Assembly: GCF_036127095.1 (NCBI RefSeq)
Contig: NZ_CP108006.1
Location: forward strand, 5,695,501 to 5,759,500
Source: Streptomyces sp. NBC_00335
GTDB lineage: Bacteria; Actinomycetota; Actinomycetes; Streptomycetales; Streptomycetaceae
Direction of reading: 5' to 3'
DNA length: 64,000 nucleotides
Numbering within the stretch: the first letter of the stretch is position 1; every line of letters begins with the position of its first letter. Of this stretch, positions 1-64,000 are shown one piece after another. The notes under the pieces are model-generated. The model was not told the DNA's origin, did not search any database, and worked only from the letters and a program-made list of their open reading frames with translations. Both the position numbers and the translations under genes were made by a program.

Positions 1-1044
1 AAGAAGGCGCTCTCCGTCGCGGTGTACAACCACTACAAGCGCGTCCAGGCCGGAGAGAACGGCGGCGGGACGGGCCGTGACGACGCGATCGAGCTCGCGA
101 AGTCCAACATCCTCCTGCTCGGCCCCACGGGCTCGGGCAAGACGCTGCTGGCCCAGACGCTCGCCCGCATGCTCAACGTCCCGTTCGCCATCGCGGACGC
201 GACGGCGCTCACGGAGGCCGGGTACGTCGGCGAGGACGTCGAGAACATCCTGCTCAAGCTGATCCAGGCGGCCGACTACGACGTCAAGAAGGCCGAAACC
301 GGGATCATCTACATCGACGAGATCGACAAGGTCGCCCGCAAGAGCGAGAACCCGTCGATCACGCGCGACGTGAGCGGCGAGGGCGTGCAGCAGGCCCTCC
401 TGAAGATCCTGGAAGGCACCACCGCTTCCGTGCCGCCGCAGGGCGGCCGCAAGCACCCGCACCAGGAGTTCATCCAGATCGACACGACGAACGTGCTGTT
501 CATCGTGGGCGGCGCCTTCTCCGGCCTGGAGCGGATCATCGAGTCCCGCGCCGGCGCCAAGGGCATCGGCTTCGGGGCGACCATCCGCTCGAAGCGCGAG
601 ATCGAGGCGAGCAACCAGTTCCAGGAGGTCATGCCGGAGGACCTGGTGAAGTTCGGGATGATCCCCGAGTTCATCGGCCGTCTGCCCGTCATCACCTCGG
701 TCCACAACCTGGACCGCGAGGCCCTGCTCCAGATCCTCATCGAGCCGCGCAACGCCCTGGTGAAGCAGTACCAGCGGCTGTTCGAACTCGACGGCGTGGA
801 GCTGGACTTCGAGCGCGAGGCCCTCGAAGCCATCGCCGACCAGGCGATCCTGCGCCAGACCGGCGCGCGCGGCCTGCGCGCCATCATGGAAGAGGTCCTG
901 ATGTCGGTGATGTACGAGGTCCCGTCCCGCAAGGACGTGGCCCGCGTGGTCATCACCTCGGACGTGGTCCGCTCCAACGTCAACCCGACGCTGGTCCCGC
1001 GGATCGTCCCGAAGGACCAGGGCCCGCACGAGAAGTCGGCGTAG
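1..1044 (+). CDS. clpX: ATP-dependent Clp protease ATP-binding subunit ClpX, 3' part
   Basis: This is the C-terminal 347 codons of ClpX; the start and the N-terminal zinc-binding domain lie before the window, and frame 1 is open from base 1. ClpX is a hexameric AAA+ unfoldase that recognises substrates and threads them into ClpP. Visible motifs are the Walker A sequence GPTGSGKT at about 111-134, the pore loop GYVGEDVE at about 220-243, and the Walker [10 protein letters not shown] stretch at about 303-330. The C-terminal small AAA+ subdomain includes the usual [14 protein letters not shown] segment. A perfect 16-bp hairpin follows 24 nt after the stop, so this is the end of its transcript. 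In Streptomyces, clpP genes normally lie immediately upstream of clpX. Identity is certain; only the missing 5' end limits the entry. Confidence 0.97.
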
Positions 1045-1067
1045 CTGCCAGGCAGGGTACGCGTAAG

Positions 1068-1103
1068 CGGAAGGGGCGCCCCCGATTGGGGGCGCCCCTT
1101 CCG
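1068..1103 (+). terminator. Terminator of clpX
   Basis: A perfect inverted repeat with 16-bp arms (1068-1083 and 1088-1103) and a GATT loop lies 24 nt after the clpX stop. It has no T-run, which is common for Streptomyces terminators. Confidence 0.8.
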
Positions 1104-1214
1104 CGGTCGGCCCAACTTGCGCTGCAATCAGACATAAGTTCGCTATGGTCTGGCGTGACGCAGGGTTCCTTGATCGGCTTTGCCTCGAACGGCTTTCGAT
1201 CGAGAGGTAAGAGC

Positions 1215-1496
1215 GTGAAGTTGAACCGTGTCATGGGAGCCCTGGCGGTAACGGTGGCCGCTACCGTGCTGCCGATGGTGGCGGCTACGCCGGCGTCGGC
1301 TGATCAGGGTGATTGCCAGCATTACCTCCACACGCAGGGCTATCGGATAGGCCCGAAGGTGGAGTCTGGTTGTAAGGCGGGTAGCGTCAGCGTCCTTGTC
1401 AACCCAGGACGCTGGGGTTCGTGCTACTTCGGCTTGACAAACATTGGAGTCAGGAAGGAGCCCGCCGTCGAGGCGTGCTACCGCGCGGGCCGCTAG
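1215..1496 (+). CDS. Small secreted cysteine-containing protein
   Basis: A 93-aa protein whose GTG start at 1215 is preceded by GAGAGG at proper spacing. The same frame is open further upstream, but that extension runs through the clpX terminator and is not credible. Residues 1-30 form a classical signal peptide: basic KLNR, a hydrophobic Ala/Val core, then ATPASA before D. The mature part is about 65 residues, with four Cys (DCQHY, SGCKAG, GSCYFG, EACYRA) that could make two disulfides, and a Gly/Arg-rich composition. I do not recognise the family. It resembles the many short secreted Streptomyces proteins of unknown role. GC content is lower than in the neighbours (several AT-ending codons), hinting at a faster-evolving or acquired gene. 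Confidence that it is a real gene is fairly high; its function is unknown. Confidence 0.7.
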   Translation: MKLNRVMGALAVTVAATVLPMVAATPASADQGDCQHYLHTQGYRIGPKVESGCKAGSVSVLVNPGRWGSCYFGLTNIGVRKEPAVEACYRAGR

Positions 1497-1552
1497 CCCT
1501 CTGGCCGTGGCCGGCCTGCACGGAGACGAGTGCCCGTGCAGGCTGCTGGCGA

Positions 1553-2524
1553 TCAGGCCTTAGAGCGGGCCGTGTTGTAGAGCTTCGCGGTGTAGCCCGC
1601 CGTCTGTTCCAGGGTGAAGCTCTGGGCGCCGCCCATGACGGAGGCGAAGTCCACCATGCTCACGATGGACAGGGTGCTGTAGTCACCCCAGATGCAGACC
1701 GGGATGGTGAAGGGCTTCGTGAGCGGGCTCGTGTCCGACTTCTTCGGAGTGAGCTTGAGCTCCTGGCACTTCATGACCGCACCCTTGAAGCCGGCCGGCT
1801 TCATCACCTTGGGGGAGCCGACCAGTTCCGCCTGCCCGTCGTCCTCGCTCTTCATCGAATCGGCCTTGGCCATGGCGAAGTAGGCGTCCACGGCCTTCTC
1901 CGGGTTGGCGATCTCGCCGTACACGCCCTGGAAGTTGAGCGCCTTGACGGCCAGCGGGTTCTTAGGGTCACCGGACTGGTAGGCCTGAGCGACCTGGGTC
2001 GGGTTCTTCACGCCGACCGCTTCCGCCTCCTTGCGGTCCTTGTCGGTGAACTCCTCAGGCTTGCTCTTCGGGTCCTTCTTGAAGTCATCGACCGACGCAG
2101 GGGCGACCAGCTTGTAGCCCTTGGTGTCTGCGGAGATGTCCGCGGAGGCGCCGCCGCCCTGCGTGAAGTACCAGCCGCCGCCGCCGATCACGGCCACCGC
2201 CAGGACCACCGCGATGATCACGCCGGCCTTCGACTTCTTCGGGGGCTGCTGCGGGGGCATCCCGCCGCCGTACGGAGGCTGCTGCTGGTAGCCGCCGTAC
2301 GGGGCCTGCTGCTGGGGGAAGCCGGGCTGCTGCTGCGGGTAGCCCTGCTGCGGGACTCCCTGGGGGGCCTGCTGCGGGTAGCCGTAGCCGGGCTGCGCGC
2401 CGGGCTGCTGGCCGTAGGGGCCGGGCTGCTGTCCGTACGGGCCCGGCTGCTGCGGCTGCTGTCCGTAAGGCCCCGGCTGCTGCGGCTGCTGGCCCCCGTA
2501 CGGTCCCGGCTGGTTGTAGCTCAT
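1553..2524 (-). CDS. Pro/Gln/Tyr-rich single-pass membrane protein, unknown function
   Basis: A 323-aa protein read from ATG 2524, behind a G-rich sequence (GGGGGGACGCGGG); a longer upstream in-frame start is less likely. Residues 1-85 are low-complexity repeats of GPYGQQP and GYPQQ type. A short basic stretch and one transmembrane helix (AGVIIAVVLAVAVIGGGGWYF) follow, leaving a roughly 200-residue extracytoplasmic domain with a Cys pair (KCQEL and PVCIWGD). This architecture of a Pro/Gln-rich cytoplasmic tail, one TM helix and an external domain is common in actinobacterial membrane proteins of unknown role. The gene is monocistronic and divergent from valS. No catalytic motif is visible. 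It may sense or bind something at the wall, but that is only inference. Confidence 0.8.
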   Translation of the reverse strand: MSYNQPGPYGGQQPQQPGPYGQQPQQPGPYGQQPGPYGQQPGAQPGYGYPQQAPQGVPQQGYPQQQPGFPQQQAPYGGYQQQPPYGGGMPPQQPPKKSKAGVIIAVVLAVAVIGGGGWYFTQGGGASADISADTKGYKLVAPASVDDFKKDPKSKPEEFTDKDRKEAEAVGVKNPTQVAQAYQSGDPKNPLAVKALNFQGVYGEIANPEKAVDAYFAMAKADSMKSEDDGQAELVGSPKVMKPAGFKGAVMKCQELKLTPKKSDTSPLTKPFTIPVCIWGDYSTLSIVSMVDFASVMGGAQSFTLEQTAGYTAKLYNTARSKA

Positions 2525-2638
2525 CCCGCGTCCCCCCATGAGGTTGTTTATGCGTCCCACACATCCTGGCGGAAGCCGGAGGCGCTCAGGGCGCCGGGTC
2601 CTGGGAAAGCCGGTTTCATGACTGGACTGTTACCGCTC

Positions 2639-2644
2639 TAAACT
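2639..2644 (+). promoter_or_regulatory. Putative -10 element for leaderless valS
   Basis: TAAACT ends 7 nt before the valS GTG, and no Shine-Dalgarno sequence is present. The -35 region (about 2615-2621) is poor. The arrangement suggests transcription starting at or within a base of the start codon. Confidence 0.4.
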
Positions 2645-2651
2645 GTGGCTC

Positions 2652-5273
2652 GTGACCGAGAACACGCAGACACCCAGCAGCCCCTACTCCGAACTGCCGA
2701 CTTCGTACGCGCCGGCCGATGTAGAGGGGAAGCTCTACGAGCGCTGGGTAGAGCGTGGGTACTTCGAGGCGGACGAGAAGAGCGACAAGCCCCCCTTCGC
2801 CATCGTCATCCCGCCGCCGAACGTCACCGGAAGCCTCCACCTGGGGCACGCCTTCGAGCACACGCTGATCGACGCCATCACCCGCCGCAAGCGCATGCAG
2901 GGCTACGAGACCCTGTGGCAGCCCGGCATGGACCACGCCGGCATCGCCACCCAGAACGTCGTCGAGCGCGAGCTCGCCAAGGAGGGCAAGTCCCGCCACG
3001 ACCTGGGCCGCGAGGCCTTCGTCGAGCGCGTCTGGCAGTGGAAGGGCGAGTCCGGCGGCCAGATCTCCGGCCAGATGCGCCGCCTCGGCGACGGCGTCGA
3101 CTGGTCGCGCGAGCGCTTCACCATGGACGAGGGCCTGTCCGAGGCCGTCCAGACCATCTTCAAGAAGCTCTACGACGACGAGCTGATCTACCGCGCCGAG
3201 CGCATCATCAACTGGTGCCCCCGCTGCCTCACCGCGATCTCCGACATCGAGGTCGAGTACCAGGACGACGAGGGCGAGCTCGTCTCCATCCGCTACGGCG
3301 AGGGCGACGCCTCCATCGTCGTGGCCACCACCCGCGCCGAAACGATGCTGGGTGACACGGCCGTTGCCGTCCACCCCGACGACGAGCGCTACAAGCACCT
3401 CGTCGGCACCGAGATCGAGCTGCCGCTCACCGGCCGCCGCATCCCGGTCGTCGCCGACGAGCACGTCGACCCCGAGTTCGGCACCGGCGCCGTCAAGGTG
3501 ACCCCGGCGCACGACCCCAACGACTTCGAGATCGGCCAGCGCCACGGCCTGCCCAACCTCGCCGTCATGGACGAGCACGCCGTCATCACCGTCCACGGCC
3601 CGTTCCTGGGCCTGGACCGGCTGGAGGCCCGTTCCGCCATCGTCGCCGCGCTGCGCGCCGAGGGCCGGATCGTCGCCGAGAAGCGCCCGTACACGCACTC
3701 CGTCGGCCACTGCTCGCGCTGCAAGACCACCATCGAGCCCCGCCTCTCGCTCCAGTGGTGGGTCAAGGTCGGCCCGCTCGCCAAGGCCGCCGGTGACGCG
3801 GTCCGCGACGGCCAGGTCAAGATCCACCCGCAGGAGATGGAGAAGCGCTACTTCGACTGGGTCGACAACCTCCACGACTGGTGCATCTCGCGCCAGCTGT
3901 GGTGGGGCCACCGCATCCCCGTCTGGTACGGCCCGAACGGCGAGATCGTCTGCGTCGGCCCCGACGAGCAGCCGCCGAGCGGCGAGGGCTGGACCCAGGA
4001 CACCGACGTCCTGGACACCTGGTTCTCCTCGGGCCTGTGGCCGTTCTCCACGCTCGGCTGGCCGCAGCAGACCGACAGCCTGGCGAAGTTCTACCCGAAC
4101 GCCGTCCTGGTCACCGGCTACGACATCCTCTTCTTCTGGGTCGCCCGGATGATGATGTTCGGCCTGTACGCGATGGACGGCACCCCGCCGTTCCACACCA
4201 TCGCCCTGCACGGCATGGTCCGCGACGAGCGCGGCAAGAAGATGTCGAAGTCCTTCGGCAACGCGGTCAACCCGCTCGACTGGATGGACAAGTACGGCTC
4301 CGACGCGGTCCGCTTCACCCTGGCGCGCGGCGCCAACCCGGGTGTCGACGTCCCGATCGGCGAGGACTGGGTCCAGGCCTCCAGCAAGTTCGCCAACAAG
4401 ATCTGGAACGCCACCCGCTTCGCGATGATGAACGGCGCCACGATCGAGGGCGACCTGCCGTCGGTCGAGGAGATGTCGGCGACCGACCGCTGGATCCTGT
4501 CCCGGCTGAACGAGACCGTCGCGCAGGCCGACGCCTTCTACGAGGACTACCAGTTCTCGAAGCTCAGCGAGGCGCTCTACCACTTCGCGTGGGACGAGGT
4601 CTTCGACTGGTACGTCGAGCTGTCGAAGACGACCTTCTTCGCGGGCGGCGAGCCGGCCAAGGCCTCCGCCCGGGTCCTCGGCGAGGTCCTCGACGTCATG
4701 CTGCGCCTGCTGCACCCGGTGGTCCCCTTCGTCACCGAGACCCTGTGGACCACGCTGACCGGCGGCGAGTCCCTGGTGATCGCCGAATGGCCCAAGGACA
4801 GTGGCTTCCGCGACGCGGCCGCCGATGCCGAAATCGACGGCGTCCAGAGCCTGGTCCGCGAGGTCCGCCGGTTCCGCAAGGAGCAGGGCCTCGACGACAA
4901 GCAGAAGGTCCCGGCCCGCCTGGACCTCTCCGCCACGGCGCTGGCCGCCCACGAGGCCGCCATCCGCCAGGTGCTGCGCCTCCAGCCGGAGGGCGACGAC
5001 TTCAGCGCCACCGCCACCCTGCCGGTCGGCGGAGCCACGGTCGCGCTCGACCTGTCGGGCACCATCGACATCCCGGCGGAGCGCAAGCGGCTGAGCAAGG
5101 ACCTGGCCGCCGCCGAGAAGGAGAAGCAGCAGGCCGAGGCGAAGCTCGGGAACGAGGCGTTCATCGCCAAGGCCCCCGACAACGTCGTGGACAAGATCAA
5201 GGGCCGGCTGACCAAGGCGGAGGACGACATCGTCCGTCTCCAGGCCCAGCTGGCGGCGCTGCCCGAGGGCTGA
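2652..5273 (+). CDS. valS: Valyl-tRNA synthetase
   Basis: A class I aminoacyl-tRNA synthetase of 873 aa that charges tRNA-Val with valine. The HIGH motif appears as HLGH at residues 63-66 within [14 protein letters not shown], and KMSKS at residues 530-534. The editing (CP1) domain lies between them, with the signature [12 protein letters not shown] and the threonine-rich [14 protein letters not shown]. An anticodon-binding domain follows, and the C-terminal arm is a coiled coil rich in Lys/Glu/Ala, as in bacterial ValRS. Length is normal. The GTG start lacks a ribosome binding site but sits 7 nt after a TAAACT hexamer, so it may be leaderless. A strong hairpin follows the stop. The gene stands alone, with no T-box or leader peptide recognised. 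Confidence 0.98.
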
Positions 5274-5293
5274 GCACGCCTGTAGGACACAAG

Positions 5294-5332
5294 CGAAGGC
5301 CCCCACGCCGTCGGTCGACGTGGGGGCCTTCG
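5294..5332 (+). terminator. Terminator of valS, possibly bidirectional
   Basis: Perfect 14-bp arms (5294-5307 and 5319-5332) sit between valS and the convergent VKOR gene. The symmetric hairpin could serve both strands. Confidence 0.75.
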
Positions 5333-5361
5333 CCGTATCTGTTCCCCGCGGGGGCCCGGCG

Positions 5362-5943
5362 TCACAGCAGCCGGGTGCCGAACTTCGTCAGGATGAGCAC
5401 CGCGACCACGCCGTACGCGGCCAGCGGCACCACCCAGTGGGGGAGCGCCCGCAGCCGGGAGCCGGCCGGGGCCAGGTGCCGGGTGACGTACCAGAACAGC
5501 GGGATCATCACCGCCCAGACGACCATGCACCACGGGCACAGGGCGCCGATCACGTACAGGCACTGGCTGATCAGCCACACCGTGAAGGCGAACCCGGCCG
5601 CGATCCCGGCCCACAGTCCGAGCCACAGCCGGCGGGGGAGCACCGCCCCGGCGACCAGGGCCGTACCCAGCCCGGCCAGGACCGCGAAGCCGGCGAGGCC
5701 GAGCAGCATGTTGGGGAAGCCGAGCAGGTTGCCCTGCCAGGTGGTCATCACGTCGCCGCAGCTCAGCACCGCGTTGACGTTGCAGCCCGGGGTGAAGAGC
5801 GGGTCCTCCAGGGTGCGGATGCGGTCGTAGGTGAGGACGCCCGAGGCCAGGGTGCCGATGAGGCCGCCGATCAGCAGGAGCAGGGCGGTGCCCCGGGGGG
5901 TGGCTGTTCCCTGATGGGCGGTCGTTCCCTGGTGGGTGGTCAT
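5362..5943 (-). CDS. Vitamin K epoxide reductase (VKOR) family membrane protein
   Basis: A 193-aa integral membrane protein of the VKOR family. In actinobacteria these proteins reoxidise a DsbA-like thiol oxidase and pass electrons to menaquinone, driving disulfide formation in exported proteins. The paired cysteines are visible: PGCNVNAVLSCG in the first extracytoplasmic loop and the CPWC active site near the middle. Four to five hydrophobic segments can be drawn. I chose ATG 5943 (MTTHQG), preceded by CGGGAGA; an upstream in-frame start would add a basic leader of 15 residues with no better ribosome binding site. The N-terminal Thr/His/Gly stretch before the first helix is unusual but low complexity. 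No thioredoxin-like partner lies next to it here. Confidence 0.88.
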   Translation of the reverse strand: MTTHQGTTAHQGTATPRGTALLLLIGGLIGTLASGVLTYDRIRTLEDPLFTPGCNVNAVLSCGDVMTTWQGNLLGFPNMLLGLAGFAVLAGLGTALVAGAVLPRRLWLGLWAGIAAGFAFTVWLISQCLYVIGALCPWCMVVWAVMIPLFWYVTRHLAPAGSRLRALPHWVVPLAAYGVVAVLILTKFGTRLL

Positions 5944-6095
5944 TCTCCCGACGCTACGAGCCCGCGAGCGGCCCCTGGTAGAGCGCAAGGCCTCCGGGCC
6001 GGGGGACCTCCGGCCTGTCCGAAGTGCCCTAAATCACGCGTTCTCGGGTCCTGGTGGCCCGGATCCGGGCGCGCCGACCACGGATGATGGAGGGC

Positions 6096-7247
6096 ATGCA
6101 CGTCAAGCCCGCCCTCTCGGCGCCCCACCGGCTGCTGGCCTTCGGCCGCCGGCTCGCGCAGGGCTGGGCCGGTTCGCCGCGCGCGATGGACCTGCTCGCG
6201 GCCCTCAGCTGCCTGGGCCTGATGGCGCTCGACCTGCCGGGCCTGGCGGCCGCCGACAACTCCCTGAGCGGGCCCTCCGCAGCGGTCGTGCTGGCGCTCG
6301 GCTGCTCCACCCTGCTGGTGCGGCGCCGGCTGCCCTGGGTCTCGTACCTCGCCGCGCTGCTCTTCATCGGCTGGCTGCACGAGCTGACCCTGATCCAGTT
6401 CGCGCTGTACTCGGTGGGCCGCTTCCGCGGGCGCCGGGCCGGCGTCCTCGCCACCCTCGGCTACCTCGCCTTCGCGGTGTGCCTCTTCTGCTGCGTGCCG
6501 GGCTGGCCGATGGCCCGGGCCGAGACCCTCAGCTCCTTCCTCAGCCTCGTCGTGCCCATCGGGGTCCTCGCCTCGGCCGTGGGCATCGCCGCCTACCGCC
6601 ACGACCTCGTGCGCGAGCTCGACACCCGGCGCGCGGAGTCCGCCGTCCTGCAGGCCGTCCAGCAGGAGCGGACCTCCGTCGCCCGCGACGTCCACGATTT
6701 CGTCGGGCGCGAGCTGACCCTGCTGACGGTCCGCTCCGAGGTGTTGTCGATGCGCTCGCGCGAGACGGCGTACGCGAAGGACTTCGAGGAGCTCGCCGAC
6801 ACCGCCCGGCGGGCGCACCTGGTGCTCAACGAGATCATCGTGCAGCGCGGGGAGCGGGCGGCCACCCCGGGCGTGGAAGGGCTGGCGGCGCTCGCGGAGG
6901 AGAGCGGGCGCGCGGGTTCGCCCGTACGGCTCGCCCTGGATCCGGACGTGCACGGGCTGTCGCCGCTGCGCCAGGCGGCGGTCTACCGGGTGGTGCAGGA
7001 ATGCCTCACCAACGCAGCCAAGCACGCGCGCGGCGAGACCATCGAGGTGTCCATCGCGGCGGACGGGCCGCAGCTGCGGATCGCCGTCCGCAACGGGCTG
7101 GCGCGGCGCAACCCGACCAGGGCCCCCGTCTCGGCGGGCTCGGGCACGGCGAGCATGTCCGAGCGCGTGCGCAGCCTGGGCGGCACCCTGACGGCCACGC
7201 GGACGCAGGACGCGTACGAGGTCCTCGCGACCCTTCCGAAGGGCTGA
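6096..7247 (+). CDS. Orphan NarL-type sensor histidine kinase
   Basis: A 383-aa sensor kinase starting at ATG 6096, just after GGAGGG. The N-terminal half has about four to five hydrophobic segments and no obvious extracellular sensor domain. A HisKA_3-like dimerisation helix follows, with phosphoacceptor His200 in VARDVHDFVGREL. The usual form in this family is RELHDVVAHHL, so the motif is divergent. The ATPase domain shows the N-box QECLTNAAKHA and a late Gly-rich SGTASMSERVRSLGG. Such kinases normally sit beside a LuxR/NarL response regulator, but none is adjacent: the flanks are a VKOR gene and an MreB-like gene, both on the other strand. The partner regulator must be elsewhere or absent. 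Confidence 0.88.
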   Translation: MHVKPALSAPHRLLAFGRRLAQGWAGSPRAMDLLAALSCLGLMALDLPGLAAADNSLSGPSAAVVLALGCSTLLVRRRLPWVSYLAALLFIGWLHELTLIQFALYSVGRFRGRRAGVLATLGYLAFAVCLFCCVPGWPMARAETLSSFLSLVVPIGVLASAVGIAAYRHDLVRELDTRRAESAVLQAVQQERTSVARDVHDFVGRELTLLTVRSEVLSMRSRETAYAKDFEELADTARRAHLVLNEIIVQRGERAATPGVEGLAALAEESGRAGSPVRLALDPDVHGLSPLRQAAVYRVVQECLTNAAKHARGETIEVSIAADGPQLRIAVRNGLARRNPTRAPVSAGSGTASMSERVRSLGGTLTATRTQDAYEVLATLPKG

Positions 7248-7277
7248 GCCTTCCGGGATGCCGGCCCCTTCCGGGGG

Positions 7278-8327
7278 TCAGGCCCTCGCCGGCGCCAGCA
7301 GGCTGCTGAGCGCGTCCATGTCCTCCACGCAGCGGCCCGATCCCAGCGCCACGCAGTCCAGCGGGTCGTCCGCGACGAAGACCGGGATCCCCGTCGAGGA
7401 GGCCATCCGCAGGTCCAGGCCGGGGAGCAGCGCGCCGCCGCCGGTCAGGACGATGCCGTGCTCCATGACGTCGCCGGACAGTTCGGGCGGGCATTCCTCC
7501 AGGGTGGTGCGGACCGCCGCGATGATCGCCTCCACCGGTTCGTCCAGGGCGGCGCGCACGTCACGCGCGTCGAGTGCGAGCGTCTGCGGCATGCCGCCGA
7601 CCTTCTCGCGGCCCCGCACCGTGAAGGTCGCGCTCTCCAGCTCCGGCCGGTCCGGCACCGGCCATGCCGAACCGATGGCGATCTTGAGGTCCTCGGCCGT
7701 GCGGTCGCCGATGAGCAGCGAGTGCTCCTTGCGGACCCAGTCGGTGATCGCCGCGTCCATCCGGTCGCCCGCGACCCGCAGGGACCGCGAGGTGACGATG
7801 CCGCCCAGCGAGATGACCGCGACCTCGGAGGTGCCGCCGCCGATGTCGACGACCATCGAGCCGCGCGGCTCGGACACCGGGAGCCCGGCGCCGATCGCCG
7901 CGGCCATGGGTTCCTCGATCAGGTGCACGGTCTTGGCGCCGGCCCGTGCGGAGGCGTGGATGATGGCCCGCCGCTCCACCGGGGTGACCCCGGACGGTAC
8001 GCAGATCACCATGCGGGTGCGCACCCGGCGGCCGGGGACGGCCTTGCGGACGAAGTGCCGGATCATCTCCTCGGCGGCCTCGTAGTCGCAGATCACGCCG
8101 TCCTTGAGGGGGCGGATCGCGGTGATGGAACCGGGAGTGCGGCCGATGGTCTCCTTGGCCTCGGTACCCACGGCCAGTGCGGTGGTGGTGCCCGCCTTGA
8201 CGGCCACCACGGACGGCTCATTGAGGACGATGCCGTGCCCCCGTGCGTAGACGAGGGTGTTGGCGGTTCCCAGGTCTATCCCTATGTCGCGGCTGGAACC
8301 TGTCTTGTTCGTGCTGGCCTGCGGCAT
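7278..8327 (-). CDS. MreB-like actin-family protein (second copy)
   Basis: A 349-aa bacterial actin homologue, clearly related to the mreB gene at 11137. Shared segments include [17 protein letters not shown] (phosphate 1), the connect regions, [17 protein letters not shown] (phosphate 2) and [12 protein letters not shown] (adenosine site). It differs in a 13-residue N-terminal extension and many substitutions, and it lacks the membrane-inserting MSFIG start typical of MreB. The start ATG has GGGGAG six nt upstream. It sits alone on the minus strand between the sensor kinase and folC, without mreC or mreD. Streptomyces carry extra MreB-like proteins (Mbl type), so this is most likely one of those. 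Whether it polymerises with MreB in spore-wall growth is inference. Confidence 0.92.
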   Translation of the reverse strand: MPQASTNKTGSSRDIGIDLGTANTLVYARGHGIVLNEPSVVAVKAGTTTALAVGTEAKETIGRTPGSITAIRPLKDGVICDYEAAEEMIRHFVRKAVPGRRVRTRMVICVPSGVTPVERRAIIHASARAGAKTVHLIEEPMAAAIGAGLPVSEPRGSMVVDIGGGTSEVAVISLGGIVTSRSLRVAGDRMDAAITDWVRKEHSLLIGDRTAEDLKIAIGSAWPVPDRPELESATFTVRGREKVGGMPQTLALDARDVRAALDEPVEAIIAAVRTTLEECPPELSGDVMEHGIVLTGGGALLPGLDLRMASSTGIPVFVADDPLDCVALGSGRCVEDMDALSSLLAPARA

Positions 8328-8432
8328 TTGCTCCCCAATCTCCTGCCCGCAAGGCTTGCATAACGATCAGGTCGCACCCGCAGGAGAAGGTCCCGATACG
8401 ACCGGGCCGAAAGTCCCCCCGGCCCTCGTCCG

Positions 8433-8438
8433 TAGACT
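8433..8438 (+). promoter_or_regulatory. Putative -10 element for leaderless folC
   Basis: TAGACT, a good Streptomyces vegetative -10 match, lies 7 nt before the folC GTG. There is no ribosome binding site and no good -35 hexamer. Confidence 0.45.
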
Positions 8439-8445
8439 GGGTCCC

Positions 8446-9960
8446 GTGAGTGAGCAGCAGCCCGAGAGCCACGATGACAGCTTCGACGCCTTCGACCAGA
8501 TCGTGGCGGAAGAGTCCGACCGCGACCCCGACCTGGCGGTGATCGAGGCGGGCAGCCGCACCCTGCGGACGCAGGCCGGTCCGCCCCAGGGCGACCCCGT
8601 GCCCGAAGAGCCCGCCGACCCCGAGGTGGCCAAGGCGCTGCGGGAGGTGGAGCAGGAGCTGGCCGGCCGCTGGGGCGAGACCAAGCTGGAGCCGTCCGTC
8701 ACGCGCATCGCCTCGCTGATGGACGTCCTGGGCGAGCCGCAGCGCGCGTACCCCTCCATCCACGTCACCGGCACCAACGGCAAGACGAGCACCGCCCGCA
8801 TGATCGAGGCGCTGCTGAACGCCTTCGAGCTGCGCACCGGCCGCTACACCAGCCCGCACGTGTCCTCGGTCACCGAGCGGATCAGCCTGGACGGGGCGCC
8901 GATCACCGCCGAGCGGTTCGTCGAGACCTACCACGACATCAAGCCCTACGTGGAGATGGTGGACGCGGCCGAGGAGTTCCGGCTGTCGTTCTTCGAGGTC
9001 CTCACCGGCATGGCCTACGCGGCCTTCGCGGACGCGCCCGTGGACGCGGCCGTGATCGAGGTGGGCATGGGCGGCACCTGGGACGCCACCAACGTCATCG
9101 ACGGCGCGGTCGCGGTGGTCACCCCGATCAGCCTGGACCACACGGACCGGCTCGGCTCCACCACCGGTGAGATCGCGCAGGAGAAGGGCGGCGTCATCAA
9201 GCAGGGCGCCACCGTGATCCTGGCGCAGCAGCCGGTGGACGCGGCTCAGGTGCTGCTGAAGAAGGCCGTGGAGGTCGACGCGACCGTGGCCCGTGCGGGC
9301 ATGGAGTTCGGCGTCGTCACCCGCGAGGTCGCGGTGGGCGGGCAGCAGCTGACGCTGCGCGGGCTGGGCGGCGAGTACGACGGCATCTTCCTGCCGCTGC
9401 ACGGCGCCCACATGGCGCACAACGCGGCGGTGGCGCTGGCCGCGGTCGAGGCCTTCTTCGGGATCGGCGCGGACCACGCGCGGGTGCTGGACGCGGAGAC
9501 CGTGCGCAAGGCCTTCGCCTCGGTGACCTCGCCCGGCCGCATGGAGGTCGTGCGGCGCAGCCCGACGGTGGTCCTGGACGCGGCGCACAACCCGGCCGGG
9601 GCGCGGGTCACGGCGGAGGCGGTGACCGAGGCCTTCGGCTTCAGCCGGCTGGTCGGGGTCGTGGGCGCGAGCGAGGGCAAGGATGCGCGCGGGGTCTTCG
9701 AGGCCTTCGAGCCGATCTTCGCGGAGGTCGTGATCACGGAGAACACCAGCCACCGGGCGATGCCCGCCGACGATCTCGCGGCCATCGCGGTCGAGGTCTT
9801 CGGCGCCGACCGGGTGCAGGTGGAGCCGCGGCTGGACGACGCCCTGGAGGCGGCGATCACCCTGGCGGAGGAAGAGGCGGAGTACGGAGGGGCCGGGGTC
9901 CTGGTGACCGGGTCCGTGATCACGGTGGGCGAGGCCCGCCTGCTGCTGAAGAGGGGCTGA
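8446..9960 (+). CDS. folC: Bifunctional folylpolyglutamate synthase/dihydrofolate synthase
   Basis: A 504-aa Mur-ligase-fold enzyme that adds glutamate to folates (and possibly to dihydropteroate), using ATP in the cytoplasm. The P-loop TGTNGKTSTARMIE lies near residue 110, followed by GRYTSPHVSSVTERI, the EVGMGGTWDATNVID motif and DAAHNPAGA in the C-terminal domain. An acidic N-terminal extension of about 85 residues precedes the catalytic core, as in other Streptomyces FolC proteins. The frame is open upstream of GTG 8446, but that region is antisense to the MreB-like gene, so the later start is preferred. It is leaderless by appearance (TAGACT 7 nt upstream). The DUF4233 gene follows after 3 nt and is presumably co-transcribed. 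Confidence 0.95.
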   Translation: MSEQQPESHDDSFDAFDQIVAEESDRDPDLAVIEAGSRTLRTQAGPPQGDPVPEEPADPEVAKALREVEQELAGRWGETKLEPSVTRIASLMDVLGEPQRAYPSIHVTGTNGKTSTARMIEALLNAFELRTGRYTSPHVSSVTERISLDGAPITAERFVETYHDIKPYVEMVDAAEEFRLSFFEVLTGMAYAAFADAPVDAAVIEVGMGGTWDATNVIDGAVAVVTPISLDHTDRLGSTTGEIAQEKGGVIKQGATVILAQQPVDAAQVLLKKAVEVDATVARAGMEFGVVTREVAVGGQQLTLRGLGGEYDGIFLPLHGAHMAHNAAVALAAVEAFFGIGADHARVLDAETVRKAFASVTSPGRMEVVRRSPTVVLDAAHNPAGARVTAEAVTEAFGFSRLVGVVGASEGKDARGVFEAFEPIFAEVVITENTSHRAMPADDLAAIAVEVFGADRVQVEPRLDDALEAAITLAEEEAEYGGAGVLVTGSVITVGEARLLLKRG

Positions 9961-9963
9961 GGG

Positions 9964-10323
9964 ATGCGCACGCTGTGTGCTTCGACGCTGATCGCCGAGT
10001 TCTTCGTGATCGGCTTCGCCGGGCTGGTCGCGATGAAGGGCGATCTGAGCCAGGCCACGGTCTGGACCGTCTGCGGGATCGCGATGCTGGTGTCGGTGCT
10101 GCTGTGCGGGATGCTCTCGCGCCCCGGGGCCGTCCAGATCGGCTGGGCCCTGCAGATCGGGCTCGTGCTGAGCGGCTTCGTCGTCCCGATGATGTTCATC
10201 CTGGGCGTGGTGTTCGCGGGCCTGTGGTGGTGCTCGATCCACTACGGCCGCCGCATCGACGAGATCAAGGCCCGCTGGGCCGCCCAGGCGGAGGCCCAGG
10301 CCGCCGCCCCCACCGAGGCGTAG
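9964..10323 (+). CDS. DUF4233 membrane protein
   Basis: A 119-aa protein with about three to four hydrophobic helices (LIAEFFVIGFAGLVA, TVCGIAMLVSVLLCG, IGLVLSGFVVPMMFI, LGVVFAGLWWCS) and a charged, Ala-rich C-terminal tail. It matches the DUF4233 family, which is almost always found directly after folC in actinobacteria. Its start lies 3 nt after the folC stop and the stop sequence itself (GGGGCTGAGGG) supplies a purine-rich ribosome binding site, so it is translationally linked to folC. Its role is unknown. The constant pairing with folC suggests a link to folate handling, perhaps at the membrane, but nothing in the sequence proves this. Confidence 0.9.
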   Translation: MRTLCASTLIAEFFVIGFAGLVAMKGDLSQATVWTVCGIAMLVSVLLCGMLSRPGAVQIGWALQIGLVLSGFVVPMMFILGVVFAGLWWCSIHYGRRIDEIKARWAAQAEAQAAAPTEA

Positions 10324-10429
10324 CCCGCCGGGGAGCCGCAGCGCGGCCCCGGGAAGGCCCCGCACGGCGGGGGCCCGGGCACCTGTAGCCTCGTCGGACC
10401 GCACCCGTATGCCGCAAGGAGTTACCCAT

Positions 10430-10840
10430 ATGACCCAGCGCACGCTCGTCCTCCTCAAGCCCGACGCCGTCCGTCGCGGCCTGATCGGCGAGATCGTCGG
10501 CCGCATCGAGCGGAAGGCCGGCTGGACCATTCCCGCGCTGGAGCTGCGCACGCTGGACCAGGAGACCCTGGAAGCGCACTACGGCGAGCACAAGGGCAAG
10601 GTCTTCTACGAGCCCCTCATGGGCTTCATGGCCAGCGGCCCGGTCGTGGCCCTGGTCGTCGAAGGGGAGCGCGTGATCGAGGGTGTCCGCCAGTTGGCCG
10701 GACCCACTGACCCGATTGCCGCCGCGCCCGGCTCCATCCGGGGTGACTTCGGTACCGTCACCCGGGAGAACCTGATCCACGCCTCGGACTCCGAGGAGTC
10801 CGCGGAGCGGGAGCTGAAGCTGTTCTTCCCGGCGCTGTGA
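10430..10840 (+). CDS. ndk: Nucleoside diphosphate kinase
   Basis: A 136-aa enzyme that transfers the gamma phosphate from ATP to other nucleoside diphosphates through a phospho-histidine. The catalytic residue is His117 in NLIHASDSEESAERE, and the N-terminal TLVLLKPDAVRRGLIGEI is diagnostic. Length is typical. The ATG at 10430 is preceded by AAGGAG at 7-8 nt spacing; an in-frame ATG 21 nt earlier would place that ribosome binding site inside the gene and is rejected. TAGCCT at 10387-10392 is a plausible -10. A hairpin at 10887 ends the transcript before mreB. Confidence 0.97.
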   Translation: MTQRTLVLLKPDAVRRGLIGEIVGRIERKAGWTIPALELRTLDQETLEAHYGEHKGKVFYEPLMGFMASGPVVALVVEGERVIEGVRQLAGPTDPIAAAPGSIRGDFGTVTRENLIHASDSEESAERELKLFFPAL

Positions 10841-10886
10841 TCACTCTTTTCTGACGCAACATCAGCCGAATAGCGCTCATGACCTG

Positions 10887-10913
10887 GGGCGACCGAAGTA
10901 ATTTCGGTCGCCC
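10887..10913 (+). terminator. Terminator of ndk
   Basis: Perfect 11-bp arms (10887-10897 and 10903-10913) around a 5-nt loop, 46 nt past the ndk stop. The following 220 bases up to mreB should contain the mreB promoter, but I see no convincing -35/-10 pair there. Confidence 0.65.
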
Positions 10914-11136
10914 TCCGGTATTACCGGGCATATTCGGGAACGCATGGACAGGACACGACGTCACCACTAAGGGGGCGGGTATCCGTTCCGGCGGGCTTGC
11001 CGGAGTCCCGTCGCGCGGTGGCCGTACTTGCGGCACTACGATGGGGCCTCCACCCACACACCCACCTCGCCGACCTGACAGCAGCCGCTATCAACTGGAA
11101 GGCCAGACGCTCCTCATGGGGAACAAGGGGAACAAC

Positions 11137-12156
11137 ATGTCGTTCATCGGCCGTGACATGGCGATCGACCTCGGGACCGCCAACACGCTGGTGTACGTGA
11201 GGGGCCGGGGAATCGTCCTGAACGAGCCGTCCGTGGTCGCCATCAACACGAACACCGGTGGCATCCTGGCGGTCGGCTCCGAAGCCAAGAAGATGATCGG
11301 GCGCACGCCCGGCAACATCGTCGCCGTGCGGCCCCTCAAGGACGGCGTCATCGCCGACTTCGAGATCACCGAGCGGATGCTCCGGTACTTCATCCTCAAG
11401 ATCCACAAGCGCCGTTACCTGGCCCGCCCGCGCGTCGTGGTCTGCGTACCCTCCGGCATCACGGGAGTGGAGCGCCGCGCCGTCATCGAGGCGTCCACGC
11501 AGGCCGGCGCCCGCCAGGTGCACATCATCGAAGAGCCGATGGCCGCCGCCATCGGAGCGGGCCTGCCCGTCCACGAGGCCACCGGCAACATGGTCGTGGA
11601 CATCGGCGGCGGCACCACCGAGGTGGCCGTCATCTCCCTCGGCGGAATCGTCACGGCACAGTCCATCCGGGTGGCCGGCGACGAGCTCGACAACGCGATC
11701 ATCCAGCACATCAAGAAGGAGTACTCGCTCCTCCTCGGTGAGCGGACCGCCGAGCAGATCAAGATCACCATCGGGTCGGCCTACGACCTCGACAAGGACG
11801 AGCACACCGAGATCCGCGGCCGCGACCTGGTCTCGGGTCTGCCCAAGACCGTCGTGATCTCGGCCGCCGAGGTCCGCAAGGCGATCGAGGAGCCCGTCAA
11901 CGCCATCGTCGACGCCGTCAAGACCACCCTCGACAAGTGCCCGCCGGAGCTCTCCGGCGACATCATGGACCGCGGCATCGTCCTGACCGGAGGCGGCGCC
12001 CTGCTCCGCGGCCTCGACGAGCGGCTGCGCCGCGAGACGGGCATGCCGATCCACATCGCCGAGGACCCGCTCGACTCCGTCGCGCTCGGATCCGGCAAGT
12101 GCGTGGAGGAGTTCGAGGCGCTCCAGCAGGTGCTGGACGCCCAGCCGCGGCGCTGA
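11137..12156 (+). CDS. mreB: Rod shape-determining protein MreB
   Basis: A 339-aa bacterial actin. In Streptomyces MreB is not needed for apical growth but organises wall synthesis during sporulation, together with the MreC, MreD, PBP2 and RodA genes that follow. Nucleotide-binding segments are [33 protein letters not shown] and [13 protein letters not shown]. The start MSFIGRD has AAGGGGAACAAC before it, which fits a ribosome binding site; an alternative in-frame ATG 21 nt upstream (MGNKGNN) is possible. The first codons MSFIG form the short amphipathic membrane-contact region of MreB. A hairpin between mreB and mreC suggests that mreB is also transcribed separately from the rest. Confidence 0.97.
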
Positions 12157-12188
12157 TCCGGCCCGCCGCACGGCGGTGGAACACAAAT

Positions 12189-12228
12189 GATCCGCCGTAC
12201 GGGTGCTACCGGGCCCGTGCGGCGGATC
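12189..12228 (+). terminator. Hairpin between mreB and mreC (terminator or attenuator)
   Basis: Arms of 15 bp (12189-12203 and 12214-12228), paired except for one G-U, lie 33 nt after the mreB stop and 92 nt before mreC. There is no T-run. It may terminate a mreB-only transcript while letting some polymerase through to mreCD. Confidence 0.6.
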
Positions 12229-12320
12229 GTTGATATACAGGCAAGGTCCGGTGCGAGCCCCGGCTCCACCGGAGCGGCTTCGCCGCACGGCTATCTACGA
12301 GGAAGGCACGGCCGCCGCAC

Positions 12321-13268
12321 GTGAGGGACACACGAGAAAGCCGGCTGCTCCTGGTGCTTCTGATCGCCATCGCGTTCGCTTTGATCACGGTGGACATCAG
12401 GACGGGTGAGGAGTCTCCGGTCGACGGTGCCCGACAGGCCGCCGCAGCGGTCTTCGGACCGGTCGAAAAGGGCGTGGCGAAAGGGGTCGACCCGGTCGCC
12501 AACGCCATAGGGGCCGTACGGGACTCCGGCGAGCGGCACAACCGCATCGCGACGCTGGAGCGCGAGAACGCGGCGCTGAAGGCCAAGCTGGGCAGCGACG
12601 ACCAGACCCGCAGCCGGATCCGCGAGCTCGACGAGATGCTCAAGCGGGCGGGCGCGGGCCAGTACGGCATCAAGGGCGCCGAGGTCATCGCCATAGGAGC
12701 GGCCCAGGGCTTCTCCTGGACCGTGACCATCGACGCGGGCAGCAAGGACGGCATCGAGCGCGACATGACCGTCCTCAACGGGGACGGACTCGTCGGCCGC
12801 GTCGCCACCGTCGGCCCCGACACCGCCACCGTGGTCCTCGCCAACGACCCCGACTTCACCGTCGGCACCCGCCTGGAGAAGACCGGCGAACTCGGCTTCG
12901 CCACCGGTCAGGGCGACCGGGAGCTCTCCGTGCAGATGCTCAACGGCAAGGCCAAGATCAACACCGGCGACCGGCTCGTCACCTTCGGCTCGCGCGGCAA
13001 CAAGCCCTTCGTGCCCGGCGTCCCGATCGGCGAGGTGATGAAGGTCGACCCCGCGCGCGGCGACCTGACCCGGACCGTCTGGGTCCGTCCCTTCGTCGGC
13101 TTCTCCCGCCTGGACATCGTCGGCGTCGTGGTCATGCCCCCGCGCCAGGACCCGCGCGACGCGGTCCTGCCGCCCAAGCCCGAAGCGCCCAAGCCCACCC
13201 CGACGGTCACCGTCACGGTCACCCCGTCGCCCGGCGCGTCCGCGTCCGGCAAGCCGGCCGAGGACTAG
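12321..13268 (+). CDS. mreC: Rod shape-determining protein MreC
   Basis: A 315-aa bitopic membrane protein that links cytoplasmic MreB to extracytoplasmic wall enzymes. One transmembrane helix (SRLLLVLLIAIAFALITVDI) is followed by a coiled coil at about residues 70-110 (RHNRIATLERENAALKAKLG) and the two beta-barrel MreC domains. A Pro/Thr/Val-rich tail ends the protein. The GTG start at 12321 has AGGAAGG about 15 nt upstream, which is long, so the ribosome binding site is imperfect. mreD starts 12 nt after the stop, so the two are certainly co-transcribed. Confidence 0.95.
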   Translation: MRDTRESRLLLVLLIAIAFALITVDIRTGEESPVDGARQAAAAVFGPVEKGVAKGVDPVANAIGAVRDSGERHNRIATLERENAALKAKLGSDDQTRSRIRELDEMLKRAGAGQYGIKGAEVIAIGAAQGFSWTVTIDAGSKDGIERDMTVLNGDGLVGRVATVGPDTATVVLANDPDFTVGTRLEKTGELGFATGQGDRELSVQMLNGKAKINTGDRLVTFGSRGNKPFVPGVPIGEVMKVDPARGDLTRTVWVRPFVGFSRLDIVGVVVMPPRQDPRDAVLPPKPEAPKPTPTVTVTVTPSPGASASGKPAED

Positions 13269-13280
13269 GAGCCGATCATC

Positions 13281-13985
13281 ATGCGTTTCAACCGGATCCT
13301 GCTCTCGGGCACGCTCGTCGTGGTCGCCCTGGTCGTCCAGGTCTCCATCCTGGGCCGCCTCCAACTCCCCGGAGCCGTCCCCGACCTGGTCCTGCTCACC
13401 GTCGTCGCCCTCGCGCTCGTGTACGGGTGCGTCAGCGGCGCCCTCATCGGCTTCGCGGCGGGCCTCCTCACCGACCTGGCCCCGCCCGCCGACCACGCCG
13501 CCGGCCGCTACGCGCTCGTGCTGTGCGTCATCGGCTACGTCGCCGGCCTGGTCCGCCCCGACACCGGGCGGTTCCGCTCCGCCTGGGGCCCGATGCTCAC
13601 CGTCGTCGGTGCCGCCTTCGTCTCCACCCTGCTCTACGCGGGCGTCGGCGCCCTGGTCGGCGACACCGCCGCCCGTCACGTGGGGCTGAGCGGACTCGTG
13701 TTCACCGCGGTCCTCTACGACCTTCTGCTCGCCCCCTTCACCGTGCCGTTCATCATGGCCCTGGCCCGCCGCGCGGAGAACGACCCGATGGCCGTCGAGG
13801 CCAACGGCGGCCCGCCCGCGGGCAAGGACATCGCCTCCGGCTGGCTGGCCGGCGGCACCGGGCTGCGGATCGGCAGCCAGCGCGGCGGCCTGCGGATGAA
13901 GACGGCCCGCAGCCGTGCCAACCGGGCCGGCCGGATAAAGGGCGTCAAGGGAATCAAGGGTGTGAAGAGCGTCAAGAAGCTGTGA
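13281..13985 (+). CDS. mreD: Rod shape-determining protein MreD
   Basis: A 234-aa membrane protein with five or six predicted helices in residues 1-165, the size and topology of MreD. It bridges MreC and the RodA-PBP2 synthase. The C-terminal 70 residues are a cytoplasmic, very basic tail ending in GVKGIKGVKSVKKL-like repeats. This tail is longer than in rod-shaped model bacteria and could contact DNA, RNA or anionic lipid, but that is inference. The start ATG has AGGAGCC upstream. pbp2 follows after 13 nt, with the GGGAGGAG ribosome binding site of pbp2 placed directly at the mreD stop. Confidence 0.93.
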   Translation: MRFNRILLSGTLVVVALVVQVSILGRLQLPGAVPDLVLLTVVALALVYGCVSGALIGFAAGLLTDLAPPADHAAGRYALVLCVIGYVAGLVRPDTGRFRSAWGPMLTVVGAAFVSTLLYAGVGALVGDTAARHVGLSGLVFTAVLYDLLLAPFTVPFIMALARRAENDPMAVEANGGPPAGKDIASGWLAGGTGLRIGSQRGGLRMKTARSRANRAGRIKGVKGIKGVKSVKKL

Positions 13986-13998
13986 GGGAGGAGTCCTT

Positions 13999-16179
13999 GT
14001 GACCAACATTCCGGAGACCGGCCGTACCTCCCGGGTGCAGATCCGGCTCGTGATCATCCAGGTTCTCGTCTGCTCGATGTTCCTCACCCTCGGCGGCCGG
14101 CTCTGGTACCTCCAGATCCGCAACGGCGCCGAGTACTACCACGAGGCCAAGAGCAACCACGTCCAGCGGGTCGTCCAGCCCGCCGTGCGCGGGACGATCC
14201 TCGACGCCCGGGGCGTCGCCCTCGCCGACAACGAGACCCGCCTGGTCGTCTCCACCAGCCGCACGGCGCTGATGAAGATGAAGGACCGCGGCCATGACGT
14301 CATGACCCGCCTCGCCGGGGTCCTGGACATGACCCCCAAGGCGGTCATGGAGAAGGTCCGCCTCTGCGACTCCCAGACCCCCGCGCCCTGCTGGAACGGC
14401 TCCCCGTACCAGCCGATCCCGATCACCCTCGACGCCACCACGCAGCAGGCGCTGCAGCTGCGCGAGCGCCCCGAGGAGTTCCCCGGCATCACCGCCGAGC
14501 CCGTCGCGGTCCGCCGCTACCCGGCCCCCGGCGGGGCCCGTACCGCCCAGGTGCTCGGCTACCTCTCGCCGGTCACCGACGAGGAGATCCAGAAGGCCAA
14601 GGACACCGACTCGCCGCACCTGCGCTCCGACCAGGTTGGCCGATCCGGGATCGAGCGCACGTACGACAAGTACCTGCGCGGCAAGGCGATGGTCACCTCC
14701 TACGAGGTCGACAACCTCGGCCGGGTCATGCACCAGACCGAGTCCGACCCGGGCGTGCCCGGATCCACCCTCGTCACCAGCATCGACGCCCGGGTCCAGT
14801 CCGTGGCCGAGTACGAGCTCCAGCTGGCGATGAAGACGGTCCGCCAGGAGACCGACAAGATCACCGGCCGCAAGTACGAGGGCGACTCGGGCGCCGTCGT
14901 CGTCATGGAGACCAAGACCGGCCGGGTCGTCGCGATGGCCTCCCAGCCCGACTACGACCCCAACGCCTGGGTCGGCGGCATCGCCGCCAAGGACTACGCG
15001 CGCCTCACCAGCGAGGGCTCCAACTACCCGCTGCTCAACCGGGCCATCCAGGGCCAGGCCCCCGCCGGCTCCATCTTCAAGGTGGTGTCGGCGAGCGCGG
15101 CCGTCCGGGCCGGGTACGCCTTCGACGACAAGTACAACTGCAGCGCCTCCTACAGCATGGGCAACCGGAGCTTCGCGAACTTCGAGTCCAAGGGGCACGG
15201 CCCCATCACGCTCGGCGAGGCCCTCAAGTTCTCCTGCAACACCGTCTTCTACGCCCTCGGCCACAAGGAATGGCAGCGCGACGGCGGCCTCAAGCCCAAG
15301 AAGGACGCCCACGACTGGTTCTACCGGACCGCCCGCGAGTTCGGCCTCGGCTCCGAGACCGGGATCGACCTGCCGAACGAGGTCACCGGCCGCATCCCCG
15401 ACCGGGGGTGGAAGAAGGGCTTCTGGGCGGCCAACAAGGACTCCTGGTGCAAGCAGGGCAAGAAGGGCGGCACCTACGTCGAGCAGATCGCCTACGAGAG
15501 CTGCCTCGAAGGCAACCAGCTCAAGGCGTTCGACAGCATCAACTTCGCCATCGGCCAGGGCGACGTCCTCGTCACCCCCATCCAGATGGCCACCGCCTAC
15601 TCGGCGATCAGCAACGGGGGCACCCTCTACGACCCCACGGTCGGCAAGGCCGTGATCAGCGCCGACGGCAAGCACGTCCAGATGATCAAGCCGAAGGCGC
15701 ACGGCAGGCTGCCGATCGACGCCAAGACCGTCAAGGACCTCGACAAGGGCCTGCGCATGGTCGTCGAGCCCGGCGGCACCGCCGCCTGGCGCTTCGGCGG
15801 CTGGCCGCTGGACAAGATCCCGATGCGGGCCAAGACCGGCACCGCCCAGGTCTACGGCAAGCAGACCACCTCCTGGCTGGCGACCTACACCGACGACTTC
15901 ACCATCGTCATGACCATCTCCCAGGGCGGCACCGGCTCCGGAGCCTCGGGCCCCGCCGTCCGCAACATCTACAACGCCATCTACGGCCTGGACATGGCGG
16001 GCAACCAGGACCTGAAGAAGGCGCTCCTCCTGGGACCCGAGAAGAAGCTGCCCAGGATCCGCCCCGACGGCGGCATCGATTCCCCCGAGATCCGGCCGTA
16101 CGTACCCCCGTCCCCGGAAGAACTGGCGCCGCCCGCGCTTGCCGGCCCGCCCGCCCAGCGCCCCGCGCAGCACGACTGA
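13999..16179 (+). CDS. mrdA: Penicillin-binding protein 2 (transpeptidase)
   Basis: A 726-aa class B penicillin-binding protein that cross-links peptidoglycan with RodA. One N-terminal helix (LVIIQVLVCSMFLTLGG) anchors it, followed by the dimerisation/pedestal domain and then the transpeptidase domain. The active-site motifs are S358-IF-K361 (PAGSIFK), S412-C-N414 and K612-T-G614. An insert rich in Lys, Gly and Trp with two Cys (about residues 475-500) lies between the SCN and KTG motifs. The C-terminal tail is Pro/Ala-rich. The GTG start has a strong GGGAGGAG ribosome binding site. rodA follows after 15 nt. In Streptomyces this PBP2 belongs to the spore-wall synthesising complex. Confidence 0.96.
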   Translation: MTNIPETGRTSRVQIRLVIIQVLVCSMFLTLGGRLWYLQIRNGAEYYHEAKSNHVQRVVQPAVRGTILDARGVALADNETRLVVSTSRTALMKMKDRGHDVMTRLAGVLDMTPKAVMEKVRLCDSQTPAPCWNGSPYQPIPITLDATTQQALQLRERPEEFPGITAEPVAVRRYPAPGGARTAQVLGYLSPVTDEEIQKAKDTDSPHLRSDQVGRSGIERTYDKYLRGKAMVTSYEVDNLGRVMHQTESDPGVPGSTLVTSIDARVQSVAEYELQLAMKTVRQETDKITGRKYEGDSGAVVVMETKTGRVVAMASQPDYDPNAWVGGIAAKDYARLTSEGSNYPLLNRAIQGQAPAGSIFKVVSASAAVRAGYAFDDKYNCSASYSMGNRSFANFESKGHGPITLGEALKFSCNTVFYALGHKEWQRDGGLKPKKDAHDWFYRTAREFGLGSETGIDLPNEVTGRIPDRGWKKGFWAANKDSWCKQGKKGGTYVEQIAYESCLEGNQLKAFDSINFAIGQGDVLVTPIQMATAYSAISNGGTLYDPTVGKAVISADGKHVQMIKPKAHGRLPIDAKTVKDLDKGLRMVVEPGGTAAWRFGGWPLDKIPMRAKTGTAQVYGKQTTSWLATYTDDFTIVMTISQGGTGSGASGPAVRNIYNAIYGLDMAGNQDLKKALLLGPEKKLPRIRPDGGIDSPEIRPYVPPSPEELAPPALAGPPAQRPAQHD

Positions 16180-16194
16180 GTACCGAGGACCGAC

Positions 16195-17397
16195 ATGCAG
16201 ACCGCCAACAAATTCTCCGTGGCCCGGTACGCGCCGGAGCAGCGGGGAGCGATGGCCAAGCTCACCGCCCGCGACTCCGTGGTGCGCCGGCTCGACTGGC
16301 CGATACTCCTCTCGGCGCTCGCCCTCTCCCTCATCGGCGCCCTGCTGGTGTGGTCGGCGACCCGCAACCGGACCTCGCTGAACAACGGGGACCCGTACTA
16401 CTTCCTCTTCCGGCACGCCATGAACACCGGCATCGGCCTCGTGCTGATGATCGGCACCATCTGGCTCGGGCACCGCACCCTGCGCGGCGCCGTACCGATC
16501 CTCTACGGGCTCTCCGTCGTCCTGATCCTCGCCGTACTCACCCCGCTCGGCGCCACCATCAACGGGGCCCACGCCTGGATCGTGGTCGGCGGCGGCTTCT
16601 CGCTCCAGCCCTCCGAGTTCGTCAAGATCACGATCATCCTGGTCATGGCGATGCTGCTGGCCACCCGGGTGGACGCGGGAGACCTCGCCCACCCCGACCA
16701 CCGCACCGTCGTCAAGGCGCTCTGCCTGGCCGCCTTCCCCATGGGCATCATCATGCTGATGCCCGACCTCGGCTCCGTCATGGTCATGGTCGTCATCGTG
16801 CTCGGCGTCCTGCTGGCCTCCGGCGCCTCCAACCGCTGGGTGCTGGGCCTGCTCGGCTCGGGCGTCGGCGGGGCCATCCTGATCTGGCAGCTCGGCATCC
16901 TCGACGAGTACCAGATCAACCGCTTCGCGGCCTTCGCCAACCCCGAGCTCGACCCGGCCGGCGTCGGCTACAACACCAACCAGGCGCGCATCGCCATCGG
17001 CTCCGGCGGCCTGACCGGCTCCGGCCTCTTCAAGGGCTCGCAGACCACCGGCCAGTTCGTGCCGGAGCAGCAGACCGACTTCGTCTTCACGGTGGCGGGC
17101 GAGGAGCTGGGCTTCGTCGGAGCCGGGCTGATCCTGGTGCTGCTCGGGGTCATCCTGTGGCGCGCCTGCCTGATCGCCCGAGAGACGACCGAGCTGTACG
17201 GCACGATCGTGTGCGCCGGGATCATCGCCTGGTTCGCCTTCCAGTCCTTCGAGAACATCGGCATGACCCTCGGGATCATGCCCGTGGCCGGACTCCCGCT
17301 GCCCTTCGTGTCCTACGGAGGATCCTCGATGTTCGCCGTGTGGGTGGCCATCGGGCTGCTCCAGTCGATCAGGGTGCAGCGGCCCATGTCGGCTTGA
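16195..17397 (+). CDS. rodA: RodA/FtsW/SpoVE-family peptidoglycan polymerase
   Basis: A 400-aa SEDS-family glycosyltransferase with about ten transmembrane helices; it polymerises lipid II into glycan strands alongside the PBP2 encoded just upstream. Family signatures are WSATRNRT after the first helix, INGAHAWI, QPSEFVKI, the loop with QTDFVFTVAGEELGFVGA, and LPFVSYGGSSM near the end. In S. coelicolor the RodA of this cluster is called Sfr. The ATG is preceded by GAGGACC, and the gene is the last of the mre operon. The following 160 bases are GGGCCGG-rich and hold no clear hairpin. Confidence 0.95.
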   Translation: MQTANKFSVARYAPEQRGAMAKLTARDSVVRRLDWPILLSALALSLIGALLVWSATRNRTSLNNGDPYYFLFRHAMNTGIGLVLMIGTIWLGHRTLRGAVPILYGLSVVLILAVLTPLGATINGAHAWIVVGGGFSLQPSEFVKITIILVMAMLLATRVDAGDLAHPDHRTVVKALCLAAFPMGIIMLMPDLGSVMVMVVIVLGVLLASGASNRWVLGLLGSGVGGAILIWQLGILDEYQINRFAAFANPELDPAGVGYNTNQARIAIGSGGLTGSGLFKGSQTTGQFVPEQQTDFVFTVAGEELGFVGAGLILVLLGVILWRACLIARETTELYGTIVCAGIIAWFAFQSFENIGMTLGIMPVAGLPLPFVSYGGSSMFAVWVAIGLLQSIRVQRPMSA

Positions 17398-17558
17398 CCC
17401 GGCGCCGGGCCGGGGCGGGATCGGGCCGGCCCGGGTCGGGACGGGACGGGCTCGGGGGCGGGCTCAGGTCGGCTCGATCCCTCGGTTGGCGGGCTGTTTT
17501 TCCGCCGCACCAGCCGTTTTCCTTCCCGCCGCATTCCGTTCAGGACTACGTTCGATCC

Positions 17559-19082
17559 ATGGCGGACACGAAGCGCGAGATCGAGCGCAAATTCGAGTTC
17601 AGGAGCACCAAGGCCGGACGGCGCGGGGTGCCCGACCTGACGGGCACGGCCGCCATCGCGGCCGTCACCGACCAGGGCACGGCCGAGCTCGACGCCACCT
17701 ACTACGACACCCCCGATCAGCGGCTCGCCGCCGACGGGCTGACCCTGCGCCGCCGCACCGGCGGCAAGGACGCCGGCTGGCACCTCAAACTGCCCGTCGC
17801 CCCCGGCGTGCGCGACGAGATCACCGCCCCCCTCGGCGACACCGTGCCGGACGCGCTGACCGCGCTGCTGCGCTCCCGCGTCCGCGACACCCCGCTGGAA
17901 CCGCAGGTCAGGCTGCTGTCCTCGCGCAAGCTCAGCCACCTCCTCGACGCCGACGGCGCCCTCCTCGCGGAGCTGTCCACCGACGCGGTGCGGGCCGAGC
18001 GCGCGGACGCCACCGCCGCCTGGACCGAGGTGGAGGTCGAGCTCGCCGACGGCGCCGACCCGGCGCTGCTCGACGCCGTGGAGACGGTCTTCCGCAAGGC
18101 CGGACTCCGGGTCAGCGACGCCCCCTCCAAGCTCGCCCGGGCGCTGACCGAGACCGGCGGGCAGCCCCCGGCCCGGACGGCTGCCGCCACCGGCCCCGCC
18201 GAGGACACGGTGGGCGCGCACGTGCTCGCGTACCTGCGCGAACAGCGCGACACCCTCATCGCCCAGGACCCCGCCGTACGCCGGGGCCTGCCCGACTCCG
18301 TCCACCAGATGCGGGTCGCCACCCGGCGGCTGCGCGGCGCCTTCAAGACCTACCGGCGGATCCTGGACCCCGCCGAGACCGGCCCGATCGGCGAGGAGCT
18401 GCGCTGGCTCGCCGCCGAGCTCGGCGTCGACCGCGACCAGGAAGTCCTGCTGGAGCGGATCCAGACCCGGCTCGACGAACTCCCGCGCACCCTCGTGCTG
18501 GGCCCGGTCCGCGGCCGCCTCAAGATCTGGAACGTCGCCCGCCGCGCCGGCTCGCGCCGCGCGGCGCTGGCCGCGCTCGACAGCCGGCGCCACGTCGCCC
18601 TGCTCAACGCCCTCGACGCCCTGCTGGCCGACCCGCCGCTGCTGAAGGCCGCCGCCCGGCCCGCCGCGTCGGCCCTGCCCGCGGCGGTCCTCGGGGACTA
18701 CGAACGCCTCGCCGGCAGGATCGAGGGAGCCCTGTCCATGGACCCGGGCGAAGACCGCGACCTGGCCCTGCACGAGGCCCGCAAGGCCGCGAAGCGCACC
18801 CGGTACGCGGCCGAGGCGGCGGCCCCGGCCCTCGGCAAACCCGCACGCAAGCTGGCCAAGACGGTGAAGGCGGTCCAGAGCCTGCTCGGCGACCACCAGG
18901 ACGGGGTCGTCGCCCGCGACGCCCTGCGCGGCCTCGCCGTCCAGGCGGCCGGCGCGGGGGAGTCCTCCTTCACCTGGGGCCTGCTCTACGGCCGTGAGGA
19001 GGCGCTGGCCGACCGCCGCGAGCGGGAGCTGCCGCAGGTGTGGGCGGCCACCGCGGGACCGGCTGCGGCGGTGCGCGGCTGA
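17559..19082 (+). CDS. CYTH and CHAD domain-containing protein
   Basis: A 507-aa two-domain protein. The N-terminal CYTH domain starts with the ExExK metal/phosphate-binding motif (E7-I-E9-R-K11) and continues with YYDTPDQRLAADGLTLRRR. CYTH proteins bind triphosphate or polyphosphate. The C-terminal CHAD domain (from about residue 220) is helical with conserved basic/histidine motifs, such as VHQMRVATRRLRGAFKTYRR and HEARKAAKRTRYAAE; CHAD domains bind polyphosphate granules. The combination suggests a polyphosphate-binding or processing role. The frame is open upstream into rodA, but ATG 17559 is the natural start; it follows a TACGTT hexamer with no ribosome binding site. Confidence 0.92.
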   Translation: MADTKREIERKFEFRSTKAGRRGVPDLTGTAAIAAVTDQGTAELDATYYDTPDQRLAADGLTLRRRTGGKDAGWHLKLPVAPGVRDEITAPLGDTVPDALTALLRSRVRDTPLEPQVRLLSSRKLSHLLDADGALLAELSTDAVRAERADATAAWTEVEVELADGADPALLDAVETVFRKAGLRVSDAPSKLARALTETGGQPPARTAAATGPAEDTVGAHVLAYLREQRDTLIAQDPAVRRGLPDSVHQMRVATRRLRGAFKTYRRILDPAETGPIGEELRWLAAELGVDRDQEVLLERIQTRLDELPRTLVLGPVRGRLKIWNVARRAGSRRAALAALDSRRHVALLNALDALLADPPLLKAAARPAASALPAAVLGDYERLAGRIEGALSMDPGEDRDLALHEARKAAKRTRYAAEAAAPALGKPARKLAKTVKAVQSLLGDHQDGVVARDALRGLAVQAAGAGESSFTWGLLYGREEALADRRERELPQVWAATAGPAAAVRG

Positions 19083-19158
19083 TCGCGCGGGCGGTGGGGC
19101 TCCGGGCCCCGGGGTACGCTTGAGAGTCGCCCCCTGCCCGCTTCACGAAAGTCGCGTG

Positions 19159-21081
19159 ATGACCGAGTCGGTCTTCCCTCAGCTTGAGGCCCTGCTTCCG
19201 CACGTCCAGAAGCCGATCCAGTACGTCGGCGGTGAGCTCAACTCCACGGTCAAGCCGTGGGAGAGCGCCGACGTCCGCTGGGCGCTGATGTACCCGGACG
19301 CGTACGAGGTCGGGCTCCCCAACCAGGGCGTCATGATCCTGTACGAGGTGCTCAACGAGCGCGAAGGCGTGCTCGCGGAGCGCACGTACAGCGTGTGGCC
19401 GGACCTCGAAGAGCTGATGCGCGAGCACAAGGTGCCGCAGTTCACCGTCGACTCCCACCGTCCGGTCGGGGCCTTCGACGTCTTCGGGCTCTCCTTCTCC
19501 ACCGAGCTCGGCTACACGAACATGCTGACGGCGCTGGACCTCGCGGGCATCCCGCTGGAGGCGAAGAACCGTACGGTCGACCACCCCATCGTGCTCGCGG
19601 GCGGCCACGCGGCCTTCAACCCCGAGCCGATCGCGGAGTTCATCGACTGCGCGATCATCGGCGACGGCGAGCAGGCCGTCCTCGACATGACCGAGATCAT
19701 CCGCGCGTGGAAGGCCGAGGGCCGCCCGGGCGGGCGCGAGGAGGTCCTCCTGCGCCTCGCGAAGACCGGCGGCGTCTACGTGCCGGGCTTCTACGACGTC
19801 GAGTACCTGCCGGACGGCCGCATCGGCCGCGTGGTCCCGAACCGCTCCGGCGTGCCGTGGCGCGTGTCCAAGCACACCGTCATGGACCTCGACGAGTGGC
19901 CCTACCCCAAGCAGCCCCTGGTCCCGCTCGCCGAGACCGTCCACGAGCGGATGTCCGTGGAGATCTTCCGCGGCTGCACCCGCGGCTGCCGTTTCTGCCA
20001 GGCCGGCATGATCACGCGCCCCGTGCGGGAGCGAAGCATCACCGGCATCGGCGAGATGGTGGAGCGCGGCCTGAAGGCCACGGGCTTCGAGGAGGTCGGC
20101 CTCCTCTCGCTCTCCTCGGCGGACCACACCGAGATCACGGACATCGCCAAGGGCCTGGCCGACCGCTACACGGACGAAAAGGTGGGCCTGTCCCTCCCGT
20201 CGACCCGCGTGGACGCCTTCAACATCGACCTGGCCAACGAGCTGACCCGCAACGGCCGCCGTTCCGGTCTGACCTTCGCCCCCGAGGGCGGCTCCGAGCG
20301 CATGCGCAAGGTCATCAACAAGATGGTCTCGGAAGAGGACCTGATCCGTACGGTCGCCACCGCGTACGGCAACGGCTGGCGCCAGGTGAAGCTCTACTTC
20401 ATGGTCGGCCTGCCGACCGAGACCGACGAGGACGTGCTCCAGATCGGCGACATGGCGGTCAACGTCATCGCCAAGGGCCGCGAGGTCTCCGGCCAGAACG
20501 ACATCCGCTGCACCGTCTCCATCGGCGGCTTCGTCCCCAAGCCGCACACCCCCTTCCAGTGGGCCCCGCAGCTGTCGGCCGAGGAGACGGACGCCCGCCT
20601 CGGCAAGCTCCGCGACAAGCTCCGCGGCGACAAGAAGTACGGCCGCTCCATCGGCTTCCGCTACCACGACGGCAAGCCCGGCATCGTCGAGGGCCTGCTG
20701 TCCCGCGGCGACCGCCGCATCGGCGACGTCATCCGCGCCGTCTACGAGTCGGGCGGCCGCTTCGACGGCTGGCGCGAGCACTTCTCGTACGACCGCTGGA
20801 TGCAGGCCGCGGAGAAGACGCTGCCCGCGTACGGCGTGGACGTGGCCTGGTACACGACCCGCGAGCGCACCTACGAGGAGGTCCTGCCCTGGGACCACCT
20901 CGACTCCGGCCTGGACAAGGACTGGCTCTGGGAGGACTGGCAGGACGCCCTCGACGAAACCGAAGTCGAGGACTGCCGCTGGACCCCGTGCTTCGACTGC
21001 GGCGTGTGCCCGCAGCTCGACACCAGCATCCAGATCGGCCCGACGGGCAAGAAGCTGCTGCCGCTGTCGGTCGTGAAGTAG
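19159..21081 (+). CDS. TIGR03960 family B12-binding radical SAM protein
   Basis: A 640-aa radical SAM enzyme of the TIGR03960 type. The N-terminal part resembles a cobalamin-binding Rossmann domain (ALMYPDAYEVGLPNQG). The 4Fe-4S motif is C273-x3-C277-x2-C280 in FRGCTRGCRFCQAG. The C-terminal region carries more cysteines (CRWTPCFDCGVCPQ) that could hold another cluster. Substrate unknown. In actinobacteria this gene is normally directly followed by a TIGR03936/DUF2344 gene and then rne. Here the partner (25555) is separated by two other genes. The start is ATG 19159; a GTG one codon earlier is equally possible. A long terminator-like hairpin follows, so it is not co-transcribed with the next gene. 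Confidence 0.93.
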   Translation: MTESVFPQLEALLPHVQKPIQYVGGELNSTVKPWESADVRWALMYPDAYEVGLPNQGVMILYEVLNEREGVLAERTYSVWPDLEELMREHKVPQFTVDSHRPVGAFDVFGLSFSTELGYTNMLTALDLAGIPLEAKNRTVDHPIVLAGGHAAFNPEPIAEFIDCAIIGDGEQAVLDMTEIIRAWKAEGRPGGREEVLLRLAKTGGVYVPGFYDVEYLPDGRIGRVVPNRSGVPWRVSKHTVMDLDEWPYPKQPLVPLAETVHERMSVEIFRGCTRGCRFCQAGMITRPVRERSITGIGEMVERGLKATGFEEVGLLSLSSADHTEITDIAKGLADRYTDEKVGLSLPSTRVDAFNIDLANELTRNGRRSGLTFAPEGGSERMRKVINKMVSEEDLIRTVATAYGNGWRQVKLYFMVGLPTETDEDVLQIGDMAVNVIAKGREVSGQNDIRCTVSIGGFVPKPHTPFQWAPQLSAEETDARLGKLRDKLRGDKKYGRSIGFRYHDGKPGIVEGLLSRGDRRIGDVIRAVYESGGRFDGWREHFSYDRWMQAAEKTLPAYGVDVAWYTTRERTYEEVLPWDHLDSGLDKDWLWEDWQDALDETEVEDCRWTPCFDCGVCPQLDTSIQIGPTGKKLLPLSVVK

Positions 21082-21101
21082 CGCGTCCGCACCCCGTCCC
21101 T

Positions 21102-21149
21102 ACGACGACGGCCCGTCCGACCCACTGGGGTCGGGCGGGCCGTCGTCGT
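21102..21149 (+). terminator. Terminator of the TIGR03960 gene
   Basis: Arms of 22 nt (21102-21123 and 21128-21149), nearly perfect with one G-U, lie 20 nt after the stop. It is one of the strongest hairpins in the window. Confidence 0.8.
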
Positions 21150-21271
21150 GCGGGGGGTGTGAGGTGGACCATAAAGATCGAACGGGCGTGCGCCGGTTTC
21201 GCTAGGATCCGCTGGCCCCATGCGTCTCAGTGATCGACACGAGGCGGGGGCCGATTCCTGGGGGGAATCCC

Positions 21272-24223
21272 GTGCCACACCTTTTCCGTGCCGTCCGCTG
21301 TCGGGGGAGAGACGGACGCCGCGGCGTCGTCGCGCTCGTCGCCCTGATCGTCGCCGTACTGGCCACGCTCGTCGGACCGGTCGGCGCCGCCACCGCGGCG
21401 GTGACGCCGAAGGACGGCCAGTCGGCCGCCGTATCGCCCGCCGCTTCGCCCGTGGCCGAGGGAGCCTCCGCGCTCACGGCCGCGCCCGCGCCGAAAGCGG
21501 CGCCCGCAAAGCCCGAGCCGAAGCGCCCGGAACCCGCTGCCGCGCGGGCCACCGCCGCGCGCGAGGTCAGCCGTACCGCGGGCGCCGACACCTGCTCCGG
21601 TGCCATCGCGCCGGACACGCTCTACACCTGCGCCGAACGCCCCGAGGGCGGCTCCCGGTTCACCTTCACGCTGACCTCGGCGACCGACCTGGTTCTCGTA
21701 CAGGCCGTCTCCCTCAGCGGCGGGACCGAGTACCCCAAGCTGACCGCGCCCGACGGGTCCGCGGTCGCCTGCACCTCGGTGTACGGCACCGAGGCGCGCT
21801 GCCCGACCAACAAGGCCGGCGCCTACACCCTCGACGTCAACAGCTCCTCCACGGGCGGCTTCTCCGTCTCCTACAAGGCGCTGCTGTCCAGCACCACCTG
21901 CACCAACGTCGCCGCGTCCTCGGCCACCCTCGGGGCGCCGAGGGCCGTCGAGGCCACCCTGGCCGCCGGCTCCACCGGCGACTGCTTCCGCCTGCCCACG
22001 GCGTTCGCCGCGGGATCCGTCCTGCGCGCCCACCTGACCTCCTACGAGGTACTGGGCACGATCTACGACGCCACCGGCAAGCAGCTCTGCTCCACCCGTG
22101 ACGAGGGCCTGGACTTCGACTGCAAGCTGACGGGCACCGCCCCGTTCACCCTGCTGGTCAACGAGGAATACGGACGGAGCGTGCCCTACGGGTTCACCGT
22201 CGCCCGCCTGTCCGGCGCCAGCGGCTGCCCGGTCGTCGACGCACAGGCCTACGGCACCGTCCCCGACGCCGGCTCCTCGGTGCCCTGCCGCATCCTGCGC
22301 GTGACGGCCGCGGGGCCCTACGTCTTCGGTCCGGTCGGGACCTCCTCGTGGACCTACGGGACGCTCCACCGGGTCAACGGCACGGAGGTCTGCACGTCGA
22401 CCCCTCTCACGCCGTGCACCCTTGCCGCCGGCTACTACACGTGGGCGCGTGGCGCGGACAACCTCAAGGACGCGTACGGCATCTCGTTCTACGCGACCAA
22501 CCAGACCGCCGGCTGCACGGATGCACGCGACGACGGCTTCGCATCCGGTCCCGCGCAGGGCACCTTCACCGGAGCGGGCCAGCAGCTGTGCCGGACGCTC
22601 CCGACGGCCACCGGCAAGGGGCTGTACTTCTACGACACCCCGCCAGCCGACGACGGCGCGAACGTGGACACGACGGTCTACGACGCCAAGGGCGTCCAGC
22701 AGTGCGTCGCCACGTCCGGCCTCTCCGTCTGCAAGCTGACCGGCACCGCCCCCTTCCGCGCGGTGCTGTCCGCCCCCACCACGGGCGCCTACCGGATGAC
22801 CATCCACGGCACGGGCAACACGGCCGGCTGCGCCACCTGGGACAGCAGCCCCTTCGGTCCCTCGCCGGGCACCACGTTCGATCTCACCGCTGACAAGCAG
22901 GTCGCGTGCCTCGCGCTCGGGGCGGGCAAGCACTCGACCGCCGAGATGATCGACTACACGAACACCACCAACCGGGTCAACGCCTCGGTGCAGATCTACG
23001 ACGGCGCCGGCAACCAGGTGTGCAGCACCGTCGGGGGTTCCACGACCCGCTGCGACCTCCAGGCCACCCCCGCCTATTCGGCGCTGCTCATCGGCACCGG
23101 CTACACCGACAGCTACCGGCTGGTCCGCCGGGACATCTCGCAGACCGCGAAGTGCCCCGCGCCCACCTCGCTGACCGTCGGCGGCGCGTCCACGGGCTAC
23201 ACCTTCAAGTCCGCCCTGGACAGCACCTGCCTGCAGTTCAAGACGGCCACCACCGACAAGCTCGTGATCTCGCAGCGGACCCCCACGGCGGCGTACCGCA
23301 CCGGCGCCGTGCTCGTCGTGGTCGACGCCACCGGAAAGGCCCTCTGCCGGCAGTGGGGCAACGCCTGCCGGGTCACCGGCTCGACGGGATACCTCGTCTA
23401 CGTGCTGGCCTCCGGCTACGACGGCAGCACCCCCATCGTGGCGCACATCGACACCTGGAAGGTCGCCACCGCGGCCGGCTGGGCTCCGGAGTGCACCTCG
23501 AAGCGCATCGGGGCGGAGAACTTCCCCGTGCGCAGCGGCACGCTGACCGAGGCCGCGGCCGGTTACTGCGCCGTCGCCACCGTGAAGCCGGGGCAGCGCT
23601 TCAACATCTACGGCGCGGACAACAGCGTGGCGTCCGGGACCAACCCCAACGTGGAGATGCTGAGCGCCACCGGCTTCACCGGTTCGGGCCTCGACCCGCT
23701 GGTCCAGTGCGGCAACAACAACGTGGGTGACTTCGACTTCTACTGCTCCACCTCGCAGAGCGCCCCGCAGGGCGAGTACCTCTTCCTGCTGAGCGCCTAC
23801 ACGGCGGCCACGCCGCTCAAGTACCAGATGCAGGGCGTCTGTGTCTTCGGGTGCGCCTCGCGCCCGAAGCAGGCCGACGCCACCTCGGTGACGCCGGCGA
23901 CGAGCCCCGCCGGGACCACCACCAAGGTGGCCCTGCGCGGCACGAACCTGACCCTCGGTACCGACGTGGTCCTGAGGGCCGCCGACGGCAGCACGAGCCC
24001 GTACCGGATGGTCCGGGCGACGGCGGTCAACACCGCCGGGACCGTGCTCGTCGTGGAGCTCAGCACCTTCGGCCTCGAGCCCGGCACCTACGACCTGGTG
24101 CTGGACAGCCCCGGGTTCACCGCGGGCACCCGCTCGCCCGGGTACCTCCCCGGTGCCTACAAGGTGACGGCCGCCCCGCCGCCCGCGCAGACCCCGCCCG
24201 GCGGTCACCCGCTGGCGAACTGA
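21272..24223 (+). CDS. Large secreted protein with seven tandem four-Cys modules and a C-terminal IPT/TIG-like domain
   Basis: A 983-aa protein starting at GTG 21272 after TGGGGGGAA; an in-frame start 42 nt upstream would spoil the signal peptide. Residues 1-40 are a signal peptide (basic start, VVALVALIVAVLATLVG core). An Ala/Pro-rich linker leads to seven modules beginning near Cys108, 210, 319, 415, 520, 628 and 741, a period of about 96-113 residues. Most modules share the same order: a first Cys, a second about 20-35 residues later, then a strand like VYDAKGxxxC, a fourth Cys about 8-10 later and LTGTAPFxxLL. This suggests two disulfides per beta-rich module. Residues about 860-970 resemble an IPT/TIG fold (VTPATSPAGTTTKVALRGTNL). 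No sortase motif, TM anchor or catalytic motif is seen. I do not recognise the modules; adhesion or matrix roles are guesses. It has its own terminator. Confidence 0.88.
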   Translation: MPHLFRAVRCRGRDGRRGVVALVALIVAVLATLVGPVGAATAAVTPKDGQSAAVSPAASPVAEGASALTAAPAPKAAPAKPEPKRPEPAAARATAAREVSRTAGADTCSGAIAPDTLYTCAERPEGGSRFTFTLTSATDLVLVQAVSLSGGTEYPKLTAPDGSAVACTSVYGTEARCPTNKAGAYTLDVNSSSTGGFSVSYKALLSSTTCTNVAASSATLGAPRAVEATLAAGSTGDCFRLPTAFAAGSVLRAHLTSYEVLGTIYDATGKQLCSTRDEGLDFDCKLTGTAPFTLLVNEEYGRSVPYGFTVARLSGASGCPVVDAQAYGTVPDAGSSVPCRILRVTAAGPYVFGPVGTSSWTYGTLHRVNGTEVCTSTPLTPCTLAAGYYTWARGADNLKDAYGISFYATNQTAGCTDARDDGFASGPAQGTFTGAGQQLCRTLPTATGKGLYFYDTPPADDGANVDTTVYDAKGVQQCVATSGLSVCKLTGTAPFRAVLSAPTTGAYRMTIHGTGNTAGCATWDSSPFGPSPGTTFDLTADKQVACLALGAGKHSTAEMIDYTNTTNRVNASVQIYDGAGNQVCSTVGGSTTRCDLQATPAYSALLIGTGYTDSYRLVRRDISQTAKCPAPTSLTVGGASTGYTFKSALDSTCLQFKTATTDKLVISQRTPTAAYRTGAVLVVVDATGKALCRQWGNACRVTGSTGYLVYVLASGYDGSTPIVAHIDTWKVATAAGWAPECTSKRIGAENFPVRSGTLTEAAAGYCAVATVKPGQRFNIYGADNSVASGTNPNVEMLSATGFTGSGLDPLVQCGNNNVGDFDFYCSTSQSAPQGEYLFLLSAYTAATPLKYQMQGVCVFGCASRPKQADATSVTPATSPAGTTTKVALRGTNLTLGTDVVLRAADGSTSPYRMVRATAVNTAGTVLVVELSTFGLEPGTYDLVLDSPGFTAGTRSPGYLPGAYKVTAAPPPAQTPPGGHPLAN

Positions 24224-24229
24224 CCGGAC

Positions 24230-24274
24230 GGCGACGGCCCGTACCACCCCGCACGGGGCGGTACGGGCCGTCGC
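24230..24274 (+). terminator. Terminator of the Cys-module protein gene
   Basis: Arms of about 21 bp (24230-24250 and 24254-24274), nearly perfect, begin 7 nt after the stop. No T-run. Confidence 0.75.
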
Positions 24275-24336
24275 CGTGTCCGGACCGTTGCGGTGTTCAC
24301 CGCAACGCGGGGGGCTCCTGCGGAGTCCTTATCTGC

Positions 24337-25428
24337 ATGGAACTGCAAGAGGCGCGCGCACCCGGGGGAGAAGGCTGCCTCGTCGGAGTCGTCCGGATCC
24401 CCGTGAAGGTCGTGGCGGTGCTGGTCGTGCTGCCCCTGCGGGTGCTCTGGGACCTGCTCGTCGCCGCGGCGCGGATGCTGAACCGGAGCGTCCTCGGGCC
24501 GCTGGGGCAGGCGTTGCGCTGGTTGTACGAACGGGCCGTGCTGCCGGTACTGCGGGGGACCGGGTGGCTGATCGGGGCCCTGTTCAAGCTCGTCTTCCAC
24601 TGGCCCTGGGTGGGTCTCTGGCGCTACGTCATCTTCCCGGTGGGGCGGGCCGCGTACGTGTACCTGCTGCGGCCGACGGGCGTCGGGCTCTGGCGGTACC
24701 TGCTCGTCCCGGTCTGGCAGTACGGGCTGCTGCCCGCCGGCCGGGGCATCGCCTGGCTGCTCGTGGGCGCCGTCCGGTACCTGCTCGTGCTGCCCGGCGG
24801 CGCGCTGTACCGCTACGTCCTCGCCCCCGTCGGGCACGCGCTGCGGTGGCTGGCCCGGGGGTTCGCGGCCGGTGCGGCCTGGCTGGCCAAGGCCCTGTTC
24901 GTCTGGCCGTGGGTCGCACTGTGGCGGTATCTCGTACGGCCCGTGGTGGCCGGGGCCTGGCAGTACCTGCTCGCACCGGCCGGGCGAGGGGTCTGGGCGT
25001 ACCTCCTCGTGCCGCTCTGGCAACTGCTCGTCGGGGCCTGGCACCTCGCGGGGCGGGTGAGCCGGGCGCTGGGGCGCGGGCTGCTGTGGGTGTGGCGGTG
25101 GGCCGTCGTGCGGCCCGCCGGGTGGCTGCGCCGGCGCGTGGTCACCCCCGTCGGGAACGCGCTGCGCGCCGGGTGGGCCGCAGGCCGCCGGGCCGCCCGG
25201 GCGGTGCACCGGCAGGCGATCGCTCCCGTCGGCCGTGCGGTCGGCGAGGTGTGGCGCGCCTCCCGCCTCGCGGTGCGCGAGGCGCGGGCCGACGTACGGC
25301 GGGCGCTGTTCGGGGGGCCGCCCCGGGAACCAGCGAGGTCACAGGCGCGTACTCTGGGTAGTAACAGAGCCGCAGGCGACACGCCCGCCACGCAGATCCC
25401 GACGAGCCCCCTGCACAAACAGGGGTGA
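24337..25428 (+). CDS. Trp/Tyr/Arg-rich repeat protein, probably membrane-associated, unknown function
   Basis: A 363-aa protein from ATG 24337 (GGAG 12 nt upstream). After a short hydrophilic start and a hydrophobic stretch, residues 60-270 are built from short repeats of form W-x-Y-[LV]-[LV]-x-P-[VA]-[GW]. Examples are GLWRYVIFPVG, GLWRYLLVPVW, ALYRYVLAPVG, ALWRYLVRPVV, GAWQYLLAPAG and VWAYLLVPLW. WPWV(G/A)LWRY occurs twice, about 100 residues apart, implying a larger duplication. The rest is Arg-rich amphipathic helix (RRAARAVHRQ). The mix of aromatic, Leu and Arg residues suggests interfacial helices lying on or crossing the membrane. The last 30 residues (after REPARSQ) have different composition and may be poorly conserved. 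I do not recognise a family. The antisense frame is also open but is a composition shadow. Confidence 0.75.
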   Translation: MELQEARAPGGEGCLVGVVRIPVKVVAVLVVLPLRVLWDLLVAAARMLNRSVLGPLGQALRWLYERAVLPVLRGTGWLIGALFKLVFHWPWVGLWRYVIFPVGRAAYVYLLRPTGVGLWRYLLVPVWQYGLLPAGRGIAWLLVGAVRYLLVLPGGALYRYVLAPVGHALRWLARGFAAGAAWLAKALFVWPWVALWRYLVRPVVAGAWQYLLAPAGRGVWAYLLVPLWQLLVGAWHLAGRVSRALGRGLLWVWRWAVVRPAGWLRRRVVTPVGNALRAGWAAGRRAARAVHRQAIAPVGRAVGEVWRASRLAVREARADVRRALFGGPPREPARSQARTLGSNRAAGDTPATQIPTSPLHKQG

Positions 25429-25554
25429 GCCGGAGGGCAGGCGAGGCCGGCAGGCCCCACAGACCTCAGGGCGACGCGCGAGCCGCGGAGCCCCGCACAA
25501 GGAGATGAACCACTGGGCAAGCGACAGCCCGAAGGCCCGCCTCCCGCACCGGTA

Positions 25555-26346
25555 GTGCAGCGCATCCGCCTGCGCTACACCAAGCGCGGCCGCCTCCGGT
25601 TCACCAGCCACCGGGACTTCCAGCGCGCCTTCGAGCGGGCCCTGCGCCGCTCCGAGGTGCCCATGGCGTACTCGGCGGGCTTCACCCCGCACCCCCGCGT
25701 CTCGTACGCGAACGCCGCCCCGACCGGGACCGGCAGCGAGGCCGAGTACCTGGAGATCGCCCTCGCCGAGCCCCGCGACCCCGCGGTCCTGCGCGAGCTG
25801 CTCGACGAGTCGATGCCCGTCGGCCTCGACATCATCGACGCCGTCGAGGCGCACACCTCCGGCCTCGCCGACCGGCTGACGGCCTCCGTGTGGGAGCTGC
25901 GCCTGGAAGGCGTGGAGCCCGGGGACGCCGAGAAGGCCGTCGAGGCCTTCCTCGCCGCCGAGGCCGTGGAGGTCCAGCGCCGCACCAAGAACGGCATGCG
26001 GACCTTCGACACGCGGGGCGCCGTGGTCAGCCTGGAAGTGGTTCCCGTTACGGCCACCGCAGCGGCTGATAGGCCCCTGGACAATGCTTGTGCGATACTG
26101 CGGCTGGTTGTTCGGCATCTGACACCTGCCGTGCGACCCGACGACGTCCTGTCCGGTCTCCGAGCTGTGGCCGACCTAACGCCGCCGGTCCCCGCTGCGG
26201 TGACCAGGCTGGCGCAGGGGCTCTTCGACGAGGAGTCCGGCACGGTGACCGACCCGCTCGCGCCCGACCGCGAGGCTGTCACGACCGCCCCACCCACGGC
26301 GGCCGTAACCGCCGACGCGAAGGCGCCGGAAGGTCCCGCCGCGTAA
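25555..26346 (+). CDS. TIGR03936/DUF2344 family protein, radical-SAM associated
   Basis: About 263 aa from the first conventional start, GTG 25555. The conserved opening QRIRLRYTKRGRLRFTSHRDFQRAFERALRR and PMAYSAGFTPHPRVSYANAAPTGTGSEAEYLEI identify the TIGR03936 (DUF2344) family. This family is the constant neighbour of TIGR03960 radical SAM proteins and in some bacteria is fused to them. Its function is unknown. The GTG has no ribosome binding site at normal distance, whereas a perfect AAGGAG (25499-25504) lies 8 nt before an in-frame CTG at 25513. That would add LGKRQPEGPPPAPV, so the true start may be CTG. The C-terminal tail (after LFDEESG) is low complexity. The gene leads into rne 242 bases later. 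Confidence 0.9.
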   Translation: MQRIRLRYTKRGRLRFTSHRDFQRAFERALRRSEVPMAYSAGFTPHPRVSYANAAPTGTGSEAEYLEIALAEPRDPAVLRELLDESMPVGLDIIDAVEAHTSGLADRLTASVWELRLEGVEPGDAEKAVEAFLAAEAVEVQRRTKNGMRTFDTRGAVVSLEVVPVTATAAADRPLDNACAILRLVVRHLTPAVRPDDVLSGLRAVADLTPPVPAAVTRLAQGLFDEESGTVTDPLAPDREAVTTAPPTAAVTADAKAPEGPAA

Positions 26347-26434
26347 GGATCGTCGTCGTCGCGCAGCCCTGGGACTCGGGAGCCACCTGGGTCGGGCCGC
26401 GCACAGACCTGAAGACTTGAAGACTTCCGCCAGG

Positions 26435-26456
26435 CCGTACGGACTTTCGCGTACGG
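26435..26456 (+). promoter_or_regulatory. Hairpin in the rne 5' region
   Basis: CCGTACG and CGTACGG (7-bp perfect arms, 8-nt loop) lie about 130 nt upstream of the rne ATG. RNase E controls its own mRNA through its 5' UTR in E. coli; a similar role here is speculation. The rest of 26347-26588 shows nothing else clear. Confidence 0.3.
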
Positions 26457-26588
26457 AACCGGCGGCCATTGAACTGAGCTCCCGTGTGGCGAACGCGCCC
26501 CGGAGGCCGGTTCCGCGCTCATTACGCGGGGCCGTGCCGGACCGGAAGTCAGCCGCGGCGCCCGGGAGCGTGACGGGAGAAACCCCGC

Positions 26589-29500
26589 ATGCTCAACAAC
26601 GAAAACGACAACACCGCCAACAACGCTGCCGCCGACAGTGGCAGCCCGAGCGACAACCTGCCGCCGCGCAGGCGCCGGCGCGCCGCGTCCCGGCCGGCCG
26701 GCCCGCCCGGCGGCGCCGTAGCCGCCGCCGAAGCCGCTCCGGCGCCCGTGGTGGCCGCAGCTCCCGCCGAGGATGCCGCCCCGGCCGCCGCCCCGGCCCG
26801 TACCCGCCGCCGTGCGACCCGCGCCGTGGCCGCCCCCGAGGCTTCCGCAGCCGAGGTCGTCGTCGAGGCTCCCGCAGCCGCTCCGGCCGCCCCGGCCGTC
26901 GAGGAGGCCGCTGCTCCCGCGCCGCGTGCCCGTCGCCGTGCGACCCGCGCCGTGGCGGCCCCCGAGGCGCCCGTCGCCGAGGCTCCCGCGGCTGCTCCGG
27001 TTGCCGAGGTCGTCGAGGAGGCCGCAGCCCCCGCGCCGCGTGCCCGTCGCCGTGCGACCCGCGCCGTGACCGCTCCCGAGGCCCCCGTTGTGGAGGCCCC
27101 GGTGGCTGCTCCCGCCGCCGAGGTCGTCGAGGAGGCCGCAGCCCCCGCGCCGCGTGCCCGTCGCCGCGCCACTCGCGCCGTGACCGCTCCCGAGGCGCCC
27201 GTCGCCGAGGCCCCGGTCGTCGAGGCCCCCGTGGCCGCTCCCGCCGCCGAGGTCGTCGAGGAGGCCGCAGCCCCCGCGCCGCGTGCCCGTCGCCGTGCGA
27301 CCCGCGCCGTGACCGCCCCCGAGGCGCCCGCCGCGGAAGCCGCCGTGGCCGAGGCTCCCGTCGCCGCCGCCAAGGCCACCGTCACCGTCGCCGACGCCGT
27401 GGACTCCCCGAAGCGCGGCGGCCGCCGCCGCGCCACCCGTTCCACCACCGCTCCGGCCGCCGCCGCCCCCGCCGCGCAGCCGGTGGCTCCGGCCGCCGAG
27501 GCGCCCGCCGCCGAGGCTCCGGCCCGTGGCCGCCGCGCCGGGCGTCCCGCCGTCGCCGTATTCCAGGCCCCGGTGTTCGCCGAGCCGATGTTCCAGACCC
27601 CGGAGACCGCAGCCATGATGGCCGCGGCCGCCGCTGCCGCCGCCCCGGCCGAGGAGGTCGAGGAGGAGGAGCTCGACCTCGTCGAGGCCGAGGTCGAGGC
27701 CGCCCCCGCCCCGCAGCCGGCCGGCCGTCGCCGCCGCCGTGGCCGCGGAGCCGCCGCCGAGACCGCCGCGCCCGTGGCCCAGGCTCCGGCCGCCGCCGCT
27801 GCCGCGCCGTCCGGCCCGGTCACGCTGGCCGACGTAGAGCTGGTCGAGGAAGAGGCCGAAACCGAGTCCGCCGAGCTCTACGAGGACGAGACCGACGAGT
27901 CGGGCGACCGCCCGTCGCGCCGTCGCCGCCGCGGTGGCCGTCGCCGTCGTCGCGGTGAGGCCGCCGACCTCGACGAGTCCGCCGAGGAAGAGGCCGAGGC
28001 CGCCGAGTCCGCCGAGGAGGCCGACGAGGAAGAGGCCGAGGACGACGAGGAGAACGGGGCCCTCGGCTCCAGCTCCAGCCGTCGTCGCCGGCGTCGTCGC
28101 CGTCGCAGCGGTGACGGTGGCACGGACGCCGACGCGGCCGAGGACGACGGTGTGCGCACGGTCGTCAAGGTCCGCGAGCCGCGCCCGGCGCGCGAGCGCG
28201 CGGAGGCCCTCACCGGCTCCACCTCCTCCGACGAGGTCCAGTCCATCAAGGGCTCGACCCGCCTGGAGGCCAAGAAGCAGCGCCGCCGCGAGGGCCGCGA
28301 GCAGGGCCGCCGCCGCGTCCCGATCATCACCGAGGCCGAGTTCCTGGCCCGCCGCGAGGCCGTCGAGCGCGTCATGGTCGTCCGCCAGTCCGGCGAGCGC
28401 ACCCAGATCGGCGTCCTCGAGGACAACGTGCTCGTCGAGCACTACGTCAACAAGGAAGAAGCCACCTCGTACGTCGGCAACGTCTACCTGGGCAAGGTCC
28501 AGAACGTGCTGCCGTCCATGGAGGCCGCCTTCATCGACATCGGCAAGGGCCGCAACGCGGTCCTGTACGCCGGTGAGGTCAACTTCGAGGCGCTCGGCAT
28601 GGCCAACGGGCCGCGCCGCATCGAGGCCGCCCTCAAGTCCGGCCAGTCGGTCCTGGTGCAGGTCACCAAGGACCCGATCGGCCACAAGGGCGCCCGCCTG
28701 ACCAGCCAGGTCTCGCTGCCCGGCCGCTACCTGGTCTACGTGCCCGAGGGCTCGATGACCGGCATCAGCCGCAAGCTGCCCGACACCGAGCGCGCGCGCC
28801 TGAAGACCATCCTCAAGAAGATCGTTCCCGAGGACGCGGGCGTCATCGTGCGCACCGCCGCCGAGGGCGCGAGCGAGGACGAGCTGCGCCGCGACGTCGA
28901 GCGCCTGCAGGCCCAGTGGGAGGACATCCAGAAGAAGTCGAAGCAGATCTCGACCTCTTCGCCGAGCCTCCTGTACGGCGAGCCGGACATGACCGTCCGC
29001 GTCGTGCGCGACATCTTCAACGAGGACTTCACCAAGGTCATCGTCAGCGGTGACAGCGCCTGGGAGACCATCCACGGCTACGTGAACCACGTGGCCCCGG
29101 ACCTGGCCGACCGGCTGAAGCGCTGGACCTCCGAGGTCGACGTCTTCGCGACGTACCGGATCGACGAGCAGCTCGCCAAGGCGCTCGACCGCAAGGTGTG
29201 GCTGCCCTCGGGCGGTTCCCTCGTGATCGACAAGACCGAAGCGATGATCGTCATCGACGTCAACACCGGCAAGTTCACCGGTCAGGGCGGCAACCTCGAA
29301 GAGACCGTCACCAGGAACAACCTGGAGGCGGCCGAGGAGATCGTGCGCCAGCTGCGGCTGCGCGACCTCGGCGGCATCGTCGTCATCGACTTCATCGACA
29401 TGGTCCTGGAGTCCAACCGCGACCTGGTCCTGCGGCGCATGCTGGAGTGCCTGGGCCGCGACCGCACCAAGCACCAGGTCGCCGAGGTGACCTCGCTGGG

Positions 29501-30671
29501 TCTGGTCCAGATGACCCGCAAGCGGGTGGGCCAGGGTCTGCTGGAGTCCTTCTCCGAGACCTGCGTCCACTGCAACGGCCGTGGCGTCATCGTGCACATG
29601 GAGACCCCGACCGTGGTCGGCGGCGGTGGCAACGGCAAGCGCTCCAAGCGCCGCGGCGGCCAGGGCGGACACGAGCACGACCACGAGATCGAGGCCGTGG
29701 ACACCGCCGAGGGTGATGACTACGAGATCGAGACCGAGGCGGAGCTGGCGGCCGAGGTCGCCGCTCCCGTGGCGCTGCCCGAGCCCTCCTTCGTCGCCGA
29801 CGAGGAGCTCTACGGCAGCCCGGCCGAGGCCGAGGCCGCTGCCGGAGGAGTGAGCGGGCGCCGCAACCGCCGCCGCGCCACCCGCAAGGCGACCGCTCCG
29901 GCGGGCGCCCCGCGCGGTGCGGCGACGGACCGTGCCCCGGCGGCCGCGGCTCCCGTGGCCGAGCCGGTGGTCGAGGCGGATGTCATCGAGGTCGTCGAGG
30001 CCGTGGAGCCCGAGATCGCCATCGAGGCGGTCGAGATCGCCGAGGCCGTCCAGGCCCCGGAGCCGGTCGCGGAGGAGGCCCCCAAGGGCCGCACCCGCCG
30101 CCGCGCCACCCGTAAGGCGACCGCTCCGGCGGGCGCCCCGGCCGAGGCCGTCCAGGCCCCGGAGCCGGTTGCCGAGGCCCCCGCGGCCCCGGTGGCCGAG
30201 CCGGAGCCCGAGGCCGTCATCGAGGCCGCACCGGTCGTCGTCGAGGCCCCGGCCGAGACCCCGGCCGAGCCCGTCGAGGCCGCGCCGGCCCGTCCGCGTC
30301 GCCGTGCCACCCGTAAGGCCACCGCTCCGGCCGGTTCCCCGGCGGGCGCGGAGGCGGCCGTACTGGTCGTCGAGGCTCCGGTCGAGACGCCGGCGGAGAC
30401 CCCGGCCGAGGCCGAGGCCGTCGTCGAGGAGGCCGCCCCGGCGGCTCCCGCCAAGAAGGCGGTCCGCAAGACGGCCGCCAAGAAGGCGACCACGACCGCG
30501 GCGAAGAAGGCCCCGGCCAAGAAGGCGGCGGCCGTGAAGAAGACCGCCGCCAAGAAGACGACGACGGCGAAGACGGCCGCGAAGAAGACGGTCGCGAAGC
30601 GGGCGACGAAGAAGACCGCGGCGGCGGAGCAGCAGACGCTGCCCTCCGTCTCGGCTCCGACCGAAGCCTGA
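26589..30671 (+). CDS. rne: Ribonuclease E/G family endoribonuclease with long low-complexity arms
   Basis: A 1360-aa RNase E/G, the main RNA-processing endonuclease and likely core of a degradosome. The catalytic region spans about residues 577-1030: an S1-like segment ([25 protein letters not shown]), metal-binding D890-V-N892 (VIDVNTG) and D934 (VIDFIDM), and the zinc-link C992-V-H-C995. The N-terminal 575 residues are Ala/Pro/Glu-rich with at least five RRRATRAV motifs and acidic patches. The C-terminal 330 residues carry [13 protein letters not shown] repeats and end in a histone-H1-like Lys/Ala tail. Such arms act as protein and RNA tethers in Streptomyces RNase E. The ATG has GGGAGAAA upstream. 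It ends at a strong terminator with a T-run. Confidence 0.95.
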
Positions 30672-30692
30672 TCCGCGGCTCCCGCTGCACCC

Positions 30693-30735
30693 GGCCCCGC
30701 CCGGCACCGCATTCGGTGCCGGGCGGGGCCTTTTT
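30693..30735 (+). terminator. Intrinsic terminator of rne
   Basis: A perfect 17-bp GC-rich stem (30693-30709 with 30714-30730) is followed by TTTTT. A classical U-tract is rare in this window, so this is a high-efficiency terminator. Confidence 0.92.
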
Positions 30736-30969
30736 CCGCGGCGTACGCCCACGGCGCCTGTGCGCCGCCACAAGGGCCCGGCGCTTCCCCGCGCGGGGCG
30801 GGGCCGACGGCGGGCCACGGCACGACGAGGCGGGCGCACACGGCCGTCGGGCGGCCTCGAACGGGTCACCGACCGGGCGGCCACCGGGCGGCCGGCCCTG
30901 GTCCGGCGCCCGCGGGCAGCGCTGCGGACAGCCGGGCCGGCCCGCCGGGGCCCCGTTCGGGACCCCGGT
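30736..30969 (+). other. Intergenic stretch after rne with no recognisable gene
   Basis: About 230 bases of GC-rich sequence between the rne terminator and the rplU promoter. Open frames cross it but none has typical codon use, a ribosome binding site or a recognisable product. Confidence 0.4.
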
Positions 30970-30998
30970 TTGACCCTCCAGACCGGGCCCCGTAACCT
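30970..30998 (+). promoter_or_regulatory. Predicted vegetative promoter of rplU-rpmA
   Basis: TTGACC (30970-30975) and TAACCT (30993-30998) are separated by exactly 17 bp, a good match to the HrdB consensus. It implies a leader of about 150 nt before rplU, long enough for regulation by ribosomal protein binding, though I see no known L21 leader fold. Confidence 0.7.
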
Positions 30999-31152
30999 AG
31001 GTCGCTGGCGTGTCTATGTGCACGCCAATCCACTGAGCACCTCACCTCCCGTACCGCCGCCTCGCGGCTGGGACGGGGGAGGCCGGCCTGCGGTTCGTCG
31101 CGGGGTCGGCTGGCTTCAGGGGTTCCCGAACTCGAGTGAGAGAGAGATCCGC

Positions 31153-31473
31153 GTGTACGCCATCGTGCGCAGCGGTGGTCGCCAGCACAAGGTTGCTGTC
31201 GGCGACATCGTTGAAGTTGACAAGATTCCCACTGCCAAGGTTGGCGACACGGTCGAGCTCTCGACCCTGCTCGTTGTCGACGGCGAAGCCGTGACCAGCG
31301 ACCCGTGGGTCCTGGCCGGCATCAAGGTCCAGGCCGAGATCGTGGACCACCACAAGGGTGCCAAGATCGACATCCTTCGGTACAAGAACAAGACCGGCTA
31401 CCGCCGTCGCCAGGGTCACCGCCAGCAGTACACGGCGATCAAGGTCACCGGTATCCCCGCGGCTGCGAAGTAA
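31153..31473 (+). CDS. rplU: 50S ribosomal protein L21
   Basis: A 106-aa large-subunit protein that binds 23S rRNA and contacts L20. [18 protein letters not shown] at the start and [14 protein letters not shown] near the end are diagnostic. The GTG start at 31153 follows GAGAGAGA; the frame is open upstream, but that part has no ribosomal-protein character. rpmA begins 13 nt after the stop with its own AGAGGGA ribosome binding site, the usual rplU-rpmA operon. A consensus promoter lies about 155 nt upstream. Confidence 0.97.
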
Positions 31474-31486
31474 GAGGGACTGAGAC

Positions 31487-31741
31487 ATGGCACACAAGAA
31501 GGGCGCATCGTCCACCCGGAACGGGCGCGATTCCAACGCTCAGCGGCTCGGCGTGAAGCGCTTCGGCGGTCAGGTCGTTTCCGCTGGTGAGATCCTCGTC
31601 CGCCAGCGCGGCACCCACTTCCACCCGGGTTCGGGTGTCGGTCGTGGTGGCGACGACACGCTGTTCGCGCTGCAGGCCGGTTCGGTCGAGTTCGGCACGC
31701 ACCGTGGCCGCAAGGTCGTCAACATCGTTCCGGCCGCCTGA
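31487..31741 (+). CDS. rpmA: 50S ribosomal protein L27
   Basis: An 84-aa protein whose flexible N-terminus reaches the peptidyl-transferase centre. [28 protein letters not shown] is the canonical start, with no N-terminal cleavage extension of the Firmicute type. The ATG has AAGAGGGA upstream. It is co-transcribed with rplU; a long hairpin separates it from obg. Confidence 0.98.
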
Positions 31742-31775
31742 TTCAGCTCTGCTGATCTGAAGCGTTCGTAACACC

Positions 31776-31832
31776 CCGAGGGCGGATCTCAACTCTTCCC
31801 GGCGCCAGCCGGGAAGAGAGGTCCGCCCTCGG
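31776..31832 (+). terminator. Terminator of rplU-rpmA
   Basis: A long interrupted stem: outer arms CCGAGGGCGGA/TCCGCCCTCGG and inner arms CTCTTCCCGGC/GCCGGGAAGAG with a small mismatch between them. It lies 34 nt after rpmA and about 90 nt before obg. Confidence 0.8.
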
Positions 31833-31920
31833 CGCGTTGTCACATAGACACGTTTAATGGGTAGCAAGGCCTACCCCCCGGGCTTTCCGGGATATTCCCG
31901 CTGTATCTGGAGGAACAACC

Positions 31921-33363
31921 ATGACCACCTTCGTGGACCGCGTCGAGCTGCACGTCGCCGCGGGTAACGGGGGCCACGGCTGCGCCTCCGTTCACCGGGA
32001 GAAGTTCAAGCCGCTCGGCGGCCCCGATGGCGGCAACGGCGGCCGTGGCGGCGACGTCATCCTGGTGGTGGAGCAGTCGATCACCACCCTGCTGGAGTAC
32101 CACCACAGCCCCCACCGCAAGGCCACCAACGGCGCGCCCGGCGCGGGCGACAACCGCTCCGGCAAGGACGGCCAGGACATCATCCTGCCGGTGCCGGACG
32201 GCACCGTCGTCCTCGACAAGGAGGGCAACGTCCTCGCCGACCTCGTCGGCCAGGGCACCACCTACGTGGCTGCCGAGGGCGGCCGCGGTGGTCTCGGCAA
32301 CGCCGCGCTCTCCTCTGCCCGCCGCAAGGCGCCCGGCTTCGCCCTCCTCGGCGTACCCGGCACCGGCGGCGACGTCATCCTGGAGCTCAAGACCGTCGCC
32401 GACGTGGCGCTGGTCGGCTTCCCGAGCGCCGGCAAGTCCTCGCTCATCTCGGTGCTCTCGGCCGCGAAGCCGAAGATCGCCGACTACCCCTTCACCACCC
32501 TCGTCCCGAACCTGGGCGTCGTCACCGCCGGCTCGACGGTCTACACGATCGCCGACGTCCCGGGCCTCATCCCGGGCGCCAGCCAGGGCAAGGGCCTCGG
32601 CCTGGAGTTCCTGCGCCACGTCGAGCGCTGCTCGATCCTCGTGCACGTCCTGGACACCGCGACGCTGGAGTCCGACCGCGACCCGCTCGCCGACCTCGAC
32701 GCCATCGAGGAGGAGCTGAAGCTCTACGGCGGCGGCCTGGAGAAGCGCCCGCGCCTCGTCGTCCTCAACAAGGTCGACATCCCCGACGGCCAGGACCTCG
32801 CCGACATCGTCCGCCCGGACCTCGAGGCCCGCGGCTACAAGGTGTTCGAGGTCTCCGCGGTCTCCCGTACGGGCCTCAAGGAGCTGTCCTACTTCCTCGC
32901 CGAGGTCATCGCGAAGTTCCGCGCCCGTACGCCGAAGCAGGAGGCGACCCGCATCGTCATCCGGCCGAAGGCCGTGGACGACTCGGGCTTCACCATCGCC
33001 TACGACGAGGCCGAGGACGTGTACCGCGTGCGCGGCGAGAAGCCGGAGCGCTGGGTCCGCCAGACCGACTTCAACATCGACGAAGCCGTCGGCTACCTCG
33101 CCGACCGCCTCAACCGCCTCGGCGTCGAGGCTGCGCTGAAGAAGGCCGGTGCCCGTGCGGGTGACGGCGTCGCCATCGGTTCCGACGAGAACGCGGTCGT
33201 CTTCGACTGGGAGCCGACCATGATGGCCGGCGCCGAGATGCTGGGCCGCCGCGGTGAGGACCACCGTCTGGAGGCTCCGCGTCCGGCGACCACCCGCCGC
33301 AAGGAGAAGGAAGCCGAGCGGGATTCCGCTCAGAAGGAGTACGACGAGTTCCGTCCCTTCTGA
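31921..33363 (+). CDS. obg: GTPase Obg/CgtA
   Basis: A 480-aa essential GTPase linked to 50S ribosome assembly and, in Streptomyces, to aerial mycelium formation in response to GTP levels. The N-terminal Obg fold has the glycine-rich loops ([14 protein letters not shown] and [13 protein letters not shown]). The G domain shows [10 protein letters not shown] (G1), [10 protein letters not shown] (G3) and NKVD (G4). The C-terminal OCT domain, typical of Gram-positives, follows at about residue 340. The ATG has a perfect GGAGGAA ribosome binding site. A hairpin follows the stop. Confidence 0.98.
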
Positions 33364-33381
33364 CCGGGGCCCGTGTCCGTG

Positions 33382-33409
33382 GACGACGGCCGGATCTCCG
33401 GCCGTCGTC
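33382..33409 (+). terminator. Terminator of obg
   Basis: Perfect 12-bp arms (33382-33393 and 33398-33409) with an ATCT loop, 18 nt after the obg stop. Confidence 0.75.
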
Positions 33410-33482
33410 ACAGGCGAGTCACAGGTTCCGTTTATCGCCCGTTGGAGTGACGCGTCTTAAGGCCACGTTTACTCTGGTGGCC

Positions 33483-33488
33483 TAGGAT
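33483..33488 (+). promoter_or_regulatory. Putative -10 element for a leaderless glycosyltransferase gene
   Basis: TAGGAT lies 6 nt before the GTG at 33495; there is no ribosome binding site. No good -35 is seen at 17-18 bp. Confidence 0.4.
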
Positions 33489-33494
33489 CCACGG

Positions 33495-35117
33495 GTGACG
33501 ACCACCAATACCCCCACAGTTGCCGTCGTCGTGATCGCGTACAACGATGCCGAGCTCGTCGGTCAGGCCGTCTCCTCGGCCCTCGCCCAGGGGCCGGTTG
33601 TCGCCGAGGTCATCGCGGTCAACGATGCGTCCTCCGATGGCACCGCCCAGGTGCTGGACGAGCTGGCGGCCAGCCACCCCCGCGTGAAGGTCGTGCACCG
33701 CACGGAGAACAGCGGGGGCTGCGGCACGCCCCGCAACGACGGGATCGCGGCTGCCACCGCCCCGTACGTCATGTTCCTGGACAGCGACGACGTCCTGCCC
33801 GCCGGGGCGATCGACGCCCTGGTGCGCGCGGCCGGCGAGCACCGGTCGCCGGTCACCGTCGGCTCCTGCGTCCGCCGTGAACTGCCCGAGAGCCGCGACG
33901 TGCCCTGGGTGCCCGGCCTGTACACGCCGGGCGAGGTCATCGACCGCCCGGCGGACAGGCCGCAGCTGGTCCGCGACACCCTCTGCGTCAACAAGCTGTA
34001 CGAGCGGGCCTTCCTGGACATGTACGGGATCCGCTTCCCGGACGGCCGGTTCATCTACGAGGACTTCGTGTTCACGGCCCGCGTGCTGGCGGCCCGCCCC
34101 CGCATCGCGGTGATCGGCGACCTCGTCTACGTGTGGCACGTGCGCCGCAACGCCGCCCAGGTCTCCATCTCCCTGGACCGCAAGGACGTCGGCAACTGGA
34201 GCGCCCGCGTCGAGGCCCACCGCGTGGCCTCGCGCCTCATGACCGCCTCCTCGCCCGAGCTGGGCCGTGCCTGCCAGGTCAAGTTCCTGGAGTACGACCT
34301 GCGCATGTACCTGCGCGAGCTCGGCGAGGACCCCGGCTACCAGGCCGCCTGGTGGACGCTGACCCGCGACTACGTCGCCGGGTTCGCCGACGCGGACATC
34401 GAGGCCGCCGGGGCGCACGCCCGCTGGATCGTGCGGGTGCTGCTCGCCAACGAGGCGCCGCCCGCCCCCGCCGACCTGCTGCGGCTGACCCGCTTCGCCG
34501 CCGACCCGCCCCGCCTGCTGCCCCCGTACGCGACCGGCCCCTCCGGAGCGCCGGTCTGGAGCGACACGCTGCCGGTGGAGCTGGACGGACTGGAAAAGCT
34601 GGAGACGGCCGAGCTGCCCATCACCATCGACGCCGAACCGAGCGGCTGTGCGGGCCTGCGGATCCAGGTGCACGACCTGTACGGGCGCCTCGCCGCGGCC
34701 GGCCCGCGCACCGTCCAGCTGTGCTTCCAGCCCCGGGGCGACCTGGGAGAGCTGCTGGTCGCCGAACCGGTGGAGCTCACCCCCGCGGGGGACGGCGACC
34801 GGTGGACCGCGTTGCTGCCCTTCCGGCTCACCACCCTGGCGAGGCTCGGGCGGGGCGAAGGCCGGCGGGGCCTGCAGGCGTGGGACGTGAAACTGAGCGT
34901 GGAGTGCGCCGACGGGAGCTCCGTGGTCACCTCCCCGCGCCCCCTCAGTCGCCTGCTCCACCGGCGGGTGCTGCCCAGCAGCCGGTACGGTGTGCTGTTG
35001 GCGCAGCCGTACCGCACGACCGGCGGATCGCTGGCGCTGAGGCTCGCGCCCGGTGCCTCGGGCGTCATGAGCCTGGCCCGCCACCGGTTCCACAGAGCTC
35101 GCATAATCCGCGGCTAG
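33495..35117 (+). CDS. Family 2 glycosyltransferase, related to the N-terminal domain of the TagF-like protein
   Basis: A 540-aa protein with an N-terminal GT-A glycosyltransferase domain (AVVVIAYNDAELVGQAVSSAL, nucleotide-binding AVNDASSDGT, metal-binding FLDSDDVL). The segment ENSGGCGTPRNDGI is almost identical to ENSGGCGAPRNYGI in the GT2-TagF fusion at 37517-40396, and the C-terminal beta-rich part (WDVKLSVECADGS) resembles that protein's linker (WDVRLKLTAGSD). The two enzymes therefore share ancestry across both domains, except that the TagF-like polymerase part is missing here. It likely adds a sugar or polyol-phosphate unit to the same wall glycopolymer. The start looks leaderless. galE follows after 113 nt. 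Confidence 0.88.
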   Translation: MTTTNTPTVAVVVIAYNDAELVGQAVSSALAQGPVVAEVIAVNDASSDGTAQVLDELAASHPRVKVVHRTENSGGCGTPRNDGIAAATAPYVMFLDSDDVLPAGAIDALVRAAGEHRSPVTVGSCVRRELPESRDVPWVPGLYTPGEVIDRPADRPQLVRDTLCVNKLYERAFLDMYGIRFPDGRFIYEDFVFTARVLAARPRIAVIGDLVYVWHVRRNAAQVSISLDRKDVGNWSARVEAHRVASRLMTASSPELGRACQVKFLEYDLRMYLRELGEDPGYQAAWWTLTRDYVAGFADADIEAAGAHARWIVRVLLANEAPPAPADLLRLTRFAADPPRLLPPYATGPSGAPVWSDTLPVELDGLEKLETAELPITIDAEPSGCAGLRIQVHDLYGRLAAAGPRTVQLCFQPRGDLGELLVAEPVELTPAGDGDRWTALLPFRLTTLARLGRGEGRRGLQAWDVKLSVECADGSSVVTSPRPLSRLLHRRVLPSSRYGVLLAQPYRTTGGSLALRLAPGASGVMSLARHRFHRARIIRG

Positions 35118-35140
35118 CGCGGGCCCCGGCCGCCCCGGCA

Positions 35141-35190
35141 GCCGGGACGCAAGGCCGGACGGAAAGCCGGGACGCAAAGCCGGACGGGAA
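35141..35190 (+). repeat. Two tandem copies of a 25-bp repeat before galE
   Basis: GCCGGGACGCAARGCCGGAC-type units at 35141-35165 and 35166-35190 differ at two positions, with a third partial unit after. They lie in the galE 5' region, which has no other recognisable element. Confidence 0.75.
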
Positions 35191-35230
35191 GCCGGAAGAG
35201 AAGCACGAAAGAGAACTGAGGAGACAACGC

Positions 35231-36220
35231 ATGACGTTTCTGATCACTGGTGGTGCCGGTTACATCGGGGCGCACGTCGTCCGCGCGATGCTGCTTGCGG
35301 GGGAGGAGGTCGTGGTTCTGGACGACCTCTCCACCGGCAACGCCGACCGCGTCCCGGAGGGTGTCCCGCTGGTGGTCGGTTCCGTGCTCGACCGGCAGGT
35401 CCTGGACGAGACCTTCGCCCGGCACCGCATCACCGGCGTGGTCCACCTCGCGGGCAAGAAGCAGGTCGGCGAGTCCGTCGAGAAGCCGCTGCACTACTAC
35501 GAGGAGAACGTGGGCGGCCTCACCGTCCTGCTCCAGGCCGTGGCGGCCGCGGGCGTGCGCAACTTCCTCTTCTCCTCCTCCGCCTCCGTGTACGGGATGC
35601 CGGACGTGGACCTCGTCACCGAGGACACCCCGTGCCTGCCGCTGAGCCCCTACGGCGAGACGAAGCTGGCGGGCGAATGGCTGGTCCGCGGCGCGGGCAA
35701 GGCCCACGGCATCTCCACCGCGTGCCTGCGCTACTTCAACGTGGCGGGCGCCGCGACCCCCGAGCTCGCCGACACCGGCGTCTTCAACCTGGTCCCGATG
35801 ATCTTCGAGCGGTTCGACAAGGGCGAGGGCGCCCGGATCTTCGGCGACGACTACGCGACCCCGGACGGCACCTGCATCCGCGACTACATCCACGTCGCCG
35901 ACCTCGCCGAGGCCCACGTGGTGGCCGCCCGCAAGCTCGTCGAATGGGGTGCGCAGGGCGAGTACAAGGACCTCACCGTCAACATCGGCCGCGGCGAGGG
36001 CGTCTCCGTCCGCGAGATGGTCGAGCTGGTGAACGAGGCCACCGGGCACACCGATGCCGCCTACGCGCCCGCGGTCTCCCCGCGCCGCCCCGGCGACCCG
36101 GCGAAGGTCGTCGCCTCCGCCGACCGGATCTCCGCGGAGCTGGGCTGGAAGGCCCGCCACGACGTGCGCGAGATGATCACCTCGGCCTGGGAGGGCTGGG
36201 AGGCCCACCGCAAGGCCTGA
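35231..36220 (+). CDS. galE: UDP-glucose 4-epimerase
   Basis: A 329-aa short-chain dehydrogenase-type epimerase that interconverts UDP-glucose and UDP-galactose with bound NAD. The Rossmann motif TGGAGYIG is at residues 6-13, the catalytic Y141-x3-K145 in YGETK, and the SSSASVYG motif precedes it. CLRYFNVAGA and RDYIHVADLA are typical GalE sequences. GAGGAGA lies upstream of the ATG at 35231. Its position inside a set of glycosyltransferase genes suggests that it supplies UDP-galactose (or a related epimer) for polymer synthesis rather than for galactose catabolism. Confidence 0.94.
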   Translation: MTFLITGGAGYIGAHVVRAMLLAGEEVVVLDDLSTGNADRVPEGVPLVVGSVLDRQVLDETFARHRITGVVHLAGKKQVGESVEKPLHYYEENVGGLTVLLQAVAAAGVRNFLFSSSASVYGMPDVDLVTEDTPCLPLSPYGETKLAGEWLVRGAGKAHGISTACLRYFNVAGAATPELADTGVFNLVPMIFERFDKGEGARIFGDDYATPDGTCIRDYIHVADLAEAHVVAARKLVEWGAQGEYKDLTVNIGRGEGVSVREMVELVNEATGHTDAAYAPAVSPRRPGDPAKVVASADRISAELGWKARHDVREMITSAWEGWEAHRKA

Positions 36221-36232
36221 AACAGGTAGTGC

Positions 36233-36283
36233 GTACGAAGCCGCCCGCCCCGGTCGATTCCGGGGCGGGCGGCTTCTTCGTAC
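36233..36283 (+). terminator. Bidirectional terminator between galE and the GT4 gene
   Basis: Arms 36233-36253 and 36260-36283 pair over about 20 bp (GTACGAAGCCGCCCGCCCCG with its complement, plus a small bulge). It separates convergent genes. Confidence 0.8.
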
Positions 36284-36323
36284 GTACTGCGCCGGACGGG
36301 TCCGGCGGCTCAGCGCGTGGGGA

Positions 36324-37520
36324 TCAGCGCTCCAGGAAGGAGAACAGCTCTTCCCACCGGTCGGTGATCTCGACGCTGGAGAACCGCTGCACATTGTGGA
36401 AGGCGGCGTCGCCGAGCCGGTCGCGCAGCTCGCGGTCGGCCATCAGCCGGTCCAGCTGCCCGCCCAGCTCCATCGTGTTGCCGAGCCGGGCCAGCAGCCC
36501 GTCCTCGCCGTGCGTCACGATCTCCCGGACACCCGGCGCGCAGTCGAAGGCGGCCACCGGCACGCCCGCGGCCATCGCTTCCAGCAGCGTGATCGGGAAC
36601 CCTTCGGCGCGCGAGGCCTGAGCGAAGACGGAGGCTCCGTTCAGCGCGCCCAGCACATCGCTGGTGCTACCCATCCACTCCACGGAGTCCTGCAGGCCGA
36701 GCCCGGCGGCGTGCGCCCGCAGGTTCGGCTCCTCCACACCGGCCCCGTAGATCCGCAGGACCCAGTCGGGGTGGTGCGGGGAGGCGTCCGCCCATGCGTC
36801 GAGCAGCAGGTCCACGCCCTTCTCGAAGGCGAGGCGGCCGACGCTCGCCACGACCTTCCCGGTGCGCGGCGCGGGGGAGTCGGGCATGAACGGCAGCGGG
36901 TTCGGCATGCTGGAGACGTTCTCCATGCCCGAACGGATCCAGAGGTCCGCGTCCTCGGGGGTCAGCACGAGCATGCGGTCGACCTCCCGGTAGTACCGGC
37001 GGACCCGCTGGCCCCGGGAGGACTTGTTGCTGGCCTCGAAGGACTCGTGGCTCATGCCGATGACCGTGCACCCCTTGGTGTCGGCCAGGGCCACCCACTC
37101 CATCGCCCAGACCTGGGTGACGATCAGCACGGCGCCGGGGCGGGCCGCGCGCAGCAGCTCGCCCAGCTGGTCCGCCTTGGCCTGCATCGTCGCCCTGCGG
37201 GCCGCCTGGCGGCGCCGTTCGGGCGCGTTGAGCCGGCCCTTGATGCCGTGCAGCGTGCGGGCCGCCGCCGGGTGGGCTTCGTAGAGCGTGGTCACCGCGT
37301 AGGGGAGGTCCGCCGGGAACTTCTGGCGGAGTTCCTCGGCGACGGGGGTGATGCCGATGACGTGGACCCGGTGTCCGCGGTCGCTGAACAGCCTGGCCAT
37401 CTGGTGCGACCAGGTGGTCACGCCACCGAGCTCGTCCACGCTGTTGGAGACGAGGAAGATGTCACGGCCGCCGGCGGCCTCGCCGGGGCTCTGCGGTGCG
37501 GTGGAAGTCTGCTGGCTCAC
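36324..37520 (-). CDS. Family 4 glycosyltransferase
   Basis: A 398-aa GT-B glycosyltransferase. The N-terminal half begins DIFLVSNSVDELGGVTTWSHQMA; the C-terminal nucleotide-sugar site shows VVASVGRLAFEKGVDLLLDAW and the ASRAEGFPITLLEAMAAGVPVAAFD motif with the conserved EGFP-xx-LLEA. The GTG start overlaps the stop of the upstream GT2-TagF-like gene by four bases (GTGA), so translation is coupled and the two proteins are made together. It probably transfers a hexose onto the glycopolymer or its linkage unit. The sugar cannot be predicted. Confidence 0.92.
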   Translation of the reverse strand: MSQQTSTAPQSPGEAAGGRDIFLVSNSVDELGGVTTWSHQMARLFSDRGHRVHVIGITPVAEELRQKFPADLPYAVTTLYEAHPAAARTLHGIKGRLNAPERRRQAARRATMQAKADQLGELLRAARPGAVLIVTQVWAMEWVALADTKGCTVIGMSHESFEASNKSSRGQRVRRYYREVDRMLVLTPEDADLWIRSGMENVSSMPNPLPFMPDSPAPRTGKVVASVGRLAFEKGVDLLLDAWADASPHHPDWVLRIYGAGVEEPNLRAHAAGLGLQDSVEWMGSTSDVLGALNGASVFAQASRAEGFPITLLEAMAAGVPVAAFDCAPGVREIVTHGEDGLLARLGNTMELGGQLDRLMADRELRDRLGDAAFHNVQRFSSVEITDRWEELFSFLER

Positions 37521-40396
37521 TTGCCGCTCCTGGTGAAGAACTTCTCGACGATCCGGCGGGCCGCGTCCCCGCGGTCGTACTCGCCGAACTCGGCGAGGAA
37601 ACGCTGGCGCGCCTCGGCGTACTTGGCATCGGCCTCGTCGAAGGCGGCGAGGGCCTGGAGCAGTTCGTCCGCGGTGGCGACCACCGGGCCCGGGGCCTTC
37701 TCCTTGAGGTCGAAGTACGTGCCGCGGATGTCGTTCGCGTACTTCTCGTAGTCGTACGCGAAGAACAGCATCGGCCGGTCCAGGACCGCGTAGTCGAACA
37801 TCACGGACGAGTAGTCGGTGATCAGCCCGTCGGCGAGCGCCAGCAGCGGCGTGATGTCGTGGTGCCGGGACACGTCGATGACCCGGCCCGCGACCGACGG
37901 CGGCAGCGTGACGCTGTTGAGGTAGTGGGTGCGCACCAGCAGCGTGTAGCGGTCGCCGAGCCGGTCGGCGAACTCCTCCACGTCGAAGGGGAACTTGAAG
38001 CCCTCCACCGTGCCGTCCGCCCGCGCCCGGAAGGTCGGCGCGTACAGCAGCACCTTCTTCTCCGGGTCGATCCCGAACTCGCCCGCCAGAGGACCGCGGA
38101 CCCGCTCGCCGCTCTGCGCCTCGGCGCGGTGGGCCGCGACCAGGGCGTCGTTGCGCGGGTAGCCGGTGCGCAGCAGCACCTCGTCACGCAGCCGGAAACC
38201 CTTGGCGAGGGTGCGGGCGTCGTGCTCGGAGCGGATCAGGAAGTGGTCGAAGCGGTCGACGGCCGCCTGGAAGCGGTCCTGGCCGGGACGGTCCTGCGCC
38301 TTGGTGCGGGGCTCGTGGAAGCCCATCCGCTTGAGCGCCGAGCCGTGCCAGGTCTGGATGTACGTGGTCCCCGGGCGCTTGGTCAGCGCCAGCGGGAAGC
38401 CCTGGTTGTCGACCCAGTACTCGGCCTGCGCCAGCGCCCGCAGGTAGGCCCAGCTCCAGCGCCGCACCAGGGTGGCCTCCTTGGGGAAGCCGGTGGGCTT
38501 GCCGCCCGCGTACGACCAGATCGCCTCGAACTGCGCGCCGGAGCGCACCAGCTCGTCGTAGATCGCCTTCGGGCTGTCGCTGTACTGCTTGCCCATGTGG
38601 CTCTCGAAGACGATCGTGCCCTTCTTGATGGGCAGCTTCGAGAAGACCTCGTGGTAGACCTTCACCTTCTGCTCGCCCGAGCCGAAGTTGCGGCGGGCCC
38701 GCAGGGCCTTGCGCAGGCTCCGCTTGACCACGCCGGCGGCCTTGCCGTGCATCGCGCCGTCGATCAGCGTCTGGGTGCGCACGGCGGCGGCGCCCTCGGC
38801 GGTCAGGACGTAGGAGAGGTTGCCCTTCTTGGTCATCTCCGGCTCGAAGCGGTCGGAGACCAGCCGGGTCAGCCGCGGGCGCACGCGCAGCCGGGCGGCG
38901 TTCTCCAGGTCGACCCCGCCGACGGAGACGCGGGTGGTGAGCCGGTCGGAGCCGGCCGTCAGCTTCAGGCGTACGTCCCAGACGGCGTCGATGATGCCGA
39001 GCGGGCGGACCGTGCTGCCGATGTCGGCCGTGGCCTTCCACTCGATCGTGTCGCCGGCGTGGCGAACGGTTGCCACCGGGAAGCTGAAGGAGCGGACGCC
39101 GATCTGCCGGCGGGCCCGGAACTCCAGCGAGGCCTTCAGCGCCACGTCCGGGCGGATCCGGCCCAGCGGGTTCACCACGGCACCCGAGAGGGTGACCGTG
39201 CCGCGGCCGTCGTCCTCGTACCCGGTGAGGCGGTTGCCCAGGGTGAGGGAGGCGAGCGGTGCGCCGGCGTAGGGCTGGTTGGTGACGTCCAGTATCCGCC
39301 GCGCCGTGTCCGCGTCGGGGCCGTCGATGTGCTGCTCGCACCAGTAGACGCGCCCGTAGCGCTCGGCGAGCGGTGAGGTGAGCCGGCCCTGGTTGGTCAT
39401 GGCGTCGGCGGCGGGCAGGAGGTTGTCCCAGTCCTCCTTGCCGAGCAGGTAGGCGCAGATGGCCTGGAGGTTGCTGACGCTGTCGTACGCGGCCGGGTCG
39501 ATGCCGGCCAGGTAGCCGTTGGCGAGCCGGGCGAACTCCTGGCGGTAGGCGTCACCGAGCAGGGGCAGGTCCCGCAGGTGGAGCACCAGGTCGTGCTTGA
39601 GGAACTTGATGTCCTTCGCGGACTTGATCTCCGCGTGGCCCTTGGCCGCCAGTAGTTCGTCGACGCGGCGGTGGATCTCCATCCGGTGGACGAAGTTCTC
39701 GATCTCGTGGCGCCGGTTGCTGATCGACTTCGCCGAGGCCTTCTCGATCACGTTCCAGTAGTAAACGTGGTTCGGGATGAGCGTGATGCGGCTGGCGGCG
39801 ACGTAGGCCTGCGCGGAGAAGAGCAGGTCCTCGTAGTGGATGCCGACCGGGAATTCCAGGCCCTGCTCCAGCAAGAACGCGCGCCGATAGCACTTGTTCG
39901 TGGAGAGGGTGTCGTAAACCAGCAGGTCGGGGTACTCGGTGATCGACTCCAGCGTGCGAGTGCGCGCGTAGATCCACGGGTACCACTCGGTGGTCTTCCC
40001 CGAACGGCTGTCGAGGTGGACCCGGACGCACATGCCCGAGACCAGGTCGGACCCGGTCCGCTCGGCGGCGTCCAGCATGTTGCGGCAGGCATTGCGTTCC
40101 AGAACGTCATCGCTGTCCAGGAACATGACGTAGGTACCGGTGGCCTGCTGGATGCCGTAGTTGCGCGGGGCGCCGCAGCCCCCGCTGTTTTCCGGCAGCT
40201 GGAAGGCGCGCACCCTCCCCGGATGCGCGGCTTCGAGCTGTTGGGCGACCGCGTAGGACCCGTCCTTGCTGCAGTCGTCGACGATCACGACTTCGACCCC
40301 GTGCAGGGTCTGGTCCAAAACCGACTGAACTGCTGCCGGGAGACGCTCTGCGTCGTTGTAGACGATGACGACCACGGAGACGTCAGGCACGTGCAC
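37517..40396 (-). CDS. Glycosyltransferase family 2 fused to a CDP-glycerol glycerophosphotransferase (TagF-like) domain
   Basis: A 959-aa bifunctional enzyme. Residues 1-230 form a GT2 domain (SVVVIVYNDAERLPAAVQSVLDQ, IVDDCSKDGS, FLDSDDVLERN). A beta-rich middle region of about 350 residues follows. The C-terminal 380 residues match the CDP-glycerol:poly(glycerophosphate) transferase family: QTWHGSALKRMGF, IRSEHDARTLAKGF, RTGYPRNDAL, VLLYAPTFRA and ITDYSSVMFDYAVLDRP. Such proteins build teichoic-acid-like polymers of alternating sugar and polyol phosphate on the cytoplasmic face. A related S. coelicolor locus is implicated in a polydiglycosylphosphate spore-wall polymer. The start is GTG 40396, after AGAGGGA; a second GTG two codons later is possible. 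Confidence 0.92.
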   Translation of the reverse strand: MHVPDVSVVVIVYNDAERLPAAVQSVLDQTLHGVEVVIVDDCSKDGSYAVAQQLEAAHPGRVRAFQLPENSGGCGAPRNYGIQQATGTYVMFLDSDDVLERNACRNMLDAAERTGSDLVSGMCVRVHLDSRSGKTTEWYPWIYARTRTLESITEYPDLLVYDTLSTNKCYRRAFLLEQGLEFPVGIHYEDLLFSAQAYVAASRITLIPNHVYYWNVIEKASAKSISNRRHEIENFVHRMEIHRRVDELLAAKGHAEIKSAKDIKFLKHDLVLHLRDLPLLGDAYRQEFARLANGYLAGIDPAAYDSVSNLQAICAYLLGKEDWDNLLPAADAMTNQGRLTSPLAERYGRVYWCEQHIDGPDADTARRILDVTNQPYAGAPLASLTLGNRLTGYEDDGRGTVTLSGAVVNPLGRIRPDVALKASLEFRARRQIGVRSFSFPVATVRHAGDTIEWKATADIGSTVRPLGIIDAVWDVRLKLTAGSDRLTTRVSVGGVDLENAARLRVRPRLTRLVSDRFEPEMTKKGNLSYVLTAEGAAAVRTQTLIDGAMHGKAAGVVKRSLRKALRARRNFGSGEQKVKVYHEVFSKLPIKKGTIVFESHMGKQYSDSPKAIYDELVRSGAQFEAIWSYAGGKPTGFPKEATLVRRWSWAYLRALAQAEYWVDNQGFPLALTKRPGTTYIQTWHGSALKRMGFHEPRTKAQDRPGQDRFQAAVDRFDHFLIRSEHDARTLAKGFRLRDEVLLRTGYPRNDALVAAHRAEAQSGERVRGPLAGEFGIDPEKKVLLYAPTFRARADGTVEGFKFPFDVEEFADRLGDRYTLLVRTHYLNSVTLPPSVAGRVIDVSRHHDITPLLALADGLITDYSSVMFDYAVLDRPMLFFAYDYEKYANDIRGTYFDLKEKAPGPVVATADELLQALAAFDEADAKYAEARQRFLAEFGEYDRGDAARRIVEKFFTRSGK

Positions 40397-40550
40397 CTCG
40401 ATCCCTCTGTTTCATTGCGCTTATCCCGTTAAAGCTACCGTGTGCCGCCCTCAGCCCCCGCAGCGCTCCCACTGGCGTGCATACTTCTATGAGAGGTGAG
40501 TGGCAGGTCCGGTCGCCGTAATCCACCCGTTCGGACCGCAGGAAGTGTTC

Positions 40551-41552
40551 ATGAAGCTGTCTGTAGTAGTCCCTTGCTACAACGAGGAAGCTGTCATCGA
40601 CAGCTTCGACACGGAGATCCGCAAGGTTCTGGATGCTCTGCCCGTCGAGTACGAGGTCTGCTACGTCGACGACGGCAGCCGCGACGGGACCCTCGAGAAG
40701 CTCCGCAAGATCGCGGCGCAGCACACGGACCAGACTCGCTACGTCTCCTTCAGCCGGAACTTCGGCAAGGAGGCCGGCATGCTCGCGGGCCTGCGCGAGG
40801 CGACCGGCGACGCCGTGGTCATCATGGACGCGGACCTCCAGCACCCGCCGGAGCTCATCGCCACCATGCTCGACTACTACCGGCAGGGCCACGACCAGAT
40901 CATCGCCCGCCGCACCCGCGAAGGCGACAAGAAGCTCCGCTCGGCGCTCAGCCGCCTCTACTACCGGGGCGTCAACCGCTGGGTCGACGTGGAGCTCACC
41001 GACGGCGTCGGCGACTTCCGGCTGCTGTCCCGCCCGGCCGTGGACGCGCTGCTGTCGCTGCCCGAGTACAACCGCTTCTCCAAGGGCCTGTTCTCCTGGA
41101 TCGGCTTCGACACGGTCCACTTCGACTACCGCAACGCGCAGCGCGAGGCCGGCGAGACGAAGTGGAAGTTCGGCGCCCTGCTGAACTACGGCATGGACGG
41201 GCTCATCTCGTTCAACAACAGGCCGCTGCGCATCGGCATCTGGGTGGGCGCGACCCTGGTGGGCCTGACGGGTCTCTACGCCCTGTGGATCACCATCATG
41301 GCGATGACCCACGGGGTGGAATCCCCGGGATACGTCACCACCGTCGGCCTGATCGCAGGCCTGGGCGGCATTCAGATGATCATGCTGGGCCTGATCGGCG
41401 AGTACATCGGCCGCATCTACTACGAGACCAAGCGCCGGCCGCACTTCCTGGTGAAGGAGTCGCACGGCACCGACCGGACGGGCGCCCCCACGGACATCCG
41501 GGACGCGGCTCTGCCGCAGGCCGAGGCCGTGATCGCCGAGCGAAGCAACTGA
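40551..41552 (+). CDS. GtrB/DPM1-like polyprenyl-phosphate glycosyltransferase
   Basis: A 333-aa family 2 glycosyltransferase with two C-terminal transmembrane helices (GIWVGATLVGLTGLYALWI and IAGLGGIQMIMLGLIGEYIG), the layout of GtrB/undecaprenyl-phosphate glycosyltransferases. These transfer a sugar from a nucleotide donor to polyprenyl phosphate. Active-site motifs are VVPCYNEE, VDDGSRDGT, the metal-binding MDADLQHPPE and the NFGKEAGMLAGL segment. ATG 40551 has AGGAAG six bases upstream; the longer in-frame start at 40500 lacks a ribosome binding site. The downstream gtrA-like gene overlaps its stop (TGATG). Confidence 0.92.
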   Translation: MKLSVVVPCYNEEAVIDSFDTEIRKVLDALPVEYEVCYVDDGSRDGTLEKLRKIAAQHTDQTRYVSFSRNFGKEAGMLAGLREATGDAVVIMDADLQHPPELIATMLDYYRQGHDQIIARRTREGDKKLRSALSRLYYRGVNRWVDVELTDGVGDFRLLSRPAVDALLSLPEYNRFSKGLFSWIGFDTVHFDYRNAQREAGETKWKFGALLNYGMDGLISFNNRPLRIGIWVGATLVGLTGLYALWITIMAMTHGVESPGYVTTVGLIAGLGGIQMIMLGLIGEYIGRIYYETKRRPHFLVKESHGTDRTGAPTDIRDAALPQAEAVIAERSN

Positions 41553-42010
41553 TGTCGCGCACGACGGACGGGCAGTCGGGCACCGACCGGAAGACCCAGC
41601 TCGGCCAGATCGTCCGGTTCGGTCTGGTCGGCGCGGTCAACACCGGAACCTTCTACGTCCTCTACCTGCTCCTGCACCCGTGGATGCCGTACTTCGCCGC
41701 CTACTCCCTCGCCTTCGTGCTGGCGATGGTCGGCTCGTTCTTCATGAACACCTACTTCACCTACCGGACCCGGCCGACCTGGAAGAAGTTCCTCCTCTTC
41801 CCGCTGACCAACGTCACGAACTTCGTGGTCCAGTCCGCCGGCCTGTACGCCCTGGTGAGCTGGGCGGGCATGAACACCAAGATCGCACCGCTGGTCGCGG
41901 CCGTCGTGGCGATCCCCTTCACCTTCGTCATCTCCCGCAAGATCCTCATTCCGGGGACGGCCGGACCGGCCGGAGAACCGGAGCAGGCCCACACCGCGTC
42001 CACGGTCTGA
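41552..42010 (+). CDS. GtrA family membrane protein
   Basis: A 152-aa protein with four hydrophobic helices (FGLVGAVNTGTFYVLYLLL, YSLAFVLAMVGSFFMNTYF, FVVQSAGLYALV, LVAAVVAIPFTFVI) and the GtrA opening QIVRFGLVGAVNT. GtrA proteins are thought to flip polyprenyl-phosphate-linked sugars across the membrane. Its ATG overlaps the stop of the GtrB-like gene by one base (TGATG), so both are made from one mRNA. Together they would deliver a single sugar to the outside for modification of a wall polymer or protein. Confidence 0.93.
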   Translation: MSRTTDGQSGTDRKTQLGQIVRFGLVGAVNTGTFYVLYLLLHPWMPYFAAYSLAFVLAMVGSFFMNTYFTYRTRPTWKKFLLFPLTNVTNFVVQSAGLYALVSWAGMNTKIAPLVAAVVAIPFTFVISRKILIPGTAGPAGEPEQAHTASTV

Positions 42011-42070
42011 AACCGGAGGGCGCCGCCGCCCGGCCACCCCGTAGATTGAGCGGGCAGGTTCGCAGGTTCC

Positions 42071-42096
42071 TGTTCGTACGTGCTGTTCGTACGTGC
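42071..42096 (+). repeat. Two tandem copies of a 13-bp repeat upstream of proB
   Basis: TGTTCGTACGTGC occurs twice in perfect tandem (42071-42083, 42084-42096), ending 37 nt before the proB start. It could be an operator or simple slippage. Confidence 0.7.
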
Positions 42097-42133
42097 TGTG
42101 CGTTCGGCGAGGGTCAAGGGTCAGGGGACAGAA

Positions 42134-43261
42134 GTGTCAGCGGCTAGGCAGGGTGTGCTCGACGCGCGCAGGATCGTGGTCAAGGTCGGCTCCTCCTCCC
42201 TGACCACGGCGGCCGGCGGACTCGACGCCGACCGGGTGGACGCGCTGGTCGACGTACTGGCCAAGGCGCGCAGCGGCGGCGAGAAGGAGATCGTGCTGGT
42301 CTCCAGCGGAGCCATCGCCGCCGGACTCTCCCCGCTCGGCCTGCGCCGCCGCCCCACCGACCTGGCCCGCCAGCAGGCCGCCGCGAGCGTCGGCCAGGGC
42401 CTGCTCGTCGCCCGCTACACGGCCTCCTTCGCCCGGTACGGCGTACGCGTCGGCCAGGTGCTCCTGACCACCGACGACACGAGCCGGCGCGCGCACTACC
42501 GCAACGCCTACCGGACCCTGGACCAGCTCCTGGCCATGGGGGCGCTGCCCGTCGTCAACGAGAACGACACCGTCGCCACCGACGAGATCCGCTTCGGCGA
42601 CAACGACCGGCTCGCGGCCCTCGTGGCCCACCTGGTCCGCGCCGACCTCCTCGTCCTGCTCTCGGACGTGGACGGGCTCTACGACGGGGACCCGTCCCAG
42701 CCCGGCACCACCCGCATCGACGAGGTGCGCGGCCCCGAGGACATCGCCCACGTCACCATCGGCAGCGTCGGCAAGGCGGGCGTCGGCACCGGCGGCATGG
42801 CCACCAAGATCGAGGCGGCACGCATCGCCGCCGCGGCCGGCATCCCGGTCGTCCTGACCTCGGCCAGCCAGGCCGCGGACGCCCTGGCCGGGCGGGCGAC
42901 CGGCACCCACTTCCACTCCACCGGACGCCGCTCGACGGACCGGCTGCTCTGGCTCCAGCACGCCTCGACCCCGCAGGGGCACCTCGTACTGGACGACGGC
43001 GCCGTCCGCGCGGTGACCGAACGCGGCAGCTCGCTGCTGCCCGCCGGCATCGCCTCGGTCGAGGGCGACTTCGTCGCCGGGGACCCCGTGGAACTGCGCG
43101 CGGCCGACGGCCGGGCGGTGGCGCGCGGCCTCGTCAACTTCGACGCCAAGGAGCTTCCGCAGCTCCTCGGCCGCTCCACTCGCGAGCTCGCGCGGGAACT
43201 CGGACCCGAGTACGAGCGGGAGGTCGTCCACCGCGACGATCTGGTCCTGCTGCAGGGCTGA
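42134..43261 (+). CDS. proB: Glutamate 5-kinase
   Basis: A 375-aa enzyme that phosphorylates glutamate in the first step of proline synthesis. The amino-acid kinase domain shows IVVKVGSSSLT, VLVSSGAIAAG, VNENDTVATDEIRFGDNDRLAALVA and a glycine-rich KAGVGTGGMATKIEAARIAAAAGI. The C-terminal PUA domain occupies about residues 285-375. The GTG at 42134 has AGGGGACA upstream. proA lies 640 bases downstream beyond a small hypothetical gene, the usual actinobacterial arrangement. Confidence 0.96.
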   Translation: MSAARQGVLDARRIVVKVGSSSLTTAAGGLDADRVDALVDVLAKARSGGEKEIVLVSSGAIAAGLSPLGLRRRPTDLARQQAAASVGQGLLVARYTASFARYGVRVGQVLLTTDDTSRRAHYRNAYRTLDQLLAMGALPVVNENDTVATDEIRFGDNDRLAALVAHLVRADLLVLLSDVDGLYDGDPSQPGTTRIDEVRGPEDIAHVTIGSVGKAGVGTGGMATKIEAARIAAAAGIPVVLTSASQAADALAGRATGTHFHSTGRRSTDRLLWLQHASTPQGHLVLDDGAVRAVTERGSSLLPAGIASVEGDFVAGDPVELRAADGRAVARGLVNFDAKELPQLLGRSTRELARELGPEYEREVVHRDDLVLLQG

Positions 43262-43346
43262 GGTTCGGTAAAACCGCCGCGCGGCGAGCCGAGGACTGGT
43301 CAACTGTGAGAGGCGGACAGGCGTAGCGCAGACAAGGAGGCGGCTG

Positions 43347-43757
43347 GTGAGACGAGCGCTGACCAGCGTCGGCACCGGGGACGGTGACGTCGGTGGGACC
43401 GGGGAGGACCGGGACGCCTCCCGTCTCTGGCACATCACCCTGAGCGTCTCCGGGAAGCCCGCGCCGCTGTCCGACGTACGCCGTGGGCTGGAGCAGCTCG
43501 CCCATGACCACCCCTTCCTGCTGACCAGCCGCTACGCCGACGACCACGCGGAAATCCGCTACTGGGAGGAAGCCCGCGACCTCCACGACGCGGCGGCCGT
43601 CGCGCTGCGGCTCTGGGGGGAACACCGGTCCTCGGCGAACCTCCCGCCCTGGGAGATCGTCGGCCTCGAAGTCATCGACCGCGCCACCTACCACCAGCGC
43701 GTCGCCGAAGGCTACGGTCCACCCCCGGCCCACCCCATGGGCGTGCACCCCTATTGA
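43347..43757 (+). CDS. Conserved hypothetical protein between proB and proA
   Basis: A 136-aa soluble protein with GTG start 43347 and a strong AAGGAGG ribosome binding site. After a Gly/Asp-rich N-terminus the body begins [52 protein letters not shown], a small alpha/beta layout, and ends [13 protein letters not shown] do not recognise a named domain; similar short proteins sit between proB and proA in other Streptomyces as I recall. No catalytic motif is evident. Confidence 0.82.
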
Positions 43758-43888
43758 CGCTGGTCGAGGTGTTTGCCACTGCCGTCCCGGCGCCCCGGCA
43801 ACAGGCGGCTGTGGCAAGCACCCCGCCCGCGTCAAAAAGGGTGCGTCTCGCGGGGTGGAACCCCATCGGCCCAGGGGTGGACGGGGAT

Positions 43889-43894
43889 TACCCT
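43889..43894 (+). promoter_or_regulatory. Putative -10 element for leaderless proA
   Basis: TACCCT ends 6 nt before the proA ATG; no ribosome binding site is present. Confidence 0.4.
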
Positions 43895-43900
43895 GGCGGC

Positions 43901-45178
43901 ATGACCTCGCTCGATGCCACGACCTCGCCCGTGATCGCCACCGCGCAAGCCGCCCGGACCGCCGCCGCGGCCATCGCCCCCCTCCCGCGGTCCGCGAAGG
44001 ACAGGGCCCTGCTGGCCATCGCCGACGCGCTGGAGGCCCGTACGGCCGAGATCGTCGAGGCCAACGCCGTCGACACGGCGAAGGCGGCCGCAGCCGGGAC
44101 CAGTGAGACCGTCATCGACCGTCTCACCCTCACCCCCGACCGCATCGCGGCCATCGCCTCCGACGTCCGTGACGTCGCGGCCCTGCCCGACCCCGTCGGC
44201 GAGGTCGTCCGCGGCTCCACGCTCCCCAACGGGATCGACCTCCGCCAGATCCGCGTCCCGCTCGGCGTCGTCGGCATCATCTACGAGGCCCGCCCCAACG
44301 TCACCGTCGACGCCGCCGCCCTCTGCCTGAAGTCCGGCAACGCCGTCCTCCTGCGCGGCTCCTCCTCGGCCTACGCCTCCAACACCGCCCTCGTGGCCAT
44401 CCTGCGCGACGCCGTCGTATCGGCCGGTCTCCCCGCCGACGCCATCCAGCTCGTACCGGGCGAGTCCCGCGACTCCGTCCGCGAGCTGATGCGCGCCCGC
44501 GGCCTCGTCGACGTCCTCATCCCGCGCGGCGGCGCCTCGCTCATCAAGACCGTCGTCGAGGAGTCCATCGTCCCGGTCATCGAGACCGGTACCGGCAACT
44601 GCCACGTCTACGTGGACGACCAGGCCGACCTGGCCATGGCCGTGGACATCCTCGTCAACTCCAAGGCCCAGCGGCCCTCCGTCTGCAACTCCGCGGAGAC
44701 CCTGCTCGTCCACCGGGACATCGCCGACGCCTTCCTGCCGCTCGCCCTGGACGCCCTCGCCGACGCCGGCGTGACCGTCCACGGCGACGAGCGGGTGCTC
44801 GCGTACGCGGAGGACTCCAAGGTCACCGCCCTCGCGGCCACCGACGAGGACTGGGCCGCCGAGTACCTCTCGTACGACATCGCCGCCGGTGTCGTGGACT
44901 CCCTCGACGAGGCCGTCGCCCACATCCGCCGGTGGACCTCCGGCCACACCGAGGCGATCGTCACCACCTCGCAGGCCGCCGCGCGCCTCTTCACCCAGCT
45001 GGTCGACTCGACCACGGTTGCCGTGAATGCCTCCACCCGGTTCACGGACGGTGGCCAGTTCGGCTTCGGCGCGGAGATCGGCATCTCCACGCAGAAGCTG
45101 CACGCCCGGGGCCCGATGGGGCTTCCCGAGCTCACCTCGACCAAGTACATCGTCACCGGCGACGGTCACGTACGGTAG
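43901..45178 (+). CDS. proA: Gamma-glutamyl phosphate reductase
   Basis: A 425-aa NADPH-dependent aldehyde dehydrogenase-fold enzyme that reduces glutamyl phosphate to glutamate semialdehyde, the second step of proline synthesis. The catalytic cysteine is Cys262 in [11 protein letters not shown]. Other signatures are [29 protein letters not shown] and [30 protein letters not shown] 43901 is chosen; the frame is open upstream but without coding character. TACCCT 6 nt upstream and no Shine-Dalgarno sequence suggest a leaderless mRNA, separate from proB. Confidence 0.97.
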
Positions 45179-45243
45179 TCGCCGCCTGAACGCGGTGTGG
45201 CCGGATTTCGGCGTACGCCCTGCCCAAAGGTGCCCCTCAGGTC

Positions 45244-45249
45244 TACGCT
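45244..45249 (+). promoter_or_regulatory. Putative -10 element for a leaderless membrane protein gene
   Basis: TACGCT ends 6 nt before GTG 45256, with no ribosome binding site. Confidence 0.35.
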
Positions 45250-45255
45250 GGTCTC

Positions 45256-45825
45256 GTGCCGGACGACGTGGGGGGCAAACCGTTCCCGGACGACGGGACC
45301 CCCGAAGAAAATGCAGACGACCGCGGAGGCGCGGACAAGGACTTCGCCTCCGTGGTGTTCGACGAGGACTTCGTCCGGAACGCCGAGATCCGTGAACCGA
45401 GCGCCGCAGAGCGCCAGCGGGCCGGCGATCGGGCGCGCGCCGAGGCGGCCGAGGCCGCCCGCGCCGCCTTCGCCGGCGGCTGGACGGGCGACGAGGACTA
45501 CGACGCGTACGCCTACGGCGGCGCCGACGGCTACCACTCCGAGGACTCCGGCTGGGAGCACAGCCACGGAGCCGGCTCCGCGGAGGGCCCGTACGGGGCC
45601 TACGGCGGCAGTCTGCGCCCCTACCGCGGCCGCTCGCCGTGGCTCCGCCCGGTCGCCTGGGTGCTCGCCTTCGTGATGGGCCTCGGCATGATCGCGCTCG
45701 CTTTCAGCGCCGTGTACCGCAGCGCGGCGAGCGACGCGGAGCAGGCTCCGGCCCCCGCCAGCACCCCGATGGGCGAAGTCACCGGCGCCGGAGCGTTTAT
45801 GGACCGCGTCAGCCGCCAACCCTGA
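45256..45825 (+). CDS. Small membrane protein with N-terminal SVVFDEDFVR motif
   Basis: A 189-aa protein: an acidic cytoplasmic N-terminus, an Ala/Glu-rich helix, a Tyr/Gly-rich linker, one transmembrane helix (WLRPVAWVLAFVMGLGMIALAF) and a short external tail. Residues about 32-55 (ASVVFDEDFVRNAEIREPSAAER) are nearly the same as in the next gene (RSVVFDEDFVRAARLQEFSAQER). The two are adjacent paralogues at least in this segment, which probably binds a common partner. I do not recognise a catalytic function. The GTG start appears leaderless. The spacing to the next gene is 68 nt. Confidence 0.85.
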   Translation: MPDDVGGKPFPDDGTPEENADDRGGADKDFASVVFDEDFVRNAEIREPSAAERQRAGDRARAEAAEAARAAFAGGWTGDEDYDAYAYGGADGYHSEDSGWEHSHGAGSAEGPYGAYGGSLRPYRGRSPWLRPVAWVLAFVMGLGMIALAFSAVYRSAASDAEQAPAPASTPMGEVTGAGAFMDRVSRQP

Positions 45826-45893
45826 AGGTACGACCCCGCTCCCCATCGCCGGAGCCGGGGGCTTCTCTGGAGCGGGGACAGCGGGGAGAAGCG

Positions 45894-47066
45894 ATGGCCA
45901 AGCCAGGAGATCCGCCGAACGGCACCCCCGAGGGTGCCGGCGGGGCCGACGACGAGTTCCGGTCCGACGAGTACCGGTCGGTGGTGTTCGACGAGGACTT
46001 CGTCCGGGCTGCCCGGCTCCAGGAGTTCTCCGCACAGGAGCGCATGGGCGAGCACGCCCGCGCCGTACGGAGCCGGTCGATCTGGTCGAGCGGCGGGGGC
46101 CATCCGGGATCCCGCAGCGGCTCCGGCGGCGGAGCGGCCCGGCAGGGCCGGATCATCGTGCTGTGCATCGCCCTGGCGCTCGCCGGCGCCGTCTACATGG
46201 GCATGCGCAATCCCTACGTGCCGCCCGCCGGGGACCCGGCCGAGGCGATGAGCAGCACCGTCGTCCCGCTCGCGCCCACCGAGGCCGTGCCGGGCGGCCG
46301 GCCCGCGGACCTGTACGCGCAGAGTCCGGCGGCCCAGTACCGCGTCGGGGCGGCCGGGATCACCTTCCCCGGCGTGCGCCGCACCCGCCACTTCAGCGAG
46401 GAGCAGGTCCAAACCGCGCTGACCGTCGCCAAGGACTACCTGGTGCAGTCCTCGCTGGACCCCGACGTCCTGTCCGGCGAGGCCTCCCGGCCGGTGCGCG
46501 TGCTGCTCGACCCCGACCAGGTGACGCAGTTCGACCAGAGCATGCTCGCGCCGTCCGGCAACGGGCGGCACGCCGTCACCGGCTGGCTGGTCCGCTTCGA
46601 CCCGGCGACCGCCGTGGTGGCCGACACCCGGGTCCGCGTCAGCGGGGTACTCGCCTTCGCGGAGACCGCCCCGAACGCACTGGAAGTGACCTCCGACCAC
46701 ACCTTCGTCTACGCCGTGCGTCCGGCCACCGGCCATCCGGCCGCGGTGGACGGGGCCTCGCTCTTCACCGTCCGCCGGGAGCTGCGGCTGCGCTTCGACC
46801 GCGACGACCTCACGGCACGGCGGGCGGAGCTCGTCTCGGCCTACGTGATGGCCGGCCCGCAGGCCTGCTCCGCCGACCCGGCCGCAGGCTTCCGCCCACT
46901 GACGGCCGGCGCCGGGCCGACCACCACCGGCCCGGCGGCGACCGACCCGTACGCCAGTGGCAGTCCGCGCCGCACGGCCGGGCTGTGCGGGGTGCTCGCG
47001 CCGACGGCCACGCCGGAGCCGCCGGGGACGCTGCGGGCCCCGGCGTCCCCGTCCGCCCCGGGGTAG
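45894..47066 (+). CDS. Membrane protein with SVVFDEDFVR motif and an external domain
   Basis: A 390-aa protein from ATG 45894 (GGGGAGAAG upstream). The N-terminal 70 residues share the SVVFDEDFVR signature with the preceding gene. One transmembrane helix (RIIVLCIALALAGAVYMGM) follows, then an extracytoplasmic domain of about 270 residues with GVRRTRHFSEEQVQTALTVAKDYLV and two cysteines near the end. The C-terminal tail is Pro/Thr/Ala-rich. No known enzymatic motif is visible. Its neighbours (cell-wall genes, M48 protease, LCP protein) suggest an envelope role. It ends 2 nt before the convergent M48 protease gene. Confidence 0.87.
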   Translation: MAKPGDPPNGTPEGAGGADDEFRSDEYRSVVFDEDFVRAARLQEFSAQERMGEHARAVRSRSIWSSGGGHPGSRSGSGGGAARQGRIIVLCIALALAGAVYMGMRNPYVPPAGDPAEAMSSTVVPLAPTEAVPGGRPADLYAQSPAAQYRVGAAGITFPGVRRTRHFSEEQVQTALTVAKDYLVQSSLDPDVLSGEASRPVRVLLDPDQVTQFDQSMLAPSGNGRHAVTGWLVRFDPATAVVADTRVRVSGVLAFAETAPNALEVTSDHTFVYAVRPATGHPAAVDGASLFTVRRELRLRFDRDDLTARRAELVSAYVMAGPQACSADPAAGFRPLTAGAGPTTTGPAATDPYASGSPRRTAGLCGVLAPTATPEPPGTLRAPASPSAPG

Positions 47067-47068
47067 CG

Positions 47069-48190
47069 TCAGCCCTGCTCCGTAGCCCCGCCCTTGCCGG
47101 TGTCCGTGTCCTTGCCCTTGTTCTCGGCGCTGCCGCTGCTGCCCGAGGAGCCGCCCGCACCCGCGGCACCCATGCCCGAGAACTTCTCCCGCAGCTTGCC
47201 GCCCAGGTCCGCCGTGCCGCCGGCGATGTCGCCGACCAGCTTCAGCAGCGGGTCCTTGCTCGTGCGCACCGTGTCGGCGTAGTGCGCGGCGGACTGCCGG
47301 AAGGAGTCGGTCACCGAGGTGTCCTTGTCCTCCTCGCGCCGCGGGTAGTGGCCGTCCATGATCCGCTGGTGGTCCCGGTTCTGCGACCACTTCTTCAGCT
47401 CGGCCGCCCGCACCGTGGTGAAGGGGTGCGTCCGGGGCAGCACGTTGAGGATCTTCAGGACGGAGTCGCGCAGGTCGCCGCTCTCCTCGTACTCCTCGGC
47501 CTGGGCGAGGAACGCGTCGACATTCATCTCGTGGAGGTGGTTGCCGCCCGCGAGCTTCATCAGCCCGCGCATCGAGGCGTGCACGTCCTGTCCCACCAGC
47601 AGCCCGGCCCGGTCCGCGGACAGCTCCGACTTGCGGAACCACTCGCGCAGCGCCGTCACGAGCGCCATGATCGCCACATTGCCCAGCGGGATCCACGCGA
47701 CCTTGAGCGCCAGGGTCGTCAGGAACAGCAGGATCGTGCGGTACACGGCGTGCCCCGACAGCGCGTGGCCCACCTCGTGGCCCACCACCGCCCGCATCTC
47801 CTCCTCGTCGAGCAGCTCGACGAGGGCCGTGGTGACCACGATGATCGGCTCGTCCAGCCCGATGCACATGGCATTGGGCTTGGGGTCCTGCTGGACGTAC
47901 ATCTGCGGGACCTTCTCCAGGTCCAGGATGTAACAGGCGTCCAGGAGCATCGCGTGCAGGTGCGGGAACTGCGTCTCGCCCACCCGGACGGAGTCCGAGA
48001 GGAAGAGCAGTCTCAGACTGCGCTCGGGCAGCAGCCCGCTCAGCGTTTTGAAGACCGTGTCGAAGCCGGTCAGCTTGCGCAGGGCCACGAGCGCGGACCG
48101 GTCCGCCGGATGCTCGTACGCCCGTGAGGAAATACCGGGGAACCTCTTTCGGTCCCGCGCCGGTGCCTTCTCGAATCCCGTCCCCGTCAT
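47069..48190 (-). CDS. M48 family membrane metalloprotease
   Basis: A 373-aa M48 (HtpX/Oma1-like) zinc protease. The metal site is H138-E-V-G-H142 in AVVGHEVGHALSGHA, with the third ligand in SELSADRAG. Hydrophobic stretches after the motif (TILLFLTTLALKVAWIPLGNVAIMALV) are the membrane segments. The N-terminal 60 residues are soluble. ATG 48190 has GGAGGG seven bases upstream; the frame is open beyond, but antisense to the promoter region of the next gene. The tail is Gly/Ser/Lys-rich. It likely degrades damaged membrane proteins, by analogy with HtpX. Confidence 0.92.
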   Translation of the reverse strand: MTGTGFEKAPARDRKRFPGISSRAYEHPADRSALVALRKLTGFDTVFKTLSGLLPERSLRLLFLSDSVRVGETQFPHLHAMLLDACYILDLEKVPQMYVQQDPKPNAMCIGLDEPIIVVTTALVELLDEEEMRAVVGHEVGHALSGHAVYRTILLFLTTLALKVAWIPLGNVAIMALVTALREWFRKSELSADRAGLLVGQDVHASMRGLMKLAGGNHLHEMNVDAFLAQAEEYEESGDLRDSVLKILNVLPRTHPFTTVRAAELKKWSQNRDHQRIMDGHYPRREEDKDTSVTDSFRQSAAHYADTVRTSKDPLLKLVGDIAGGTADLGGKLREKFSGMGAAGAGGSSGSSGSAENKGKDTDTGKGGATEQG

Positions 48191-48331
48191 AGCGCCCTCC
48201 CCGTTGATGTGTGCGGCTGGCCGCCCGTCTATCCTCTCCAACGCCTGAGTCGGCGTGAGCGTGCCCCAGGCCCCCGCATACGATGTGAGCGAAATCTCCG
48301 CCCGCTCCCCGACTCGATAGGTACCTGCCTG

Positions 48332-48499
48332 ATGAGCCTCGCCTCCACCGCCCACAACCTGGTCGTTCTCGCCTCCGAGGGAGCCGAGAAGCACGGCGGC
48401 AACCACGACAGCCTGAGCCCGTACCTGACCGGTGGCGCGGCCTTCGGCATCCTCCTGCTGATGCTGTGGGTCACCACGCGCCTGAACCGGGACCGCTGA
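48332..48499 (+). CDS. Small single-pass membrane protein
   Basis: A 55-aa protein (MSLASTAHNLVVLASEGAEK) with one helix (YLTGGAAFGILLLMLWVTTRL) and a short basic end NRDR. Related short proteins stand directly upstream of nadD in other Streptomyces, as I recall, with the conserved core KHGGNHDSL. The ribosome binding site is weak. The longer upstream reading of the same frame is out of character and rejected. Function unknown. Confidence 0.75.
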   Translation: MSLASTAHNLVVLASEGAEKHGGNHDSLSPYLTGGAAFGILLLMLWVTTRLNRDR

Positions 48500-48579
48500 A
48501 CCCCCCAAGGCCCGGTCCGCCGAGTACGCGCCCGTAGGCGGGTCCCTGCCGCGCCACCGGGCCAGTAGGCTCTGCGCTC

Positions 48580-49197
48580 ATGGGAGAGCAGGAAATGCCT
48601 ACCGGCCCGGTGAAGCGCAGGCTCGGGGTGATGGGCGGGACATTCGATCCGATCCACCACGGACACCTGGTGGCCGCCAGTGAGGTGGCCGCGCTGTTCC
48701 ACCTCGACGAGGTGATGTTCGTACCGACCGGCGAGCCGTGGCAGAAGTCGCAGCGGGCCGTGTCGTCCGCCGAGGACCGGTACCTGATGACGGTCATCGC
48801 GACCGCCTCGAACCCGCAGTTCTCGGTGAGCCGCATCGACATCGACCGCGGCGGGCCGACTTACACGATCGACACCCTGAGGGACCTGAGCGCCCTCAAC
48901 GACGACGCCGACCTCTTCTTCATCACCGGCGCCGACGCCCTTGCACAGATCCTGACCTGGCGGAACGCCGAGGAGCTCTTCGCCCTCGCGCACTTCATCG
49001 GTGTCACCCGGCCGGGACACGTGCTCACCGACGACGGCCTGCCCGAGGGCGGCGTCTCCCTCGTCGAGGTTCCGGCGCTGGCCATTTCGTCCACGGACTG
49101 CCGTGCCCGCGTGGCCAAGGGGGATCCTGTCTGGTACCTCGTGCCCGACGGCGTGGTCCGCTACATCGACAAGCGTGAGCTGTACCGGGGAGCCTGA
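48580..49197 (+). CDS. nadD: Nicotinate-nucleotide adenylyltransferase
   Basis: A 205-aa enzyme that converts nicotinate mononucleotide and ATP to nicotinate adenine dinucleotide, the penultimate NAD synthesis step. The nucleotidyltransferase motif is [15 protein letters not shown] near residue 20, and the C-terminal [13 protein letters not shown] corresponds to the ISST-R motif. TAGGCT lies 8 nt before ATG 48580, supporting a leaderless start there. An internal ATG at 48595, with GGAGAG upstream, is the alternative. The LCP gene starts 23 nt after the stop, so nadD, the LCP gene and perhaps rsfS form a cluster. Confidence 0.95.
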
Positions 49198-49220
49198 GCT
49201 TCCGGAGAGAGGGGCCCGCG

Positions 49221-50939
49221 GTGAATGACCGACACGAGCCGTACGACCCGTATGCCGGCCAGGAGCAGCAGCTCGTCGGCTACGACGCGTACGGGCGGCC
49301 GCTGTACGGCCAGGCGCCCGCGCAGCCCGCCCCCGAGCCCCCCTACGAGCAGCAACAGCAGCAGCAGTACGAGCAGGGCTACGGCTACGACTACCAGGGG
49401 TACGGCGGACAGCAGCAGCCGCCGCAGCAGCCGCCGCAGTACTACCCGCAGCAGCCCCAGCAGCAGTACCCGCAGGCCACACAGGCCCCGCAGTACGGGT
49501 ACGACACCCAGTCCGTGCCGCAGTACGACACCCAGGCCACCCAGCAGTGGATCCCGCAGCAGGCCGCCCCCGAGGCCCCGGCGCAGGCGCCCCTGCGGGC
49601 CACCGCGCCCGAGCCGGAGTTCCGTCCCGCGCCGCAGGTCCCGGAGCCCCGCCGGGCCGACGGGCCGGGGCAGGGGTCCTCGTACCAGACCGAGCAGTTC
49701 GCCTTCATCGACCAGCCGGACGAGGACTCCGAGGACGTCATCGACTGGCTCGCCTTCACCGAGAGCCGGACCGAGCGCCGCGAGGAGGCCCGCCGGCGCG
49801 GCCGCAACCGGGTGGTGGCGCTGATCGTCGTCCTGGCGCTCTTCGTCGTCGCGGGCCTCGGCTACCTCTGGTACGCGGACAAGCTGCCCTTCCTGGAGGC
49901 CCCCGGCAAGGCGTCGGACGGCGCGTCGGCCACCGGCCCGCAGAAGCGCGACATGATCGTCGTGCACGTGCACAACACCAAGAAGGGCGGCACCTCCACG
50001 GCGCTGCTCGTCGACAACGTGACCACCAAGCAGGGCGCCACCGTCCTGGTGCCGAACACGCTGAACGTCTCCAAGGACGACGGCACCACGTCCCAGCTGG
50101 GCAAGGCCGTCGCGGACGGCGGCCTGGGCGTACGGGAATCCCTCGACTCGGTCTTCGGCACCCGCATCGGCGGCACCTGGCGGCTTGACACCCCCTTCCT
50201 GGAAAACTTCGTGGAGCTGGTCGGCGGCATCGAGGTCGACACCGACGTGGCCGTCCCGGCGGACGACGCGGCGAAGGTGCCCGCCGTCGGCCAGGGACCG
50301 AAGCAGAGCCTCAGCGGTGCGATGGCGGTCGCCTACGCCACGTACCGCGCGCAGGGCGAGCCGGAGGCCAAGCAGCTCGACCGGCTCGGCAAGGTCCTGC
50401 TGGGCCTGCTGCGCAAGGTGCCCGGCGATCCGAAGTCGGCGGCGATGACCGTGGAGACCACCGGGCAGATCCTGGACCCCGCGCTGAACGCGCAGACGCT
50501 CGGCGCGCTGCTGGCCAAGCTCGGCGAGCACGCCAAGGTGGGCAAGTACCGCACCGACGTGCTCGGGGTGAAGCCCGACGGCGGCCTCACGGACGACGCC
50601 AACAAGAAGGTGGTCAAGGAGATCCTCGGCGGCACCGTCACGGAGGCCCAGCCCGGGGCCCTGCCGCGGGTCGGCCTGAAGGACGCCACCGGCGACGACA
50701 AGACGGGCACGGCGGCGAAGGCGGCCCTGCTCAACGGCGGCTACACCTTCGTGGACGGCGGCAAGGCCGACAAGACCGCGGCCGCGTCGCAGATCACGTA
50801 CCAGGACGACGCGCAACGGGAGAAGGCGATCGAGGTCGCCAAGACGCTGGGCCTGCCCGAAACGGCCGTGAAGAAGGCCGAGAACGCGGTGAACGCGGAC
50901 GTCGTGGTGACGCTGGGCAAGGATTACAAACCGTCCTGA
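49221..50939 (+). CDS. LytR-CpsA-Psr (LCP) family protein, PdtA-like
   Basis: A 572-aa protein with a 190-residue Gln/Tyr/Pro-rich cytoplasmic tail, one transmembrane helix (VVALIVVLALFVVAGLGYLWY), an extracytoplasmic LCP domain and a C-terminal LytR_C domain (after about residue 440). LCP proteins transfer glycopolymers from a lipid carrier to peptidoglycan. In S. coelicolor the LCP protein beside nadD is PdtA, required for normal sporulation. The LCP domain here is degenerate: the usual PRD and RxxRQQ arginines are replaced (VLVPNTLNV; EAKQLDRLGKVL), while LVGGIEVDTDVAV is kept. The GTG start has GGAGAGAGGGG upstream. Old names call such proteins transcriptional regulators, which is wrong. 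Confidence 0.88.
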   Translation: MNDRHEPYDPYAGQEQQLVGYDAYGRPLYGQAPAQPAPEPPYEQQQQQQYEQGYGYDYQGYGGQQQPPQQPPQYYPQQPQQQYPQATQAPQYGYDTQSVPQYDTQATQQWIPQQAAPEAPAQAPLRATAPEPEFRPAPQVPEPRRADGPGQGSSYQTEQFAFIDQPDEDSEDVIDWLAFTESRTERREEARRRGRNRVVALIVVLALFVVAGLGYLWYADKLPFLEAPGKASDGASATGPQKRDMIVVHVHNTKKGGTSTALLVDNVTTKQGATVLVPNTLNVSKDDGTTSQLGKAVADGGLGVRESLDSVFGTRIGGTWRLDTPFLENFVELVGGIEVDTDVAVPADDAAKVPAVGQGPKQSLSGAMAVAYATYRAQGEPEAKQLDRLGKVLLGLLRKVPGDPKSAAMTVETTGQILDPALNAQTLGALLAKLGEHAKVGKYRTDVLGVKPDGGLTDDANKKVVKEILGGTVTEAQPGALPRVGLKDATGDDKTGTAAKAALLNGGYTFVDGGKADKTAAASQITYQDDAQREKAIEVAKTLGLPETAVKKAENAVNADVVVTLGKDYKPS

Positions 50940-50992
50940 CCCCTCGGGAGGCCTACTGCGGCCTGCTCCGGCGGCACCCGTCGGGTGCGGCT

Positions 50993-51022
50993 CCGCCCGC
51001 GCGGCACGCTGCGCGCGGGCGG
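50993..51022 (+). terminator. Terminator of the LCP gene
   Basis: Perfect 11-bp arms CCGCCCGCGCG and CGCGCGGGCGG (50993-51003, 51012-51022), 54 nt after the stop and 58 nt before rsfS. Confidence 0.6.
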
Positions 51023-51080
51023 TGTCGGCGGTACATGAGACCCTTGTAAGGATCTGCCCGCCAACCCGAAAGCATGGCCA

Positions 51081-51527
51081 GTGACCGCCACGGACCGCTC
51101 CATCGAGCTCATCACCGCCGCCGCCCAGGCCGCGGCCGACCGGCTCGCGCACGACATCATCGCGTACGACGTCAGCGACGTGCTGTCGATCACCGATGCC
51201 TTCCTGCTCGCTTCGGCGCCCAACGACCGCCAGGTCAAGTCGATCGTCGACGAGATCGAGGAGAAGCTCCTGAAGGAGCTGGGCGCCAAGCCGGTGCGCC
51301 GCGAAGGCGACCGCGACGCCCGCTGGATCCTGCTCGACTACATCGACATCGTCGTCCACGTGCAGCACAGCGAGGAGCGCGTCTTCTACGCGCTGGAGCG
51401 CCTGTGGAAGGACTGCCCCGAGATCGACCTCCCCGAGGACGCCAAGCTCACCAAGGGCAAGGCCGAGGAGCACGCCGCGCTGCGCGCCGCGCAGGGCGAC
51501 GACGAACTGGACGGTGATCTGTTCTGA
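51081..51527 (+). CDS. rsfS: Ribosome silencing factor RsfS
   Basis: A 148-aa protein of the RsfS/Iojap family. It binds L14 on the 50S subunit and blocks subunit joining when nutrients are short. The conserved segments are DVLSITDAFLLASAPNDRQVKSIVDEIE, REGDRDARWILLDYIDIVVHVQHSEERVFYALERLW. The GTG start lacks a good ribosome binding site. The phosphatase gene downstream begins inside its stop codon (CTGA), so the two are translationally coupled. Confidence 0.95.
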   Translation: MTATDRSIELITAAAQAAADRLAHDIIAYDVSDVLSITDAFLLASAPNDRQVKSIVDEIEEKLLKELGAKPVRREGDRDARWILLDYIDIVVHVQHSEERVFYALERLWKDCPEIDLPEDAKLTKGKAEEHAALRAAQGDDELDGDLF

Positions 51528-52213
51528 GCGCGACCCACGACGGCACCACCGGTGCCGGTACGACCAGCGGGAACGGCCGGACCAGCCGCAAGATCGTCCT
51601 GTGGCGGCACGGCCAGACCTCGTGGAACCTGGAGCGCCGCTTCCAGGGCTCCACGGACATCGAGCTGACCGAGGCCGGTGTGGCGCAGGCGCGCCGTGCC
51701 GCCCGGCTGCTCGCCTCGCTGAAGCCCGACGCCATCGTCGCCTCGGACCTGATGCGCGCCGCCGCCACGGCTGCCGAGCTGGCGGCCGTCACGGGTCTGG
51801 CAGTGACGCACGACGAGGCGCTGCGCGAGACGTACGCCGGCGAATGGCAGGGCCTCACGCACGACGAGATCCTGAAGAAGTACGGCGACCAGTACGCGGC
51901 GTGGAAGCGCGGCGAGGCGGTCCGCCGCGGCGGCGGCGAGCTGGAGACCGAGGTCGCCGACCGGGCCGCGCCGGTGGTGCTGGAACACGCCGACCGGCTG
52001 CCCCCCGGCGGCACGCTCGTGGTGGTCAGCCACGGCGGCACCATCCGTACGACGATCGGCCGCCTGCTGGGCCTGGACTCGTACCACTGGGAGGGTCTGG
52101 GCGGGCTCTCCAACTGCTGCTGGTCCGTCCTGGGCGAGGGCGCGCGAGGCTGGCGGCTGATGGAACACAACGCCGGCACGCTGCCCGAACCGGTGCTCGG
52201 CGACGACGACTGA
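51524..52213 (+). CDS. Histidine phosphatase (phosphoglycerate mutase-like) with a CTG start
   Basis: A 229-aa enzyme of the histidine phosphatase superfamily. The catalytic RHG is in KIVLWRHGQTSWNLERRFQGSTD, the second histidine in VVVSHGGTIRTTIGRLLG, and the acid in RETYAGEWQGL. No ATG, GTG or TTG exists in frame upstream of the RHG motif: a TGA stop is at 51515-51517 and the first GTG (51680) would delete the catalytic site. The only reasonable start is CTG 51524, which overlaps the rsfS stop (CTGA) and would be translated by reinitiation. The gene follows rsfS in other Streptomyces, and its substrate is unknown. Confidence 0.88.
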   Translation: MSATHDGTTGAGTTSGNGRTSRKIVLWRHGQTSWNLERRFQGSTDIELTEAGVAQARRAARLLASLKPDAIVASDLMRAAATAAELAAVTGLAVTHDEALRETYAGEWQGLTHDEILKKYGDQYAAWKRGEAVRRGGGELETEVADRAAPVVLEHADRLPPGGTLVVVSHGGTIRTTIGRLLGLDSYHWEGLGGLSNCCWSVLGEGARGWRLMEHNAGTLPEPVLGDDD

Positions 52214-52242
52214 GCCCACCTCGGAGCGGCTCCCACCCGGAT

Positions 52243-52272
52243 TTCACTTTCCGGCTGGTCACAGGCTAGAGT
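52243..52272 (+). promoter_or_regulatory. Possible promoter of the first tRNA-Ala
   Basis: TTCACT (52243-52248), 18 bp, TAGAGT (52267-52272). The -10 is good, the -35 only partial. It lies 53 nt before the tRNA. Confidence 0.4.
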
Positions 52273-52295
52273 TCTTCTTGTTCGCAGCGCAGAAC

Positions 52296-52307
52296 ACCGG
52301 AAACGGG
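52296..52307 (+). promoter_or_regulatory. Leader element ACCGGAAACGGG before tRNA-Ala copy 1
   Basis: The same 12-mer stands before the second tRNA-Ala (52966-52977), at 18 and 23 nt from the tRNA 5' ends, while the rest of the leaders differ. It may be a processing or antitermination site. Confidence 0.35.
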
Positions 52308-52325
52308 GGGAGCGTCGCGGAGAGC

Positions 52326-52398
52326 GGGGCTATAGCTCAGTTGGTAGAGCGCCTGCATGGCATGCAGGAGGTCTGGAGTTCAATTCTCCATAGCTCCA
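52326..52398 (+). tRNA. tRNA-Ala (anticodon GGC), copy 1
   Basis: A 73-nt cloverleaf. Acceptor GGGGCTA pairs with TAGCTCC (one G-U), followed by discriminator A; no CCA is encoded. The anticodon stem CCTGC/GCAGG holds loop ATGGCAT with anticodon GGC, reading GCC and GCU codons. The T-arm has GTTCAATTC. It is identical to the copy at 53001-53073. A strong hairpin follows. Confidence 0.97.
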
Positions 52399-52403
52399 CA
52401 ATC

Positions 52404-52443
52404 AAGATCCCGTCCCCAACAGGGGGCGGGATCTTTGCTTTTG
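52404..52443 (+). terminator. Terminator of tRNA-Ala copy 1
   Basis: A 14-bp stem (52404-52417 with 52422-52435, one G-U) with an AACA loop, followed by T-rich TTTGCTTTT. Confidence 0.85.
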
Positions 52444-52534
52444 TCCACAGCTGCCCGAGCGAGCACCGGCATGGCAGAATCGGACGGCCGGAGGGGGACG
52501 ACGACGGCCCGACGCGGGAGGGAGTCGCTGACGG

Positions 52535-52768
52535 ATGGGTGCACACCGGCGGCGGTGCGACTGGTGCAACAACGGCACGCCGATCGTGCGGGACATGGAG
52601 CCGGTCAACCCCGACTACCAGTACTGGTGCGAGGAATGTGCGCGGGCGCTGATCATAAAAGGCGACCCGATCGAGACGTACCGAGAGCTGGAGGGCGAGC
52701 CGATCTACGGGCGGCTGCTCGACGAGCACTGCACGCTGAAGCGGTTCTACCAGTTCGCGCGGGCGTGA
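52535..52768 (+). CDS. Small zinc-ribbon-like protein between the two tRNA genes
   Basis: A 77-aa protein with two CxxC pairs, C8-D-W-C11 and C32-E-E-C35, plus a later Cys in EHCTLKRFY. The pattern suggests a zinc-ribbon fold. ATG 52535 is preceded by GGGAGGGAG. It is basic at the N-terminus and has ETYRELEGEPIYGRLL in the centre. I do not recognise a named family. It may bind nucleic acid, but no function can be given. Its position between identical tRNA genes is notable. Confidence 0.8.
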   Translation: MGAHRRRCDWCNNGTPIVRDMEPVNPDYQYWCEECARALIIKGDPIETYRELEGEPIYGRLLDEHCTLKRFYQFARA

Positions 52769-52917
52769 CGCGGGGACGCGCAACGGCGTGAGCCGGTGAC
52801 GCGGGACGGCATGACGTAGGGGCACGGAACGGCATGGCGTAGGTATGCGCAACGAGCCGGGGCATGTGACGAATCGCCATGAAACGGACATGGCCCGGAG
52901 CTCGCGGAAACCGATTT

Positions 52918-52945
52918 TTGGACCAGGGCCATCACCGTGTAATGT
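52918..52945 (+). promoter_or_regulatory. Predicted promoter of the second tRNA-Ala
   Basis: TTGGAC (52918-52923), 16 bp, TAATGT (52940-52945), 55 nt before the tRNA. Local AT content is higher than the surroundings. Confidence 0.5.
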
Positions 52946-52965
52946 TTGGGATGTCGCCAAGGGGG

Positions 52966-52977
52966 ACCGGAAACGGG
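52966..52977 (+). promoter_or_regulatory. Leader element ACCGGAAACGGG before tRNA-Ala copy 2
   Basis: Identical 12-mer to the one at 52296-52307, in the same relative place between the -10 and the tRNA. Confidence 0.35.
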
Positions 52978-53000
52978 CCACGAAGCGGCAGGCAAGACAA

Positions 53001-53073
53001 GGGGCTATAGCTCAGTTGGTAGAGCGCCTGCATGGCATGCAGGAGGTCTGGAGTTCAATTCTCCATAGCTCCA
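53001..53073 (+). tRNA. tRNA-Ala (anticodon GGC), copy 2
   Basis: The same 73 bases as the copy at 52326, base for base, with anticodon GGC and no encoded CCA. It has its own putative promoter and a strong hairpin 7 nt downstream, so it is an independent transcription unit. Confidence 0.97.
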
Positions 53074-53079
53074 CAGTGA

Positions 53080-53113
53080 AGAAGCGGGCCACCGGAAACG
53101 GTGGCCCGCTTCT
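53080..53113 (+). terminator. Terminator of tRNA-Ala copy 2
   Basis: Perfect 15-bp arms (53080-53094, 53099-53113) with a GAAA tetraloop, 7 nt after the tRNA. Confidence 0.85.
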
Positions 53114-53120
53114 CGTTGTG

Positions 53121-53195
53121 CGTGCACCGTTTGTGTGCCCACTGGTTGGGCGTCCACTGGTTGGACGTCCACCGGTCGTGCGTCCACCGGCCGGA
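53121..53195 (+). repeat. Five 15-bp degenerate tandem repeats upstream of the leuS leader
   Basis: Units of consensus CGTCCACYGGTYGKR start at 53121, 53136, 53151, 53166 and 53181. The last three are closest. They lie 43 nt upstream of the leader peptide start, in the promoter region of leuS. Confidence 0.75.
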
Positions 53196-53237
53196 AGGGT
53201 CGAGCGCCCCTCGGGGCCGCTGCGGTACCCTGACGCC

Positions 53238-53276
53238 ATGCGTGCCGTACGCCTTCTGCTTACCGAGCCGCGCTGA
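53238..53276 (+). CDS. leuS leader peptide (MRAVRLLLTEPR)
   Basis: A 12-codon reading frame 114 nt upstream of leuS. It contains three consecutive leucine codons, CTT-CTG-CTT; CTT is rare in Streptomyces. TACCCT ends 6 nt before the ATG, so the peptide may be read from a leaderless mRNA. It is followed by a hairpin (53283-53303) and an intrinsic terminator (53318-53341). The arrangement is that of ribosome-mediated attenuation: uncharged tRNA-Leu would stall the ribosome on the Leu codons and prevent termination. Leucine attenuators have been proposed for actinobacterial leu and leuS genes by comparative work. Confidence 0.75.
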   Translation: MRAVRLLLTEPR

Positions 53277-53282
53277 ACAGTT

Positions 53283-53303
53283 CCGACCCCACGAAGCGGT
53301 CGG
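53283..53303 (+). promoter_or_regulatory. Hairpin between leader peptide and terminator (attenuator)
   Basis: CCGACC (53283-53288) pairs with GGTCGG (53298-53303). A competing pairing exists: GCCGCGC (53267-53273, inside the leader frame) is complementary to GCGCGGC (53309-53315) just before the terminator stem. Mutually exclusive folds of this kind are expected in an attenuator. Confidence 0.5.
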
Positions 53304-53317
53304 CCCCGGCGCGGCGC

Positions 53318-53341
53318 CCCCTCCTGTGCGAGGGGTTTTTT
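53318..53341 (+). terminator. Attenuator terminator upstream of leuS
   Basis: CCCCTC (53318-53323) pairs with GAGGGG (53330-53335) and is followed by six Ts (53336-53341). It is a textbook intrinsic terminator placed 50 nt before leuS. Confidence 0.8.
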
Positions 53342-53390
53342 CGTTTGGGCAGCAGAACCGGCAGAGACGATCGATGGAGCTTCAGGAATC

Positions 53391-56264
53391 ATGAGCGAGA
53401 CGAACACCCCGGCCCCCGAGGCGGCCGAGGCGCACCGTTACACGGCTGCCATGGCCGCCGACATCGAGGCACGCTGGCAGGACGTATGGGACGCGCAGGG
53501 CACCTACGAGGCTCCCAACCCGACCGGTGACCTGGCCGGCGACGCGGCGGTGGTGGCGCGCCCGAAGAAGTTCATCATGGACATGTTCCCGTACCCCTCG
53601 GGTGCGGGGCTGCACGTCGGCCACCCGCTCGGGTACATCGCCACCGACGTCTTCGCCCGCCACCAGCGGATGACCGGCCACAACGTCCTGCACACCCTGG
53701 GCTTCGACGCCTTCGGCCTGCCGGCCGAGCAGTACGCCGTGCAGACCGGTACGCACCCGCGCGTGTCGACCGAGGCGAACATCGAGAACATGAAGGTCCA
53801 GCTGCGCCGGCTGGGTCTGGGCCACGACAAGCGCCGGTCGTTCGCGACGATCGACCCGGACTACTACAAGTGGACCCAGTGGATCTTCCTGCAGATCTAC
53901 AACTCCTGGTACGACGCGGACGCCGCGAAGGCCCGGCCCATCGCCGAGCTGGTCGCCTCCTTCGAGGACGGCTCCCGTGAGCTGCCCGGCGGAGCCTCCT
54001 GGGCCGCGCTGAGCGCGGGCGAGCGCGCCGACGTACTGAACGAGTACCGGCTGGCGTACTCCTCGGACGCGCCCGTCAACTGGTGCCCCGGTCTGGGCAC
54101 CGTACTGGCCAACGAGGAAGTCACCGCCGACGGCCGGTCCGAGCGCGGCAACTTCCCCGTCTTCAAGTCCAAGCTGAGCCAGTGGAACATGCGGATCACG
54201 GCCTACGCCGACCGCCTGATCGACGACCTGGACGCGCTGGACTGGCCCGAGGCCATCAAGCTGCAGCAGCGCAACTGGATCGGCCGCAGCGAGGGCGCCC
54301 GCGTGGACTTCGCGGTCGGCGACGGCGACGCCATCACCGTCTTCACCACCCGCCCCGACACGCTGTTCGGCGCCACCTACATGGTGCTGGCCCCCGAGCA
54401 CGAGCTGGTCGAGAAGATCGTCCCGGCCGCATGGCCCGAGGGCACCCACCAGCTGTGGACCGGCGGCAACGCGACCCCGGCCGAGGCCGTGGACTCGTAC
54501 CGCAAGCAGGCCGCCGCGAAGTCGGACGTCGAGCGGCAGGCCGAGGCCAAGGACAAGACCGGCGTCTTCACCGGCGCGTACGCGACCAACCCGGTCAGCG
54601 GCGACCAGGTGCCCGTCTTCATCGCGGACTACGTGCTGATGGGCTACGGCACCGGCGCGATCATGGCCGTCCCGGCGCACGACAGCCGCGACTTCGAGTT
54701 CGCGCGCGCCTTCGAGCTGCCGATGCGCTGCGTCGTCCAGCCCACGGACGACCGCGACGCCGACCCGCTGGAGTGGGAGGGCGCGTTCTCCTCGTACGAC
54801 GGCACGATCGTCAACTCGACGGGCGAGGGCGTCTCGCTGGACGGTCTGGGCGTGGTCGAGGCCAAGGCCGCGATCACCGAGTGGCTGACCGGGCGCGGCA
54901 TCGGCGAGGGCACCGTCAACTTCCGGCTGCGCGACTGGCTGTTCAGCCGCCAGCGCTACTGGGGCGAGCCCTTCCCGATCGTCTACGACGAGGACGGCGT
55001 CGCCTACCCGCTGCCCGAGTCGATGCTGCCGCTGGAGCTGCCGGAGGTCGAGGACTACTCGCCGCGCACCTTCGCGCCCGACGACGCGGCCTCCCAGCCG
55101 GAGACCCCGCTGTCGCGCAACCAGGCGTGGGTCAACGTCGAGCTGGACCTGGGCGACGGGCGCGGGGTGCGCCCGTTCCGGCGCGAGACCAACACCATGC
55201 CGAACTGGGCCGGCTCCTGCTGGTACGAGCTGCGCTACCTGGACCCGAACAACGGCTCGGCCCTGGTCGACCCCGAGATCGAGCAGTACTGGATGGGCCC
55301 GCGCGAGGGTCAGCCGCACGGCGGCGTCGACCTGTACGTGGGCGGCGCCGAGCACGCGGTGCTGCACCTGCTGTACGCGCGCTTCTGGTCCAAGGTGCTG
55401 TTCGACCTGGGGCACGTCTCCTCGGTGGAGCCGTTCCACAAGCTGTTCAACCAGGGCATGATCCAGGCGTACGCGTACACCGACTCGCGCGGTGTGTACG
55501 TCCCGGCGGCCGAGGTCGAGGAGCGGGACGGCGGCTACTTCTACCAGGGCGAGCCGGTCAAGCGTGAGCACGGCAAGATGGGCAAGTCCCTGAAGAACGC
55601 CGTCACGCCGGACGAGATCTGCGAGGAGTACGGCGCGGACACCCTGCGCCTGTACGAGATGGCGATGGGCCCGCTGGACGTCTCCCGTCCCTGGGACACC
55701 CGGGCCGTGGTCGGCCAGTACCGGCTGCTGCAGCGCCTGTGGCGCAACGTGGTGGACGAGGAGTCGGGCGCCGTGACGGTCGTCGACGGGGAGCCGGACG
55801 AGGCCACCCTGCGCGCGCTGCACAAGGCGATCGACGGGGTCGGCGGCGATATGGCCGGACTGCGGTTCAACACCGCCATCGCGAAGATCACCGAGCTGAA
55901 CAACACCCTGACGAAGGCGGGCCGGCCGCTGGAGCGCTCGGTCGCCGAGCGGCTGGTGCTGCTGGTGGCTCCGCTGGCCCCGCACATCGCGGAGGAGCTG
56001 TGGCAGCGCCTGGGCCACGGCGAGTCGGTCGTCCACCAGGACTTCCCGGTCGCGGACCCGGCGTACGTCGTGGACGAGAGCGTCACGTGCGTCGTCCAGA
56101 TCAAGGGCAAGGTCAAGGCCCGCCTGGAGGTCTCGCCGACGATCTCCGACGCGGAGCTGGAGCAGCTGGCGCTGGGCGACGAGGCGGTCGTGGCGGCGCT
56201 GGGCGGGGCGGAGATCCGCAAGGTGATCGTGCGTGCGCCGAAGCTGGTGAACATCGTCGTCTGA
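53391..56264 (+). CDS. leuS: Leucyl-tRNA synthetase
   Basis: A 957-aa class I synthetase that charges tRNA-Leu. The HIGH motif is H75-V-G-H78 in [13 protein letters not shown]. The KMSKS motif is K729-M-G-K-S733, where Gly replaces the first Ser. The editing domain is inserted at about residues 290-480 with [18 protein letters not shown] and [33 protein letters not shown] and the C-terminal domain are typical of bacterial LeuRS; the length is slightly above E. coli's 860 because of an N-terminal extension and inserts. The ATG at 53391 has AGGAATC. Expression is probably controlled by the leader peptide attenuator upstream. Two alternative hairpins follow the stop. Confidence 0.98.
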
Positions 56265-56301
56265 TGTCTTCGTGTGACGTCTTCGCGCGATGTCTTCGTG
56301 T

Positions 56302-56339
56302 GACGGCTCCGTCTGAAGGCTCCGTCTGACGGAGCCGTC
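56302..56339 (+). terminator. Terminator of leuS with two alternative folds
   Basis: GACGGCTCCGTC (56302-56313) pairs perfectly with GACGGAGCCGTC (56328-56339). A nearer copy of the left arm, GGCTCCG (56319-56325), can pair with the same right arm, so two hairpins compete. Confidence 0.7.
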
Positions 56340-56452
56340 TGACGCGAGTAGGGGTAATCCCGTACGGGCAGGTTGGGGGTTCGATTGGAACCCGCGGCCT
56401 GCCCGTGGCGTTTACGGTGGAAGGGACGTAATCGGCTGGGGAAGGGACCCTC

Positions 56453-57127
56453 ATGGAGGCGGCTTTTATCATCGTGGCCCTGGTGCTGCTGTTCGCCTTT
56501 CTGGGGCTCGGTGCCTATGTGACGACGAAGGTGGTCAAGGCTGCCGCGCGCGGCGTGGACCGGACCATCACCCAAGCCCGCCGCACCGTGGAGGACACCA
56601 CCCTGAAGGCCCGCAGCTTCGGCCAGGTCGGTGTCGCGGGCACGCTGGCCACGCTGCGACTGGACCTGCGGAACTCGATGCGGGCGACGCAGCAGGCGCT
56701 GTACGAGGGGGTCCAGACGGACGCCTCGCTGAAGGAGTCGATCGGCCTGTTCGAGCGGCTGAGCGTGCACGGGCACGAACTCGACGACGAACTGAAGCGC
56801 CTGGAGGCGGAGCCCGACCGCCAGCGGATCGCGGCGGTCATGCCGGACCTGCGGGAGCGCACGGCGCAGATCACGCAGGCGGCGGATTCGCTGCGCTGGG
56901 CGGCGCGCGACCGCGCACGGCGCTTCGCGGAGGACGACCTGTCGCACCTGTCGGCACAGATCGACGTCGAGTCGGGCGCCCTGCGGGACTGGTCCCGCGC
57001 ACCGGCCGACGACCTCCCGCACGCGACTCCCACGTGGAACACCCCCGAGCCCCCGGCGCTCTCGGAACCCGCCCCGACCCCCCAGTACCCCTGGCAGAAG
57101 ACCCGCCGCCCGGAAGCGACGACCTGA
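56453..57127 (+). CDS. Membrane-anchored coiled-coil protein, unknown function
   Basis: A 224-aa protein with an N-terminal transmembrane helix (AAFIIVALVLLFAFLGLGAYV) and a long helical, charged region at about residues 30-185 (heptad-like LDLRNSMRATQQALYEG, RLSVHGHELDDELKRLEAE) ending in a Pro-rich tail. It has no signal peptidase site, so it stays anchored with the coiled coil in the cytoplasm. GGGGAAGGGA precedes the ATG. I recall similar proteins after leuS in other Streptomyces, but no function is known to me. Confidence 0.85.
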   Translation: MEAAFIIVALVLLFAFLGLGAYVTTKVVKAAARGVDRTITQARRTVEDTTLKARSFGQVGVAGTLATLRLDLRNSMRATQQALYEGVQTDASLKESIGLFERLSVHGHELDDELKRLEAEPDRQRIAAVMPDLRERTAQITQAADSLRWAARDRARRFAEDDLSHLSAQIDVESGALRDWSRAPADDLPHATPTWNTPEPPALSEPAPTPQYPWQKTRRPEATT

Positions 57128-57160
57128 GCCGGGCCGCATCCGGATCCAGGTCTGGGTGTT

Positions 57161-57210
57161 TCCAGCCGTCCGGCGTTTGAGGACCGAGGTCTGGGGCGGA
57201 GCCCCAGGGG
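57161..57210 (+). repeat. Streptomyces intergenic REP-like repeat, copy 1
   Basis: TCCAGCCGTCCGGCGTTTGAGGA followed by a CTGGGGCGGAGCCCCAG hairpin. The GGCGTTTGAGG core with a GC-rich palindrome is a common intergenic repeat in Streptomyces. A second copy follows at 57236. This and copy 2 fill most of the 369-bp gap before degV. Confidence 0.7.
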
Positions 57211-57235
57211 GTCCGGGCTCAGCCCGGTACCCTTT

Positions 57236-57282
57236 CCCAGCCCCGCCGGCGTTTGAGGCGCGGCTCCGGGCCGAGCCCGGGG
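57236..57282 (+). repeat. Streptomyces intergenic REP-like repeat, copy 2
   Basis: CCCAGCCCCGCCGGCGTTTGAGG followed by CGGCTCCGGGCCGAGCCCGG. Same orientation as copy 1, 75 bp apart. The remaining bases to degV show no gene. Confidence 0.7.
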
Positions 57283-57483
57283 AACGGTGGAAGGGCGGGT
57301 GGGGGACCCGGCCCCGCAGGGCCGATCACCTGCGGCCGGAGCGTGTTCGGAGTCCGTCCGGAGCCCGTCCGGAACCTGGGGCGGCGTGCCCGCGGACTGC
57401 TCGGAGCCCGGCGACAGGCCACCCGGACCCGGGGCCCGAGGCCCATCGGCAGACCCGGGCTGCCGGAACACCCCCACTGCCGG

Positions 57484-57489
57484 TAACCT
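57484..57489 (+). promoter_or_regulatory. Putative -10 element for leaderless degV
   Basis: TAACCT ends 7 nt before ATG 57497, with no ribosome binding site. Confidence 0.45.
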
Positions 57490-57496
57490 CCGCCTC

Positions 57497-58342
57497 ATGT
57501 CCCGCCATGTCGCGATCGTCACGGATTCCACGGCCTACCTGCCCCAACCGGCCATGGCGCGGCACGGAATCACCTCCGTCCCGCTGACCGTGGTCCTCGG
57601 CGACGAGGCCCTGGAAGAGGGCACCGAGATCTCGGCCAAGAGCCTCGCCCTGGCCCTGCAGAAGCGCCGCTCGGTCACCACGTCCCGCCCCAGCCCCGAG
57701 GACTTCTCCCGCGCCTACCGGGCGGCCGTGGAGGCCGGTGCGACAGGCATCGTCAGCCTGCACCTGTCCGCGGAGTTCTCCGGCACCTACGACGCCGCCG
57801 TCCTGGCAGCGAAGACCGCCACGGTGCCCGTCCGCGTCGTCGACACCGGCATGGTCGCCATGGCCCTGGGCTTCTGCGCCCTGGCCGCGGCGGAGGTGTC
57901 CGAGGCCGGGGGGTCCCTGGACGAAGCCGTCGCCGCGGCCGAGAAGCGGGCCGCCGGGATGTCCGCGTACTTCTACGTCGACACCCTCGACTACCTCCGC
58001 CGCGGAGGCCGCATCGGGGCCGCGCAGGCCCTCCTCGGTTCGGCGCTCGCGGTGAAACCGCTGCTGACGCTGGACGGAGGGCGGATCGAGATGCTGGAGA
58101 AGGTGCGTACGGCCTCCAAGGCCATCGCCCGCCTGGAGGAGCTGGCCGTCGAGCGCGCCGGGTCCGGCCCCGTCGACGTCGCCGTGCACCACCTCGCTGC
58201 CCCGGAGCGCGCGGAGAAGCTGGCGCAGAGGCTTCGCGAGCGGATCCCCGGGCTGGTCGAGCTGCACGTCAGCGAGGTCGGCGCGGTGATCGGCGCACAC
58301 ACCGGACCGGGGTTGCTGGCGGCGGTCGTCTCCCCGCGCTGA
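57497..58342 (+). CDS. DegV family fatty-acid-binding protein
   Basis: A 281-aa DegV/FakB-type protein. These proteins bind a fatty acid and, with the FakA kinase, phosphorylate it. The opening HVAIVTDSTAYLPQPAMARHGITSVPLTV, the TTSRPSPEDF loop, LSAEFSGTYDAA and FYVDTLDYLRRGGRIGAA are diagnostic. No fakA is next to it in this window. ATG 57497 is chosen because TAACCT lies 7 nt upstream; the frame is open further but runs through REP-like repeats. It could be named fakB, but the specific role is not shown. Confidence 0.92.
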   Translation: MSRHVAIVTDSTAYLPQPAMARHGITSVPLTVVLGDEALEEGTEISAKSLALALQKRRSVTTSRPSPEDFSRAYRAAVEAGATGIVSLHLSAEFSGTYDAAVLAAKTATVPVRVVDTGMVAMALGFCALAAAEVSEAGGSLDEAVAAAEKRAAGMSAYFYVDTLDYLRRGGRIGAAQALLGSALAVKPLLTLDGGRIEMLEKVRTASKAIARLEELAVERAGSGPVDVAVHHLAAPERAEKLAQRLRERIPGLVELHVSEVGAVIGAHTGPGLLAAVVSPR

Positions 58343-58440
58343 TCACCGGACCGGGTGACGGAGATATCCACAACGGTCCGGTCATCCACCGGAACTGAGG
58401 CTTCCGAACGCGTCTCGCGGTGCGGCCCTACCGTCGTGCC

Positions 58441-59520
58441 ATGACTCTTCGTACGCGCACCTCAGGTCCCGCCGGCGCCACCAGTGGCCCCGGCCGTCCC
58501 CGTCTCTCCGACAGCCGTCTTCGCCACCGCCGCGGACAGCGACCAGGCCGCCCCGATCCCGCGGTGGTGCGACGCCGGGCCGAGGCCCTGCTCGGAGCGG
58601 GCCGGCCCCCGGGCGCTCCGCCGCCGGGGGGCACCCCGGGCGGGGCGGAGCCGCCGGGCGCCCGCTCCGTCGGGGCGGTGGCGGAGCCCGAAGCCGCGGT
58701 CCGGGCGGAGCCGCCGGCCGTGGCCGGGGCGGGGGTCCGGTGTGAGGCACCGGCCCGGGTCGGGGCGGGGGTTCCGACCGAAGCGCCTGCCCGGGGCGGG
58801 GCGGTGGCCCCGGTCGAGGCGCCTGCCCGGGCCGAGGCGGAGGCCCCGACCGAGGGTCGGGAGGCACCCGGTGGGGCTTTACGGTGGCTCGCGGTGCGGG
58901 AGCGGCTGCCCCTGTGGCTGCACACCCGCTGTGGGGTGGAGCCGCGCACGGTGGCCGCCGTCTCGGTGGTGCTGGTCGTCGCGGTCGGGTTCGCAGCACA
59001 GCAGTACAGGGCGGCCAGGCCCCGGCCGGTGACCGCGCCCGCCGTGGTGGCGCCCGCGGCGGCCGCCCTGCCGGCCCCGACCGCGGCACGGGCGGGTCCT
59101 GCCGCCGGTCCCATCCTGGTGGACGTCAGCGGCAAGGTCCGAGACCCCGGAGTGCGCAAGCTGCCTCCCGGCTCTCGCGTGGAGGATGCTTTGGCCGCCG
59201 CCGGGGGAGTGCGGCCCGGGACGGACACCACCGGGCTGAACCGGGCCCGGGTCCTGATGGACGGCGAACAGGTACTGGTCGGCGCTCCGGCCCCGCCGCC
59301 GCCGACCGGCCGGGGAGGTCCCGCCTCCGGGCCGCTGAGCCTCGGCACGGCCACGGCCGAGCAGTTGGACGGCCTGCCGGGGGTTGGCCCGGTCCTCGCG
59401 CAGCACATCGTGGACTTCCGCACGGTGCGCGGGGGCTTCCGCTCGGTGGAGGAGCTCCGGCAGGTCAACGGGATCGGTGAGCGCCGATTCGCCGATCTGC
59501 GCGAGCTGGTGCGGCCGTGA
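58441..59520 (+). CDS. comEA: ComEA-like helix-hairpin-helix DNA-binding protein
   Basis: A 359-aa protein. The N-terminal 160 residues are Pro/Ala/Gly/Arg-rich low complexity. One hydrophobic segment (RTVAAVSVVLVVAVGFAAQ) anchors it. An SLBB domain follows (GPILVDVSGKVRDPGVRKLPPGSRVEDALAAAGG), then the tandem helix-hairpin-helix DNA-binding motif (GTATAEQLDGLPGVGPVLAQHIVDFR and SVEELRQVNGIGERRFADLRELV). ComEA is the DNA receptor of natural transformation systems. It is the start of a comEA-comEC unit: comEC begins in its stop codon (GTGA). An in-frame GTG at 58420 is an alternative start; TACCGT lies 6 nt before ATG 58441. Confidence 0.92.
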   Translation: MTLRTRTSGPAGATSGPGRPRLSDSRLRHRRGQRPGRPDPAVVRRRAEALLGAGRPPGAPPPGGTPGGAEPPGARSVGAVAEPEAAVRAEPPAVAGAGVRCEAPARVGAGVPTEAPARGGAVAPVEAPARAEAEAPTEGREAPGGALRWLAVRERLPLWLHTRCGVEPRTVAAVSVVLVVAVGFAAQQYRAARPRPVTAPAVVAPAAAALPAPTAARAGPAAGPILVDVSGKVRDPGVRKLPPGSRVEDALAAAGGVRPGTDTTGLNRARVLMDGEQVLVGAPAPPPPTGRGGPASGPLSLGTATAEQLDGLPGVGPVLAQHIVDFRTVRGGFRSVEELRQVNGIGERRFADLRELVRP

Positions 59521-62500
59521 GGCGGGGCGGCGGAGCGGGGCCGGGTCCGGCCGGGCGGGGGTTGAGCGCGCGGGATCCGGTGGGGCCGGGTTCGGCCGGG
59601 CGGGGTCTGCGTGGGCGGGGTTCGGCCGAGGGGGAGGCGGTCGGGCGGGGTGCGCGTGTGCGGGGTTCGGCCTCGGGGGAGGCGGTCGGGCGGGGTGCGC
59701 GTGTGCGGGGTTCGGCCTCGGGGGAGGCGGTCGGGCGGGGTGCGCGTGTGCGGGGTTCGGCCGGGCGGGAAGTGGTGGGGCGGGGTTCGGCCGGGCCGGA
59801 GCTGGGGCCGGTGGATCTGCGGTTGGTGGGGCCGGCTCTCGCCGTTTGGGGGGCGGCTGCCGTGGGGCTCGGGGTATCGGCCGGCCGCAGTGCCGTGGCG
59901 GCGGGGCTGGGGGTCGGGGCGGCCGGGCTGCTGATGCTGGCGGGCCGCCGGCGCTCCGTGCCGTTCCGGACGGCCGCGGCGGTGGTCCTGCTGTGCGCGG
60001 CCGCCGGCGCCGGCGTGGCGGGCCTCCAGCGGGCCGAGGCGCGGGCCGGGCCGGTCCCGGAGCTGGCCCGGGACCATGCCCGGGTGCTGGCGGACCTCAC
60101 CGTGGGCTCCGATCCGCGGACGGCCCGCACCGGGAGCGGGCCGCCGGTGGTGGTGCTCGACGCCGTGGTGACCCGGGTGACCGGGCCCGATGGTGCCCGG
60201 ACCCGGGTGTCGACCCCGGTGCGGGTGCTGGCGGGGCATCCGGGGTGGGACCGGCTGCAGCCCTCGACACGGGTCGCGGTGGTGGCCCGGCTGTCCCCGG
60301 CGCGGGGCGGGGAGCGGGCCGTCGCCCTGCTCCGTCCCGCCGGGGACTCCCCGCCGCGGGTGACCGGCGGTCCGGACACCGTCCAGCGGATCGCCGGGCG
60401 GCTGCGGGCCGGGCTGCGCGAGGTCACCGACGGGCTGCCCCCGGACGCCAGGGCCCTGCTGCCGGGACTGGTGGTGGGGGACACCTCCCGGGTGGAGCCC
60501 GATCTGCACGAGGCGTTCCGCGCCACCGATCTGCTGCACCTGCTGGCCGTCTCCGGCTCCAACCTGACCGTGGTGCTCTTCCTGCTCATCGGGGCCCCGG
60601 CCCGCGCGCAGCAGGCCGAACGGGGCGGGCTGGCCCCGCGTCTGGGGCTCTCGCTGCGGGCGACGGCCCTGTGCGGGGTGGCGCTGACCCTGGCCTTCGT
60701 GGTGGTGTGCCGGCCGGAGCCCAGCGTGCTGCGGGCGGCGGCCTGCGGCTCGGTCACCCTGCTGGCCATCGCCACCGGGCGGCGCAGGTCCCTGATCCCG
60801 GCGCTGGCCACCGCCGTCCTGCTGCTGGTGCTCTACGACCCCTGGCTGGCCCGGAGCTACGGCTTCCTCCTCTCCGTCCTGGCCACCGGAGCCCTGCTGA
60901 CGCTGGCTCCCCGGTGGAGCGCGGCCCTGCAGCGGCGCGGGATGCGGCCGCGCTGGGCCGAGGCGCTGGCGGCCGCGGCGGCGGCACAGGCGGTGTGCGC
61001 GCCGGTCGTCGCGGTGCTGTCGGCCCGGGTGAGCCTCGTGGGGGTGCCCTGCAACCTGCTGGCCGAGCTGGCGGCGGGACCCGCGACCGTCCTCGGGTTC
61101 GCCGCGCTCGCGGCTGCCCCGGTGTGCCGGCCGGTGGCCGAGGTGCTCGCCCGGTGCGCGGGCGTGCCCGCCGGGTGGATCGCCGCCGTGGCCCGGGGCG
61201 GGGCGAACCTGCCCGGGGCGGAGCTGGGCTGGCCCGGCGGGGTGGGCGGAGGGCTGCTGCTCGCCGCGGCCACCTTCGCGGTGGTGGTGCTCGGCAGGCG
61301 GTTCGGCTGTGGGCGATGGCTCGCCCCCGCCCTGGCCGTGGTGCTGCTCCTCGCCGTACTGAGGCCGCCACTGGTCACTCGTACGATCAAGGGTTGGCCG
61401 CCGCCCGACTGGATCTACACCCAGTGCGCGGTGGGCCAGGGGGACGCCGCCGTACTCGCGGTCGGCCCCGGTACGGCCGTGGTGGTGGACGCGGGCCCCG
61501 AGCCCGGGCCGGTGGACGTGTGCCTGAGGGAACTGGGCGTGAGCCGGGTGCCGCTGATCCTGCTGACGCACTTCCACGCCGACCACGTGGGCGGGTTGAC
61601 GGGGGTACTGAAGGGCCGATCGGTGGGTGTGGTGCAAGTCACCGGGCTGGAAGAACCGCCGGGCCAGGCCGCGTTCGTACGGCGGACGGCGGCGGCCGCC
61701 GGGGTACCCGTCGTCCGTGCGGGGGAGGGGGAGCGGCGGCGGGCCGGGCCGCTGGAGTGGCAGGTGCTGTGGCCGCCGGCCGCGGGCGCCTTTCCCGAGG
61801 GACCCAACGACGCGAGCGTGGCCCTGCTGGTACGCGGCGCGGGCCTGACCCTGCTCCTGCTGGGCGACCTCGAACCGGGCTCCCAGCAGGCCTTGCTGAG
61901 GAACCATCCGGAACTGGGGCCGGTCGACGTCCTCAAAGTCGCGCACCACGGCAGCGCCCACCAGGATCCCGGGCTGTACGAGCGGATCCGGCCGCGCCTC
62001 GCGATCGTCCCGGTGGGCGCCGGGAACAGGTACGGGCACCCCGCGCCGGGTACGCTCGCCCGGCTGCGGGATTCGGGTGCGGCCGTACTGCGCACGGACG
62101 AGGACGGTTCGGTCGCCGTCACCGGCAGCGGCCCGCGGCTGCGGGCGTTCCCGGCCATTCGGCGACGGGTACGGCACGGGCATACCAGGAGTGACCGCTC
62201 CGTTTGCCCCCAACCCGACAGCATGATCGAATTCGTTTTCGCCAGAGCGGTCCAAGCCCACACAGCACGGGGGTGCATGAACCATGTTCAGTCGCAGACG
62301 GGGGACGGAGACGGCGGGAAGCGCCAGTCCCCAGACATCCGCGACACTGACGCTTCCTCATACCGCGCGGCTGCTCAGCTGCCGGGTTCTCGACACGGTC
62401 CACCAGCCGGTCCGGCAGGCCAAGTTCGAGGTGACCGATCCGATAGGCCGACGGATCGTCAGCGGGGAGACCGACCCCTTCGGCGGGTTCACGGCGGCGG

Positions 62501-63737
62501 TGCCGGCGGGCGAGTACCGGCTGGCCGTCACGGCCGAGGGCTACGCGCCCTTCCACGGGGCGACCCTGGTGGGGGACCCGGCGCAGCCGGGCACCGGGGA
62601 GATCGTCCTGGACCCGGTGGATCCGCCGCTGCTGCCGCAGCCGGGCCACTGGGAGCTCGATCCGGGGCATTCTTCGATCGGCTTCTCGGCCCGGCACATC
62701 GGCTTCGCCCGGATCAACGGCAGGTTCAACACCTTCGCCGGTGCGGTTCGGATAGCCGAGCGTATGGAGGACTCCTCCATGCACGTGATCATCGACGCGG
62801 CGAGCATCGACACCGGGCTGCGCATGCGGGACGACCACCTGCGCTCCGCGGACTTCCTGGACGCGGCCCGCCACCCGACGGTGGAGTTCTACAGCGAGCG
62901 GTTCATCCACCGCAGCGGCAGCCGCTGGTCCGTGGCGGGCGCTCTCACCCTGCACGGGGTCAGCCAGTCCGTGACCCTGGACACCCACTACCTGGGACTG
63001 GGTACGGGGCTGGAGGGCGAGCCGAGGGCGGCCTGCCGGGCGACGGCCGAACTCAACCGCGAGGACTTCACGCTGAACTGGCAGTCGATGCTGGCGCACG
63101 GGATCGCGGCGATCGGTTCGAACGTGGAAGTGACCCTGGACACGCAGATCGTGCACAAGGCCTGACCGGGCGGGGCCCGCCACGACAGGGAGTGCCCTGC
63201 CCCGAGGCGATGTGGTCAGCCGCCGGGTGGAGTCGTGTCCGCCGCGCCCGAAGGCCTGGGCACGACTCCGTCCAGCGGTGCCATCACCCAGTTTTCGCCC
63301 TCCCGGGTCACCGTCTCGGTGACCCGGACGGGCGCCCGGTCCGTACCGGCCGTGCCGCTGAGCGTCACCTTCCACATGTTGCTGAATTCCGAGGTGCGGC
63401 TCCAGCTGACGTCCCAGTCCCGACCGCCGTACGCGGCGATCCGGGCCTTCGCGTCCTGAGCGCCGTGCGGATGGGCGTCGAGCAGCCGGGCCAGGCCGTC
63501 CTGGTCGGATGCGTTGAGCACACGGACGTAGTCACGGAAGAAGCGGTCCTGGTCCGCCAGGTCGGGCCCGTCGCCACCACCGCATCCGGAAAGCAGCGCG
63601 GCACAGAGCACGGTCACCAGGAGGACGAGGGCGCGCACCGCTCGGTCAGGTGCGGAACGCGCAGTAGATCCCGTTGGGGTTGGACGCCACAATGCTCGCC
63701 ACCGACTTCCGGTAGGGGTTGGCGGAATGGTAGGTGA
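59517..63737 (+). CDS. comEC: ComEC/Rec2 family competence protein; frame lacks its expected stop
   Basis: A polytopic DNA-uptake channel protein. GTG 59517 overlaps the comEA stop (GTGA). Residues 1-90 contain a Gly/Arg repeat array; the Competence domain (about residues 330-620, LLPGLVVGDTSRVEPDLHEAFRATDLLHLLAVSGSNL) has many membrane helices. A metallo-beta-lactamase domain follows with LILLTHFHADHVGG and KVAHHGSAHQDPG. Homology and codon bias end near base 62180. The frame nevertheless stays open for about 1,560 more bases, through the whole YceI gene in another frame, to TGA 63737. Either the natural stop was lost or a small sequence error or indel lies near 62170-62280. The last 500 or so residues are probably not functional. 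Confidence 0.65.
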   Translation: MRRGGGAGPGPAGRGLSARDPVGPGSAGRGLRGRGSAEGEAVGRGARVRGSASGEAVGRGARVRGSASGEAVGRGARVRGSAGREVVGRGSAGPELGPVDLRLVGPALAVWGAAAVGLGVSAGRSAVAAGLGVGAAGLLMLAGRRRSVPFRTAAAVVLLCAAAGAGVAGLQRAEARAGPVPELARDHARVLADLTVGSDPRTARTGSGPPVVVLDAVVTRVTGPDGARTRVSTPVRVLAGHPGWDRLQPSTRVAVVARLSPARGGERAVALLRPAGDSPPRVTGGPDTVQRIAGRLRAGLREVTDGLPPDARALLPGLVVGDTSRVEPDLHEAFRATDLLHLLAVSGSNLTVVLFLLIGAPARAQQAERGGLAPRLGLSLRATALCGVALTLAFVVVCRPEPSVLRAAACGSVTLLAIATGRRRSLIPALATAVLLLVLYDPWLARSYGFLLSVLATGALLTLAPRWSAALQRRGMRPRWAEALAAAAAAQAVCAPVVAVLSARVSLVGVPCNLLAELAAGPATVLGFAALAAAPVCRPVAEVLARCAGVPAGWIAAVARGGANLPGAELGWPGGVGGGLLLAAATFAVVVLGRRFGCGRWLAPALAVVLLLAVLRPPLVTRTIKGWPPPDWIYTQCAVGQGDAAVLAVGPGTAVVVDAGPEPGPVDVCLRELGVSRVPLILLTHFHADHVGGLTGVLKGRSVGVVQVTGLEEPPGQAAFVRRTAAAAGVPVVRAGEGERRRAGPLEWQVLWPPAAGAFPEGPNDASVALLVRGAGLTLLLLGDLEPGSQQALLRNHPELGPVDVLKVAHHGSAHQDPGLYERIRPRLAIVPVGAGNRYGHPAPGTLARLRDSGAAVLRTDEDGSVAVTGSGPRLRAFPAIRRRVRHGHTRSDRSVCPQPDSMIEFVFARAVQAHTARGCMNHVQSQTGDGDGGKRQSPDIRDTDASSYRAAAQLPGSRHGPPAGPAGQVRGDRSDRPTDRQRGDRPLRRVHGGGAGGRVPAGRHGRGLRALPRGDPGGGPGAAGHRGDRPGPGGSAAAAAAGPLGARSGAFFDRLLGPAHRLRPDQRQVQHLRRCGSDSRAYGGLLHARDHRRGEHRHRAAHAGRPPALRGLPGRGPPPDGGVLQRAVHPPQRQPLVRGGRSHPARGQPVRDPGHPLPGTGYGAGGRAEGGLPGDGRTQPRGLHAELAVDAGARDRGDRFERGSDPGHADRAQGLTGRGPPRQGVPCPEAMWSAAGWSRVRRARRPGHDSVQRCHHPVFALPGHRLGDPDGRPVRTGRAAERHLPHVAEFRGAAPADVPVPTAVRGDPGLRVLSAVRMGVEQPGQAVLVGCVEHTDVVTEEAVLVRQVGPVATTASGKQRGTEHGHQEDEGAHRSVRCGTRSRSRWGWTPQCSPPTSGRGWRNGR
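59621..59755 (+). repeat. Three 45-bp tandem repeats in the comEC 5' end
   Basis: Units begin at 59621, 59666 and 59711 with TTCGGCC; the last two are identical and the first differs by a few bases. A partial fourth starts at 59756, and a shorter 30-bp version precedes at 59591. Each encodes GSASGEAVGRGARVR in the comEC frame. Confidence 0.85.
62284..63165 (+). CDS. YceI-family protein with N-terminal carboxypeptidase-regulatory-like domain
   Basis: A 293-aa protein. Residues 25-110 form a small beta-sandwich of the carboxypeptidase-regulatory/SpaA-like type (GRRIVSGETDPFGGFTAAVPAGEYRLAVTAEGYAPF). Residues 120-293 are a YceI domain (GHWELDPGHSSIGFSARHIGFARINGRFNTFAG, FLDAARHPTVEF, LTLHGVSQSVTLD), a lipocalin-like barrel that binds polyisoprenoids. 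No signal peptide is present; it seems cytoplasmic. The usual stand-alone YceI is about 190 aa, so this is a fusion. It lies in a different frame inside the over-long comEC frame. Codon bias supports this frame over comEC's. GGGGGTG lies upstream of the ATG. Confidence 0.88.
   Translation: MFSRRRGTETAGSASPQTSATLTLPHTARLLSCRVLDTVHQPVRQAKFEVTDPIGRRIVSGETDPFGGFTAAVPAGEYRLAVTAEGYAPFHGATLVGDPAQPGTGEIVLDPVDPPLLPQPGHWELDPGHSSIGFSARHIGFARINGRFNTFAGAVRIAERMEDSSMHVIIDAASIDTGLRMRDDHLRSADFLDAARHPTVEFYSERFIHRSGSRWSVAGALTLHGVSQSVTLDTHYLGLGTGLEGEPRAACRATAELNREDFTLNWQSMLAHGIAAIGSNVEVTLDTQIVHKA
63216..63638 (-). CDS. Small lipoprotein
   Basis: A 140-aa protein with a type II signal peptide: VRALVLLVTVLCAALLSGC, with lipobox LSGC at residues 16-19. 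The mature part is about 120 aa, beginning GGGDGPDLADQDRFFRDYVRVLNASDQDGLARLL and ending in a Pro/Gly tail. It looks like a small NTF2-like or DUF4878-type fold, but I cannot assign the family firmly. GTG 63638 is chosen; a TTG further upstream would add a non-signal stretch that overlaps the preceding remnant. The promoter is not visible. Confidence 0.8.
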   Translation of the reverse strand: MRALVLLVTVLCAALLSGCGGGDGPDLADQDRFFRDYVRVLNASDQDGLARLLDAHPHGAQDAKARIAAYGGRDWDVSWSRTSEFSNMWKVTLSGTAGTDRAPVRVTETVTREGENWVMAPLDGVVPRPSGAADTTPPGG

Positions 63738-63806
63738 GATGGCGGCGCCGCTACTGCTCCGGTAGAGGTTGATGCCGGTCAGCTCCCAGGTGGTCCCGCG
63801 GGGCCC
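63646..63806 (-). pseudogene. 3' remnant of a frameshifted gene, unknown product
   Basis: The minus strand just upstream of the lipoprotein encodes YHSANPYRKSVASIVASNPNGIYCAFRT ending at a stop at 63646. This is a credible protein C-terminus, but the frame meets a TAG about 100 bases upstream. The neighbouring frame there reads GTTWELTGINLYRSSSGAAISP, also protein-like. A one-base deletion near 63737-63745 would join them. The start is not found. It may be a degraded gene or a sequence error. Confidence 0.4.
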
Positions 63807-64000
63807 GGGTCTACGCGGAGGCCGGGGTCGATGCCGTGGTGCGGCGCATCGCCGATTTCCCGGTCAGGCTGACCGGTCCTGAGTCGCGCGTCGATCTCGT
63901 ACGGATCCGGTTCGCGTCGGGGGCCCTGGTCAAGCACGGGCGCGCACGATCACGGGATCAGCTGGTGCGTCATCGTGGACAGCCGGCACCCGGGCCGGGT
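63773..64000 (+). other. Open frame running off the window end, unassigned
   Basis: On the plus strand a frame is open from about 63773 to the end and reads VYAEAGVDAVVRRIADFPVRLTG and onward, with high third-position GC. No start with a ribosome binding site is visible, and I do not recognise the sequence. It may be a gene fragment, or the edge of a gene cut by the window. Confidence 0.25.

Follow-up and report, generated by a model that had tools for sequence, protein, structure and literature searches.

How does a 12-codon, leucine-rich reading frame ahead of the leucyl-tRNA synthetase gene leuS of Streptomyces sp. NBC_00335 come to bear on transcription of that gene, and does it act through the alternative base pairing of the textbook attenuators? 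An earlier note on the window (the whole stretch of DNA analysed, 64,000 nucleotides of contig NZ_CP108006.1) had read the frame and the hairpins behind it as an attenuator that senses charged tRNA-Leu through mutually exclusive folds; a leuS attenuator is already in print, and the interpretation given in the note is mostly right. Candidate classical attenuators composed of a leader peptide, an antiterminator and terminator hairpins have been described before leuS in S. avermitilis and S. coelicolor (PMC1262725, BMC Microbiol 2005), and the leader leuL2 of S. lividans TK24 (MRAVRLLLSEPR), which is leaderless and followed by a hairpin and a U-stretch, precedes the same gene (PMC8079986, Front Microbiol 2021), according to the available portions of both papers. 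As far as these portions go, the element in the window shares with the 2005 attenuators a Leu-codon leader peptide, hairpins and a terminator upstream of leuS (PMC1262725), and with leuL2, from which nothing of substance sets it apart, the same gene, a probable leaderless start, and a hairpin with a U-stretch, the two peptides (MRAVRLLLSEPR and MRAVRLLLTEPR) being one residue apart of 12 (PMC8079986). Taken as a whole, the element is best explained as the actinobacterial leuS attenuator (leuL2), a reading that we consider very probable.

In the window, the leader frame reads ATG CGT GCC GTA CGC CTT CTG CTT ACC GAG CCG CGC TGA (53238-53276; 12 codons, with the TGA at 53274-53276), and 114 nt separate its stop codon from the ATG of leuS (53391), a gene identified by a match of 900 bits to TIGR00396 against a cut-off of 548. 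A leader peptide with a Leu run 5' of leuS, by which the leuL2 type is recognized, is therefore at hand. These features, together with the TACCCT box 6 nt before the leader ATG, a hairpin, a 6-bp stem followed by six Ts, and the complementarity of GCCGCGC (53267-53273) with GCGCGGC (53309-53315) that forms the core of the hairpin P1, had been pointed out in the earlier note, and all of them are present (Table 1). Sequence and covariation (see below) point to an intrinsic terminator between the leader and leuS; terminator-like sites in the 1-kb region number two, this one included, versus 0.6 (sd 1.0) in shuffles, a weak excess when taken alone, and the fold energy of the leader is unremarkable (z -0.93, with 35 of 200 shuffles as good, for a fold that began at 53239, one base late). 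An Rfam scan of positions 52500-54000, at E up to 1, returned a tRNA and three weak unrelated matches, with no T-box riboswitch among them. The Leu_leader of gamma-proteobacteria (RF00512), a leucine leader peptide attenuator that precedes the leu biosynthesis operon, is likewise absent from these four matches.

Table 1. Positions of the leuS leader, its predicted hairpins and neighbouring features in the window.
Feature	Position	Strand	Remark
-10 promoter box TACCCT	53226..53231	+	6 nt 5' of leader ATG (likely leaderless start)
Leader peptide ORF MRAVRLLLTEPR, with stop codon	53238..53276	+	counterpart of S. lividans leuL2
Small predicted 5' hairpin GCGTG/TACGC within leader frame	53240..53252	+	
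Leu codons CTT CTG CTT	53253..53261	+	register codon: the third one, CTT at 53259-53261, 5 nt 5' of P1
P1 5' arm GCCGCGCTG	53267..53275	+	covariation; overlaps the final leader codons, stop included
P2, inner hairpin CCGACC/GGTCGG in P1 loop	53283..53303	+	different or absent in other genera
P1 3' arm CGGCGCGGC	53307..53315	+	covariation; ends 2 nt 5' of terminator stem
Terminator hairpin CCCCTC-CTGTGC-GAGGGG	53318..53335	+	sequence and covariation
UG in terminator loop, U 10 nt after P1 base	53325..53326	+	candidate RNA polymerase pause site (hypothesis)
T6 tract of terminator	53336..53341	+	
leuS, leucine--tRNA ligase, 957 aa	53391..56264	+	NCBIfam TIGR00396

Further features of the neighbourhood were recorded. 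Two tRNA-Ala(GGC) genes lie upstream of the leader (52326-52399 and 53001-53074; both within 750 nt), and a long GC-rich inverted repeat follows the second of them (about 53080-53113). Just 5' of leuS, the stretch GGCAGAGACGATCGATGGAGCTT (53360-53382) seems by eye to be better kept across Streptomyces than its flanks and is probably part of a putative leuS translation start region. The mini-frame ATGGAGCTT, which begins nearby at 53374, was rejected by eye as a second Leu leader because its counterparts at two loci (L015 and L029) have no nearby stop codon and that at a third (L044) has no Leu codon. A second DNA match within the same genome, 27 nt in length, was taken as a GC-rich chance occurrence.

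A pattern search (CTNCTT plus CCG within 420 nt upstream of leuS) located the leader in 54 of 80 leuS loci from named genomes, including those of Streptomyces, Streptantibioticus, Micromonospora, Plantactinospora, Amycolatopsis, Prauserella, Kibdelosporangium, Lentzea, Actinopolyspora, Actinophytocola, Blastococcus and Brachybacterium among others; the same pattern gave no leader at the other 26 loci (Mycobacterium, Nocardia, Corynebacterium, Acidimicrobiaceae and others). A covariance model, R1, built on 33 of 55 leaders (the 54 found by pattern and that of the window), matches 199 of 200 genomes of the genus and, at E up to 0.001, 177 of 394 genomes of the class, which represent 71 of 137 genera; the class count is probably a lower bound because the filters were strict. 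Among the matches fetched from outside the genus (100 of the 110 listed, from 99 genomes, with seven near-copies of one genus and three weak matches omitted), leuS lies downstream in 99, and the hundredth stops at its contig end. The Leu-codon leader before leuS is thus kept across species, so that the sequence test proposed in the earlier note was passed, and by sequence the element appears to range more widely than our literature search for leuS attenuators beyond Streptomyces had indicated, a search outside which most subscription papers fell.

The same leader precedes two groups of LeuRS, which are 35-48%, or about 40% (62 of 99 loci), and 60-73%, or about 66% (37 of 99), identical to the N-terminal part of the enzyme in the window. 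Both groups occur with the leader in three families (f9, f19 and f20), and one genome (G209, loci L113 and L115) carries both LeuRS genes, each with a leader of its own; either the gene was displaced beneath a leader that stayed, or the two moved as a unit. At four Mycobacterium/Mycolicibacterium loci (L060, L067, L068 and L074), TACCCT stands 6-7 nt 5' of the GTG start of leuS itself, as if leuS were leaderless there, with the attenuator absent.

Both P1 and the terminator, as predicted helices, are supported by covariation. Their pairs are formed in 96.4% of cells in the 33 leaders of the model, where five pairs change on both sides versus 1.3 in shuffles. In the 99 leaders outside the model, aligned by fitting to R1 (which favours the model) and including some close kin of the 33 with no identical first 60 nt, the pairs are formed in 98.0% of cells, as compared with 42-53% in slid registers; changes on both sides affect 11 of the 16 P1 and terminator pairs (5.3 in shuffles), and doubly changed cells number 114 (17.2 in shuffles). 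One partial match, L210, was excluded from alignment A2. The P1 arms can also be read directly, as GCCGTGC/GCACGGC in Micromonospora and Blastococcus and as GCCGCGTCGG/CCGACGCGGC in Brachybacterium.

The Leu codons keep a fixed register with P1. The codon 5 nt before P1 (two before the codon that holds the first G of P1) specifies Leu in 154 of 154 leaders (55 named ones and 99 found by R1, a model that contains the CTT columns), as CTT in 145, CTC in eight and CTG in one (L187), the last probably reflecting a P1 start mis-set by the script, which located P1 by a short motif kept in the frame of the leader. CTT in all 55 named leaders follows by construction, because the search pattern required CTNCTT; the 99 leaders found by R1 have CTT in 90, CTC in eight and CTG in one. 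CTT accounts for 45% of leader Leu codons versus 0.3% of Leu codons in the leuS sequence read alongside. In 117 of the 154 leaders, the stop codon lies 7 nt past the P1 start; in 19 it is a TAG 2 nt before P1, and in 18 it is found further on. At the 5' end, 98 of the 99 leaders parsed from other genera have a TAnnnT box 6-7 nt ahead of the start codon (the parse allowed 4-10 nt, and R1, by which those leaders were found, includes the TAnnnT columns), and the remaining leader (L156), mis-parsed by the script, also has 6 nt by eye; a leaderless start is therefore likely throughout the set. The suggestion of leaderless transcription made in the earlier note accordingly gains from this geometry, as well as from the S. 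lividans ortholog, which the available text of the RNA-seq reannotation reports as leaderless (PMC8079986).

The claim of mutually exclusive folds fared differently. The GCCGCGC/GCGCGGC pairing on which it was based is genuine but compatible with the terminator: the two hairpins adjoin, P1 and the terminator core being separated by 2 nt in 98 and by 3 nt in 27 of the 132 leaders, and they would share bases in only three of the 132, after the terminator is extended outward as far as it pairs. In the window, P1 and the terminator are both part of the leader's minimum-energy fold when no ribosome is placed on it or when one sits at either of the first two Leu codons. Once the A site holds the third Leu codon, the probability of P1 is down to 0.006 and that of the terminator is 0.986; a ribosome at the stop codon lowers the latter to 0.11. 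The mean P1 probability (132 leaders less one with an N) starts at 0.95 and is 0.32 with the ribosome at the last Leu codon and 0.00 with it at the stop, a drop that largely follows from the assumed footprint, which blocks five and 10 of 10 pairs, respectively. At the stop codon the ribosome hides P1 entirely; unless it is released quickly, therefore, the opening of P1 alone cannot tell a stalled ribosome from one that has finished translation.

The leader, its promoter geometry, P1, the terminator, the register of CTT with P1, and leuS downstream are established at the level of sequence. In the mechanism that we propose, RNA polymerase would start at the leader ATG, and a ribosome could therefore load at the very 5' end. 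When charged tRNA-Leu is plentiful, the leader would be read fast, the ribosome would leave, P1 would form, and the adjoining terminator would stop transcription before leuS; when charged tRNA-Leu is scarce, the ribosome would stall on the Leu run, chiefly at the last CTT, and its leading edge would keep the terminator-proximal half of P1 open, with more read-through into leuS. The response to leucine, the ribosome footprint and the lower termination upon opening of P1 are what we infer. Counted against this explanation is the ilvB leader of S. coelicolor, which has the same layout as the leuS leader and in which codon changes are reported, in the available text, to have had no regulatory effect (PMC1262725). 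The failure of equilibrium folding to reveal a base-pair switch and the behaviour of the window's leader with a ribosome at the stop codon, both given below, likewise weigh against it, as does the full coverage of P1 by a ribosome at that codon.

Alternative ways of coupling translation to termination must be weighed against this proposal. The E. coli trp attenuator combines a codon run, a leader stop near the first hairpin, a first hairpin compatible with the terminator, and a 2:3 antiterminator, and the leuS leader resembles it in its codon run, its stop near the first hairpin, its compatible hairpins and a possible pause after the first of them. Were the leuS leader to work in this classical manner, the 3' arm of P1 (region 2) would pair with the 5' half and loop of the terminator (region 3) upon ribosome stalling, which we regard as unlikely. 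In the window, as in many Streptomyces, GCGCGG can indeed form a helix with CUGUGC in the terminator loop, and in the 33 leaders this helix is paired in 89.8% of cells, but it has no pair altered on both sides, and equally good pairing is reached by 474 of 500 shuffles. Over 132 leaders, the pairing of real terminator loops with P1 does not surpass that of shuffled ones (mean rank 0.53). Pairing of the P1 loop or the leader with either terminator arm gave mean ranks of 0.57, 0.61, 0.72 and 0.44, where 0.5 is chance, and that of the P1 5' arm with the terminator loop and 3' arm gave 0.36, a weak lean (130 or 131 leaders in each case). Trapping of the terminator 5' arm before the 3' arm is made was also computed with the ribosome at each Leu codon or at the stop, by equilibrium folding without kinetics, under assumed footprints of 9, 12 and 15 nt and with a uniform distance of 7 nt from the P1 start to the stop codon, from which 37 of the 154 leaders depart; the terminator probability in the full-length RNA was discarded as a measure, being 0.96-0.98 for E. 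coli trp too, whatever the state. As a positive control, the E. coli trp leader (locus L220) gave 0.07 without a ribosome, 0.71 for a stall at Trp and 0.01 for a ribosome at the stop when everything upstream was blocked, as in the leuS runs, and 0.07, 0.37-0.72 and 0.07, respectively, when the footprint alone was blocked. Mean trapping in 131 leuS leaders (132 minus one with an N) was 0.26 without a ribosome, 0.09-0.31 for stalls at Leu codons and 0.32-0.35 for a ribosome at the stop; behaviour like that of trp was seen in just one, two and four of them at the three footprints and its reverse in nine, six and two, the window itself being of the reverse kind (0.68 at the stop versus 0.01-0.03 at Leu codons). 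The 2:3 antiterminator that this test sees in trp is thus seen in almost no leuS leader, and the leuS leader differs further in its likely leaderless start. Among the 130-132 leaders, no antiterminator excluding the terminator was found by equilibrium folding, which is not final, and these modelled results lower the probability of the classical arrangement. The 2005 leuS attenuators, for which the available text names an antiterminator hairpin (PMC1262725), differ in this respect from the leaders studied here, which also range well beyond Streptomyces. In the Corynebacterium ilvB-II motif, an upstream frame (uORF) lies over the first stem, P1, a terminator stem follows, and the available text proposes that the right side of the terminator pairs with the P1 loop (PMC10272879, Microb Genom 2023); in leuS leaders, this pairing does not exceed that of shuffled sequences (mean rank 0.57).

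P1 could instead be the antiterminator itself, formed upon an early stall and masked once the ribosome reaches the stop codon, as the earlier note and perhaps also the 2005 authors supposed. A ribosome at the stop would cover P1 in both main stop-codon classes (117 and 19 of 154 leaders), and a stall at the first Leu codon leaves P1 intact; nevertheless, P1 and the terminator have no bases in common in 129 of 132 leaders even after extension, the two fold together in the window, and, with the ribosome at the first Leu codon, where P1 does form, little of the terminator 5' arm is engaged (0.08), all of which makes this role for P1 quite improbable. A terminator that acts constitutively, with the leader setting a fixed level of leuS and the Leu codons having no regulatory role, would accord with the precedent reported for the S. 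coelicolor ilvB leader codons in the available text (PMC1262725) and with the folding and pairing tests of 131-132 leaders, in which no antiterminator was found; we consider it the least probable of these alternatives, the register of the Leu codons and the CTT bias being hard to explain without decoding of that codon.

Under the explanation that we prefer, attenuation by a ribosome stalled on the Leu run, no base-paired antiterminator was found that would link P1 to the terminator in the 130-132 leaders. P1 may serve as a pause hairpin, or it may stack on the terminator as its companion. Of 132 terminator loops, 123 contain a UG, as compared with a mean of 88.8 and a maximum of 102 in 500 shuffles (kinship is still in the sample), and its U lies 10-12 nt after the base of P1 in 108 of the 132 leaders; the length of the terminator arm is near-constant, so a tie of the UG to P1 and a tie to the loop are indistinguishable in these data. 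Pauses stabilised by a hairpin in the trp and his leaders have a spacing close to 10-12 nt after the hairpin base, with which the spacing of the UG is consistent as that of a candidate RNA polymerase pause. A more specific proposal would make the element a class-wide attenuator without a base-paired antiterminator, in which a stall at the fixed, rare CTT keeps open the terminator-proximal half of P1, a hairpin that would otherwise abut the terminator directly and detain RNA polymerase at the loop UG; it is tentative, and we would sooner doubt than accept it.

The side-by-side layout of P1 and terminator recurs before two other genes, ilvB and cimA. Weaker second matches to R1 were found before ilvB, a gene recognised by eye, in three Streptomyces (L116, L118 and L119, minus strand), and the leader there, MRTRILVLGKRVG, is identical to ilvL of S. 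lividans as given in the available text (PMC8079986). P1 and terminator of the Streptomyces ilvB leader likewise stand side by side, with the terminator UG, by eye, about 10 nt after the base of P1. In one genome of family f17, a weaker R1 match (L117:1501-1615, minus strand) precedes the citramalate synthase gene cimA (TIGR00977, above cut-off), with a leader, MFYGLLIIGRRAG, that carries a Leu-Leu-Ile-Ile run and is followed by P1 and a terminator (L117, L221-L239). The cimA leader stretch matches 54 of 61 genomes of f17, the query included, several of these matches covering little beyond the terminator; the best 20 loci of this search, again including the query, all have cimA downstream and the LLII frame (the pattern required Leu-Leu-Ile). 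No cimA leader of this kind was found in a literature search at listing level, and the cimA leader with Leu-Leu-Ile-Ile is apparently undescribed.

Beyond what is in print, the present analysis adds the wide range of the leuS leader within the class, the covariation of P1 and terminator, the CTT register, and the compatibility of P1 with the terminator. A leader of fixed geometry, found in 71 of 137 sampled genera and before two divergent LeuRS groups, is therefore well suited to the study of ribosome-controlled termination in actinobacteria; likewise, since the textbook antiterminator was not found in the leuS leader, the puzzle posed by the S. coelicolor ilvB codons becomes testable on a second gene. 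If the tentative proposal of a pause at the loop UG is true, control would be exerted by pausing and helix stacking instead of alternative base pairing.
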